38,217 nucleotides of DNA from a virus, in the IMG/VR virus record IMGVR_UViG_3300046001_006174, positions 1 to 38,217 of that record. One strand, written 5' to 3'. The position numbers and the translations under genes are program-made. The notes below the pieces were generated by a model. The model made no database searches. It saw only the letters and a list, made by a program, of their open reading frames with translations, and was not told the origin of the DNA. Below are positions 1 to 38,217 of this stretch, piece by piece (the first letter of the stretch is position 1; every line of letters starts with the position of its first letter).

Positions 1-23
1 CTAGCTGGCCATAGGATTTTGAG

Positions 24-269
24 ATGACTTGGGAACCAATAGCCACAGCCCCTAGAACCGGCGAGATGATCGACCTCTGGGTTCACTGGCGCGAGGCGGA
101 CGACGAAGACCTGCCTCGCCGTATACCGGACTGCTATTGGGGGCTGCTGGAGAACCGCAAAGACTATGGCTGGGTAGATCCAGACGGCGAGTGGGGCGAG
201 CCGATGGATATAGAGGAAAGGTTCATCCCAATGCTCTGGATGCGCTTCGACCCGCCGGAATCCACGTAA
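24..269 (+). CDS. WxPIATAP-type small phage protein (DUF551-like)
   Basis: An 81-residue acidic, Trp-rich protein opening with MTWEPIATAPRTGE, the 'W-x-P-I-x-T-A-P' signature of DUF551-like phage proteins, and ending in a second Trp-rich segment (WMRFDPPE). The molecular function of the family is not known. A second member with the same signature lies at 21414-21611, in the early right operon. It is followed by a hairpin at 280-313. The identification rests on the N-terminal motif only. Confidence 0.75.
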   Translation: MTWEPIATAPRTGEMIDLWVHWREADDEDLPRRIPDCYWGLLENRKDYGWVDPDGEWGEPMDIEERFIPMLWMRFDPPEST

Positions 270-279
270 ACCCCTAACC

Positions 280-313
280 GGCTCTGGGAGTGCTTGCCCG
301 CACCCCCAGAGCC
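280..313 (+). terminator. Intergenic hairpin without T tract
   Basis: GGCTCTGGG (280-288) pairs perfectly with CCCAGAGCC (305-313) around a 16-nt loop, just after the stop of the first gene. No T run follows, so it may be an RNA-stabilising or weak termination structure rather than a classical intrinsic terminator. Confidence 0.45.
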
Positions 314-396
314 TTCCGCCCAATGACCGAGCGGAGCCTGATCAGGCCCGCGCATCAATCGGATTGGTCACCGAGAGTCAACCAGGAGAATAGGCA

Positions 397-615
397 ATGA
401 CCGCCTACGCAGACCTAACCAACGACGAATTGCAGGGCGAAGCTGTCGCCGTTGTCCGAGAGATCGAAAGCCGACTGACCGGCCCTCGTCTTCGGCGCTG
501 GCGCCGCATTCATGCGCTGATCCGAGACTTTGAAGAGGATATCCACGCTGACGGCGGCATATCCACGCTGAGTGTCGGCGGCGGAAAGGATGTCCCACCC
601 CCGCCGGTTCCGTAA
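397..615 (+). CDS. Hypothetical protein, helical
   Basis: A 72-residue protein not assigned to a family. The first 55 residues are charged and predicted helical (ADLTNDELQGEAVAVVREIE), followed by a Gly/Pro-rich tail (DVPPPPVP). The start is preceded by AGGAGAATAGGCA, a good ribosome binding site. It ends just before or within the start region of the downstream membrane protein, so the two are probably cotranscribed. Confidence 0.6.
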   Translation: MTAYADLTNDELQGEAVAVVREIESRLTGPRLRRWRRIHALIRDFEEDIHADGGISTLSVGGGKDVPPPPVP

Positions 616-1150
616 GGCTATGCTGGATTTCATCCTCCACATGGACTCGGCTCAGGTGTTCACGCTTTTTGCGGCCGGGACGTTCGTGGTGTTCATCGTG
701 TCCGCGCTGGCGGCCTTGGTGGACTTTAAGGAGCATAGCGACACGCTGGGTTCTGCGGCGCTTCTAGCGATCCTGCTGGAACTGTCCTACCTCGTTCGCA
801 GCGGCGCGCCCGGCCCCATGGGTATCGGTGAAACCACATGGATGATCGGCGGCGATCTTCTTGCGCTAGCCATCATGGTCTATTGGCTGGCCACGCGGGT
901 TCGCTGGTGGAAGTTCGTGATGGCCTTCCTGTTCGTTCTTGGCTTGGTGGTTCACTATGCCGCGCTGAATGAGTGGTACGCCGGGCAGGATTTCAGATAC
1001 ACGTCTATATTGTACCTGAACCTAATTGGCGCGCTCCAGTTGCTCGTCAATGCAACCCCGGGGGTGCGTTGTGTGGCGGGTCTACTTCGCTCTTGGGTGC
1101 ATGGTGATCGGCGTCGCGCTGTTCGTGTTCATCACGGCCTATCTCGATGA
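590..1150 (+). CDS. Multi-spanning membrane protein near the lysis genes
   Basis: About 186 residues with five hydrophobic segments (around AQVFTLFAAGTFVVFIVSA, SAALLAILLELSYLV, GDLLALAIMVYWLA, FVMAFLFVLGLVVHYAA and SILYLNLIGALQLLV). It should sit in the inner membrane and could be holin- or antiholin-associated, but I recognise no family. Possible starts are GTG 572, ATG 590 and ATG 620, none with a well-spaced Shine-Dalgarno. The last ~35 residues are Arg-rich and unlike the rest, and in another frame the same DNA encodes a sixth transmembrane helix (1050-1193). A frameshift near CCCCGGGGG (1056-1064) is therefore possible. Confidence 0.6.
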   Translation: MSHPRRFRKAMLDFILHMDSAQVFTLFAAGTFVVFIVSALAALVDFKEHSDTLGSAALLAILLELSYLVRSGAPGPMGIGETTWMIGGDLLALAIMVYWLATRVRWWKFVMAFLFVLGLVVHYAALNEWYAGQDFRYTSILYLNLIGALQLLVNATPGVRCVAGLLRSWVHGDRRRAVRVHHGLSR

Positions 1151-1193
1151 GAGACGATCACGAACGCAGGATCGCGCTTCTCGAAAAGGTTAG
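1050..1193 (+). CDS. Single-span membrane peptide overlapping the previous gene
   Basis: A 47-residue frame from ATG 1050 (or 40 residues from GTG 1071, with GGGGGTGCGTT just upstream). It has one strong transmembrane helix (VYFALGCMVIGVALFVFITA) followed by a very basic tail (DERRSRTQDRASRKG), giving positive-inside topology. It overlaps the end of the five-span protein and the start of the XhlA-like gene at 1147. It is either a separate small holin-type protein or the true C-terminus of the upstream gene after a frameshift. Confidence 0.5.
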   Translation: MQPRGCVVWRVYFALGCMVIGVALFVFITAYLDERRSRTQDRASRKG

Positions 1194-1329
1194 CGAGGAG
1201 ATCCCCGCCATCAAGGAAGACGTGGCAGCGCTGAAGCGTTTTCAGGTCTCAGTCATGACCGTTATGGCCGCTCTGGGCGCCACTGCCACCTTCTTCGCTG
1301 ACAGCATCAGAAAAAAGCTTGGGCTATGA
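1147..1329 (+). CDS. XhlA-like coiled-coil/TM lysis-associated protein
   Basis: Sixty residues: a charged heptad-like helix (residues 1-33, HERRIALLEKVSEEIPAIKEDV), then one hydrophobic segment (about 36-53), then a basic end. This architecture matches the haemolysin XhlA / small phage holin-accessory family, membrane proteins that work with a holin and endolysin. It overlaps the preceding frames and lies one HNH gene upstream of the holin at 1991. The assignment rests on architecture and position. Confidence 0.6.
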   Translation: MRDDHERRIALLEKVSEEIPAIKEDVAALKRFQVSVMTVMAALGATATFFADSIRKKLGL

Positions 1330-1334
1330 TGCGG

Positions 1335-1871
1335 TCAAACCCCATGCCGCTTGCTAAACCCGTGCTCGACATTTGCCGTAGCTCGGGCGGCGGCGGCTTC
1401 TTCAATCGTTGGAAACCGTCCAATGGTTTTGACGCGGCAATTGACGCTGATTTGAACCCGCCACTTCATCGCCCTCTTGTCCCAAGCAACACCGGTTATG
1501 CCGGAGGAGTTGTCCGACCGTCGTTTCGCGTTGCGTTGGTTTTCGACTATCGAAACGTCGCGGAGATTGTCGGCTCTGTTGTTAGCCGGATTGCCGTCGA
1601 TGTGGTCAACTTGACCAATCGGCCACGCTTTGTGCGTCAAGAGCCATGCAATCCGGTGAGCGTTGTATTCGCGGTGCAGGATCTTTCCGACGCGATACCC
1701 ATCACGGTTCGTGAATGTAAACGCTTCGGTTCCAGCATAGCGCGCGTTCCAGCGGACGTAGTCCCGATCCCTTGCGCAAAATTCTCTAGGCCGGTGAAGC
1801 CAGTAGAATTTACCCGTCTCAGGTTCATACTTGAGAAGCTGGCGCACGATGTCGTAAGTAAGGTCAGCCAT
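1335..1871 (-). CDS. HNH endonuclease with AP2 DNA-binding domain
   Basis: A 178-residue protein with an HNH nuclease core at residues 88-107 (VDHIDGNPANNRADNLRDVS: Asp89-His90, Asn97, Asn102) and a C-terminal AP2-like segment (121-165: SSGITGVAWDKRAMKWRVQI, then GRFPTIEEAAAARATAN). HNH-AP2 proteins are typical phage homing-type endonucleases that cut DNA and spread themselves. It lies on the minus strand inside the plus-strand lysis cassette, between the XhlA-like gene and the holin, which fits later insertion. Family assignment is secure; homing activity is inferred. Confidence 0.92.
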   Translation of the reverse strand: MADLTYDIVRQLLKYEPETGKFYWLHRPREFCARDRDYVRWNARYAGTEAFTFTNRDGYRVGKILHREYNAHRIAWLLTHKAWPIGQVDHIDGNPANNRADNLRDVSIVENQRNAKRRSDNSSGITGVAWDKRAMKWRVQISVNCRVKTIGRFPTIEEAAAARATANVEHGFSKRHGV

Positions 1872-1990
1872 TTCGATCCTTCCGAGATCGTTAGGGGTCA
1901 GGGCGGGCGCGGTGCTTCAACACTTCGCTCGCCCGCATTTATACCTGATCGCTGGAATCCTGTCCAAGCCCTTAGCTTTGGAGTTTCGGC

Positions 1991-2380
1991 ATGATCTGGT
2001 TCCCCCGCCGCATCGGTCCACCCAAGCCAAGCCGTATCGGGCTGATCTGGACGGCCATGCTGAAGGCGGGATCAATCCGCCAATGGGCCATGATCTTGGG
2101 CGCCATCCCCATGACCTTCGTGGTGGGGGTCATCATCTACATCGTCAAGGACAAGTCGTGGGGCCAACCGGTTCTGCAATTGAACATCCTGGCAAACCTT
2201 GGCTACGGCCCGCTGATCATCATCGCCATCATCTTCGCAGCTCTAACCGGCACGTCCATAGCGGCAAACGTCGGTAAGGGCGGGGCGGGTATCTCGCTCA
2301 AGCAGGATGACGAGGACGACGCCCCCAAGACCGTCGCCGTGTCTGGCGATCTCACCATTACGCCGGAGAAGACGCCATGA
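1991..2380 (+). CDS. Putative holin, two transmembrane segments
   Basis: A 129-residue protein with a basic N-terminus (FPRRIGPPKPSR), two hydrophobic segments (about 32-52, MILGAIPMTFVVGVIIYIV; about 70-94, PLIIIAIIFAALTG) and an acidic, soluble C-terminus (QDDEDDAPK). Holins accumulate in the inner membrane and open it to release or activate the endolysin. The stop overlaps the start of the M15 endolysin gene by ATGA, which supports the assignment. No holin superfamily was recognised by sequence. Confidence 0.75.
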   Translation: MIWFPRRIGPPKPSRIGLIWTAMLKAGSIRQWAMILGAIPMTFVVGVIIYIVKDKSWGQPVLQLNILANLGYGPLIIIAIIFAALTGTSIAANVGKGGAGISLKQDDEDDAPKTVAVSGDLTITPEKTP

Positions 2381-2760
2381 CCTACGCCTTAGGCCAGCGC
2401 TCCCTTGACCGCCTCAAAGGGGTCCATCCGGACCTCCAGAAGGTCGTGCGGCGCGCTATTGAGATAACGCCTATCGACTTCACGATCACCGAAGGCCTGC
2501 GGACCCTGGAACGCCAGAAGGCGCTTCTAGCTGCTGGAGCATCGCAGACGCTGAAATCCCGCCACATCACCGGACACGCCATTGACTTCGCGGCGCTGGT
2601 TGCGGGTGAAGTGCGTTGGGATTGGCCGTTGTACGGCAAGATCGCGGCGGCTTTCAAGGCGGCGGCTGCTGAGCTTGGCGTGCCGATCATTTGGGGCGGC
2701 GATTGGAAGTCGCTCCGCGATGGGCCGCACGTCGAGCTGGACCGGAAAGCGTACCCGTGA
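2377..2760 (+). CDS. Endolysin, M15-family L,D-peptidase-type
   Basis: A 127-residue zinc peptidase of the M15 (VanY/L-alanyl-D-glutamate peptidase) type that cuts peptide cross-links in peptidoglycan. Motif SRHITGHAID (61-70) supplies the SxHxxGxAxD zinc ligands His63 and Asp70, and DGPHVEL (115-121) supplies the third ligand, His118. WGGDW (106-110) is also typical. It has no signal peptide, so it depends on the holin for export. It sits between the holin (ATGA overlap) and the spanin Rz (GTGA overlap). Confidence 0.93.
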   Translation: MTYALGQRSLDRLKGVHPDLQKVVRRAIEITPIDFTITEGLRTLERQKALLAAGASQTLKSRHITGHAIDFAALVAGEVRWDWPLYGKIAAAFKAAAAELGVPIIWGGDWKSLRDGPHVELDRKAYP

Positions 2761-3122
2761 CCCCGGCCCGTCTCGCATGGTCCGCCATCGGCATCGCCCT
2801 ATTCGCGGCCCTGATCTGGTTTGCCAATCCCTTCGACATTCGCGGCGTGAGGAAGGCGGCAAAGGTTCAAGCCGTGACCGCTACCCAGCAAGCCGCCGTC
2901 GCGACCAAGACGACCGAGGTTCTCGACCGCGTCGTCAGGTCTGAAGTCATTATCCGAAATCAAGCCCAAGGAGCCATCGAACATGTCGAGCAAGCCCAAG
3001 GCGCAGAAACTCCGCTTCCGCCCGCTGTTGCCGCTAGCGTCCGTGCTGGCGTTGACGGGCTGCGCAAGCGCTCCGGGGCTGGTGACGATCAACCTTCCGG
3101 CCAGCCTGCGAGCGCCATGTGA
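2757..3122 (+). CDS. i-spanin (Rz-like)
   Basis: A 121-residue protein from GTG 2757, chosen because GTGA overlaps the endolysin stop, as at several other junctions here. An N-terminal transmembrane anchor (residues ~6-26, LAWSAIGIALFAALIWFA) is followed by an Ala/Gln/Thr-rich periplasmic helix with heptad-like character. This is the architecture of an inner-membrane spanin subunit, which bridges to Rz1 and disrupts the outer membrane at lysis. The Rz1-like lipoprotein gene starts inside it in another frame, which strongly supports the call. Confidence 0.85.
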   Translation: MTPARLAWSAIGIALFAALIWFANPFDIRGVRKAAKVQAVTATQQAAVATKTTEVLDRVVRSEVIIRNQAQGAIEHVEQAQGAETPLPPAVAASVRAGVDGLRKRSGAGDDQPSGQPASAM

Positions 3123-3294
3123 CCGCGCCGAAGTCGGACCTCTGGCCACTGTCGGGGATCTCGGCTCCCTCGCGGTGAGGCAGGAGGCGGCGCTGTCGGT
3201 GTGCGACGGACGGCGAGAGGCAATCGTGGCGATTGTCGATGGATATGCGGAGGCGACCCGACCCAAACGCTGGCGACTTCCCTGGGCTAGATGA
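2983..3294 (+). CDS. o-spanin (Rz1-like lipoprotein)
   Basis: A 103-residue lipoprotein that starts within Rz and extends 172 nt beyond it. The signal sequence (KPKAQKLRFRPLLPLASVLA) ends in the lipobox LTGC with Cys27 as lipidation site. The mature protein should lie in the outer membrane and pair with the Rz periplasmic domain. It is longer than lambda Rz1 and only modestly Pro-rich (LPASLRAPC). It is the last gene before the terminator at 3357. Confidence 0.85.
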   Translation: MSSKPKAQKLRFRPLLPLASVLALTGCASAPGLVTINLPASLRAPCDRAEVGPLATVGDLGSLAVRQEAALSVCDGRREAIVAIVDGYAEATRPKRWRLPWAR

Positions 3295-3356
3295 TAGCCC
3301 CTCGGGGCCGACACCACGCATAGCGGCTCGCCCTTGGGCTGGAGCCTTACAACAGA

Positions 3357-3384
3357 GCCCTCCGGTTTACGCCGGGGGGCTTTT
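3357..3384. terminator. Terminator after the lysis cassette, probably bidirectional
   Basis: GCCCTCCGG (3357-3365) pairs with CCGGGGGGC (3372-3380; one G-T wobble) around a 6-nt loop, followed by TTTT on the plus strand. It closes the rightward late/lysis transcript. The leftward operon ends at 3383, immediately beside it, so it may serve both directions. Confidence 0.85.
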
Positions 3385-3595
3385 AGTTTATTGCGGCGAC
3401 TATAAACCAATCGTTCGCGTCGAGGTCGGCTTGCGTGAATGTCTGGGGTCCGATGGCGACGGCGTCGCTTAGGCCCCAACCGCCTTGATCTTCGAACCTA
3501 GTGTCAGCCCGCATGATCTTGTCGGGATCGCCCCATGCGCGGCGAGAAACGGCCTTGCCATCCTCGACTGCCTGTAGCGCTGCGCTGATATCCAT
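3383..3595 (-). CDS. Tad2-like / DUF2829 small protein (candidate anti-Thoeris)
   Basis: A 70-residue protein with both ends of the DUF2829 (MW1434/Tad2) fold. The N-terminal helix motif is AALQAVEDGKAVSRRAWGDP ('AL.....GK.V.R..W') and the C-terminal motif is FTQADLDANDWFIV ('T..DL.A.DW.VV'). Tad2 proteins of phages bind the cyclic ADP-ribose signal of Thoeris defence and block it. The start has a strong site, GAGGAGAGGGGG. It is the last gene of a leftward accessory operon. The family match is good; anti-Thoeris activity is inferred, since not every DUF2829 member has been tested. Confidence 0.72.
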   Translation of the reverse strand: MDISAALQAVEDGKAVSRRAWGDPDKIMRADTRFEDQGGWGLSDAVAIGPQTFTQADLDANDWFIVAAIN

Positions 3596-3675
3596 CCCCC
3601 TCTCCTCTATCTCTCTTCGTCGTTCAGGATATGGCGAACCCGTTATATTGGTTCATCCCGGATCGGTTGACGGAC

Positions 3676-3984
3676 CTATTCGTGGACGCGTTCCGCGCCA
3701 TCAATCGCGAGGTTTTTTCGGCCGGGGTGGTTCACTGGATCTGCACAAAAGGCCGCCCAAGACGCCGATAGTTTAACTCGATCACTCCAATAGCGCTGAA
3801 CAGTGAACCCGACGCCATCATATCCGGTAGGGATGGCCGCAAGGTTCTCCTTGTCCCAGCGCAAGCTCTCAGCCGCCATCTGACGAATGAGCCTAAGCTC
3901 CTCAGCGAGCGCAGCCGCCGCTTCCACGGCGGGGTCAAGCTGCTCGCCGCAGGGCGTGTCGGCTGTTCCGGGATGATCACTCAT
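3676..3984 (-). CDS. Hypothetical protein
   Basis: A 102-residue protein of no recognised family. An acidic, Ala-rich helical segment (PAVEAAAALAEELRLIRQMA, residues 18-37) precedes a more mixed part containing YWSDRVKLSASWAAF. AGAGAGAACAG precedes the start. It lies between the Tad2-like and P-loop mini-protein genes on the same strand. A weak opposing frame (3633-3776, +) was considered and rejected. Confidence 0.6.
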   Translation of the reverse strand: MSDHPGTADTPCGEQLDPAVEAAAALAEELRLIRQMAAESLRWDKENLAAIPTGYDGVGFTVQRYWSDRVKLSASWAAFCADPVNHPGRKNLAIDGAERVHE

Positions 3985-4027
3985 TCTGTTCTCTCTCTAT
4001 CCCTGCGGCATATGCCGGTTGGAGGGG

Positions 4028-4246
4028 CTATCGGTCGATCTTCTCGGCCAAAATGACGGACGGCTGATACATATCGATGTACCCAGCCCAGTCCGCTCCG
4101 GTCATGTTCTTCTCGCTGGCGTCAGCGGCAGGGTCGGCCATGCGGACAGGAACGCCTACAGCCTTCAGGGCGATCTCGATTTCGCCCATGATCGCGGACT
4201 TTCCGCAACCGACAGGACCGGAAACGGTCACGGTGATCTCGCTCAT
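4028..4246 (-). CDS. P-loop mini-protein
   Basis: A 72-residue protein with a textbook Walker A motif near its N-terminus (SGPVGCGKSAIM, residues 9-20) and the following helix (EIEIALKAVGVPVR). No Walker B or lid domain follows, so it is about a third of the size of a normal small kinase. Such nucleotide-binding-loop mini-proteins occur in phages without known function. The start has TAGGAGATAGAGA upstream. It probably binds a phosphate-containing ligand; anything further is unknown. Confidence 0.7.
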   Translation of the reverse strand: MSEITVTVSGPVGCGKSAIMGEIEIALKAVGVPVRMADPAADASEKNMTGADWAGYIDMYQPSVILAEKIDR

Positions 4247-4289
4247 TCTCTATCTCCTACAGCCCGGAGGGGGTTGGGGTTGGGGGTGT

Positions 4290-4442
4290 CTAGGCCTGAT
4301 CCGCGCGGGCCATTTCACGGCAGTGCATGTGTTCCGCCGCCAACTGGTGAGCATATTCGGACTTCTCGCCGAACATCGCGACCGCCTCCAGCATGAGCTT
4401 GAAGGTCTCGCGGGCGCTTTGGAGCCAATCGGCCTTGGTCAT
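4290..4442 (-). CDS. Small hypothetical protein
   Basis: A 50-residue acidic helical protein (MTKADWLQSARETFKLMLEA, then AVAMFGEKSEYAHQLAAEHM). AAGGA lies upstream at good spacing and third codon positions are GC-rich. It belongs to the leftward operon between 4678 and 3383. No family recognised. Confidence 0.6.
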   Translation of the reverse strand: MTKADWLQSARETFKLMLEAVAMFGEKSEYAHQLAAEHMHCREMARADQA

Positions 4443-4522
4443 TGGTCTGTTCCTTGTTGCGTTGGTCTTCGGATCACCCAGCGCGGGGAGGGTGCGCTGG
4501 GAAACCGGAAATCCAGCCGAGG

Positions 4523-4678
4523 TTAGGCGGATCTGGCGTTGGCCATGTTGCGCTTGTAGCGGTCAACTGAGGCCATGGCCTCTTCGTCGGTGTCGGCCGC
4601 GTGAAGGAAGTTGCGCTCGTCGGTCCAGGACCACTTGCCGTCGTCGGTGTTGGTGATTTCAAAACCCCGGTAAATCAT
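4523..4678 (-). CDS. Small hypothetical protein, first gene of the leftward accessory operon
   Basis: A 51-residue protein (MIYRGFEITNTDDGKWSWTD, then a helical AADTDEEAMASVDRYKRN). AAGGAG precedes the ATG at good spacing. The fold resembles short phage proteins of the 'YRGFxI...W' kind. It is the promoter-proximal gene of the operon driven from the divergent region 4689-4750. Confidence 0.65.
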   Translation of the reverse strand: MIYRGFEITNTDDGKWSWTDERNFLHAADTDEEAMASVDRYKRNMANARSA

Positions 4679-4688
4679 CACTGGCTCC

Positions 4689-4750
4689 TTGCTTGCCAAA
4701 TCTCCGTTGCAGATATAATATCCGTGTCAGAGATTTCTGCAACAGGAAAA
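4689..4750. promoter_or_regulatory. Divergent promoter with inverted-repeat operator
   Basis: On the plus strand TATAAT (4714-4719) forms a -10 with a poorly spaced TTGCCA (4693-4698, 15 bp) or TTGCTT (4689-4694, 19 bp). On the minus strand TTGCAG (4742-4737) and TATTAT are 16 bp apart, a good leftward promoter. An inverted repeat GTTGCAGA (4706-4713) / TCTGCAAC (4736-4743) brackets both -10 elements and is a likely operator, plausibly for the adjacent Xre-type protein. Promoter strength and operator use are inferred. Confidence 0.65.
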
Positions 4751-5046
4751 TGCTTGTGACAGATACGATTTGTGAGACTCGCCCCGACGCGCTACAGGGC
4801 GCTATGGATGGTGAGCCTTGGCAAAGACGCCTGAAGGATATGGGGATCAGTCAGCTTGAGCTGGCCGAGGCCATCGGCATGACGCCGACCAACCTTTCGA
4901 CCGGTCTGCGCGGCAAGTGGAAGCACGGCGTGCCGCAGGATCTCAAGGCGCTGATCCTGGCGCTAGAGCGGCTCTCGGAGGGCAAGCGGGCCGAATGGCT
5001 GATCGCGGCGAAGGCTGAACGCAAGCGCCCAGACGGAGGGAAGTGA
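4750..5046 (+). CDS. Xre/Cro-type HTH transcriptional regulator
   Basis: A 98-residue protein with a helix-turn-helix at about residues 27-60 (WQRRLKDMGISQLELAEAIG, then MTPTNLSTGLRGKW), matching the Xre family. I start it at ATG 4750, after CAGGAAA, rather than the upstream ATG 4693, because the -10 at 4714 would lie inside the longer version. It probably controls the divergent promoter just upstream. It is cotranscribed with the release-factor-like gene (TGATG junction at 5044). Confidence 0.8.
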   Translation: MLVTDTICETRPDALQGAMDGEPWQRRLKDMGISQLELAEAIGMTPTNLSTGLRGKWKHGVPQDLKALILALERLSEGKRAEWLIAAKAERKRPDGGK

Positions 5047-5258
5047 TGGCTATTCCGCCAGAAGATCTCGAAATCGAGCACATCACGCTCCGCTGCCGCG
5101 AGCACCTGGGATCGCTGCATCTGAACGACGGCAAGCACGCGATCCGCGTCACCCACATTCCGACTGGCCTGAGGGTCGAGGTCCAGCACGAGCGCGGTGG
5201 CGGCCACAAGATGCGCGACAAGGCCATCTCGATGATCGAATGGGGCCTGCTGCAATGA
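5046..5258 (+). CDS. RF-1-domain-like mini-protein lacking GGQ
   Basis: A 70-residue protein whose C-terminal half resembles the RF-1 catalytic domain of class I peptide-chain release factors: AIRVTHIPTGLRVEVQHERG followed by GHKMRDKAI aligns with the 'A-I-R-I-T-H-L-P-T-G-I...DERSQHKNKAKA' segment. The GGQ loop needed for peptidyl-tRNA hydrolysis is replaced (REHLGSLHLND). A ribosome-binding or decoy role is possible, but is inference. It starts at ATG 5046 in a TGATG junction with the regulator. Confidence 0.7.
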   Translation: MAIPPEDLEIEHITLRCREHLGSLHLNDGKHAIRVTHIPTGLRVEVQHERGGGHKMRDKAISMIEWGLLQ

Positions 5259-5602
5259 GCGGGGCCGCATAGGCTCTCGCCCCAGATACGCCCCAGTTTG
5301 AATGGGTCCAAACACGAACGGGAACAGAACACCCCGCCCTAAACCTAGCCCCAACCCCTTGATCCCCAAGGCCCAGCCGGGTGGCGTGTTCGTTTACACG
5401 GAGAGGGTCTTCCGGCTGAAAAGGGTTTACAGCCTGGACCTAACCCGTTGATTCCCTTAGAGGCCCGCAAGGTAGGGTTTACCGTCTAGGTCGTTGAATC
5501 TCGGGGCTTTGTTTAGTCCCTCCGGGCCTACCACCTCCCCTAAATTCCCGAACAATTACAACGGCGTTTTCAGGGTTTACAGAAATGGGTTTACAGCCAT
5601 GT
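5259..5602. repeat. Non-coding integrase-proximal region with repeated GGGTTTAC boxes (candidate attP/arm sites)
   Basis: No convincing gene lies in these 344 bases. GGGTTTAC occurs at 5423-5430, 5475-5482, 5573-5580 and 5587-5594, with the 12-mer GGGTTTACAGCC complete at the first and last, plus a related CGTTTACACG at 5391-5400. Iterated short direct repeats beside the 3' end of a tyrosine-integrase gene are typical arm-type or excisionase sites flanking attP. The core site itself could not be identified without the host junction. Confidence 0.6.
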
Positions 5603-6628
5603 TCACTTTTCGTCTTTGAGCAGCTTCATTGCGGCCCGTGCCAGCCTCGGCTGATTGGCGCTCAAGGTGTAGCGCTCAACCTCTTTCAGGCTCGCGTGTC
5701 CGGTAATGGATGCGATCTGGTGCGTTGTCGCGCCAGCTTCGGCCAAGCGGCGGGCGGCGGCCTTGCGGAGACCGTGCGGGCTTAGGTCAGACGGAAGCCC
5801 CGCCTTAACCACGCACTCGCCGAACCAGCTCGTAAAGCCTGCCTCAGTCATTGGACGCCCATAGGCCGTCATGATGAAAGTCAGGTTGTCGCGTGGTAGC
5901 GCATCAAGGGTGCGCTTCAGATCCGGGTGCAGCGGGATAGCGAGATTGACCTTCCCCCCGCCTTTCTTCTGGGTGACGTGCAACAGACCATCGCGGACGT
6001 GCTGGCGACCCATACGAACGACGTCGGATCGTCTCTGGCCGGTGTATAGCAGCAGGGCGAGCGCTAGGCGGGCGCGTGAGCCCTCAGGCCAATGGGCGGT
6101 GAACTGGGCGATGTGCTGATCATCCCACGCCGTGAAGCCCTTGCCCTCGCGCGGTAGCTTGACCCCGGCAATGGGGTTTGACGACACTATCGCGCGGTCC
6201 AGGCCGAAGGCGTAAACGCTGCGAAGGCGCTTGAGCAGGTTGCGGGTAGCGCCGGGGCGGTCTGATCCCTTGTCCCGGATGGCCTTGACGTGCTGCGATG
6301 TGAGCTGGCGCGCGGGGTGGTTGCCATAGACCTTGCGGAACCGCTCTAGGATGTTGCGGTAGTTCGCTTGCGTCGCCGCCGACAGCCCGCGCCATTCGGT
6401 TGACTGATAATAGGCCGCGAGAAGGCTGGAAATCGAACCGGGCGGGCTTGATCCCGCGCCGTCCAGCTTCAGGCCTTGGCTGGCCTCCTGATAGGCCTGC
6501 ATGAACTCTGGCGACCCGACAGCGCCCGGCAGCGTGGCGCGCACATAGCCCGGCCGCCTGTAGTAGTGGCGGACGTGGCCGTGCCGATCCACAAGGCGCT
6601 GGATATGGGGCAGCTCAAGCTTGGTCAT
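5603..6628 (-). CDS. int: Tyrosine recombinase integrase
   Basis: A 341-residue phage integrase that catalyses site-specific integration into the host chromosome. It has an N-terminal arm-binding part, a core-binding SAM-like domain (about 65-150, TEWRGLSAATQANYRNILER), and a catalytic domain with Arg199 (LLYTGQRRSDV), Lys in the 221-226 KK/K region, His285-x-x-Arg288 (SPHGLRKAA), His311 (TGHAS) and nucleophile Tyr320 (EVERYT). All catalytic residues are present, so it should be active. Its start overlaps the stop of the upstream small gene, so it can be read from the leftward operon. Confidence 0.95.
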   Translation of the reverse strand: MTKLELPHIQRLVDRHGHVRHYYRRPGYVRATLPGAVGSPEFMQAYQEASQGLKLDGAGSSPPGSISSLLAAYYQSTEWRGLSAATQANYRNILERFRKVYGNHPARQLTSQHVKAIRDKGSDRPGATRNLLKRLRSVYAFGLDRAIVSSNPIAGVKLPREGKGFTAWDDQHIAQFTAHWPEGSRARLALALLLYTGQRRSDVVRMGRQHVRDGLLHVTQKKGGGKVNLAIPLHPDLKRTLDALPRDNLTFIMTAYGRPMTEAGFTSWFGECVVKAGLPSDLSPHGLRKAAARRLAEAGATTHQIASITGHASLKEVERYTLSANQPRLARAAMKLLKDEK

Positions 6629-6821
6629 TGCCTAGAAGGGCATCCCATGGGTTCGCCTCAAAAGAGGCCTCGGCGGGCGCTGGCGTCAAGACGGGTTCTG
6701 CGTCGTCGATGCTGATGATCCCGGTGCGCGGGTCCACCTGAACGCGACGCCAGCCCGCCGCTTTCGCCGCCTGGATCACGCGCGTCACGTCGCGTTGGCG
6801 GAAGGCGCTAGGTGCTCCCAT
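6615..6821 (-). CDS. Small basic protein upstream of integrase (possible excisionase/RDF)
   Basis: A 68-residue protein with a basic helical N-terminus (SAFRQRDVTRVIQAAKAAGW) and a beta-like PRTGIISIDD segment. Proteins of this pattern commonly precede integrase in alphaproteobacterial phages. GGGAGGGGGGAGA precedes the start, and its 3' end overlaps integrase by 14 nt. A recombination-directionality role is suggested by position and size only. Confidence 0.65.
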   Translation of the reverse strand: MGAPSAFRQRDVTRVIQAAKAAGWRRVQVDPRTGIISIDDAEPVLTPAPAEASFEANPWDALLGNDQA

Positions 6822-6859
6822 TCTCCCCCCTCCCTATAAATGGCGGGGCGGGTTTCGGG

Positions 6860-7039
6860 TCAATCATCCCAGCCCCCGCTCACGATCTGGCGAAAAACAC
6901 TTCCGGCAGCGCGGCTGAGCTTGGCGGGCGCGCTGTTGTGCCTGGCCACGGCCTCACGGTGCCGGTGGATAGCCTCACGGCGTTCATGCAGGTATTCAGC
7001 GAGGAGCATAAGCGCGGCTTCTTCGCGGGCGGGGGTCAA
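6860..7039 (-). CDS. Small hypothetical protein, TTG start
   Basis: A 59-residue helical, His/Arg-rich protein (AEYLHERREAIHRHREAVAR). I place the start at TTG 7039 because TTGA overlaps the stop of the previous gene, a junction used elsewhere here; ATG 7009 is the alternative. No family recognised. Confidence 0.55.
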   Translation of the reverse strand: MTPAREEAALMLLAEYLHERREAIHRHREAVARHNSAPAKLSRAAGSVFRQIVSGGWDD

Positions 7040-7494
7040 GGGGTGGGCTCCTGCGATTGGAGCGCCTGAAGCAGGACCACGCAAAGCGCCAAAGCTGGCG
7101 TCGGAGCGATGTCGTAAACCTCCATATCGCCGCTGATCAGGAACTTGCCTTCGTGGCTCTCGATATGCGCTTCGTACTTCCCGTTCGCGAATTGTTGCAC
7201 GCCCCACGTAACCGGTAGCGGCAGTTTCTCCCCTATCAGGGCAACGATAGCGTCTAGGGAGGTGGTTACGGATGGCGCATATTCAGCAGGCGCGCCGTGG
7301 CTCCCCATCAGCCAATAGTTAAACTCGTCAAGGCTTGGCCATAGCTCGCCCAGCATCCATGCGGGACTATCCGGCTTGAGGTTTGGATGCTTAATCCATC
7401 CTGAAAACTTCGGAATAAGCGACAATGCGATGTCCGCGTCCAACTCCCGCGACCCGCTCTCCGCATCCTGTAGGCGCTTGATGAGGCTATCCAT
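7036..7494 (-). CDS. Phage ABA-sandwich domain-like protein
   Basis: A 152-residue protein starting at ATG 7494, which overlaps the upstream stop by 8 nt. The second half shows the common phage pattern 'TTSLDAxxALx...TPALALCxxLLQAL' (SVTTSLDAIVALIGEKLPLP near the middle and PTPALALCVVLLQALQ at the end), typical of small phage ABA-sandwich domain proteins of unknown function. It lies in the leftward early operon. Confidence 0.6.
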   Translation of the reverse strand: MDSLIKRLQDAESGSRELDADIALSLIPKFSGWIKHPNLKPDSPAWMLGELWPSLDEFNYWLMGSHGAPAEYAPSVTTSLDAIVALIGEKLPLPVTWGVQQFANGKYEAHIESHEGKFLISGDMEVYDIAPTPALALCVVLLQALQSQEPTP

Positions 7495-7768
7495 TGGCCT
7501 TGTCCTCTGTAAGAGCGGCGCGGCCTGCGGGGCTGATGACTTCGGGCGGAATGAAGCGTCCGCACTCCTCGCCGTCATCAAGGTCCGCGATGAATCCGGC
7601 CCGGCGTAGATCGGCCATGTCATCCCAATCCAGATCGTTCCAGTGCGGGCTGAAGTCCTTTCGCGGAGACAGCCATGCGCAGTCGCCGTCTTGGGCGTGA
7701 ACGATGCGGGCTCCGGCTGCTAATTGCTCCAGAAGATCCCTGGCCGATTGTGTCAGCTTCCCAGCCAT
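7487..7768 (-). CDS. Hypothetical protein, possibly winged-helix
   Basis: A 93-residue protein (AGKLTQSARDLLEQLAAGAR at the start, DMADLRRAGFIADLDDGEE in the middle, SPAGRAAL near the end). The layout resembles small winged-helix proteins. It starts at ATG 7768 in a GTGATG junction with the preceding gene. The function is unknown. Confidence 0.6.
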   Translation of the reverse strand: MAGKLTQSARDLLEQLAAGARIVHAQDGDCAWLSPRKDFSPHWNDLDWDDMADLRRAGFIADLDDGEECGRFIPPEVISPAGRAALTEDKANG

Positions 7769-8076
7769 CACGCCTCACCACGGGAGAGAAGGGAGAGGGC
7801 GCCATGGGCTTCTAGGGCGGCAACCGGTTCAGGTTTGACCATCTCGCGAAACCGGTGCGCGCCGTAGCAGAGGTCAGGGATCACGCGCGGCACGCCGACG
7901 AGGTCTAGGCCCACGTCGCGCCAGAACTCGCCAAGGCCGACCGTTTCGTTTCCGTGAGGGAGATCGCCCCACACGGCCTCGATCTGATAGACTTCGCCTT
8001 TGGCCAGCGGGACGGCCAAGCCTCCTGGTGCAGGGCTGTCATCCACGCAGACGACCCATTCACCGACCCCGCTCAT
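7768..8076 (-). CDS. Conserved phage hypothetical protein
   Basis: A 102-residue protein with a beta-rich first half (EWVVCVDDSPAPGG, LAKGEVYQIEAVWGD) and a motif CYGAHRFREMVKP near residue 75. It resembles short SH3-like phage proteins that begin with 'KG..Y.V..V'. It is joined to its neighbours by ATGA and GTGATG overlaps. The function is unknown. Confidence 0.6.
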   Translation of the reverse strand: MSGVGEWVVCVDDSPAPGGLAVPLAKGEVYQIEAVWGDLPHGNETVGLGEFWRDVGLDLVGVPRVIPDLCYGAHRFREMVKPEPVAALEAHGALSLLSRGEA

Positions 8077-8288
8077 GGCTGATCTCCGGTGAGGGCGGCG
8101 GGCTCATAATCCAGCGCGTTCGGGTGGCTGTAGCCGACAAGCCCGCCCGCCATCTTGATCCGCACGTAATGGGCGTGTGAGAGGTGTTCGCGCATGATCG
8201 TCACGGTCTCGCCCGTCTCGGTGTGGCGAGCTTTGTGACCGGCGATTGGGTTCACGCCGTAGACGCGCTTGACGTAGTCGTAAGCCAT
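8073..8288 (-). CDS. Conserved phage hypothetical protein
   Basis: A 71-residue protein beginning MAYDYVKRVYGVNPIAGHKA, with RHTETGETVTIM and HPNALDYEP. This pattern is frequent in alphaproteobacterial phages and suggests a small beta-barrel. It starts at ATG 8288 in a TGATG junction. The function is unknown. Confidence 0.65.
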   Translation of the reverse strand: MAYDYVKRVYGVNPIAGHKARHTETGETVTIMREHLSHAHYVRIKMAGGLVGYSHPNALDYEPAALTGDQP

Positions 8289-8797
8289 CACGCCTCTCCC
8301 GCACTAGAAGGGGGAGGGGCTTGATCCATCTCATCGCATCGGGCCTGGTATGCGGCCAAGGCGACGGGGAGATCGGTTAGCGGGGTCGGCTTCAGCCCCT
8401 CGCTCGCCCCTTGAGCCTTGAGAGCGGCAAGAGCTTCGCGAAGGTCAGCCGCATGTTCACGGCAGACGCTTGCAGCAATAAACGAGTCTGTAGCGCCCTC
8501 GAAAAACTCAGCCATGTCGGCGAGCCTCTCTAATGCCCCCTCAGAGACGACAGCCCGCTGGTCGACAAGCTCGGGATTGCACGGCGCGCAGGCTGTGCCG
8601 ATCCGTTCGGTTGAGTCGCACTCGTAGCAAGGGGAAGCCTGTTGGGTGGGGGCGCGGCGATAGAGTGGGATGGGGCACGATGCAGCCTTGGCTGGCCAGA
8701 TGTAGCCCTCCAGACCGGCGGCGAGCGCCGTGAGCGAACCTGAGCCGGTCCACGCCACCGGAGCCTCTTCCCTCGCCTTCTCGGGTTGAGGGGTCAT
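8288..8797 (-). CDS. Hypothetical protein with Cys pairs
   Basis: A 169-residue protein. The N-terminal part (EEAPVAWTGSGS ... PIPLYRRAP) resembles phage proteins with an 'A-W...PLY' frame. A CYECDSTERIGTACAPC segment (C-x2-C-x9-C-x2-C) could bind zinc. A helical part follows (ALERLADMAEFFEGATDSFI, then AADLREALAALKAQ). No function assigned. It overlaps both neighbours. Confidence 0.6.
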   Translation of the reverse strand: MTPQPEKAREEAPVAWTGSGSLTALAAGLEGYIWPAKAASCPIPLYRRAPTQQASPCYECDSTERIGTACAPCNPELVDQRAVVSEGALERLADMAEFFEGATDSFIAASVCREHAADLREALAALKAQGASEGLKPTPLTDLPVALAAYQARCDEMDQAPPPSSAGEA

Positions 8798-8997
8798 TGG
8801 ATCTTCCCCGCCTTGATGTTGGCGACAAGGGTCTCGGCCGTAACCAGCGCCGCCTGCGGGCCAACTACGGTGTGAAGCATCTTCAGCGCTCGGCCCGCGA
8901 CGCGCCCTAGGTTGACACCTGCCGCGACGCCGCTAGGGCCGCTGACGATGAGAGCGGTGATTGCTTCGTCGATCAGATCGACGGTTAGATCGGTCAT
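8794..8997 (-). CDS. Internal in-frame product of the Lar-like gene
   Basis: In-frame ATG 8997 inside the Lar-like gene is preceded by AGGAGG with an 8-nt spacer, the best ribosome binding site in this operon. It would yield a 67-residue mostly helical protein (TVDLIDEAITALIVSGPSGV ... LVANIKAGKIQ). The upstream zinc ribbon may have lost its own stop codon, or both forms may be made. Confidence 0.5.
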   Translation of the reverse strand: MTDLTVDLIDEAITALIVSGPSGVAAGVNLGRVAGRALKMLHTVVGPQAALVTAETLVANIKAGKIQ

Positions 8998-9360
8998 GGT
9001 TAGAGCCTCCTGTTGAGTGTCGGCGCGTCGGTTCCAGGCGGTGATGGCAGGGACTTCGGAACCGTCGCGCGGGTCAAAGCCGGTCGTCACGCCACAGGCT
9101 CCGCAGCTCACGCGATGGCGCTTTGTCGTGTCGTCGAACCAGAGGCCCGGTATGCTTCGCCCCGGTCCGCAGAACGGACACGGCAACAGGTCCCGCGTCT
9201 CCCCGGCGTTATCGGTGGGGGGGGTGCTTTCAGATCGGGCGGCTTGGATGATCGCTGCGAGGGTCGAGGGACCAAGCGTTCGCACTAGGCCCGGCTCGAT
9301 CTCGTGGCCTAGAACACGCGCCAGGAGTGCGGTGTCGGCCTCTGACAGTTCCCGGCTCAT
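8794..9360 (-). CDS. Lar-like zinc-ribbon protein fused to a C-terminal helical domain
   Basis: A 188-residue protein. The middle part contains the Lar-type restriction-alleviation zinc ribbon: LLPCPFCG, then CGACG, ending in PAITAWNRRA. Lar/Ral proteins of lambdoid elements modulate type I restriction-modification; the effect here is inferred. The segment after residue 121 (MTDLTVDLIDEAITALIVSG onward) is unrelated and has its own ATG with a perfect AGGAGG site, so it may also be made separately (8794-8997). The start is ATG 9360, overlapping the previous stop by ATGA. Confidence 0.75.
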   Translation of the reverse strand: MSRELSEADTALLARVLGHEIEPGLVRTLGPSTLAAIIQAARSESTPPTDNAGETRDLLPCPFCGPGRSIPGLWFDDTTKRHRVSCGACGVTTGFDPRDGSEVPAITAWNRRADTQQEALTMTDLTVDLIDEAITALIVSGPSGVAAGVNLGRVAGRALKMLHTVVGPQAALVTAETLVANIKAGKIQ

Positions 9361-9866
9361 CGCCCACCCTCCACAAGCGGAGAGGGGGAGAGGGCGGCTT
9401 TCAGGCCGGTGATGAACTCGGAAACCTGAACCCAGAGCGTCGTCGGCCACCCGGCCTTGTTGGACCCGTCCAGATAGACCAGCAGCGCCTCAGCCTTCGC
9501 GCGACTGATGCGGATTGATCCCGTGCACGGCCCCGGCGCAACTTCATCATGGGGCGTGTTGCAATGAACGCACGGGTCGCCGAAGTGCACCCCCTCCAGC
9601 ACCCTTACCCGCTCTGCTAGGGCGTCGCGTTCGGCGGTTCGCTCCAGAACTGCCGCTTGCAGCAGGTCGGCCCGCTCGGTTTCGTGGGATAGGGCGTCGA
9701 GGAGGGCGATGATCGTGTCGCTCAGGGGGAACTTGGCCTCCAGAGCGATCAGAGCTTGTTCCTGGGCAGTGTATTTTTCGAGGGTGTCATCCGCCTCGTT
9801 AGCGACCTCGGCCGCTTTCAGGGTTTCAGCCGCCGCCCTCAGTTCATCGTATTGGTCACTGGTCAT
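9357..9866 (-). CDS. Hypothetical coiled-coil protein
   Basis: A 169-residue protein from ATG 9866 (ATG 9890 is an alternative). Residues 1-90 form a long charged helix (YDELRAAAETLKAAEVANEA; ERADLLQAAVLERTAERDAL), followed by CVHCNTPHDEVAPGPC, which could bind a metal, and a short alpha/beta end. No family recognised. It overlaps the 54-residue gene upstream by 11 nt. Confidence 0.6.
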   Translation of the reverse strand: MTSDQYDELRAAAETLKAAEVANEADDTLEKYTAQEQALIALEAKFPLSDTIIALLDALSHETERADLLQAAVLERTAERDALAERVRVLEGVHFGDPCVHCNTPHDEVAPGPCTGSIRISRAKAEALLVYLDGSNKAGWPTTLWVQVSEFITGLKAALSPSPLVEGGR

Positions 9867-10020
9867 GGGTGGTCTCGTTTTTGCACTCATTTCGAATGAT
9901 CTCGCGGGCCAAGTCTTTCGGGTCTCGGCCCGATGGCGTGAATGGCTTGTGCTCTCGCTCATCCATTTCTAGAACGGCGGCGAGGAGGTCTTCGAATGTG
10001 GTTGGAAGAACGGTTTTCAT
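9856..10020 (-). CDS. Small hypothetical protein
   Basis: A 54-residue protein (MKTVLPTTFEDLLAAVLEMD, then GRDPKDLAREIIRNECKNE). GGAGAG lies upstream, and the start overlaps the HNH gene stop by ATGA. The third positions are GC-biased. The function is unknown. Confidence 0.65.
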   Translation of the reverse strand: MKTVLPTTFEDLLAAVLEMDEREHKPFTPSGRDPKDLAREIIRNECKNETTHDQ

Positions 10021-10415
10021 TGGCTCTCCTCCATTGAGCGGCGGGCTTTCTTGGTTGGTCCAAAGCCGCGCGACTGGATCTTGATGGGGGTGGTGGGCTT
10101 GCTGAAGCCGCGTGAGGGGATCTTGCGCTTGACCCGACCTTCGCCAGCGTCGCGCTTGATGATGCGCTTGGCCTTGGCGATCATCTTCACGTCCAGCTTG
10201 GTTTTCTGGAGGTGGTGATAGTTGCAGAGCGGGCGAAGGTTATGGTCTTCCTCAACGCCCCCGAGGGCGATGGGAATGGTGTGGTCGATCTGTAGGCTGT
10301 CGCTGATCTCGCAGCCGGGATAGGCGCACATGCCGTTGAACCGGGCCAAGACGCGGGCGCGGCGGCTCTGGCCCATGGATTTTCGAGGGGTAGCGGGGAC
10401 GGGCTCGCGGATCAT
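10017..10415 (-). CDS. HNH endonuclease
   Basis: A 132-residue HNH nuclease with a C4-like zinc frame: Cys30-x4-Cys35 (CAYPGC), Asp44-His45 (LQIDHTIPIALGG), Asn59 and Cys64-x2-His67-His68 (NLRPLCNYHHLQKT). The C-terminal 60 residues are basic and low-complexity (KPTTPIKIQSRGFGPTKKA), probably for DNA contact. It lies within the recombination module. A role in DNA processing or homing is possible. HNH enzymes near terminase can assist packaging, but this one is far from it. Confidence 0.9.
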   Translation of the reverse strand: MIREPVPATPRKSMGQSRRARVLARFNGMCAYPGCEISDSLQIDHTIPIALGGVEEDHNLRPLCNYHHLQKTKLDVKMIAKAKRIIKRDAGEGRVKRKIPSRGFSKPTTPIKIQSRGFGPTKKARRSMEESQ

Positions 10416-10924
10416 GCGGCCTCCGTCTGGCGCTCAAGTGCGTCCGTCTTTACGCCGATCATTGCAGCGACGGTTTCCATAAGGGCCGTCTTGGACCTCT
10501 GGAACTCGTCAGGCCGCATAGAACGCCGCGACTGAGACTTGGCCTTGCGAACCACGACCAGCGGACCGCGCGTGATCACCAGGGCAAAGTCATCCTCGCC
10601 GCGTGCAAAGCTGGCGACGCGAAGGGCCGCAGCCTGAGAGCCGCAGTCGATCACCTGTTCATTGTAGAACCCAGCGTCGATCAGCGCGCGTTTCCGCAAG
10701 TGCTCCGTCGTCGGGTACAGGTCGGCAAGGCTTTCCGGCAGGGACAGCCAAGCCTCCCGCAGCCATGCGAACTCATGGCGATGCGCCTTCTCTGACCGCT
10801 CCTCAATCTCCGCGACCAAGTGAACGTCACCAACGACGTAGTGTTGATCTGCCATCTTGGCGAAGCGACGGATCGGCCGAAGGGCTTCGCCGTCCCACTG
10901 CATGGGGATAGGAGGAGCGGACAT
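10412..10924 (-). CDS. Conserved phage protein next to the recombination genes
   Basis: A 170-residue protein beginning PPIPMQWDGEALRPIRRFAK with ADQHYVVGDVHLVAEIEERS and PTTEHLRKRALIDAGFYNEQ. I recognise the pattern as a widespread phage protein of unknown function that usually travels with exonuclease and annealing genes. Its position, directly downstream of YqaJ and ERF, suggests a part in recombination or replication. Confidence 0.7.
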   Translation of the reverse strand: MSAPPIPMQWDGEALRPIRRFAKMADQHYVVGDVHLVAEIEERSEKAHRHEFAWLREAWLSLPESLADLYPTTEHLRKRALIDAGFYNEQVIDCGSQAAALRVASFARGEDDFALVITRGPLVVVRKAKSQSRRSMRPDEFQRSKTALMETVAAMIGVKTDALERQTEAA

Positions 10925-10926
10925 GG

Positions 10927-11562
10927 CTATGCGGCCTCCCGCATGACCGCAGCGCGCAGGGCATCAATCTTGGCGGCGGTCTCAGCGAGGAACGCCGAGA
11001 CCTCGCGCTCAAGCTCTGCGATGCGGTCTTCGTCGCGGTTGAAGCGCTTCACGAACAGCCGCATATCGGCCGGCAGACGTGGATCGAACGAAACGAAGTC
11101 GCACCACGCCCGGCCAGTGCAGGCCATCTGCCAGAGCATCTGCGTTTCGTACTTGCCGGGTATCGTTCCGCCGATCAGCGTTTCGATATGGGTCGCCGTG
11201 TTGGGACATTTGTTCTCGACCAGGCCGTGAACGCCAACCAAGCCGTCAGGGCTGGCCCCGGTATCGGCAATGGTTGGATGAGGCACGAAGCCCACGGCCT
11301 CAACGTCTGCGTCCGTCGTGAAGCTGTAGAGCTGACGTGCGCCGTCCTCCTGATCGTTTCCCCATTGCATAGCGGCGTTTTGGTAGCGCTCGCCCGTGGT
11401 TTGGGTCAGGCGTTCGGCGATCAACTCGGCCATGTAATTGGCGCGGCTGGCGCTGGGTCCAGTCTTGGTCTTGGCGATCACGTCAGCAACGCGCGAGGCC
11501 GTGACCTTGCCAAGCCGGATCGCATGCCATTCCGGCGAGCCTTGGATGATCTCTTCGGTCAT
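10927..11562 (-). CDS. YqaJ/lambda-exonuclease family recombinase nuclease
   Basis: A 211-residue alkaline exonuclease of the PD-(D/E)XK YqaJ family, which resects double-stranded ends 5' to 3' for annealing-based recombination. It has QGSPEWHAIRLGKVTASR at the start, Glu72 (GNDQEDGAR), Asp106 (GASPDGLV), and Glu116-x-Lys118 (LVENKCP), followed by YETQMLWQMA. All catalytic residues are present. It overlaps the ERF annealing protein by ATGA, forming an exonuclease-annealase pair. Confidence 0.93.
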   Translation of the reverse strand: MTEEIIQGSPEWHAIRLGKVTASRVADVIAKTKTGPSASRANYMAELIAERLTQTTGERYQNAAMQWGNDQEDGARQLYSFTTDADVEAVGFVPHPTIADTGASPDGLVGVHGLVENKCPNTATHIETLIGGTIPGKYETQMLWQMACTGRAWCDFVSFDPRLPADMRLFVKRFNRDEDRIAELEREVSAFLAETAAKIDALRAAVMREAA

Positions 11563-12317
11563 TGGGCTTGCTCCCGCATCTTGGCGGAGCGCTGGTTAGC
11601 GGTGCGCACCAGTTCATCAGCTTCAGCCTGCGGAAGGCCACCGATGACTTCGCTGTTACGGGCTTTCCAAGCCTTGATATCGTCCAGCGTCTTGCAGGCG
11701 TTAAGCGCGGCCATTGCGGCGGTGAAACCCGCGCTGCGGTCTCGAACCGATGCGGCGTTTCCGTCGTCGTCCTCGCCTGTGGCGATGTTGAAGATCAGCT
11801 TCAGCAGATAGCGCTGGCCATAGGAGAACGCGGACCCAGCGGCGTGGGTCTTGGTCATGACGTCGCCACCCTTCGCGCCCTTGCCATCGGCGGGCATATC
11901 CACATGGTGGGTTCGTGAGTGACCGCCGATGTGACCGACGCGGCAGAGGACGCGGGCATGGTCAGCCGGAGCGCCTTCGCCAGTGTCAAAGCTCAGCGAG
12001 AAGCCATGCTTGACGTAGATCTGGCGCACCGCCCGGTCCAGGGCGTCATAGGTGGCGTACTTGCTGTTGGTCTGGCTGTTCTTCTTGTTTGTGCCGACGA
12101 CGCCGATTTCGGATTGAGCCGCCGTCATTGAGACGTTGTAGGCTTGTTCTGCGTTCCGGTTCTCGATGTCGAAATACATCTTCATGAGACGTTCGAACTT
12201 ATCGACGTCAGTGCTCGGATCGCTCGCGGCGCGGGTGAGGGCGCCCATCAGCGTTCCGGCGTCCAGCGACACGATTTGAGCGGTCGGCTTATCTTCGGCT
12301 TTTGCGATGGCGTTCAT
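11559..12317 (-). CDS. erf: ERF-family single-strand annealing protein
   Basis: A 252-residue member of the ERF superfamily, which anneals complementary single strands in phage recombination. Signature segments are NSQTNSKYATYDALDRAVRQ at about 80-100 and GSAFSYGQRYLLKLIFNIAT with GEDDDGN at about 163-188. The C-terminus (AMAALNACKTLDDIKAW) resembles other ERF tails. It overlaps the exonuclease and the upstream small gene by ATGA. Confidence 0.93.
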   Translation of the reverse strand: MNAIAKAEDKPTAQIVSLDAGTLMGALTRAASDPSTDVDKFERLMKMYFDIENRNAEQAYNVSMTAAQSEIGVVGTNKKNSQTNSKYATYDALDRAVRQIYVKHGFSLSFDTGEGAPADHARVLCRVGHIGGHSRTHHVDMPADGKGAKGGDVMTKTHAAGSAFSYGQRYLLKLIFNIATGEDDDGNAASVRDRSAGFTAAMAALNACKTLDDIKAWKARNSEVIGGLPQAEADELVRTANQRSAKMREQAQ

Positions 12318-12511
12318 TGGACTGCCTTTCGGATTTCGTCTCGCCGCTGGGCGTAAATCGCCCTCGAAGCGGCTTGGATTTCAGGGGTCGCCAGAGCTAT
12401 CAAATCCTTGATATTTCTAGCATATTCGGCTAAATCTGTCTCGTTCCGGCAAAGGGAAAACGCCAGTTTGAGGATGATTTCGAGGGGAGCTTCTTTGTCG
12501 GCTTCTGCCAC
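12314..12511 (-). CDS. Small hypothetical protein, GTG start
   Basis: A 65-residue protein (VAEADKEAPLEIILKLAFSL, then NETDLAEYARNIKDLIALAT). It is helical and ends with a basic tail. GTG 12511 is the likeliest start; further upstream the frame reads as the shadow of the membrane-protein gene. It overlaps that gene by 82 nt and ERF by ATGA. Confidence 0.6.
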   Translation of the reverse strand: MAEADKEAPLEIILKLAFSLCRNETDLAEYARNIKDLIALATPEIQAASRAIYAQRRDEIRKAVQ

Positions 12512-12603
12512 GGATCGCCCCAGATGCAGGCCGTTGCGACCATCCCAGCCAGCGTCACGATGACCATCAGGGGATAGGCTGCGATGATGGCGAGGGCGGT
12601 CAT
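12430..12603 (-). CDS. Small single-span membrane protein
   Basis: A 57-residue protein: an N-terminal transmembrane helix (LAIIAAYPLMVIVTLAGMVA, residues ~4-24) and a basic, Ser/Trp/Pro-rich cytoplasmic tail. It starts in an ATGA overlap with the preceding gene. Its last third overlaps the next gene in a different frame. The function is unknown. Confidence 0.6.
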   Translation of the reverse strand: MTALAIIAAYPLMVIVTLAGMVATACIWGDPWQKPTKKLPSKSSSNWRFPFAGTRQI

Positions 12604-12776
12604 TTCTGCCCCGCGAGAACAAGCCGCAGGGTCGTCAGGAGGTCCCGACGCGGCGTACGGTTGATGTCTTCGATGATCTCCGCGTATTCGTGGAAATCCC
12701 GGCCGCAGGGCTGGTGCAGATCAGCCCCTTGGCGTTGACCCTCGGTGTCTGCACGGGAAAGGGGTTGGGAGCGCAT
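12600..12776 (-). CDS. Small hypothetical protein
   Basis: A 58-residue protein (MRSQPLSRADTEGQRQGADL ... RDLLTTLRLVLAGQK). It is bounded by a TGATG junction upstream and an ATGA overlap downstream, and codon third positions are GC-rich. The function is unknown. Confidence 0.65.
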   Translation of the reverse strand: MRSQPLSRADTEGQRQGADLHQPCGRDFHEYAEIIEDINRTPRRDLLTTLRLVLAGQK

Positions 12777-13171
12777 CACGCGGCCTTTTCGACAGCCGCA
12801 AACGTACGGACGGTGACAACCTTTTCCTCTTCGGTGACGGTCAGGTCGTAGGCGTCATCCATCCATTCGACGGCCTCGGGCTCGCCGTGCTTCCCGCCAC
12901 CGTACCAGTAGGTCCAGCCCACCCACGAACCGTCAGGCATCTTGGCGGCGACGGACTTGCTTTCATAGTGGCGGGAAGACGCGCAGGGCAGGCCGGTCTC
13001 GACTTCGCCCCCGCGCAGTTCGTCGGTCGCGCCCTGCAATTCATAGTCATCATTGCGTTCGGAAAACACCGCATCGATGTTGTCTGCCGTGATGGCGGGC
13101 AGGGGGTTGTCGCCGCTCCACTCCTGATTTTTGAGGAGAATGGCGTGTCTGATCTTTTGTTTGGGGGTCAT
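12776..13171 (-). CDS. Conserved phage hypothetical protein
   Basis: A 131-residue protein (MTPKQKIRHAILLKNQEWSG; AKMPDGSWVGWTYWYGGGKH; EAVEWMDDAYDLTVTEEEKV). The Gly/Trp/Tyr-rich middle and the acidic end suggest a compact beta domain. It lies in the leftward early operon. The function is unknown. Confidence 0.65.
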   Translation of the reverse strand: MTPKQKIRHAILLKNQEWSGDNPLPAITADNIDAVFSERNDDYELQGATDELRGGEVETGLPCASSRHYESKSVAAKMPDGSWVGWTYWYGGGKHGEPEAVEWMDDAYDLTVTEEEKVVTVRTFAAVEKAA

Positions 13172-13179
13172 GTCGACTC

Positions 13180-13425
13180 CTAAGCGCTCAAGCGCTGGCT
13201 GGATTGATGGGCTTGCTGGCGAGCGGCCTTGATCGCGGCCAAGGCCTGTTCGCGGGCGGTGTGGTAAACTTGCTCGGCAAGGCTCAGAGACGGCGCATCG
13301 AGGGCCAGCTTGCGGAGGGCGACTTGGACGCGGACCGCCGTGAAATCATCGAGCGGCTTACCTTCCAGGTGCACCGTTCCGCTGTGGGCGGTGAACAGGA
13401 GGGGCATGAAGAGGGGCGCGGTCAT
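13180..13425 (-). CDS. Small hypothetical protein
   Basis: An 81-residue protein from ATG 13425, chosen for the ATGA overlap with the micro-membrane protein upstream. It has a beta-like start (APLFMPLLFTAHSGTVHLEG) and a helical Ala/Gln-rich end (AREQALAAIKAARQQAHQSS). The function is unknown. Confidence 0.6.
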   Translation of the reverse strand: MTAPLFMPLLFTAHSGTVHLEGKPLDDFTAVRVQVALRKLALDAPSLSLAEQVYHTAREQALAAIKAARQQAHQSSQRLSA

Positions 13426-13517
13426 GTCAGGCTCCCAAGCACTAGACACACAGCCATCAGACCGGCAGAGCCGACCACGAAGGCTAGGGTTGATTTGATC
13501 CAGAGGCGGGGGGTCAC
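13422..13517 (-). CDS. 31-residue transmembrane micro-protein
   Basis: A GTG-initiated frame that is almost entirely one transmembrane helix (STLAFVVGSAGLMAVCLVLG) after a short basic start (VTPRLWIK). GTGA overlaps the upstream stop and ATGA the downstream start, filling the gap exactly, which argues for a real coupled gene. Confidence 0.6.
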   Translation of the reverse strand: MTPRLWIKSTLAFVVGSAGLMAVCLVLGSLT

Positions 13518-13756
13518 TGACCGGCCTCCGCTTTGGCGATGGCGGCGCGGCGACGTTGCTCATTTGCGACGTACTGCGCGATCTCGCCAAGGTCGCGGTC
13601 TGACGGCACATAGGTCAGGATGCGCTTGCTGGAGCCGTTGTATTTCGGACCAGACAGACGATAGCCGCCAGCGGCGTCATCGACGCTGAATTGATGCGCG
13701 CCGGTCCATCCGTCCTGATCGACGCAGAAGTGCAGACCTTCGGGACGCCCGCTCAT
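13514..13756 (-). CDS. Small hypothetical protein
   Basis: An 80-residue protein (GLHFCVDQDGWTGAHQFSVD, AGGYRLSGPKYNGSSKRILT, helical end ANEQRRRAAIAKAEAGQ). Its end, AIAKAEA, is shared with the gene at 13980-14267, which hints at a common origin of that tail. It overlaps the next upstream gene by ATGA. The function is unknown. Confidence 0.65.
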   Translation of the reverse strand: MSGRPEGLHFCVDQDGWTGAHQFSVDDAAGGYRLSGPKYNGSSKRILTYVPSDRDLGEIAQYVANEQRRRAAIAKAEAGQ

Positions 13757-13980
13757 GCCGCCACGCTGACGTTAAGAGCGCGAGAGGCCAGTTCCGCCTC
13801 TACATCGTCCGACGTAGCCCACGTCACGACACAGTCAGGACGGGCATCGCCGTAGCTGAACACCTGACCCTCAGTGAGGGGGCGAAAGGCCGTGGCGCGG
13901 TGGCGAAGGCGCTCGACGTCGGCAAACAGCATCGTCGCGCCGTTGAAGCCTTCGGAGGCGTAGAGGGTGGGGCGGGGCAT
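13753..13980 (-). CDS. Small hypothetical protein
   Basis: A 75-residue protein from ATG 13980 (MPRPTLYASEGFNGATMLFA, then FSYGDARPDCVVTWATSDDV). It is bounded by coupled starts and stops on both sides. It was not recognised. Confidence 0.6.
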   Translation of the reverse strand: MPRPTLYASEGFNGATMLFADVERLRHRATAFRPLTEGQVFSYGDARPDCVVTWATSDDVEAELASRALNVSVAA

Positions 13981-14267
13981 TACAGGGCCTCCGCTTTGGC
14001 GATGGCGGCGCAAGTAGCTGCGGTGTGAGCGTCGTGCGGGATGCCGAGAAGGTCGATTGTTCGGACGTATTGTTTCGCCAGCTCAAGCAGATCGGAGGCC
14101 ATGGACACGGCATTGTCGAAATCGACCAGCGCCTCTTCGGCCTCGTTACGATAGTCGGACATGTAGCTTCCGGCTTCGAAACGGTTGTCGCTTTCGTCGC
14201 TGATGAAGTCGCGCACTCGCGCCAGACGAAGGCGAAGTGGCTTTTCAGTTTCGGGGCGGGTTGCCAT
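13980..14267 (-). CDS. First gene of the leftward early operon, hypothetical
   Basis: A 95-residue helical protein from ATG 14267 (RLRLARVRDFISDESDNRFE; MSDYRNEAEEALVDFDNAVS; DLLELAKQYVRTIDLLGI). It is the first gene after the operator cluster at 14295-14356. Its ribosome binding site (GGAGAC) lies in the arm of a perfect hairpin (14272-14293). The function is unknown; as the immediate-early left gene it may have a regulatory role, by analogy only. Confidence 0.65.
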   Translation of the reverse strand: MATRPETEKPLRLRLARVRDFISDESDNRFEAGSYMSDYRNEAEEALVDFDNAVSMASDLLELAKQYVRTIDLLGIPHDAHTAATCAAIAKAEAL

Positions 14268-14271
14268 GGGG

Positions 14272-14293
14272 CTGTCTCCGTGTGTGGAGACAG
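14272..14293 (-). promoter_or_regulatory. Hairpin burying the ribosome binding site of the first early-left gene
   Basis: CTGTCTCC (14272-14279) and GGAGACAG (14286-14293) are perfect 8-bp arms around a 6-nt loop. In the leftward transcript the GGAGAC arm is the Shine-Dalgarno for ATG 14267, so folding should block translation. Confidence 0.6.
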
Positions 14294-14294
14294 A

Positions 14295-14356
14295 GTGCAC
14301 GCGTGCACGTTCACGTGCAACAGGAAAGTGCACGTAAGCACGAAAAATCGTGCACG
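14295..14356. promoter_or_regulatory. Left operator cluster (GTGCAC repeats)
   Basis: GTGCAC, a perfect 6-bp palindrome, occurs at 14295-14300, 14303-14308, 14328-14333 and 14350-14355, with a related CACGTGCA at 14312-14319. The same motif recurs at the right control region (15137-15209). The cluster sits upstream of the leftward early operon and is the likely OL, bound by the repressor encoded at 14746-15114 and by the Cro-like protein. A GAGTC (GANTC methylation site) lies beside it at 14369-14373. No clear -10/-35 pair was assigned. Confidence 0.75.
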
Positions 14357-14383
14357 TTCTTTAGGGCCGAGTCTCGGAGGGCT

Positions 14384-14749
14384 TTAGCAGACCAGTTGTT
14401 TCGGAACCCGAATGTCGCGCACGAACCAGCCGCCGGGCTCTTGGCGGGCTATGAAGGTCAAGCGGCATCCGTCAGTGTTAAAGGCCATCCCCGGTGTCGC
14501 GGTCGTGGTGGCTGTTGCGGTCGCGCCATAGCTGGTGAAGTTGGTCTGGGCGGTACCGGGCATGAAGACCTGACCCCCGCCTTGCTTGAACTGATAGGCG
14601 CGCGAGCCGTCTGGCATATCCACAACCTGATCGGGCGGCCCGTATTCCAGCACCAGCTCCTGGACCGGCTTACCGATCATCGACTTCATCCCCGTCGAGA
14701 CGCAACCGGCTAGGGCGAAACATGCGCCGATGATGAGTGCGCGCCTCAT
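14384..14749 (-). CDS. BamE/SmpA-like lipoprotein cotranscribed with the repressor
   Basis: A 121-residue lipoprotein: signal sequence RRALIIGACFALAGC with Cys16 in an LAGC lipobox, then MIGKPVQELVLEYGPPDQVV and DMPDGSRAYQFKQGGGQVFM, the 'G....V...GPP....DG..Y.F' pattern of BamE/SmpA-like folds. It should be outer-membrane anchored. It follows the repressor gene with an ATGA overlap and ends before the left operators, so it is probably expressed in the lysogen, as lambda rex is. Lysogenic conversion or superinfection exclusion is a reasonable hypothesis; there is no direct evidence. Confidence 0.8.
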   Translation of the reverse strand: MRRALIIGACFALAGCVSTGMKSMIGKPVQELVLEYGPPDQVVDMPDGSRAYQFKQGGGQVFMPGTAQTNFTSYGATATATTTATPGMAFNTDGCRLTFIARQEPGGWFVRDIRVPKQLVC

Positions 14750-15114
14750 GCGGACCTCCGTAGGATTTCTGCGATTTGCTGCTGAAGGGCAGGGTCCGCG
14801 TTGCGGATCTCCTCGGCCAAAGCGTGAGCGCGAGCTGATATGATGCTCTGCGCCGCAACGCCGTCCTTGTGGCGCTTGGCGGCTTGCTCCAGCGTCGGCG
14901 GGATGGCAACGCCCGACTTGTCGGCTATGGCGAGAAGGCTGGTGTAGTCCATCGTGTGGGACATAGAGAGCGCCCGGCCGATGGTCGTGTAGGCAACCCC
15001 GGCCATTTCACCGATGGCTTTGTTCTTCAGCCCCTTCTCGTCGCGCACCTTCGTAAGGTAGCGGCTGATTTCCTGCCGGTAGTCCATCAGGGCGTTAGAG
15101 CGGGCCTTTTTCAT
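14746..15114 (-). CDS. Xre-family lysogeny repressor (CI-like), short form
   Basis: A 122-residue protein from ATG 15114 (ATG 15087 also possible). Helix-turn-helix at about residues 14-50: EISRYLTKVRDEKGLKNKAI then GEMAGVAYTTIGRALSM. A helical C-terminus follows (ARAHALAEEIRNADPALQQQ). There is no LexA/S24 autocleavage domain, so RecA-dependent cleavage is not expected. It lies divergent from the Cro-like gene across the right operators and upstream of the lipoprotein, the arrangement of a lambda-type immunity region. Confidence 0.8.
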   Translation of the reverse strand: MKKARSNALMDYRQEISRYLTKVRDEKGLKNKAIGEMAGVAYTTIGRALSMSHTMDYTSLLAIADKSGVAIPPTLEQAAKRHKDGVAAQSIISARAHALAEEIRNADPALQQQIAEILRRSA

Positions 15115-15136
15115 AGGCGCGATTAAAGCCCCAAGA

Positions 15137-15210
15137 CGTGCAAGCTGGCTTTGAGCAATTGTGCACGTAATATCGCTTGACGAACGTGCATCCGTGCACA
15201 TACTTGCACT
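15137..15210. promoter_or_regulatory. Right operator/promoter region (OR/PR) between repressor and Cro-like genes
   Basis: CGTGCA/TGCACG half-sites occur at 15137-15142, 15161-15167, 15185-15190 and 15193-15198, plus TTGCAC at 15204-15209. A rightward promoter is visible: TTGACG (15177-15182), a 17-bp spacer containing two operator half-sites, and ATACTT (15200-15205). Repressor bound there would block it directly. Transcription should start at 15211 or 15212, at the ATG of the Cro-like gene. The leftward repressor promoter was not resolved. Confidence 0.75.
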
Positions 15211-15411
15211 ATGCAGATCGCCCCCGAAGTCACCGAGCTTGAAGCTCTCGCCGCCAAGGCCAAGGTCCGTATGTCCAAGGTCCTGGCAGAAGCTGGCGTC
15301 GCCAGCACGACCTATTGGCGCTGGCGTCATGCCGGTATCGAGCCGAACACGAAGACGGTTCGCCGGATCAAGGACGCCATTGACGCCCTGAAGTCGGTGC
15401 GCGCCGCGTGA
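15211..15411 (+). CDS. Cro-like HTH regulator
   Basis: A 66-residue DNA-binding protein with a helix-turn-helix at about residues 18-45 (VRMSKVLAEAGVASTTYWRW, then RHAGIEPNTKTVRRIKDAID). It diverges from the repressor across shared operators, which defines the Cro role. No Shine-Dalgarno precedes ATG 15211; the -10 at 15200-15205 implies a leaderless transcript. Confidence 0.78.
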   Translation: MQIAPEVTELEALAAKAKVRMSKVLAEAGVASTTYWRWRHAGIEPNTKTVRRIKDAIDALKSVRAA

Positions 15412-15412
15412 C

Positions 15413-15670
15413 CTACTCCGCAGCCCTCAACTCCTCTTCCAAGGGAGACCTGCACCTCGCAGGGCAAAGGCTGCACCGCGCCCGCAACACGGTGCGCAGG
15501 TCCGACCGCAGCGCTCTGGCGTGGCTGTCCACGGTGTCCATCTTCGAAAGCGTGTCGTCGAGACTGCGGCTGACCTTTGCGCAGCGCCGTCCGCGCTTGC
15601 CCTTGGTGAGCCCTTTTATCATCTCGTCCAAGACGAGAAATCGCGCCCGCATTGAGTGCGGCTGCATGGC
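15413..15670 (-). CDS. Hypothetical basic protein with a Cys cluster, opposing cro
   Basis: An 85-residue frame from ATG 15670 (GGGGGGAAAAGCC upstream): MRARFLVLDEMIKGLTKGKR, then VSRSLDDTLSKMDTVDSHAR, then RARCSLCPARCRS with three cysteines. Charge pattern and GC-rich third positions look coding. An opposite-strand frame from GTG 15408, coupled to the cro stop by GTGA, is also open and GC3-rich but low in complexity, so strand assignment is uncertain. Confidence 0.45.
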   Translation of the reverse strand, partial: AMQPHSMRARFLVLDEMIKGLTKGKRGRRCAKVSRSLDDTLSKMDTVDSHARALRSDLRTVLRARCSLCPARCRSPLEEELRAAE

Positions 15671-16072
15671 TTTTCCCCCCGGTTTTCCCCGTTGTGGGTT
15701 CAACCGTAGGCCGATAACCGCGCCTAATGCACGCTATCAAACCCAAAGTGGGTTCGTATCGTGAGCGCGACCTTAACCAATTCCCATCCCGGCGCCGCGC
15801 TCCCCCGAGCGGCGACCGGCGGCGCGCGGCTAGCAAGCCCACTGAAGGCCAGCGCGCCGGGCCCGATGCTGACGCGGCTCCCTCCCGCCGTCGCGTCGGG
15901 CCAACCCTATCGCAGTCATTCTGGTGCTGGACGTCCACAACAGTGCCGGGCTGACCTGAAACCCCGATGGGCGGCTCTCGGGTGCGATGCAACGAGCCGC
16001 CACCAATTCCAAAACGCGAAAAGCGCAGGGCTCGCCAAAGCCCCGCGCCTTCAATCTCGCCAGTTGCGTAAG
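15671..16072. other. Unresolved GC-rich, hairpin-rich segment
   Basis: No convincing gene was found in these ~400 bases. Frames on both strands are open (15761-16294 +; 15327-16076 -), but change character part way and lack homology-like features. Inverted repeats include AACCCA-aag-TGGGTT (about 15739-15753), GGCCCGA (15860-15866)/TCGGGCC (15896-15902) and GGCGGCTC/GAGCCGCC (about 15970-16001). It may hold a small RNA, a regulatory region or a decayed gene. Confidence 0.4.
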
Positions 16073-16243
16073 TCATTCCGCGTAATCCAGGCCCCGCGCC
16101 AACAGGGCTTCAGCTTCGGTTCGCATAGTCTCAGCGACACGCCGCAGGCCTCGACAGCCCTCCGCGTCCGCCTGCCGGTCGTTCTCGACGGCTCGGCAAA
16201 TCAGAACCAGCACAGCGCAGAAGTCAGCGTCGGCGGGTTCCAT
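16073..16243 (-). CDS. Small acidic helical protein
   Basis: A 56-residue protein (MEPADADFCAVLVLICRAVE, then a helical ADAEGCRGLRRVAETMRTEA). TAAGGA lies about 10 nt upstream, and the composition is protein-like. It is on the minus strand between cro and the next rightward gene. An ATG overlapping its stop (16076) opens a long, doubtful frame. The function is unknown. Confidence 0.55.
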   Translation of the reverse strand: MEPADADFCAVLVLICRAVENDRQADAEGCRGLRRVAETMRTEAEALLARGLDYAE

Positions 16244-16290
16244 TCGTTTCAGTCCTTAGCGGCAACCTCCGGTGTGGAGACCTTCACATC

Positions 16291-16782
16291 ATGAGGGTCA
16301 CCGCATTGGAAATCCGCCACAACGAACGGGACGGACAACACACCTTAGGGCTTGACATGGGCGTCAGGGACGCTCTGGCAACCTATTGCCGTCTCCGCTG
16401 GCCGACCGGAACCGCGAAGCTTATCGCCCGCGAGTGGGGTCTGAGCCTGGATGAGGCGCGCGGCATCGTCGCCGGGAACGCCTCTCTAGCCACCATCGAC
16501 AAGATTTGGAAGCACCGCAACGGCGGATGGTCCGTGGCCTTTGAGGTCATCGGAGCCGTCACTGGCCAGAGCGTTGCTGACTACCTCAAAACCCAACGGA
16601 GAAACGATGAGGAAGAAGCTCGCCGCAGTCGCGCGCTGGACCGCCATTTCAGGCCTGGTCTTGGTCTTCGTGTCCGCATCCGCCCTTCGGTGGATAGCCG
16701 GTCCGATCAGCAGGGCCGCGCTGACGGTCTCAGAGTGGAGCGCCCGGCGCATCACGGTGCTCGCTCACAAGGGGAGGGTTAG
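16291..16782 (+). CDS. Regulatory-type phage protein with long out-of-frame overlap
   Basis: A frame of 163 residues. Residues ~20-105 form a recognisable phage domain (VRDALATYCRLRWPTGTAKL; REWGLSLDEARGIVAGNASL; DKIWKHRNGGWSVAFEVIGA) that looks helix-turn-helix-like and occupies the position of cII after cro. Residues after ~106 are Arg-rich and read through the membrane-protein gene at 16607 in another frame, so the C-terminus may be an artefact of a lost stop or a frameshift. GTGTGGAGACC lies upstream of ATG 16291. Confidence 0.65.
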   Translation: MRVTALEIRHNERDGQHTLGLDMGVRDALATYCRLRWPTGTAKLIAREWGLSLDEARGIVAGNASLATIDKIWKHRNGGWSVAFEVIGAVTGQSVADYLKTQRRNDEEEARRSRALDRHFRPGLGLRVRIRPSVDSRSDQQGRADGLRVERPAHHGARSQGEG

Positions 16783-16789
16783 GCCGTGA
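16607..16789 (+). CDS. Small single-span membrane protein
   Basis: A 60-residue protein: basic start (MRKKLAAVAR), one hydrophobic helix (TAISGLVLVFVSASALRWIA) and an amphipathic basic tail (AARRITVLAHKGRVRP-like). CGGAGAAACG precedes the ATG. It overlaps the end of the preceding frame and is GTGA-coupled to the next micro-protein. Confidence 0.65.
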   Translation: MRKKLAAVARWTAISGLVLVFVSASALRWIAGPISRAALTVSEWSARRITVLAHKGRVRP

Positions 16790-16869
16790 GGATCAGTGCG
16801 CCCGCCGCCCTTCTCGCCGCCGCCTTTTGGGTGGCTCTGTTTTACCTAGCCGCATGGGTGGTCGGATGA
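16786..16869 (+). CDS. 27-residue transmembrane micro-protein
   Basis: GTG-initiated; nearly all one transmembrane helix (APAALLAAAFWVALFYLAAW). GTGA joins it to the upstream gene and ATGA to the downstream GcrA-like gene, leaving no gaps. Tight coupling supports a real product. Confidence 0.6.
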   Translation: MRISAPAALLAAAFWVALFYLAAWVVG

Positions 16870-17135
16870 TCAATAACGCAGAACGTAACGCCAAGATCGT
16901 GGCGCTTTATGAGACCGGCGCCACCTATGACGCGATTGCGCGCCAGTTGGGCGTCACGCGCAATGTCGTCGCTGGCCACATTTACCGCGCGGCGCTGGTC
17001 AAGCGCCCCATGTACCCAGAGCACATTCGCCAGATCATTCTGCAATCGGCAGAAGAACGCGGGATCACGAGAGCCGCTCGCGAATGGGGCGTATCTGTCC
17101 CGAGCATCTATAACTGGCGGAAGTCTGCGGCATGA
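16866..17135 (+). CDS. GcrA-like double helix-turn-helix protein
   Basis: An 89-residue protein with two DNA-binding motifs. The first (residues ~10-45: KIVALYETGATYDAIARQLG, VTRNVVAGHIYRAALVKRP) matches the N-terminal recognition domain of the cell-cycle regulator GcrA ('S..QIA..LG-VTRNAVIGK.HRLGL'). The second (~66-86: ITRAAREWGVSVPSIYNWRK) is a transposase-type HTH. GcrA activates promoters carrying methylated GANTC sites in Alphaproteobacteria, so this protein could redirect or compete with host GcrA. The motif is seen; the role is inferred. Confidence 0.75.
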   Translation: MINNAERNAKIVALYETGATYDAIARQLGVTRNVVAGHIYRAALVKRPMYPEHIRQIILQSAEERGITRAAREWGVSVPSIYNWRKSAA

Positions 17136-17311
17136 CCCAGACCCGCTTTCCCGCACTCCACAATCTGCTCACGGGCGACCTAGAGGCCGAACGCCGCCGC
17201 GCTCTGGAAGACCTGAAGTTCGCGCAACATCGGCGTCAAACCCAGGCGGAGCACGCGGCCTTTAAAAGGGCACGGGCGCTCACCTGCCAAGCCCTGCGGC
17301 ACGGCCAATGA
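17132..17311 (+). CDS. Small hypothetical protein
   Basis: A 59-residue basic, helical protein (FPALHNLLTGDLEAERRRAL, EDLKFAQHRRQTQAEHAAFK). It is coupled by ATGA at both ends, between the GcrA-like and the nuclease genes. The function is unknown. Confidence 0.65.
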   Translation: MTQTRFPALHNLLTGDLEAERRRALEDLKFAQHRRQTQAEHAAFKRARALTCQALRHGQ

Positions 17312-17640
17312 AACACCGCGCCCTTGGCCGTCTGCCTGTCGGCAAGCTCAACAAGACCGAGAGCGCTTATGGCGCCGTTCTGGAGCTTCGCAAGCGTGCT
17401 GGCGAGGTCGCTTGGTACGCCTTCGAAGGCGTCAAGCTGCGGCTGGCCGACAAGACTTTCTACACCCCAGACTTCGCCGTGATGCTCACAAGCGGACAGC
17501 TTGAGATGCACGAGGTGAAGGGCTTCTGGGAGGACGACGCCCGCGTGAAAATCAAGGTCGCGGCGTCCCTGTTCCCTTTCCAATTCATCGGCGTCCGTTT
17601 CGTCAAGGGCGTCTGGAGCTTTGAGGAGTTCTCGACATGA
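17308..17640 (+). CDS. DUF1064-like PD-(D/E)XK nuclease
   Basis: A 110-residue protein with Glu in NKTESAYGAVLEL (about residue 18), Asp in YTPDFAVM and E-x-K in EMHEVKGFWEDDARVKIKVA, the catalytic frame of PD-(D/E)XK nucleases of the DUF1064 type. The family is found in phage replication regions, often where a Holliday-junction or branch-specific nuclease is expected. Domain recognition is good; the substrate is unknown. ATGA-coupled at both ends. Confidence 0.8.
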   Translation: MKHRALGRLPVGKLNKTESAYGAVLELRKRAGEVAWYAFEGVKLRLADKTFYTPDFAVMLTSGQLEMHEVKGFWEDDARVKIKVAASLFPFQFIGVRFVKGVWSFEEFST

Positions 17641-18167
17641 TCACCATCGACATCGAAGCCCGTAGCGCTCCCCGCTACGCACAGCCGCAAATCAGCTTCC
17701 GCCGTACCGAGGCAGACCGCAGGCCGTCGCGCCCGTTCATCCGCCCGAATGACACCGCCCCGACCTGGGAAGAACGCGAGGCTGAAAGCGCTAGGCGGCT
17801 GCTAGCTCTCACGGCCAAGCGCGTTGACTACAGCCCAATCATAGAAGCGTCGCAGCCTTCTGTTGCGGTCAAGAAATCGGTCGAGGCGGAGCGCCAGGCC
17901 GATCTCTACAGGAAGCGCGCCGCCCGCCTGAAAATCGCGGTCCTGCGGGCTCTGGCCGATGGCGCCGAAACTAGCAGCGACATTTGCAGGCGCGGGATTT
18001 GTTCGGTCCGCCTCGCCCATAAGACGGCGACGCTGTTGCGGTCGGCTGGCCTGCTTACCGGATCAAGCACCAGAGGCGCTTGGAAGGGTGGCGGCATCCC
18101 TCCCGTGCTGTTCAAGATCACAGAAGCCGGGCGCGAAGCCATCAGAACGGGCGAGGTTCCAGAATGA
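17637..18167 (+). CDS. Hypothetical protein, C-terminal winged-helix-like
   Basis: A 176-residue protein with a polar, probably disordered N-terminal third (RPSRPFIRPNDTAPTWEERE), a charged helix, and a C-terminal region typical of a winged helix (ADGAETSSDICRRGICSVRL ... PVLFKITEAGREAI, residues ~110-170). A DNA-binding role is plausible. It lies in the early right operon. Confidence 0.6.
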   Translation: MITIDIEARSAPRYAQPQISFRRTEADRRPSRPFIRPNDTAPTWEEREAESARRLLALTAKRVDYSPIIEASQPSVAVKKSVEAERQADLYRKRAARLKIAVLRALADGAETSSDICRRGICSVRLAHKTATLLRSAGLLTGSSTRGAWKGGGIPPVLFKITEAGREAIRTGEVPE

Positions 18168-18424
18168 GCGAGCTGACGCCAGACGAGCGCCGGGAAATCC
18201 GGCAAGCCCTAGATGGGGCGATGCTCAACGTTGCAATCCATGCCGCAAGCCTGCACGTCGGGCGGCGCATCCACGTGCGTTTGGGTCAGGGCAGGGACTA
18301 TCAGGTCAAATATGCCGGGACCAATTGGTCGATGCTGACCACGCCGTCCCTACCTTTGGTCGTGCGGTTTTTGGACAATCTCGGCATCCCGGCGCAGGGC
18401 GCTTCTCTGGACGTAGCGGCGTGA
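18164..18424 (+). CDS. Small hypothetical protein
   Basis: An 86-residue protein from ATG 18164 (MSELTPDERREIRQALDGAM; HVGRRIHVRLGQGRDYQVKY; TTPSLPLVVRFLDNLGIP). The start overlaps the previous stop by ATGA. It was not recognised. Confidence 0.65.
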   Translation: MSELTPDERREIRQALDGAMLNVAIHAASLHVGRRIHVRLGQGRDYQVKYAGTNWSMLTTPSLPLVVRFLDNLGIPAQGASLDVAA

Positions 18425-18552
18425 TGATGTTCGCCGTTTGTTCCTGTGGACGGGGAGAGTTTTCACTAGATGTAAACCGCAAAACCGTTCAGAATCAAGC
18501 GCGTAACCGGAGCGTTCGAACCGCCCCGGCTACGCTGTTCGCAACCACCTAA
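18421..18552 (+). CDS. Doubtful small gene before the helicase operon
   Basis: A frame of about 43 residues, with starts at GTG 18421 or ATG 18424 in a TGATG junction (MMFAVCSCGRGEFSLDVNRK). There is no family, and the later part is Arg/Thr-rich. It could equally be a promoter-containing gap, since a CCTAAAC element (18549-18555) occurs just before the next gene. Confidence 0.3.
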   Translation: MMMFAVCSCGRGEFSLDVNRKTVQNQARNRSVRTAPATLFATT

Positions 18553-18571
18553 ACCCCAGGTGATAACGACT

Positions 18572-18742
18572 ATGGGCAACGTACTTCGCCTTCCCCGGCC
18601 TATCAACCCCGTCACGACGGATGACCTTCTGCATTTCATGGCCACGATGGTCAGAAAGGCAGAGCGCGAGCCGGAAACCGCCGCGCAATCTCTGGACCAT
18701 GCCCGCCGCGCTTTTGACCGCATTGTCGAGCGCGTCGCATGA
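18572..18742 (+). CDS. Small hypothetical protein upstream of the helicase
   Basis: A 56-residue protein (MGNVLRLPRPINPVTTDDLL, then HFMATMVRKAEREPETAAQS). AGGTG lies 9 nt upstream of ATG 18572. Its stop overlaps the helicase start by ATGA. It may be a helicase-associated factor by position only. Confidence 0.65.
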   Translation: MGNVLRLPRPINPVTTDDLLHFMATMVRKAEREPETAAQSLDHARRAFDRIVERVA

Positions 18743-20163
18743 ACCAGACCCAGCACGCCCCGCACAATCTCGCCGCAGAGCAAGCCGTTCTGGGCATCAT
18801 CCTTTCCGACAACCAAGCGGTTGACCGGATGGAAGGCCTAGAGGGCCGTCACTTCTACGACCCGTTCCACGGTCGCCTTTTCGATGAGACGCTAGCGCTT
18901 ATCAAGATTGGCCGCGCCGCTGACCCGCTGGTCATGGCCGCGCGCATGGCGAACGACGAAGCCGTCAAGGAAGAGGGTGGGATCAAGTATTTCAGCGACC
19001 TGTTCGCCAGCGCTCCGCCATCGGCTAACGCCCGGTCATATGCCGACACCCTGCTAGAGGTTGCCACCCAGCGCGATCTGCTGCGGGCCTGCGATGACGT
19101 GCGGGCCGCTATCGTCTCGGCTGAGAGCAAGGAAACCGGCGACATTGCGCTAGAGGCTGAGAAAGCCTTTACGGAGATTGCACGCGGCGGACTGACCAAA
19201 GACGCATGGCACGACGGCGAGACGGCTCTAGGCCGCGCCTACGACCGCGCCAGGGCTGGCAATGGCCTTCCCGGCACTGCGACGGGGATTAGCTCACTCG
19301 ACGCCGTTCTGGGCGGTATGCGCCCCGCTACGCTGAACCTGTTTGCAGGCCGTCCCGGCATGGGCAAGAGCGCCGTAGGGGTGCAGGCCGCTATCAGCGT
19401 CGCCAAGTCTGGAAAGGGCGCGGCGTTCTTCTCGCTCGAAATGCCAGAGGAGCAATGCAGCGTCAGGTTCGGCGCATCGCTCGCTTATGACCGCATGGCG
19501 CCGGTTTACTCAGGTGTCAGTGACAACCCGACGTTTGAACAGTTCGAGCGCGGTAGCCTGACGCCGGATCAATGGCGCCGTCTGGACCGTGGCGTTGAGG
19601 CCATGAAGGGCTTGCCTATCAGCCTCGACTTCCGGTCACGGCTGAAGGTGTCGCAGATGACGGCGGCAATCCGTCGTCAGGTCCGCAAATGGGCCAAGGC
19701 GGGCATTGAACCGGGCGTGGTGGTGATTGACCACTTCCTGCACATCGCCAGCGAGGCGGGCCAGAGAGGCGAAGCAGCCGAACGCTATACCGCCATTGCA
19801 AACGACCTGCTGCACATGGCCAAGGTGCTGAACATCCCCATCATGCTTCTGTGCCAGCTCAACCGGGGCGTTGAGGGCCGGGACGACAAGCGGCCTAGCC
19901 TTGCCGATCTGAAGTGGACCGGCGCCCTAGAGGAAAACGCCTTCAGCGCGACGTTCCTCTATCGCCCGGAATACTACTGCAAGCCACCCGTGAATGAGAA
20001 CGATGACATGGCTTGGGACAAGTACCAGGCCGAGAAGTCGAAGGTCGCAAAGCGCCTGTTTTTCATTGTCGAGAAGAACCGGGGAGGGCGCTCTAACGAG
20101 CAGATCGAAACCTTCTGCGACATCGGCTGCAACGCCATCATGGATTTGGAGTGCGGACATTGA
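18739..20163 (+). CDS. DnaB-like replicative helicase
   Basis: A 474-residue DnaB-family helicase that unwinds DNA at the phage replication fork. The N-terminal DnaB domain (about 8-110: HNLAAEQAVLGIILSDNQAV) precedes a RecA-like motor with Walker A GRPGMGKS (204-211), FFSLEMPEEQ (230-239) and Walker B VVVIDHF with Asp331, then LLCQLNRGVEGR and the Arg-finger region near LFFIVEKNRGGRS. Full length for the family. It is followed, by TTGA overlap, by a DUF1376 protein that may act as loader or primosome component. Confidence 0.95.
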   Translation: MNQTQHAPHNLAAEQAVLGIILSDNQAVDRMEGLEGRHFYDPFHGRLFDETLALIKIGRAADPLVMAARMANDEAVKEEGGIKYFSDLFASAPPSANARSYADTLLEVATQRDLLRACDDVRAAIVSAESKETGDIALEAEKAFTEIARGGLTKDAWHDGETALGRAYDRARAGNGLPGTATGISSLDAVLGGMRPATLNLFAGRPGMGKSAVGVQAAISVAKSGKGAAFFSLEMPEEQCSVRFGASLAYDRMAPVYSGVSDNPTFEQFERGSLTPDQWRRLDRGVEAMKGLPISLDFRSRLKVSQMTAAIRRQVRKWAKAGIEPGVVVIDHFLHIASEAGQRGEAAERYTAIANDLLHMAKVLNIPIMLLCQLNRGVEGRDDKRPSLADLKWTGALEENAFSATFLYRPEYYCKPPVNENDDMAWDKYQAEKSKVAKRLFFIVEKNRGGRSNEQIETFCDIGCNAIMDLECGH

Positions 20164-21092
20164 AGCGTGAAAACTTCTATCGCCGCAACCCGAACGACGC
20201 CTTGGCTGGCATGGTCGGAATGAGCCTGGAAGAACGCGGCGTTTATAACACCGTGATCGACCTTCTCTATTCGACGTGGCGCCCTGTCGAGGATAACCGC
20301 GCGTTTATTGCCAACTGGTGCGGCTGCGCTGTTCAGAAGCTTAACCCCATCATTGAGCGCCTTATCGGCCGTGGAAAGCTCATCCGGTTTGAAGAAAATG
20401 GCGCCAGCTACCTCTCAAATTCGCGGTTTGAAAGCGAGCGCAGCGACGTCAAAGGCAGCGGAAAAACCCGGTCAGGTCGGGGAGAAGTCGGGGAGAAGTC
20501 GCCGGGTGTCGAGGAGAAGTCGGCAAGTGTCGAGGAGAACCCCCCACTTCTCGATACCGATGTTGAGGAAAATCAACCGGTTAAAGCCCTAGAGAAGAGT
20601 AGAGTAGAAGAGAGTAGAGAAACCCCCATAGCCCCCAAGGGGGCAGTCGATGGCGGAAAGCCGAAGATCACCCTTCGCCAAGCTGATGTTGAGGCGGTGT
20701 GGTCAATCGCTCCTCCGAAAGCCAGGGAGCGTTCAAGCCGGGCGGATGTGCTGAAGGCGCTTCAGGGCGCGGCCCGGCGCGGCAACCACCCGGCCGAGGT
20801 GATGGTTGGGGTTTCGGCCTACTACGCCAGCCGGGAAGCGACCCGGAACGACGGCGAGTACGCCAAGGGCATCCATCGGATAATCATCGCTGATCGGTGG
20901 AAAGATTTCATTCCAGCCGGTGGAATGAAAACCCAGACCGATCCAAGTAACTGGCCGCATGAGCGGTGGCGCGTGGTGCTTGATCGCTATAAAGTTACTG
21001 GCAAGTGGCCTGAAAACGCTGGACCTTCACCTGAAAATGAGGGAACGTTTGTGCCAGATATGCTCAAAGGTTCTTTGGAGCGCGCCGCATGA
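20160..21092 (+). CDS. DUF1376-containing replication protein
   Basis: A 310-residue protein from TTG 20160, which overlaps the helicase stop by TTGA; GTG 20151 is the alternative. The N-terminal DUF1376 domain (residues ~1-100: FYRRNPNDALAGMVGMSLEE, RGVYNTVIDLLYSTWRPVED) is a winged-helix domain of phage replication initiators. A repetitive Glu/Ser linker follows (VGEKSPGVEEKSASVEENP), then a C-terminal helical domain ending ERWRVVLDRYKVTGKWPENA. It probably recruits the helicase to the origin. Confidence 0.82.
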   Translation: MKRENFYRRNPNDALAGMVGMSLEERGVYNTVIDLLYSTWRPVEDNRAFIANWCGCAVQKLNPIIERLIGRGKLIRFEENGASYLSNSRFESERSDVKGSGKTRSGRGEVGEKSPGVEEKSASVEENPPLLDTDVEENQPVKALEKSRVEESRETPIAPKGAVDGGKPKITLRQADVEAVWSIAPPKARERSSRADVLKALQGAARRGNHPAEVMVGVSAYYASREATRNDGEYAKGIHRIIIADRWKDFIPAGGMKTQTDPSNWPHERWRVVLDRYKVTGKWPENAGPSPENEGTFVPDMLKGSLERAA

Positions 21093-21382
21093 CGCCTAAA
21101 CAGCAAATGCTGATGCGAGGTCGACCGCACCTCGCCAAGCCAACGGCAACGCGCGCCGACTGTGAGCGTATTGCCAAGGCTGTTGCCGTCGAATGGCGGG
21201 TGACGTTTGACGATATCCTTTTCGGCCGCAGCGAGCGCGACAACGCAGCTCGGCGCGAGGCCTGGCGACGGATCATCGACGAGACGGGATGTTCGATGGG
21301 CAAGCTTGCCGAGGTTTGGGGCGTTGAGCGCAACGTGGTGATACGCGGCATGAAAAACGAACGCTGGAAGGTCGCAGCATGA
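21089..21382 (+). CDS. DnaA domain IV-like DNA-binding protein
   Basis: A 97-residue protein whose residues ~25-92 resemble the C-terminal DNA-binding domain of DnaA: RIAKAVAVEWRVTFDDILFG, then SERDNAARREAWRRIIDETG, then MGKLAEVWGVERNVVIRGMK, corresponding to 'V..HY.V...D...R.R....ARQ.A..L......S...IG..FG.RDHSTV..A'. No ATPase domain is present. It could mark the phage origin or act as regulator. It overlaps DUF1376 by ATGA. Confidence 0.7.
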   Translation: MTPKQQMLMRGRPHLAKPTATRADCERIAKAVAVEWRVTFDDILFGRSERDNAARREAWRRIIDETGCSMGKLAEVWGVERNVVIRGMKNERWKVAA

Positions 21383-21413
21383 CCCACCAACCAGACACCA
21401 AGGGGGCGAGAGC

Positions 21414-21611
21414 GTGAGCGAGTGGCAACCGATAGCAACGGCTCCAAAGCATAAGCCCATTTTGGCTCGCAACCGCGAGCGTGGATATTACAGCCTCGTC
21501 ATCGCGGACGGTCCTGAGTGGGAGGCGCTGACATTTGATCGCAGGCGAACTGGGACGGGGTTTTACCCCACTGAATGGATGCCAAGCCAAAACGAGGAGA
21601 CCGCAAGGTGA
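21414..21611 (+). CDS. WQPIATAP small protein (DUF551-like)
   Basis: A 65-residue protein from GTG 21414 starting MSEWQPIATAPKHKPILARN and ending in FYPTEWMPS, the same frame as the gene at 24-269. The function of the family is unknown. Its stop is coupled to the next GTG. Confidence 0.75.
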   Translation: MSEWQPIATAPKHKPILARNRERGYYSLVIADGPEWEALTFDRRRTGTGFYPTEWMPSQNEETAR

Positions 21612-21811
21612 GCGAGCAGCAATCACGGCCCGGCCAGTTTGATGGCGTCAACCATCAGGCGTTTTCATCCATGTCTAAAACGGCCTTGGAATATCTCGCG
21701 CTAATACCGAACGACAACAACGGAAGCGGTCAAATCGCATCGAACCGCGAGGGTGCAGAGCGTGAACTTCGCCGCCGCGCCATGTTCGCCGCATGGGAGA
21801 TTAAGCCATGA
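21608..21811 (+). CDS. Small hypothetical protein
   Basis: A 67-residue protein from GTG 21608 (VSEQQSRPGQFDGVNHQAFS ... EGAERELRRRAMFAAWEIKP). GTGA overlaps the previous stop and ATGA the next start. It was not recognised. Confidence 0.65.
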   Translation: MSEQQSRPGQFDGVNHQAFSSMSKTALEYLALIPNDNNGSGQIASNREGAERELRRRAMFAAWEIKP

Positions 21812-21993
21812 GCGAGACGCCTGACCTGAAAGTTGTTCCCCATCCAGAAAGCATCGAAAGCGCCGCCGTGGGAGATTGGACGCCAGCGCCAGGCTACGCC
21901 TATTTCACCGGCCACGAACCGCCACGAAACAGGGACAGATCGCACTTGCGTGACGCAACAATCGCAGCACGGAAGGATGGCGTTCATGAATGA
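21808..21993 (+). CDS. Small hypothetical protein
   Basis: A 61-residue protein (MSETPDLKVVPHPESIESAA, AYFTGHEPPRNRDRSHLRDA). Coupled starts and stops are the main support. It was not recognised. Confidence 0.6.
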   Translation: MSETPDLKVVPHPESIESAAVGDWTPAPGYAYFTGHEPPRNRDRSHLRDATIAARKDGVHE

Positions 21994-22216
21994 CGCAACC
22001 ACACCCGATAGCCTGAGGGCGTTCAGTGAGCGCGTCTATTACGACGACGCTTGGTGCAATGAAGCGGCGGAAATGATCCGCGCCGCTGCTGACGAGATAG
22101 AGCGGCTGACACTTGGTGGGGATGAACGGCTTGAGGGCTCAACACCGCTTTACGGCGAGTTCAACGGTTACGAACGCCTGACCATCGAAAAGCCTGTGGA
22201 TCCAAGCCATGACTGA
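21986..22216 (+). CDS. Small acidic hypothetical protein
   Basis: A 76-residue protein from ATG 21986 (LRAFSERVYYDDAWCNEAAE, MIRAAADEIERLTLGGDERL). It overlaps its upstream neighbour by 8 nt and its downstream neighbour by 8 nt. The function is unknown. Confidence 0.6.
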   Translation: MNDATTPDSLRAFSERVYYDDAWCNEAAEMIRAAADEIERLTLGGDERLEGSTPLYGEFNGYERLTIEKPVDPSHD

Positions 22217-22391
22217 CACCGCAGAGACCATTCATGATGGCCGCGCGTGGTCGCTTGTAGTCTCAAAGCTGCCTGAACCGAAGATCGAGCGTAACGGCCA
22301 ATCAGTCATCATTGACGGTGTGGGCTATGTTCTGGTCAACGCGGCAACTAAGCGCCTTTTCGATCAGGTGAGGAGGGGCTCGCTACAATGA
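22209..22391 (+). CDS. Small hypothetical protein
   Basis: A 60-residue protein (IHDGRAWSLVVSKLPEPKIE, then NGQSVIIDGVGYVLVNAATK), apparently a small beta domain. ATGA-coupled to the next gene. The function is unknown. Confidence 0.6.
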   Translation: MTDTAETIHDGRAWSLVVSKLPEPKIERNGQSVIIDGVGYVLVNAATKRLFDQVRRGSLQ

Positions 22392-22576
22392 AGCGCTGCC
22401 TTGCCAAAGTCTCACCCCAAGACGCCCAATCCGCCTGCGAAGGCAAGGAGCGCTATGAGAGCCCGTTTCTGGCTCACAAGGTCGGCGCAAGGCGCAACCA
22501 GCGCGGAATAGCCATCAGCATCTATCGTTGCCCCCACTGCGGCGGCTTCCATCAAGGAAATAGGGAGCGGAGATGA
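22388..22576 (+). CDS. Small Cys/His protein
   Basis: A 62-residue basic protein ending in YRCPHCGGFHQGNRE, a single CxxC with nearby His that suggests a zinc knuckle, after KERYESPFLAHKVGARRNQR. Proteins of this 'Y.CP.C...H..' kind are common in phages and are of unknown function. ATGA-coupled on both sides. Confidence 0.65.
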   Translation: MKRCLAKVSPQDAQSACEGKERYESPFLAHKVGARRNQRGIAISIYRCPHCGGFHQGNRERR

Positions 22577-23079
22577 CTAACCATTGGGTCAAGGGCATCA
22601 GCCGTGATCTGCTGCGCACGGCCTTCCGGGACTATTTCGGCATCTACGAGTCGTCGGCAACGCTGTTGGTCGAACTGTACCAGGCGGGGCGGGACGAAGA
22701 GGGCCTTAGCAACCCGGTCCCCGTCAAGGATCTCTGCTACCGTCTCTCGTCCCACCGATCGCTCAACGCTGGAGCCCTATACGAGCGGGTTAGGGTTCTC
22801 CGAGCCGCCATGTCGCCAGAAGCCATTGAGCAGGACAACTCAAACTACTGGCTGACTGACGTGGGCTTTGACGATGCCGCCGGGGCTATCAGGGACCTTG
22901 CCCGAACGCTGACGAAGGATTTCGTGGTCGAGAACATCACGCCCGCGCCCAAGGTGGTCAGCATACCTGCCAAGCCCAAGGTTCGCCAGCTCTGCGCCGA
23001 CACGCTCTTGCTCCCGTTCGGCCAGATCACCGAAGCCCTGTCATCGGCCGGCGTGATGCGGCTTACCGCAACGGCCTGA
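22573..23079 (+). CDS. Hypothetical DNA-binding-like protein upstream of the terminase
   Basis: A 168-residue protein, helical with a possible winged-helix layout (ESSATLLVELYQAGRDEEGL, PVKDLCYRLSSHRSLNAGAL, YERVRVLRAAMSPEAIEQDN). Late in the early right operon, it might be a transcriptional regulator. This is inferred from layout and position. Confidence 0.6.
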   Translation: MTNHWVKGISRDLLRTAFRDYFGIYESSATLLVELYQAGRDEEGLSNPVPVKDLCYRLSSHRSLNAGALYERVRVLRAAMSPEAIEQDNSNYWLTDVGFDDAAGAIRDLARTLTKDFVVENITPAPKVVSIPAKPKVRQLCADTLLLPFGQITEALSSAGVMRLTATA

Positions 23080-23123
23080 GACCAAGACCGCACGTGAGAT
23101 TATGTCCTCGGAGGACTAAGACC

Positions 23124-23309
23124 GTGACCCACCCTGAGTACCTTGAAGCCCACCACGCCAAGACCGAAGCCGCATTCACCCGCGTGAACGCCCTTCTAGG
23201 CTCTGGCAAGGCTGATGAGGCCAAGACCGCGCTAGAGGCCATGAGGACCGATCTGGACGCCTTGTGGGCTATTCGCAGGGAAGCGGCGAGCCGGGAGGTT
23301 GCGCCTTGA
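23124..23309 (+). CDS. Small helical protein before terS
   Basis: A 61-residue protein from GTG 23124 with GGAGGA about 10 nt upstream (VTHPEYLEAHHAKTEAAFTR, then DEAKTALEAMRTDLDALWAI). TTGA-coupled to the small terminase gene. The function is unknown. Confidence 0.65.
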   Translation: MTHPEYLEAHHAKTEAAFTRVNALLGSGKADEAKTALEAMRTDLDALWAIRREAASREVAP

Positions 23310-23971
23310 GCGACAAGGCTAAGCGCAGCAAGGTTGATTGGGAAGCTGTCGAGCGCGAATACCGCGCAGGACAGCTTTCTGTATCCGAGGTTGGCAGGCA
23401 ATACGAAGTTAGCCACACCGCGATCAACAAGCGCGCCAAGGCTGAAGGATGGACCAGAAACCTAGCGGAGAAGGTCCGTCAGGTGGTTTCAGAGCGTCTG
23501 GTTTCAGACGAGGTTTCAAAAGCCAACGTACGTGAAACCGTCGAGGCTGCAGCGGCCCGCGTGGTTGATGTTGTCCGCTCGCACCGTAAGGATATCTCAA
23601 CTGGCCGGATGATCGTCGCGACCCTGTTTGAGGAACTGCTGGAGTCGTCGGTTCATCGAGACGAGATCGACGAAGCTATCGACCTTGAAACAGCCAAGGA
23701 CACCAACGGCCAACGTGCTGCGATGATGCGCCGGGCCGTGGCGCTTCCTTCAAGAGCTGCCGCCATGCAGAGCCTCGCTGGCGCCCTGAAGAACATCGTC
23801 ACCCTGGAACGGCAGGCTTTCAACATCGAGGGCGGCGAGACGGACGAGCCCGCTACCAAGGGCGACGTAAGCGCCGCGCTGGGAAAACTGGATCGAGAAG
23901 CACGTGACAAGCTCCGAAGCGTTATCAGAGGCATTGTTGCGGGACCCGAAGGCGACGTGGCACGCGCTTAA
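23306..23971 (+). CDS. terS: Small terminase subunit
   Basis: A 221-residue protein from TTG 23306, in a TTGA overlap. N-terminal HTH (KVDWEAVEREYRAGQLSVSE, VGRQYEVSHTAINKRAKAEG, residues ~8-48) would recognise the packaging site. The central helical region (RVVDVVRSHRKDISTGRMIV) is the likely oligomerisation part, and the C-terminus contacts the large subunit. It overlaps the large terminase gene by 68 nt, which supports the assignment. Confidence 0.85.
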   Translation: MSDKAKRSKVDWEAVEREYRAGQLSVSEVGRQYEVSHTAINKRAKAEGWTRNLAEKVRQVVSERLVSDEVSKANVRETVEAAAARVVDVVRSHRKDISTGRMIVATLFEELLESSVHRDEIDEAIDLETAKDTNGQRAAMMRRAVALPSRAAAMQSLAGALKNIVTLERQAFNIEGGETDEPATKGDVSAALGKLDREARDKLRSVIRGIVAGPEGDVARA

Positions 23972-25559
23972 CTGCGCCGACGCTCGCGAAAGCCTGCACG
24001 ACTACTGCGGCCTGATCGAAATCCCCGGCGCGCCGGTTGAAGACGACGACGATCAGGACGTTCTGACGGTCAAGCCGATTGAGCGCCCGCAAGCGGCCCA
24101 CCACATCCTCCTGAACGATAAGCTGGAAGCTGTAGAGCGTGGCGAGATCAAGCGCTTGATGGTCTTCATGCCGCCAGGCTCGGCCAAATCGACCTACGCG
24201 AGCGTGGTGTTCCCGTCGTGGTTCATGGGCCGCAAGAAGCGCCGCAACGTCATCGTCGCGACCTACGCGTCTGATCTTGGCCGAAAGATCGGCCGGAGGA
24301 TGCGGTCTATCGTCAAGCAGCCCATCTATGCGGAGATATTTGGAACCGGGCTGGCTGCAGACCAGAAAGCCGCAGATGAATGGGCGCTGGATAACGGCAA
24401 CGAGTTCATGTCGGGCGGCATCCTATCAGGGATCACCGGCAACCGCGCTGACGGGATCGTTATTGATGATCCGATCAAAGGCCGTCAGGACGCCGACTCC
24501 GAAACGATCCGTGAGCGCACCCGCGCCGAGTACGAAGACAGCATCAAGACCCGTCTGAAACCGGGCGGCTGGATTGTCATTATTCAGACACGCTGGCACG
24601 CCGACGACTTGGCGGGTGGTATCCTGCCAGAGAACTACGACGGCCAGAGCGGCCCTGTCCTATGCCGTGACGGTGAAATCTGGGAGGTGCTGTGCATCCC
24701 GGCCGAAGCCAATCGGCATGACGACCCTCTAGGCCGCAAGCCCGGCGAGATGCTGTGGAAAGAGTGGTTCACGGCCGAACACTGGGCCTCTTTCCGGTCC
24801 AACGCCCGTACATGGTCGGCGCTCTTTCAGCAGAACCCATCGCCCGGTGACGGCACGTTCTTCATGCGCGAATGGTTCAAGCGCTATCGCCCTGGTGACG
24901 AGCCTCGCGACCTTCGCAAGTATCTGGTCACAGACCACGCGCCAACCGATGGAGCCGATAGCGATCCGAACGTCTGCAGGGTGTTTGGCCTCACTGAAGC
25001 CAAGGACGTCTACTATCTCGACGGCTTCAACCGGGTGCAGAAGATGAACCGCACATCGGACATGATCGTCGGCAACCGCGTTGCACATGCTGCTGGACGG
25101 ACACCGCCTGAAGATCCGCCGATGGACGGGCTGATCCGTATTCACCAGCCCTTCGCGTGGTTCCCGGAAGACGACAACAATTGGAAGACCGCCGCACCCT
25201 TCATCATGCAGCGGATGCGGGAGGAGGGCGTATTCACCCGCATTGAGCCGATCTCGCCTCACGGGCAGGACAAGAAGGCCAAAGCGCAAGGCTTCCAGGG
25301 CATGGCTGCCATGGGACGCGTTTACATCCCTGAAGGACCCGATGGTGACGCCATCATCAACGAGCTGGTCAAGTTCCCCACCGGACCGCACGACGAGGAA
25401 GTAGACGTGGGGGGCATCATGGGCCGAGCCATAGCCATGGCGCATCCGGCCATCGTGCGCGACGAGCCCAAGGCCCCGACCGGCCCGCCCAAGGGGATCA
25501 ACGAGATGACGTTTGACCAGCTTCTGGCGATGCAGCCGACGAAAAGGGATAGGGTTTAG
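23904..25559 (+). CDS. terL: Large terminase subunit
   Basis: A 551-residue DNA-packaging motor from GTG 23904. The ATPase domain has Walker A MPPGSAKST (89-97), Walker B GIVIDDP (Asp188-Asp189) and coupling motif IIQTRWHADDLAGG (227-239). The RNase H-like nuclease begins with acidic Asp344 (YLVTDHAPT). The protein is full length. It works with terS at the portal vertex to cut and package phage DNA. It resembles podophage- and siphophage-type terminases of Alphaproteobacteria. Confidence 0.95.
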   Translation: MTSSEALSEALLRDPKATWHALNCADARESLHDYCGLIEIPGAPVEDDDDQDVLTVKPIERPQAAHHILLNDKLEAVERGEIKRLMVFMPPGSAKSTYASVVFPSWFMGRKKRRNVIVATYASDLGRKIGRRMRSIVKQPIYAEIFGTGLAADQKAADEWALDNGNEFMSGGILSGITGNRADGIVIDDPIKGRQDADSETIRERTRAEYEDSIKTRLKPGGWIVIIQTRWHADDLAGGILPENYDGQSGPVLCRDGEIWEVLCIPAEANRHDDPLGRKPGEMLWKEWFTAEHWASFRSNARTWSALFQQNPSPGDGTFFMREWFKRYRPGDEPRDLRKYLVTDHAPTDGADSDPNVCRVFGLTEAKDVYYLDGFNRVQKMNRTSDMIVGNRVAHAAGRTPPEDPPMDGLIRIHQPFAWFPEDDNNWKTAAPFIMQRMREEGVFTRIEPISPHGQDKKAKAQGFQGMAAMGRVYIPEGPDGDAIINELVKFPTGPHDEEVDVGGIMGRAIAMAHPAIVRDEPKAPTGPPKGINEMTFDQLLAMQPTKRDRV

Positions 25560-25617
25560 CCGCAAGGTGCGGTATAAAGCACGAGTGGATGCATCACAGT
25601 GCGGATTATAGGCCGAA

Positions 25618-25800
25618 ATGACGGGTGTCCAGCTTCGGAAATGGCGGCTTCGCATGAGATTGAAGGTCGGTGAGGCCGCTCTAGCGCTGGGTGTGTCGCT
25701 TGACACTTACGCCCGGCTAGAGCGCCGCACTACTGTGGACAAACGGACGGCTCTAGCCTGTGCTGCGATCAGCATGGGTCTGCCGCCAGCGGAGGGGTAG
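25618..25800 (+). CDS. Small Xre-type HTH protein
   Basis: A 60-residue DNA-binding protein (LRKWRLRMRLKVGEAALALG, then VSLDTYARLERRTTVDKRTA). It lies just after terL in a gap containing a TATAAA-like sequence (25573-25578) and could regulate late transcription. This is inferred from position. Confidence 0.7.
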   Translation: MTGVQLRKWRLRMRLKVGEAALALGVSLDTYARLERRTTVDKRTALACAAISMGLPPAEG

Positions 25801-25804
25801 AGCG

Positions 25805-26095
25805 ATGGGAGCCTCGATAGTCTATCGGCGGATGACCAAGGCTGGCGGTCTCAGTAAGGAATACAACCTGAGTGTCGGCTGGAGGTCCATGCTTGCCCAG
25901 CTTCTCAGGGAGAATGGCTTGCGCGGCGGCCTTAACGCAGACGACATTCCGATGCTGGAAGAGGTCGCGCTGAACCAACTTAGGGGGCAGGCAGAGCCGC
26001 CATTTGACTGGTCCGAAGATATAAAGGACGCCTGCGAGAAGCTCATCGCGGAGATCCGAGAGCACAAATACATCGAAGTCGATGTGCTCTATTAG
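25805..26095 (+). CDS. Hypothetical protein
   Basis: A 96-residue protein from ATG 25805, with GGAGGGG upstream (MLAQLLRENGLRGGLNADDI, PMLEEVALNQLRGQAEPPFD, EKLIAEIREHKYIEVDVLY). It is mainly helical. It was not recognised. Confidence 0.65.
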   Translation: MGASIVYRRMTKAGGLSKEYNLSVGWRSMLAQLLRENGLRGGLNADDIPMLEEVALNQLRGQAEPPFDWSEDIKDACEKLIAEIREHKYIEVDVLY

Positions 26096-26110
26096 CGGAG
26101 GGGTGATGCC

Positions 26111-26488
26111 ATGTCGTCCAGTTTCGTAGCTAACATGATCGTTGAGGCCGCACGCATGACTGAACGCAAAAGCACAGAAGACTGGATCGACAGCCAGCTT
26201 GATCGGCAGAAGCGCACGCGAGAAGCGCAGGAGGCCTTTGATGCCGCAGTTCCCGCCAAGCGCCGCTGCCAGCACGGCGTTTACATCCCGCGCCCTGGAA
26301 CCTGCCCGCTTTGCGAGGAGATCCTGAGAAACGAGGAGCCGACGCAGGGTGAGTCGATCGACGCCCTCAACGCTAGCCTTGCCATGATGAACAAGGCGCT
26401 GAAGGAGCTTCGCGCGGCGGGGTACTCGATTGAGGTGTACGGCGGGCACGGTGACGTGAGCTATTTCATGAGCGGAGGGCCGGTGTGA
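26111..26488 (+). CDS. Hypothetical protein with Cys/His pairs
   Basis: A 125-residue protein. A charged helix (TEDWIDSQLDRQKRTREAQE) leads to CQHGVYIPRPGTCPLCEEIL, whose C-x-H...C-x2-C pattern may bind zinc, followed by a helical end. The function is unknown. Confidence 0.6.
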   Translation: MSSSFVANMIVEAARMTERKSTEDWIDSQLDRQKRTREAQEAFDAAVPAKRRCQHGVYIPRPGTCPLCEEILRNEEPTQGESIDALNASLAMMNKALKELRAAGYSIEVYGGHGDVSYFMSGGPV

Positions 26489-26943
26489 TGACCGAGGAAG
26501 ACGCGCGCCGCATCACGTCCGATCACGCGGCGCTTCTGCACGATGCCATGGCGCTCGTGCAAGAGCATCACAAAGCTATCGGCATCGGGAATTATTCTAG
26601 CTTTCTCCCTGATGACCCGGACGCTGCATCTGTCGTCATCAGCGGCGACATTGCGACCATCCACTACATCGACGGCGGGTACGGAGACGCATTCCCCGCT
26701 GAGTTCAACTTCGACGCCCGAGCCCTGTGGGACCCTAGCGTCATTCAAGAAGGCTATGTCCGCGTAGAGCGCGAGAGGATTGCGGCAGAGGAATTAGCCG
26801 AACGCCAGCGCCTGGAACGCGAGCGCGTGGAGTTTGAGCGCCTGCGCCGCAAGTTCGAGCCGACCGCAGACCTCCGCGCCGACATCCGAACAGCTATTGA
26901 GATTGAGACGCGGATTGCGGCAGAGGAGGCGAACGATGGCTAA
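26488..26943 (+). CDS. Hypothetical protein with C-terminal coiled coil
   Basis: A 151-residue protein (ITSDHAALLHDAMALVQEHH; SVVISGDIATIHYIDGGYGD) with a long charged helix at the end (ERERIAAEELAERQRLERER). It starts at ATG 26488 in a TGATG junction. It was not recognised. Confidence 0.6.
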   Translation: MTEEDARRITSDHAALLHDAMALVQEHHKAIGIGNYSSFLPDDPDAASVVISGDIATIHYIDGGYGDAFPAEFNFDARALWDPSVIQEGYVRVERERIAAEELAERQRLERERVEFERLRRKFEPTADLRADIRTAIEIETRIAAEEANDG

Positions 26944-27256
26944 ACAACCCACCATTGCCGAGATCGTGTCCGCTACACGGCCCCTTGCTGAAAGGATGAC
27001 CGAGCGGCGTATAAAGGACGCGCCGACCATTTTTCTTTATGCCGACAGATCCCCACCCATAGAACGCCGCACGCCAGCGCAGATCGCCCGCGATCCGGGG
27101 TTCTATTGGGTGAAGGATGACGACACCCGCTGGACTGTTGGTCAGTGGAGGGTTTCGGAGTGGGACGGACGCGCATGGTACGCCATCGGCCATGACGACA
27201 GCGACGACTACGACCCGCCGCACATCGGGCCACGACTGCAGGAGCCGAGCGAATGA
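26936..27256 (+). CDS. Hypothetical protein
   Basis: A 106-residue protein from ATG 26936. The C-terminal half is Trp-rich (DPGFYWVKDDDTRWTVGQWR, DGRAWYAIGHDDSDDYDPPH). Its layout resembles small WxPI-type phage proteins. It overlaps its neighbours at both ends. The function is unknown. Confidence 0.6.
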   Translation: MAKQPTIAEIVSATRPLAERMTERRIKDAPTIFLYADRSPPIERRTPAQIARDPGFYWVKDDDTRWTVGQWRVSEWDGRAWYAIGHDDSDDYDPPHIGPRLQEPSE

Positions 27257-27414
27257 CGCCGCTTCCTAGCTTTACCGGCCGTAAACGCGTGAAGCCTCTT
27301 TTGACCAGAGAGCAACGTGCGCGCCTTCACGAGTGGCGCATGAAGCGCGTTCTAGGTCGGCTGGTTCAAAACATGCTCAAGCCTAATGCCTTGCTTCGTC
27401 GAATGGGTCTCTAG
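27253..27414 (+). CDS. Small basic hypothetical protein
   Basis: A 53-residue Arg/Lys-rich protein (FTGRKRVKPLLTREQRARLH, EWRMKRVLGRLVQNMLKPNA). ATGA overlaps the previous stop. It may bind nucleic acid. It ends a tight cluster and is followed by an intergenic repeat element. Confidence 0.65.
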   Translation: MTPLPSFTGRKRVKPLLTREQRARLHEWRMKRVLGRLVQNMLKPNALLRRMGL

Positions 27415-27426
27415 CCGCGCCTATCT

Positions 27427-27440
27427 GAGGCGCCCTAAAC
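27427..27440 (+). repeat. Late intergenic element, copy 1
   Basis: GAGGCGCCCTAAAC, an imperfect copy of the GCGCGGyCCTRARrC element, about 48 nt upstream of the ATC start at 27482. Confidence 0.4.
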
Positions 27441-27481
27441 CCCGGCCATAATCCGAGTGTACCCACCCGGAGGCAAACCCC

Positions 27482-28099
27482 ATCACCCACCTGATCGAAG
27501 ACGCCCCTTTCACGTACTGCCTAGTCCGTGACGAGTTCCTGTATGATCAGGCCCCCGAAAGGGTGGGGAGCTATACCGAGGCCTGCATAATCGGCGCTGT
27601 CGCGCTTGAGGGTCGCGCGCCGATGTTCACGGCGATGCTCCGCAACGGCGCTTTGTGGGCGAGGCTTCCGCTTCACGCCTTCACGTTCTCAGAGGGTGAC
27701 GCGCTTCCGCTTTCAACGCTATGCCTCTGGGACTGCCTGTCCTATGACGTGACGGTCCACCAATACGACTACCTGACCAGCCTTCGCGCGGACGTGTTCT
27801 GCGGCGATGGCGTCATGCGGTCGGGCGAGTACCTGTTCACCTGGGACTGGTGCAAGTCGAACTATTCCGAGATGCCCGACCAGCACAAGCAACATCATTT
27901 CATCAAGCTGGACACCGGCCACGTCGCGGCGATGCCTGGCAACCGGCTTCGCTGGCATGAGCCGAGCTGGATCAAGCCATTTACCGAACGCCCGACCTAC
28001 AAGGTCGTCACCGACACATGGACGACGGAGCGCGAGAAGGCTCTGGTTGACGCTGACCGCTGGGCCTATGGCGTGCAGGCCGATGCTAACGCAGCTTGA
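27482..28099 (+). CDS. Conserved phage protein with apparent ATC start
   Basis: A 205-residue protein. The first standard start in frame is GTG 27563, but the frame is clearly coding upstream: HLIEDAPFTYCLVRDEFLYD begins just after ATC 27482, and this N-terminus matches a conserved phage family ('TxLxxxFPxxYCLVRxExLYD...'). A perfect GGAGG at 27469-27473 is 8 nt before ATC. The body contains LWDCLSYDVTVHQYDYL, then YLFTWDWCKSNY and NRLRWHEPSW. The function is unknown. Confidence 0.75.
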   Translation: MTHLIEDAPFTYCLVRDEFLYDQAPERVGSYTEACIIGAVALEGRAPMFTAMLRNGALWARLPLHAFTFSEGDALPLSTLCLWDCLSYDVTVHQYDYLTSLRADVFCGDGVMRSGEYLFTWDWCKSNYSEMPDQHKQHHFIKLDTGHVAAMPGNRLRWHEPSWIKPFTERPTYKVVTDTWTTEREKALVDADRWAYGVQADANAA

Positions 28100-28289
28100 G
28101 CCGACGCTTCCGGTCACGGTGGATGGAAAGGGGAAGGGCTTTGCCTTCGCCGTCATCGACTATGGGCAGGAGCACCACCTGATCTGGGTCGTCGCGCTCA
28201 ATGACACGGGCGAAATCTGGTCCGCGCCTAACCCGGAGGTAAGGGTTCAACCCAACTGGACCATGGGGCGAAGAGGCGCGCTCACCTGA
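28083..28289 (+). CDS. Conserved small phage protein
   Basis: A 68-residue protein from ATG 28083, overlapping the previous gene by 17 nt. Its end (HHLIWVVALNDTGEIWSAPN, PEVRVQPNWTMGR) is a recurring pattern in phage genomes upstream of portal genes. The function is unknown. Confidence 0.7.
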   Translation: MLTQLEPTLPVTVDGKGKGFAFAVIDYGQEHHLIWVVALNDTGEIWSAPNPEVRVQPNWTMGRRGALT

Positions 28290-28294
28290 GAGCC

Positions 28295-28313
28295 CCCTAG
28301 CGCGGCCCTAAAC
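28295..28313 (+). repeat. Late intergenic element, copy 2
   Basis: CCCTAGCGCGGCCCTAAAC. Its first 15 bases are identical to copy 3 at 30762. It lies 26-44 nt before the portal start. Confidence 0.6.
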
Positions 28314-28336
28314 TTCCCCTCACTCAACAGGGGAAG
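28313..28336 (+). promoter_or_regulatory. Hairpin burying the portal ribosome binding site
   Basis: CTTCCCCT (28313-28320) pairs perfectly with AGGGGAAG (28329-28336) around an 8-nt loop. The second arm is the Shine-Dalgarno for the portal ATG at 28339, so the mRNA can hide its own start. Confidence 0.65.
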
Positions 28337-28338
28337 TC

Positions 28339-30510
28339 ATGGCGGACGCCCAGACCACCACCGAACAGGCCGAAGCTGCGGCTAAAGCCAAGAAGGATCA
28401 ATCGACCGCCCAACGGTGGATCGGTGAACTTGGCGTGTCTGAGAAGGCTCAATCCAAGTGGCTGACCCGCGCCAAGAAGATCATCAAGCGGTACAAGAAG
28501 GAGGGCGTGGACGCTGAGACCGGCAAGCGCGGGTTCTCGCTGCTGTGGTCGAATACCGAGACCATCCGCCCCGCCCTCTACGCTCGCCCGCCGCAGCCCG
28601 TCGTTAGTCGCCGGTTCAAGGACGCGGACCCTATCGGTCGTTCGGTTTCCGAAGTGCTGGAGCGCTGTCTGTCGTTCAGCATTGACCGGCAAGCCCTGGA
28701 CGATGTTCTACGAGATGCGACCTTCGATTTCACGCTGATTGCCCGTGGTCAGGCGTGGGAGCGGTATGTCCCGACGTTTGGCGATGAGATCATCCCCCGC
28801 GTTGAGGTGCTGCAGCTCACCACCGATGCCGGTGTTGAGTATCGCGGCAAGGAAGATAACGAGCCCTACGAGGCCGACGACATCGAGGGCGATGAGGCGA
28901 ACGGCTACACGGCTCCCGGCGAGCCCTACCGCCCCGTCATCTTCGAACAGTCCGTTACCGATTATGTGAACTTCGAAGACTTCGGGTGTTCTCCGGCCAG
29001 AACGTGGAACGAGGTCAGTTACGTCTGGCGCGCGGCCTATCTGAGCCGTGAGGAACTGGTTGAGCGCTTCGGCGATGATCTCGGTAAGAAAATCCCGCTG
29101 GATTGGGGTCCGAAGGCTAACGGTGCTCGGGTAACCGATGCCGAGGAGATGACCAAGAAGGCCAAGGTCTACGAGATTTGGGACAAGACCTCGCGTCGGG
29201 TGTTCTGGATCTCCAAGGCTTGGGCCTATGCGCCGCTTGATGAGCGCGAAGACCCGCTAGGCCTCGATGACTTCTTCCCGTGCCCGAAGCCGCTGCTGGG
29301 GACCACGGCAAATGACAGCCTGATCCCGGTTCCTGACTATGTGTTCTATCAGGACCAGGCCGAAGAGATCGACGACCTGACGGGGCGTATTGGCGTTCTG
29401 GAGCAAGCGCTTCGCGTTAAGGGCTTCTACGCAGGCGACAAGAAAACCGACCTGAACCAGCTTTTCAAAGCTGACGACAACATGCTGATCCCGGTTGCGG
29501 ATTGGCAATCGCTGAAAGAGGGCGGGGGCCTTCAGGCGAAGATCGAGTGGATGCCGATCAACCAAGTTGCGGAGGCCCTCACAGCCTGCATCAACCTGCG
29601 CAAGCAACTGATTGAGGACGTCTACCAGATCACGGGTGTTGCGGACATCCTGCGGGGCGCTTCGGACGCGTCGGAGACCTATGGCGCCCAACGGATCAAA
29701 GCCCACTGGGGCGCGGTGCGGATCAGGGACCGTCAGCGGGAACTGGCGCGGTTTGCTCGCGACATCCTGCGCATCAAGGGTGAGGTGATCTCCGAAAAGT
29801 TCAGCATCGACACCCTGCGCCAGATGAGCGGCGTCAAGCTGCCGACCGACGCTGAGAAGCAGCAGATCATGTTGGAGATCCAACAGCAGGCCATTCTAGC
29901 CCAAGGACAGGCCCAGCAAGCGGCTCAGATGGGTCAGCCGCCCCCGCCGCCCTTCCAACCGCCCCCTGAGGTGCTGGACAAGCTCGACGACCCGTCGTGG
30001 GAGGATGTCGAGAAGGTTCTACGCGACAACGCCACACGGCAGTACCGGATCGACATCGAAACCGACTCGACCATTGAGCCCGACGAAACCGAGGACAAGC
30101 AGCAGGCTGTCGAGTTCATCACGGCAATGACCGGCTTCTTTGCCCAGGTCGGACCGATGGTGCAGGCTGTTCCGCAGTCGGGTCCGATGTTCGCTGCGAT
30201 GATCAAGTTTGCCGCTCGCCGGTTTAGGACGGGCCGCGAGCTTGAGGACATTATCGACACGACACTTGACCAGATGACCAAGAAGCCGCCGCAGGGAGAA
30301 GAGAAGACCCCTGAACCCGCGCCGGATACCACCCCAATCGTCGTTGCCCAGACTGAACAGCAGACGGAACAGATCAAGCAGGCTGGCGAGACTGAGCGGG
30401 CGATGATTGCGGCCCAAACCAAGGCGCAGGAAATGCCGCTTCGGGAGGCTGACCAGCGCATGAAGGCCTTTGCCCTGCAGACCGATCCCCAGCCCCAAGG
30501 AACCGCGTGA
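28339..30510 (+). CDS. Portal protein
   Basis: A 723-residue protein matching large portal proteins of alphaproteobacterial tailed phages. The N-terminal part contains LLWSNTETIRPALYARPPQP and VVSRRFKDADPIGR. The core has YQDQAEEIDDLTGRIGVLEQ and DVYQITGVADILRGASDASE. A C-terminal extension is Gln/Pro-rich (QPPPPPFQPPPEV) and helical. Twelve copies form the DNA channel at one capsid vertex and hold the terminase. The position between terL and scaffold/capsid fits. Confidence 0.9.
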   Translation: MADAQTTTEQAEAAAKAKKDQSTAQRWIGELGVSEKAQSKWLTRAKKIIKRYKKEGVDAETGKRGFSLLWSNTETIRPALYARPPQPVVSRRFKDADPIGRSVSEVLERCLSFSIDRQALDDVLRDATFDFTLIARGQAWERYVPTFGDEIIPRVEVLQLTTDAGVEYRGKEDNEPYEADDIEGDEANGYTAPGEPYRPVIFEQSVTDYVNFEDFGCSPARTWNEVSYVWRAAYLSREELVERFGDDLGKKIPLDWGPKANGARVTDAEEMTKKAKVYEIWDKTSRRVFWISKAWAYAPLDEREDPLGLDDFFPCPKPLLGTTANDSLIPVPDYVFYQDQAEEIDDLTGRIGVLEQALRVKGFYAGDKKTDLNQLFKADDNMLIPVADWQSLKEGGGLQAKIEWMPINQVAEALTACINLRKQLIEDVYQITGVADILRGASDASETYGAQRIKAHWGAVRIRDRQRELARFARDILRIKGEVISEKFSIDTLRQMSGVKLPTDAEKQQIMLEIQQQAILAQGQAQQAAQMGQPPPPPFQPPPEVLDKLDDPSWEDVEKVLRDNATRQYRIDIETDSTIEPDETEDKQQAVEFITAMTGFFAQVGPMVQAVPQSGPMFAAMIKFAARRFRTGRELEDIIDTTLDQMTKKPPQGEEKTPEPAPDTTPIVVAQTEQQTEQIKQAGETERAMIAAQTKAQEMPLREADQRMKAFALQTDPQPQGTA

Positions 30511-30767
30511 TGTCGCAGCAGGGTTTGCGCCAAGCGAGCGTTCGCGCCGTAACCGGAACGGCCAGCAGCTATGAGGGCGACTGGCACAAGCTATTCGATG
30601 CCTCTTCGATCCCTGGCGGCGAGTTCAATGGCCGGTTGCTGGCTTGGATAAATGCCAAGCTCGCGAAATCCTTCACCGAACTGAACGGCGCCATGCAGGC
30701 CCTGGCTGTGGCGAATGGCGCGTGGGATTTCGCGTCGATGGGAACGTTTAACGCGACCGTTCCCTAG
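30510..30767 (+). CDS. Small structural-region protein
   Basis: An 85-residue protein from ATG 30510 in a TGATG junction with the portal (ASSYEGDWHKLFDASSIPGG, EFNGRLLAWINAKLAKSFTE). It is probably a conserved head or neck accessory. The function is unknown. Confidence 0.65.
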   Translation: MSQQGLRQASVRAVTGTASSYEGDWHKLFDASSIPGGEFNGRLLAWINAKLAKSFTELNGAMQALAVANGAWDFASMGTFNATVP

Positions 30768-30781
30768 CGCGGCCCTGAGAC
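30762..30781 (+). repeat. Late intergenic element, copy 3
   Basis: CCCTAGCGCGGCCCTGAGAC, spanning the stop of the preceding gene and 49-68 nt before the ATG at 30830. It shares 15 identical bases with copy 2. Confidence 0.6.
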
Positions 30782-30829
30782 CAGCCGAAAGCAACCTATT
30801 CTAAAGCCTAAGATCGCTGGAGCCTCGTT

Positions 30830-31099
30830 ATGACGTACATCGTTCATGAGTTCGACACCAACCCCAACGCCCAGAACGAACTGCTCTGGCCTGCCGCTCG
30901 CGAGAGTTCTGGTCTGACGGCTGGTGCGAGCTACGACACCGCCGCGACCACGCGCGCCGTGGTGATCACCTCCGACGAGGATGGCCGGGTCAGCTTGGGT
31001 GGTGTTGCTGCGACGGCTTCGCACAACCCCGTGATCGCGCTCACTGAGAACATCTTCCTGTTCCCGTCTCCCGCCATCCGAACGCTGAAGTTCCTGTAG
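30830..31099 (+). CDS. Small beta-rich structural-region protein
   Basis: An 89-residue protein (MTYIVHEFDTNPNAQNELLW; ASYDTAATTRAVVITSDEDG; HNPVIALTENIFLFPSPAIR). It is Thr/Ala-rich and beta-prone, like small virion proteins. A structural role is inferred from position. Confidence 0.6.
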   Translation: MTYIVHEFDTNPNAQNELLWPAARESSGLTAGASYDTAATTRAVVITSDEDGRVSLGGVAATASHNPVIALTENIFLFPSPAIRTLKFL

Positions 31100-31106
31100 G
31101 CTCACC

Positions 31107-31775
31107 GTGAGCGATCTTACCTATGATCAGCTAAGCGCCACGGCGACCATTGCGGACGCTGATCTTCTGGCCGTCTACGTTATATCAGACAGCCTGCTGA
31201 AGAAGATCGACTACGGCAGCTTCAAGACCGTCTTCGCCGGTTCGCTGACGAGCATCTTCCTGTCTGCCGCTAGCAACCTGTCGGACGTGGCCAGCGCGTC
31301 GAGTGCGCGGGCTAACCTGGGGCTTGGCACGGCTGCGGTTCTGGCGGCGTCTGGGGTGTTTCAAGTCGCCAACAACTTCAGCGAAGTTGCCAACGCGGCG
31401 GCGGCGCGGACCAATATCGGCGCAGCGGCTTCGGACGCCCCGACCATCACCAGCGGCATGACGTTTTCCGGGGCGGCGAAACAAAATGTTCAGGCCGTCG
31501 CCAGCACGTCGATTGATGTTTCGATTTCTGAGTTTCAAACCAAGGCGATCAGCTCGAACACCACGTTCACCTTCACGGGCGCAACGTCCACCAAGGGGCA
31601 GGGCTTTCTGCTCAAGCTGACCATCTCCAGCGCCGCAATTCCGACGTGGCCAGCTTCGGTGAAGTGGGAGGGCGGGATTGCGCCCATCCTCGCAAACGGC
31701 ATTCACTGGCTGTCGTTCCTGTCCGACAACGGAACCGACTGGTACGGATCTATCTACGGGTCCGAATACGCATGA
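31107..31775 (+). CDS. Tail-fibre-like protein
   Basis: A 222-residue protein from GTG 31107. It carries the fibre repeat 'NLSDVASAxxARxNLGLGTAA' (ASNLSDVASASSARANLGLG) and a second degenerate copy (NFSEVANAAAARTNIGAAAS), typical of tail-fibre and base-plate appendage stems. A beta-rich C-terminus follows (SSNTTFTFTGATSTKGQGFL). It is ATGA-coupled to the next appendage gene. Confidence 0.8.
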   Translation: MSDLTYDQLSATATIADADLLAVYVISDSLLKKIDYGSFKTVFAGSLTSIFLSAASNLSDVASASSARANLGLGTAAVLAASGVFQVANNFSEVANAAAARTNIGAAASDAPTITSGMTFSGAAKQNVQAVASTSIDVSISEFQTKAISSNTTFTFTGATSTKGQGFLLKLTISSAAIPTWPASVKWEGGIAPILANGIHWLSFLSDNGTDWYGSIYGSEYA

Positions 31776-32551
31776 GGCGGTTCTTCGTCAGGGGCAGAGG
31801 GTATAGCTACCAGGCGCGAGCCCTATTCGCCCGCATGGCGGTTCAGCCGGATGCGACCCGCAAGCGCCAGATTGATCTCCTGATCCGCAGCCTTCTTGCG
31901 TCGGGCGTCTGGTACAAGCTGGACAAGCTGCATGTCTATGCGGCCCACACCTATCAGGCCTCCTTGCTCAACTGGGTCGGCACCAGCTACGCCCATTCGG
32001 TCGTCGGGACGATCAGCACGCTGTTTGTCACGGATCGGGGCTTCACTAGCCTTTCAACGACCAACTACATCGACACCAATTATCGGCCCGGCGTTGGCCT
32101 GAGCGCGGAAGATGATTTCTCCTGCGGCATGAAGGTGACGATCTCGCCGGGCGGGGCGGGTGTTAACGTCTTGGGCGCGGCGGACACTTCTGGGTATGGG
32201 GTGAGCCTAGAGTTGACCGCAGGCGGTTCAAACGCCGTCGCAAAGATCGGCCAGACGGCCTTGGCGGTCTTTAGTGTCTCGGCTGGGGACATTATGGGCA
32301 TGTCGCGAGATGCTGGAAATCCGAGGTCCTACAAAAACGGAGCGCCTGCGACGACGGGCGCTAGCGCGACCTTGGCGCCAAATTCAATAGACATTTTCGA
32401 GGGGTGCTTGAACGCCAACGGCACGCCATCCAATGGTGGTTCTGGGTGGCAGAACAGCGCCTCGTATTATGGTGCCAACCTGTCAGATACCGAGAACCTG
32501 GCGCTCTACAACGCTGTTTCTACCTACATGACAGCGGTTGGCGTTCCGTAG
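31772..32551 (+). CDS. Tail appendage / receptor-binding-type protein
   Basis: A 259-residue protein from ATG 31772. It matches a known phage appendage domain beginning 'ALFARMxVxPxxxRKxxIDxLIxxL...GVWxKLDxLxxxAAHxxQAxLLNW' (LFARMAVQPDATRKRQIDLL; KLDKLHVYAAHTYQASLLNW) followed by a lectin-like beta region (GFTSLSTTNYIDTNY ... LSDTENLALYNAVSTYM). These proteins are variable and host-facing. A receptor-binding role is likely, by family and neighbours. Confidence 0.8.
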   Translation: MRRFFVRGRGYSYQARALFARMAVQPDATRKRQIDLLIRSLLASGVWYKLDKLHVYAAHTYQASLLNWVGTSYAHSVVGTISTLFVTDRGFTSLSTTNYIDTNYRPGVGLSAEDDFSCGMKVTISPGGAGVNVLGAADTSGYGVSLELTAGGSNAVAKIGQTALAVFSVSAGDIMGMSRDAGNPRSYKNGAPATTGASATLAPNSIDIFEGCLNANGTPSNGGSGWQNSASYYGANLSDTENLALYNAVSTYMTAVGVP

Positions 32552-32556
32552 GTTCC

Positions 32557-32571
32557 GCGCGCTCCTGAGAC
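32557..32571 (+). repeat. Late intergenic element, copy 4
   Basis: GCGCGCTCCTGAGAC, 28-42 nt before the ATG at 32599. Confidence 0.5.
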
Positions 32572-32598
32572 TAATGCGCAACGCCGCATAATGTCTTC

Positions 32599-32889
32599 AT
32601 GGCGACCTTTGTCTATCGCAACGGCGAACTGATCGAAAAGCACCTTGCTGAGCAGCAGGAGTGCAAACGATCTCCTCTCAGCGCGCCGATGATCTTCACC
32701 GACACCATGAGCCCTATCCGCTCAATGGCTGACGGCAAGATGTACGACAGCAAGTCAGCCTACCGGAACGGGGTTCACGCCAAGGGTTGTCGGATCGTGG
32801 GGAACGACCGACTTGACGCGCCTTCGGCAACGCCCCTGCCGCGCGCCGGTCACGACATCAAAAAAGCCATCCAACAACTGTCGAGCTGA
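32599..32889 (+). CDS. Conserved small phage protein upstream of the scaffold
   Basis: A 96-residue protein (MATFVYRNGELIEKHLAEQQ; SPIRSMADGKMYDSKSAYRN; GCRIVGNDRLDAP). The 'SMADGKMYDSKSAYR' motif is conserved in phage structural regions. It probably relates to head assembly. The function is unknown. Confidence 0.75.
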   Translation: MATFVYRNGELIEKHLAEQQECKRSPLSAPMIFTDTMSPIRSMADGKMYDSKSAYRNGVHAKGCRIVGNDRLDAPSATPLPRAGHDIKKAIQQLSS

Positions 32890-32899
32890 GGGACCAGCC

Positions 32900-33988
32900 A
32901 TGACCGAACTGAGCCTGCGAGAACAATTGACCGCCGCCATGTCGGGGGGCGATGAGCCTGCGCCTGCAGCGGCTCCTGTTGCCGCGCCAGAACCGCCTGT
33001 GGTGGCTGAAACGGTCCCGGCCGAGCCTGAGACCCAAGACCCAGCGGAAAAGCCCCTTGGCGCGCGTGATCGCGACGAGAGCGGCCGATTTGCCCCAAAG
33101 GCGGGCGATGCCCCCGCCGAACCCATTTCCGAGCCCGCTACGGCGGCGGAAGCGAACCCTCCCCCCGAGGAGCCCATTCGCATCCCGCCATCGTTGCCCG
33201 CAGCCCTGAAAGCCAAGTTCAAGGAATTGTCCCCCGAGTGGCGCGAAGCGTTCACGAAGCGGGACGAGGACGTGAATACGGCAAAGGCCCAGTGGGACAC
33301 GAAAGCCGCACGGCTCAACCGCCTGGACGAAATCATAGCGCCTCATAAGGACGCTTGGGCCGTGCAGGGACTGGATGACCACCAGGCCCTGACGCGACTG
33401 GTTGCTGCGGAGAAGGTCCTTCGCGAGACGCCAGCCCAAGGCATCCTCTATCTGGCGCAGTCGTATGGCGTGGATATCCGACAGCTTGTCGGGCAGGCAG
33501 GACAACCCACCACGGCCCCCGCGCCTCAGGTGGACCCGATGCTTCAGCAGGCTCTCGATCGCATCAAGACCTTTGAAGACACGTTGGCGCAGCAGACGCA
33601 AAGCCAAACCGACGCCCAGATGGCCTCGGCACAAGCCCAGATCAACGAGTTCGCATCCAAGCCAGAGAACATCTACTTCGACAACGTGAAGGACGATGTT
33701 GCTGATCGGCTTGGCTCCGGTAGGGCCAAAACCCTGCAGGAAGCCTACGAACAAGCTGTCTGGGCCTCGCCGGAAATCCGCCCCCTGCTTTTGCAGGAAC
33801 AAACGGCGGCAGTGGCCAAGAAGGCGGCGGAAGACGCAGCGCGCGCGAAAGCCAAGGAAGCGCACAAGGCTTCAGGGTCTGTCACTGGATCTCCGACACC
33901 CGGCGCAGGCCCGGTGAACGCAGGTCCGCGCCCCTCCCTTCGCGAAGAGCTTCTCGCGTCCGCCCAAGAGGCCGGCGTCAGGCTCTAG
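32900..33988 (+). CDS. Scaffold-like protein
   Basis: A 362-residue protein from ATG 32900. The N-terminal third is Ala/Pro/Glu-rich and disordered (EPAPAAAPVAAPEPPVVAET). A long helical region follows (DPMLQQALDRIKTFEDTLAQ), with a charged C-terminus ending LREELLASAQEAGVRL. Composition, and position immediately before the major capsid gene, identify an internal scaffold. The N-terminal SLREQLTAAM and C-terminal SLREELLASAQ resemble each other. Confidence 0.82.
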   Translation: MTELSLREQLTAAMSGGDEPAPAAAPVAAPEPPVVAETVPAEPETQDPAEKPLGARDRDESGRFAPKAGDAPAEPISEPATAAEANPPPEEPIRIPPSLPAALKAKFKELSPEWREAFTKRDEDVNTAKAQWDTKAARLNRLDEIIAPHKDAWAVQGLDDHQALTRLVAAEKVLRETPAQGILYLAQSYGVDIRQLVGQAGQPTTAPAPQVDPMLQQALDRIKTFEDTLAQQTQSQTDAQMASAQAQINEFASKPENIYFDNVKDDVADRLGSGRAKTLQEAYEQAVWASPEIRPLLLQEQTAAVAKKAAEDAARAKAKEAHKASGSVTGSPTPGAGPVNAGPRPSLREELLASAQEAGVRL

Positions 33989-34003
33989 AAAGAGACACCC
34001 ACC

Positions 34004-34972
34004 GTGCCCAGTCCCGGCCTTACCGAAATCGTCACCACGACCCTGCGCAACCGTTCGGGCGTTGTCGCCGACAACATGTCCAAGAACAACGCGCTGCTCT
34101 ACCGCATGAGCAAGCGCGGCAAGGTCAAGCCCGTCAGTGGCGGTCGCACCATCGTGCGCGAACTCGCCTATGCCGAAAACTCGACCTATCAGCGTTATTC
34201 CGGCTATGAGCTGCTGAACGTCTCGCCTTCGGACGTGATCTCGGCCGCTGAGTTCGACTGGAAACAAGCCTCTGTGGCTGTCACCATGTCGGGCTTGGAG
34301 CAAGCCCAGAACAGCGGCGCGGACGCGATCATCGACCTGCTGGAAACGCGGATCGAAGTCGCTGAAAAGACCATGCAGAACAACCTGTCGCAAGACATGT
34401 ATTCTGACGGCACCGCCTCTTCGGGCAAGCAGATCGGCGGCCTCCAACTGCTGGTGGCCGACACCCCGACCTCCGGCACCGTGGGGGGCATCAACCGCGC
34501 CTCCTATACGTTCTGGCGCAACCAATACTACAGCGGCGCCAGCGACGGCGGCTCGGCTGTGTCGGCCACGAACATTCAGAAGTATATGAATGTTCTCTAC
34601 CAGCGCACCGCCCGCCAGACCGATAAGGTCGATCTGATCATCGCCGATACGAATTATTACAATTTCTATCTGGCGAGCCTGCAGGCCATTCAGCGGATCA
34701 CCTCCGACGAGATGGGCCAAGCTGGTTTCCAGAGCGTCAAGTACATGGGCGCCGACGTGGTGTTCGACGGCGGCATCGGCGGCGGTTGCCCGTCGAACCA
34801 CATGTATTTCCTGAACACCGACTACCTCTATTGGCAACCCCACAAGGACCGCAACATGGTCCCGCTGGAGTCTGTCAACTCCCTGAACCAGGACGCGATG
34901 GTCAAGCTCATCATCTTCATGGGCAACATGACTGCTTCGAACCTGCAGCTTCAGGGCGTTCTGAAAGCCTGA
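34004..34972 (+). CDS. Major capsid protein
   Basis: A 322-residue protein from GTG 34004 with the pattern of HK97-fold capsid proteins of this phage group: TIVRELAYAENSTYQRYSGY then ELLNVSPSDVISAAEFDWKQ, an N-terminal helix (MSKNNALLYRMSKRGKVKPV) and MYFLNTDYLYWQPHKDRNMV near the end. It forms the icosahedral shell on the scaffold. It follows the scaffold gene directly and precedes a strongly translated small gene. Confidence 0.9.
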   Translation: MPSPGLTEIVTTTLRNRSGVVADNMSKNNALLYRMSKRGKVKPVSGGRTIVRELAYAENSTYQRYSGYELLNVSPSDVISAAEFDWKQASVAVTMSGLEQAQNSGADAIIDLLETRIEVAEKTMQNNLSQDMYSDGTASSGKQIGGLQLLVADTPTSGTVGGINRASYTFWRNQYYSGASDGGSAVSATNIQKYMNVLYQRTARQTDKVDLIIADTNYYNFYLASLQAIQRITSDEMGQAGFQSVKYMGADVVFDGGIGGGCPSNHMYFLNTDYLYWQPHKDRNMVPLESVNSLNQDAMVKLIIFMGNMTASNLQLQGVLKA

Positions 34973-34982
34973 CGACGCCAAA

Positions 34983-35006
34983 GGGGGCGGCAATCGTGCC
35001 GTCCCC
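34983..35006 (+). terminator. Strong hairpin after the capsid gene
   Basis: A 10-bp stem (34983-34992 with 34997-35006, one G-T wobble) has the tetraloop ATCG. No T tract follows. It may be a transcript-stabilising 3' end or partial terminator that raises capsid mRNA relative to downstream genes. Confidence 0.55.
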
Positions 35007-35030
35007 AACCCTCGATAAAAGGAGGCCCCC

Positions 35031-35321
35031 GTGGCTTCGACTTCTTCGGTCGTCTATGCGACCACCCCCGTCCTTGGCGTCGATCTGGACGACAAGTCCT
35101 CGACCCGATCCTTCAAACTGCTGACCACTGTGGCTGCGAGCGATGGCCGTCGTCACATCTACGTCCGCGCCTCGGAAGCTCTGGGCTCGGCTGACACCAT
35201 CAAGATCGGTGCGGCTGGCTCGGCTTCGTCGGACTCCGGTTCGGCTGGCTGGTCGGTTGACACGACTGGCGGCGTTGCTGTCGGCCAAAGCTTCTGGGCA
35301 AAGCGCACCGCCATCAACTAG
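35031..35321 (+). CDS. Small beta-rich protein after capsid (possible decoration protein)
   Basis: A 96-residue protein from GTG 35031 with a perfect GGAGG site. It is Ser/Ala/Thr-rich and beta-prone (MASTSSVVYATTPVLGVDLD; IYVRASEALGSADTIKIGAA). Its position directly after the major capsid gene and strong translation signal suggest a capsid decoration or stabilising protein. No family was recognised. Confidence 0.65.
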   Translation: MASTSSVVYATTPVLGVDLDDKSSTRSFKLLTTVAASDGRRHIYVRASEALGSADTIKIGAAGSASSDSGSAGWSVDTTGGVAVGQSFWAKRTAIN

Positions 35322-35345
35322 GCGGAACGACCTCTAACAGACGGG

Positions 35346-35374
35346 AAGGGCGGCTCTCACGGGTCGCCCTTTTT
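35346..35374 (+). terminator. Intrinsic terminator after the capsid operon
   Basis: AAGGGCG (35346-35352) pairs with CGCCCTT (35365-35371) and is followed by TTT. It ends the head-gene transcript. A repeat element and a new start region follow immediately. Confidence 0.8.
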
Positions 35375-35377
35375 CGC

Positions 35378-35392
35378 GCGCGGTCCTGAGGC
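35378..35392 (+). repeat. Late intergenic element, copy 5
   Basis: GCGCGGTCCTGAGGC, directly after the terminator and 53-67 nt before the ATG at 35445. A position right after a terminator is where a new promoter would be needed. Confidence 0.55.
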
Positions 35393-35444
35393 GGTCTGTG
35401 GCGGGGTGATGATGCTTCCTCAATAGCAGCTTGGGGAAGGTGCG

Positions 35445-35798
35445 ATGAATAAGCCAATCGGGTCGGATTTCGACCCTGAGACCCTCGTTACCGAAGTGGC
35501 GCTCGCCATGTTCGCGGCCGAGGACACACCAGAGGCCTCTGCAGCCGTCTGGGAAGCCTACAGCGCCGACGAACAAGCCGGAATGCTGGACATGGCCCGC
35601 ACGGCTATCCGCGCCTTCTCGCAGGGCATCGCGCGCCACGGTCTGAAGCTCTTGCCGCCCAACGCCATGCCGCGTCCGACGACGGCGCAGGAGGCGGGGC
35701 TGATGATGGGGGCGGCTAAGCAGTTCTTCGAAGGCCAACAGCGGAAGACGAAGCTTGTCGGCACGCCGGGGTTGATCCTGCCGGGGCGAATGCAGTGA
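35445..35798 (+). CDS. Hypothetical structural-region protein
   Basis: A 117-residue helical protein (ETLVTEVALAMFAAEDTPEA; SADEQAGMLDMARTAIRAFS; QEAGLMMGAAKQFFEGQQRK). GGGGAAGG precedes the ATG. It may be a head-tail region accessory. It was not recognised. Confidence 0.65.
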   Translation: MNKPIGSDFDPETLVTEVALAMFAAEDTPEASAAVWEAYSADEQAGMLDMARTAIRAFSQGIARHGLKLLPPNAMPRPTTAQEAGLMMGAAKQFFEGQQRKTKLVGTPGLILPGRMQ

Positions 35799-36121
35799 TG
35801 GAAACCCTCATTCTCCTCCTCGCCGGGCACGCGATGGCCGACTACCCGCTGCAGGGCGAGTTCCTCGCTATGGGAAAGAACCGGGCCAAGCCTACGCCCT
35901 TTATTCCTTGGTATCAGGCACTTGGAGCCCATGCCCTGATCCACGGCGGCATTGTCGCGCTGATCACTGGCGTCTGGTGGTTGGGTGTCCTTGAAGCCGC
36001 TGCGCACGCTCTGATCGACGACGCCAAGTGCACCGGCAAGATCAGCTTCAACACGGATCAGGCGCTTCATGTGGCCTGCAAGCTGCTGTGGTTCTGGATC
36101 GCCTTAGCGGTGGCTCAATGA
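35798..36121 (+). CDS. DUF3307-like membrane protein
   Basis: A 107-residue protein with three or four hydrophobic segments (ETLILLLAGHAMADYPLQGE; GGIVALITGVWWLGVLEAAA; LWFWIALAVAQ) and the conserved polar residues of DUF3307 (HAMADYPLQ; HALIDDAKC). It is an inner-membrane protein of unknown function. It starts at ATG 35798 in a TGATG junction and is ATGA-coupled to the glycosyltransferase. Confidence 0.75.
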   Translation: METLILLLAGHAMADYPLQGEFLAMGKNRAKPTPFIPWYQALGAHALIHGGIVALITGVWWLGVLEAAAHALIDDAKCTGKISFNTDQALHVACKLLWFWIALAVAQ

Positions 36122-37575
36122 TCCGCTTCTGCATGGTCCGCGTCGGCCCGCGCTACCCCGCCGAATACGTCGCGATCCTGGCTGACATGATCGCCCGCAA
36201 CGCCTGCAACCTCGATGAGTTCACCATCGAGGCCGTGACGGACGCGCCTGACGAACTTCCTGAGGGCGTGGGCTACATCCCCGCCGATCCGTCGATCCCG
36301 CCTAGCTGGTGGGCCAAGGTCCAACTGTTCTCGCCCGCCATGCCGTGGGATGAGGGCGACCGGATCATCTATTTCGACCTTGATGTCTGCATCACGGGCC
36401 GTCTGGAGGATCTGACTGAGCGCAAAGGCATCATCAAGGACTGGTCGTGGCCCACTTATAATTCCTCGGTCATGGTCTGGGATCATGGCGAACATCGCGA
36501 GGCTTGGGACCGGTTTACGCCCGAGGTGATGACCGCGCCGGGTTCTATCGTCCCTCGCCATGCTCTGCCATCAGGAACGCCCAACGGCGGCGATCAAGAG
36601 TGGCTGACCCAAATCGGCGGGTGGGACTATCTGCCGGAGGATTGGTGCGTTTCCTATCGGGGTTCGGCGACCATTTGGCCCCCGGCCGGGTCCAAGGCTG
36701 TCATCTTCCACGGAGAGCCCAAGCCTTGCGACGTGAAGGATGGCTGGGTTCCTGACGTATGGAAGATCGGCGGCTTTACGGCCATTCCCGAGCTTTCAGG
36801 GGTCAACGTCAGCCACGACGCGATCTATGACAACGTGCGCGCCAATGTGCAGCGCGATCTGCCGTGGTTCACCGGCTTTGGACCGGTCAAGAAGATCGCG
36901 GTTCTGGTCGGCGGCGCTCCGTCGATGCGGGACAATGTGGCCCAGATCAAGGCGCACAAGGCGCGGGGCGCCAGCATCGTCAGCGTCAACAATGCGTGGC
37001 GGTTTCTGGTTGAGAACGGGATCACGCCAGACGCTCATGTGATGCTCGATGCCAGAGCGGAAAACGCCGCGTTCGTCGATGGGGCGCCCGAAACGACCCG
37101 CTACTTCATCGCCAGCCAGTGTCACCCGGCCGTGTTCGACGCGCTGGATGGTAAGGATGTGGTCCTGTGGCACAATGGCTTCGGCGGCAACGAAGTCCTG
37201 CGGGAAATCCTAGAGCCGTGGTGGGAGGGTCCGAACGCCCGCCCGTGCATCCTTGTTCCCGGTGGCGGAACGGTGGGCCTTCGCGCCCTGTGGCTGCTGG
37301 CGTTGTCAGGCTTCAAGACGGTCCATGTCTATGGTCTCGATAGCTCCTATGAGGGCGACCAGCACCACGCCTACGCCCAGCCGCTGAACGACGCTGAGCA
37401 ACGGATCTCCGTCCAGATGCGCGACAAGGTTTATTCCTGCGCCCGGTGGATGATCCGGCAGGCGGAAGAGTTCCGCTGGCATTGGAGCGATCTGGAGCGC
37501 GAGGGTGTCCGCCTCTTCGTTCATGGCCGGGGGCTCCTGCCCGACATTGCCAAGACCCTGCGGAGCGCGACATGA
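36118..37575 (+). CDS. Two-domain glycosyltransferase (GT-A-like + DUF115-like)
   Basis: A 485-residue protein from ATG 36118. The N-terminal ~230 residues form a GT-A-like transferase with DxD motif Asp87-Leu-Asp89 (RIIYFDLDVCITG), SWPTYNSSVMVWDHG, and a His near IFHGEPKPCD. The C-terminal half (from about residue 258: KKIAVLVGGAPSMRDNVAQI; SIVSVNNAWRFLVENGI; CILVPGGGTVGLRALWLLAL) has the Rossmann-like DUF115/MptE-like fold seen in Maf-type flagellin glycosyltransferases. It would add sugars to a virion or cell-surface acceptor. The acceptor is unknown. Confidence 0.82.
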   Translation: MIRFCMVRVGPRYPAEYVAILADMIARNACNLDEFTIEAVTDAPDELPEGVGYIPADPSIPPSWWAKVQLFSPAMPWDEGDRIIYFDLDVCITGRLEDLTERKGIIKDWSWPTYNSSVMVWDHGEHREAWDRFTPEVMTAPGSIVPRHALPSGTPNGGDQEWLTQIGGWDYLPEDWCVSYRGSATIWPPAGSKAVIFHGEPKPCDVKDGWVPDVWKIGGFTAIPELSGVNVSHDAIYDNVRANVQRDLPWFTGFGPVKKIAVLVGGAPSMRDNVAQIKAHKARGASIVSVNNAWRFLVENGITPDAHVMLDARAENAAFVDGAPETTRYFIASQCHPAVFDALDGKDVVLWHNGFGGNEVLREILEPWWEGPNARPCILVPGGGTVGLRALWLLALSGFKTVHVYGLDSSYEGDQHHAYAQPLNDAEQRISVQMRDKVYSCARWMIRQAEEFRWHWSDLEREGVRLFVHGRGLLPDIAKTLRSAT

Positions 37576-38204
37576 TCGCTCAGCAAAGCGGGTGGTGGTG
37601 GCCAGAAGGTGAGATCAGCGGGCGGCACGTCGTCATTCGAGATGTGGATGAGGCGGTTCGCAAGCTCCTAACTCACGTCAAAGGCCGTGAGCTGATCGTA
37701 CAGGCTGGCGCGAATGTCGGGGTATATCCGCTCGCCTTGGCTGATCATTTCCACGCGGTGTTCGCGTTTGAGCCCGATCCGGTTAATGCGCAGTGCCTGG
37801 CGTTAAACCTGAAGGCTCGCGACAGCCTCAATCGAGTTCACGTCTCAAGCGCGGCCTTGGGCGAGAGAGCCGGGGGCTGTGAGGTCGTCGAGGTTTCGGC
37901 CAATAACTGCGGCGCCCAACGCATCGAGCATGGCGGGTCGATCCCTGTCCTAACCATCGACGACTTCGACCTTTCGGCCTGCGATGCGATCTGGCTGGAT
38001 ATTGAGGGCTCAGAACTTGCGGCGCTTAAGGGCGCAATCCGCACCATTGAGGCCTTCTCGCCTGTGATTTGCGTTGAGGACAAAGGCCTTGGCGCTCAGT
38101 TCTTTAACACCCCCCCGAACGCCCTGCAGGAGTTCCTTGCTGGGCTTGGCTATCAGGAGGTCGATCGCATCGGCCTCGACAAGGTTTTCAGGAGAAACCC
38201 ATGA
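37572..38204 (+). CDS. FkbM-family methyltransferase
   Basis: A 210-residue SAM-dependent methyltransferase from ATG 37572. Motif I VQAGANVGVYPLALADHF (about 48-65), acidic AFEPDPVNAQCLALNL, then IWLDIEGSELAALKGA (about 148-163) are FkbM signatures. FkbM enzymes commonly O-methylate sugars. Directly after the glycosyltransferase (ATGA overlap), it probably caps the same glycan. Confidence 0.9.
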   Translation: MIAQQSGWWWPEGEISGRHVVIRDVDEAVRKLLTHVKGRELIVQAGANVGVYPLALADHFHAVFAFEPDPVNAQCLALNLKARDSLNRVHVSSAALGERAGGCEVVEVSANNCGAQRIEHGGSIPVLTIDDFDLSACDAIWLDIEGSELAALKGAIRTIEAFSPVICVEDKGLGAQFFNTPPNALQEFLAGLGYQEVDRIGLDKVFRRNP

Positions 38205-38217
38205 CCGACGCAACCCC
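38201..38217 (+). CDS. Start of next gene, cut by the window end
   Basis: ATG 38201 overlaps the methyltransferase stop by ATGA, with AGGAGAAACCC upstream. Only MTDAT is visible, so no product can be assigned. Confidence 0.6.

Follow-up and report, generated by a model that had tools for sequence, protein, structure and literature searches.

How the late genes of a temperate phage are switched on is usually described, for lambda-type phages, in terms of one late promoter and antitermination. The phage DNA analyzed here raises the question of whether another arrangement is in use, since related sequences recur in the gaps between its late genes, and a first-pass annotation had proposed that they could be phage-specific late promoters, activator sites or RNA-processing sites. 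The window, by which we mean the whole 38,217-nt IMG/VR virus record, encodes an integrase, an Erf-like annealing protein and a DnaB-like helicase, and its late region comprises the small and large terminase, portal and major head protein genes; it thus belongs to a temperate tailed phage. Relatives were collected by scans with the portal, head and terminase proteins, with MCP identities of 77-86% to relatives L053-L060 and TerL identities of 55-73% to relatives L133-L142. No near-identical DNA was found in the phage collection searched. Portal relatives in GTDB genomes were limited to three distant alphaproteobacterial loci, and portal matches include Bradyrhizobium, Rhizobium and Ruegeria phages. 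From these phage relatives and the alphaproteobacterial contigs, we infer an alphaproteobacterial host.

The recurring element in the late gaps is real, and it proves to be bipartite: a GC-rich box, GCGCnnnSCTGAGRM, occupies the usual place of a -35 and is followed, after 15 nt, by a sigma70-type -10 hexamer, NATNMT, whose most conserved bases are A at -11 and T at -7. The full shape is visible from the relatives, and not from the single window. A search in related phages, which the first-pass annotation had suggested as a check, finds the element again upstream of orthologous late genes as GCGCnnnSCTGAGAA, 15 nt and a hexamer (CATCAT, GATACT or TATTCT), often followed by 6 nt and an ATG. In the window, left boxes start at 23066, 27415, 28276, 30765, 32555 and 35376, all on the + strand and all in late gaps, and we number the corresponding sites as late promoters 0 to 5. 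Six of the eight late gaps of at least 40 nt scored after gene X, a gene described below, hold a copy; the element is absent from the gaps 25560-25617 and 34973-35030. The latter, which separates the major head protein gene from gene 35031, contains a strong hairpin without a T-run (34983-35006, -21.3 kcal/mol).

Late promoter 0 (23066-23103, +; box CCGCAACGGCCTGAGAC, N15, -10 GATTAT) precedes a gene with a GTG start at 23124 and the terminase genes, and the stop codon of gene X falls within its box. Late promoter 1 (27415-27452, +) joins box CCGCGCCTATCTGAGGC (27415-27431) through N15 to the -10 CATAAT (27447-27452). The gene that follows has an apparent ATC start at 27482 behind a GGAGG Shine-Dalgarno sequence, its first ATG/GTG/TTG lying 81 nt downstream (27563). 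Late promoter 2, before the portal gene (28276-28314, +), comprises box GCGCGCTCACCTGAGAG (28276-28292), N16 and the -10 TAAACT; its left box scores 14.0 bits, rank 5 of 76,402, its -10 scores 7.5 bits at a spacing of 16, and several relatives likewise carry the element upstream of their portal genes. A 9-bp hairpin (ACTTCCCC.../GGGGAAGT, 28312-28337, -14.4 kcal/mol) immediately upstream of the portal ATG at 28339 covers the Shine-Dalgarno-like GGGGAAG, and could control portal translation. Late promoter 3 (30765-30802, +; box TAGCGCGGCCCTGAGAC, N15, -10 TATTCT) stands before gene 30830, and in late promoter 4 (32555-32592, +; box CCGCGCGCTCCTGAGAC, N15, -10 CATAAT) the hexamer is followed by 6 nt and then by the ATG at 32599. 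Late promoter 5 (35376-35413, +; box GCGCGCGGTCCTGAGGC, N15, -10 GATGAT) stands before gene 35445. Just upstream of it lies a strong terminator-like hairpin with a T-run (35343-35374, +; -21.2 kcal/mol, z -4.4), as the first-pass remark that this copy follows a terminator had implied. The hairpin is not among the entries of a generic terminator scan of the window; by eye, L055, L057 and L058 have T-rich stretches after hairpin-like sequence at the corresponding position, just ahead of the promoter. The leader of gene 35445 contains, before the start codon, a CTTGGGGAAG-like sequence (35428-35441) that is common to the leaders in L055, L057, L058 and L059.

This architecture alters the repeat as it was first perceived, a single 15-mer in five copies, of which the recurrence holds and the register is partly wrong. 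The 15-mer as written, GCGCGGYCCTRARRC, is not enriched, with 24 matches at up to three mismatches over the whole window versus 24.5 expected. At zero or one mismatch it recovers only 30767, 32557 and 35378, but not copies 1 and 2. The CCTAAAC at 27433, taken as copy 1, falls within the spacer and not the box, whereas the proposed copy 2 ranks 153, versus 5 for GCGCGCTCACCTGAGAG, and shares bases with the spacer and with the -10 hexamer, TAAACT. The first-pass annotation had overlooked a sixth copy, at 23066-23103. The weaker CCTAAAC sequences reported near 18572 and 5337 lack the bipartite element, and neither is among the best matches of the refined model described below. The sequence before the small gene 18572, CACCTAAACCCCAGGTGATAACGACTATGG (18547-18576), has a short inverted repeat and a -10-like GATAAC; it does not match the late element, and could act in early control.

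A model built from 14 sites in relatives places 30765 and 32555 above all 60 order-3 Markov shuffles of the window. We then refined this model with 42 unique sites in related phages, window data excluded, and the sites at 32555, 30765, 35376, 27415 and 23066 are its top five when every window position on either strand is scored. At 25.4 and 22.2 bits, the first two surpass the best score in any of 100 shuffles (17.0; the maxima average 10.0). The remaining three, at 12.9, 12.3 and 12.1 bits (third, fourth and fifth best; per-position p ~3e-6), are individually not significant over 76,000 positions, and draw their weight from the fact that all five top sites lie on the + strand at late gaps. 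A core pattern, CTGAG[AG][ACG]-N15-[CGT]ANNNT, has exactly five matches in the window (23076, 27425, 30775, 32565 and 35386, promoters 0, 1 and 5 among them), all on the + strand in late gaps, versus a mean of 1.05 and a maximum of 4 in 200 order-3 Markov shuffles. The corrected element thus withstands the comparison with shuffled sequence by which the first-pass annotation had proposed to refute it. As the core was defined post hoc from the sites, the window's included, the refined-model ranking is the cleaner test. Scanning IMG/VR with a strict pattern returned two loci only. L216 is an isolated strict-pattern match, probably due to chance, and AAGCTGGCCGCTGAGAA-type matches, found in several relatives at aligned positions inside a coding region, were dropped as coding coincidence. 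The element is undescribed in the open-licence papers searched.

The right half of the element was assessed in an alignment of all [CG]CTGAG sites with an intergenic downstream region, assembled with no selection for a -10 to avoid circularity. The 67 intergenic CTGAG sites on the + strand (the window's included) have A at offset 17 in 72%, A/C at offset 20 in 90% and T at offset 21 in 69%, with GC conspicuous at -14/-13; none of these features is seen in the 17 sites on the - strand or in the 204 in-gene sites. A and T at hexamer positions 2 and 6 are the -11A and -7T hallmark of sigma70, and here both stand at a fixed spacing from the upstream element. The alignment replaces a spacing test in which 15 nt was best in 40 of 62 left boxes, a test with some circularity, its -10 model having been built on pre-selected sites. 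The fixed spacing to a sigma70-like -10, the orthologous late genes downstream and the restriction to one strand give strong support to a late-promoter reading, as does the placement of copies after stop codons or a terminator. The conserved late-promoter family is real; its activity, and its use of sigma70, are what we infer from these features.

The distance between hexamer and gene suggests where transcripts would begin. The -10 ends exactly 6 nt before an ATG in 18 of the 42 sites in relatives; in another three the distance is 5 or 7 nt, a Shine-Dalgarno-like leader is present in 13, and eight belong to neither class by a simple rule. With a distance of 6 nt the expected +1 is the A of the ATG, predicting leaderless mRNAs at these 18 sites, and the window gene at 32599 is likewise predicted to be leaderless. 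Leaderless mRNAs are common in Caulobacter (375; PMC4117421). The RpoD promoters of Caulobacter carry a TTG -35 (PMC4287350), from which CTGAG differs.

If the box replaces a -35, what might bind it? The first late promoter adjoins gene X (22573-23079, +), the last in the gene run after dnaB, which encodes a 168-aa predicted winged-helix protein and is a good candidate for a late activator. A tblastn search with window ORFs finds gene X in several promoter-bearing relatives, just before the first late promoter. An IMG/VR scan with the X alignment returned nine loci, three of them on new contigs (L233, L234 and L237), each with the element downstream of X, the copy in L233 being weak (12.0 bits). 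Across the 50 virus records searched, X is strong in eight promoter-bearing records, has weaker homologs in three (G423, G424 and G418) and is absent from 37, an absence that is not proof as some records are incomplete. The promoter-bearing records G002 and G003 are without X; they share a genome or sample prefix with the X-bearing G011 and G406, and could represent further fragments of those phages. X is found in promoter-bearing relatives covering that region, and not in 37 of 40 other phages; co-occurrence is incomplete because many relatives are fragments. It was not found in 385 alphaproteobacterial genomes, a scan without a positive-control genome and from which the true host may be missing.

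Structure prediction gives X a winged helix with a core pLDDT of mostly 85-97. In Foldseek and VIA comparisons, the T4 MotA activation domain is at or near the top for X, tied with MarR, OmpR-type and ribosomal S19e folds, a tie that points to a predicted winged helix and not to MotA membership; the fold is too common to fix function. Pfam matches all fall below the cut-off (best Trans_reg_C, E 0.0071), a PDB sequence search gave no meaningful match, and PHROGs holds no family for X. In G005 (L243 238-1158), a single open frame covers both an X-like domain and an N-terminal part with a weak DUF1016_N match. Judged by its position, its co-occurrence with the element and its modeled fold, X probably binds the box. 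The earlier idea of an activator site is plausible where the left half of the element is concerned, and a candidate activator is encoded next to the first copy.

We consider it probable that host sigma70 RNA polymerase transcribes from the distributed late promoters and that the gene X protein activates them. Host polymerase carrying the housekeeping sigma would contact the -10 hexamer NATNMT, while the winged-helix X, expressed from the end of the run of replication genes, would bind the GC-rich box and recruit or stabilize polymerase, so that all late units would be transcribed in concert. Transcripts of several units would begin with the A of the ATG and be leaderless, and those of others would begin shortly before a Shine-Dalgarno sequence.

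The alternative that survives best, though we judge it unlikely, is that the host alone reads these promoters, through a housekeeping or alternative sigma that takes CTGAG as its -35, X being a neighbor with another role. CTGAGA matches TTGACA at four of six positions and, with N16 to CATAAT, makes promoter 4 the sole sigma70-like match among the six promoters in a generic sigma70 scan; moreover, the link between X and the box is drawn from position and co-occurrence. However, the conserved box (GCGC plus SCTGAGRM) exceeds the length of a -35 hexamer, and X tracks the element among relatives. A lenient pattern has at most one match per genome in 385 alphaproteobacterial genomes (13 in total, reversed control 4), so within this sample, outside which the true host may lie, it is no general host promoter. 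We hold it very improbable that the sites are instead stoperator-like and silence late genes in the lysogen, with X as the prophage repressor. Such a role would suit a temperate phage with an integrase, and winged-helix proteins are often repressors; mycobacteriophage stoperators are likewise asymmetric, oriented with transcription and located in short gaps. Yet stoperators need neither a -10 at a fixed distance nor a fixed distance to an ATG, and the refined-model scan of the window found no copies in the early region. An RNA-processing or leader signal within a long late transcript, for which the first-pass suggestion of processing gained nothing in its favor, is hardly credible, for although copies occupy the gaps between cistrons, frequently just behind a stop codon, the A/T -10 pattern at fixed spacing, the 6 nt to the ATG and the terminator-like hairpin before copy 5 are promoter features. 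As for T7-like polymerase promoters, the window, which may be a fragment of its genome, has no unassigned ORF of polymerase size.

In place of the lambda-type arrangement, this phage group appears to rely on numerous small late promoters whose mRNAs are predicted to be leaderless; such mRNAs are common in the bacterial class of the presumed host. The group also offers a compact putative activator-promoter pair, a motif by which late genes of uncultured phages could be annotated, and a possible case of regulator-site co-evolution. The record G423, which encodes a distant X homolog, carries CCAAGCCTTTCCCTTGG twice before late genes (L238 6537-6553 and 16166-16182), in a register (CTTGGNN, N15, CATCAT, 6 nt, ATG) that matches that of the CTGAG box. 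In G418, with a weak X homolog, five copies of a palindrome like CATATTCYGGAATATG are spread across the late region (L241 5125-18016; L076 265-280 and 7102-7117), possibly as that phage's own regulator site. These divergent boxes hint at activator-box co-evolution as a lead, the two G423 copies being thin. More tentatively, and with some doubt, we propose a temperate phage family in which a one-domain winged-helix activator replaces the -35 contact at separate promoters, many of them starting on the AUG, and in which activator and box diversified together.

The late system proposed here resembles others in which a phage activator replaces the -35 contact, with membership established in none. 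At T4 middle promoters, MotA/AsiA sigma appropriation uses an activator box at about -35 to -26 in place of the -35 contact and keeps the sigma70 -10, the MotA box being (t/a)TGCTTtA at 12 +/- 1 bp upstream of the -10 (PMC2988021, PMC6755090). As here, there are several promoters per phage, and the T4 MotA activation domain resembles the X model (PDB 1bja rank 1 for the first model, BFVD rank 1), tied with unrelated winged helices. Unlike the MotA box, the element of the window reads GCGCnnnSCTGAGRM with 15 nt to the -10, and it lies before late rather than middle genes; X is predicted to be one winged helix, with no MotA C-terminal domain seen. OmpR/PhoB-type activators share the predicted winged-helix shape of X, with ToxR aligning over 74-77 columns at 2.0-3.6 A and AfsR over 80 residues at Z 9.6. 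Activation of the PhoB/AfsR type works through sigma region 4 where the -35 is degenerate, which is the same logic as proposed for X. Unlike these proteins, X is without a receiver domain, and its Trans_reg_C match is below the Pfam cut-off. The Caulobacter GTA activators GafY/GafZ likewise serve an alphaproteobacterial phage-like late cluster through RpoD and a degenerate -35 (PMC11150451). Compared by description, GafY binds far upstream, needs IHF and acts on a GTA cluster with one main promoter (PMC11150451), whereas the box in the window abuts the promoter and is repeated before many genes.
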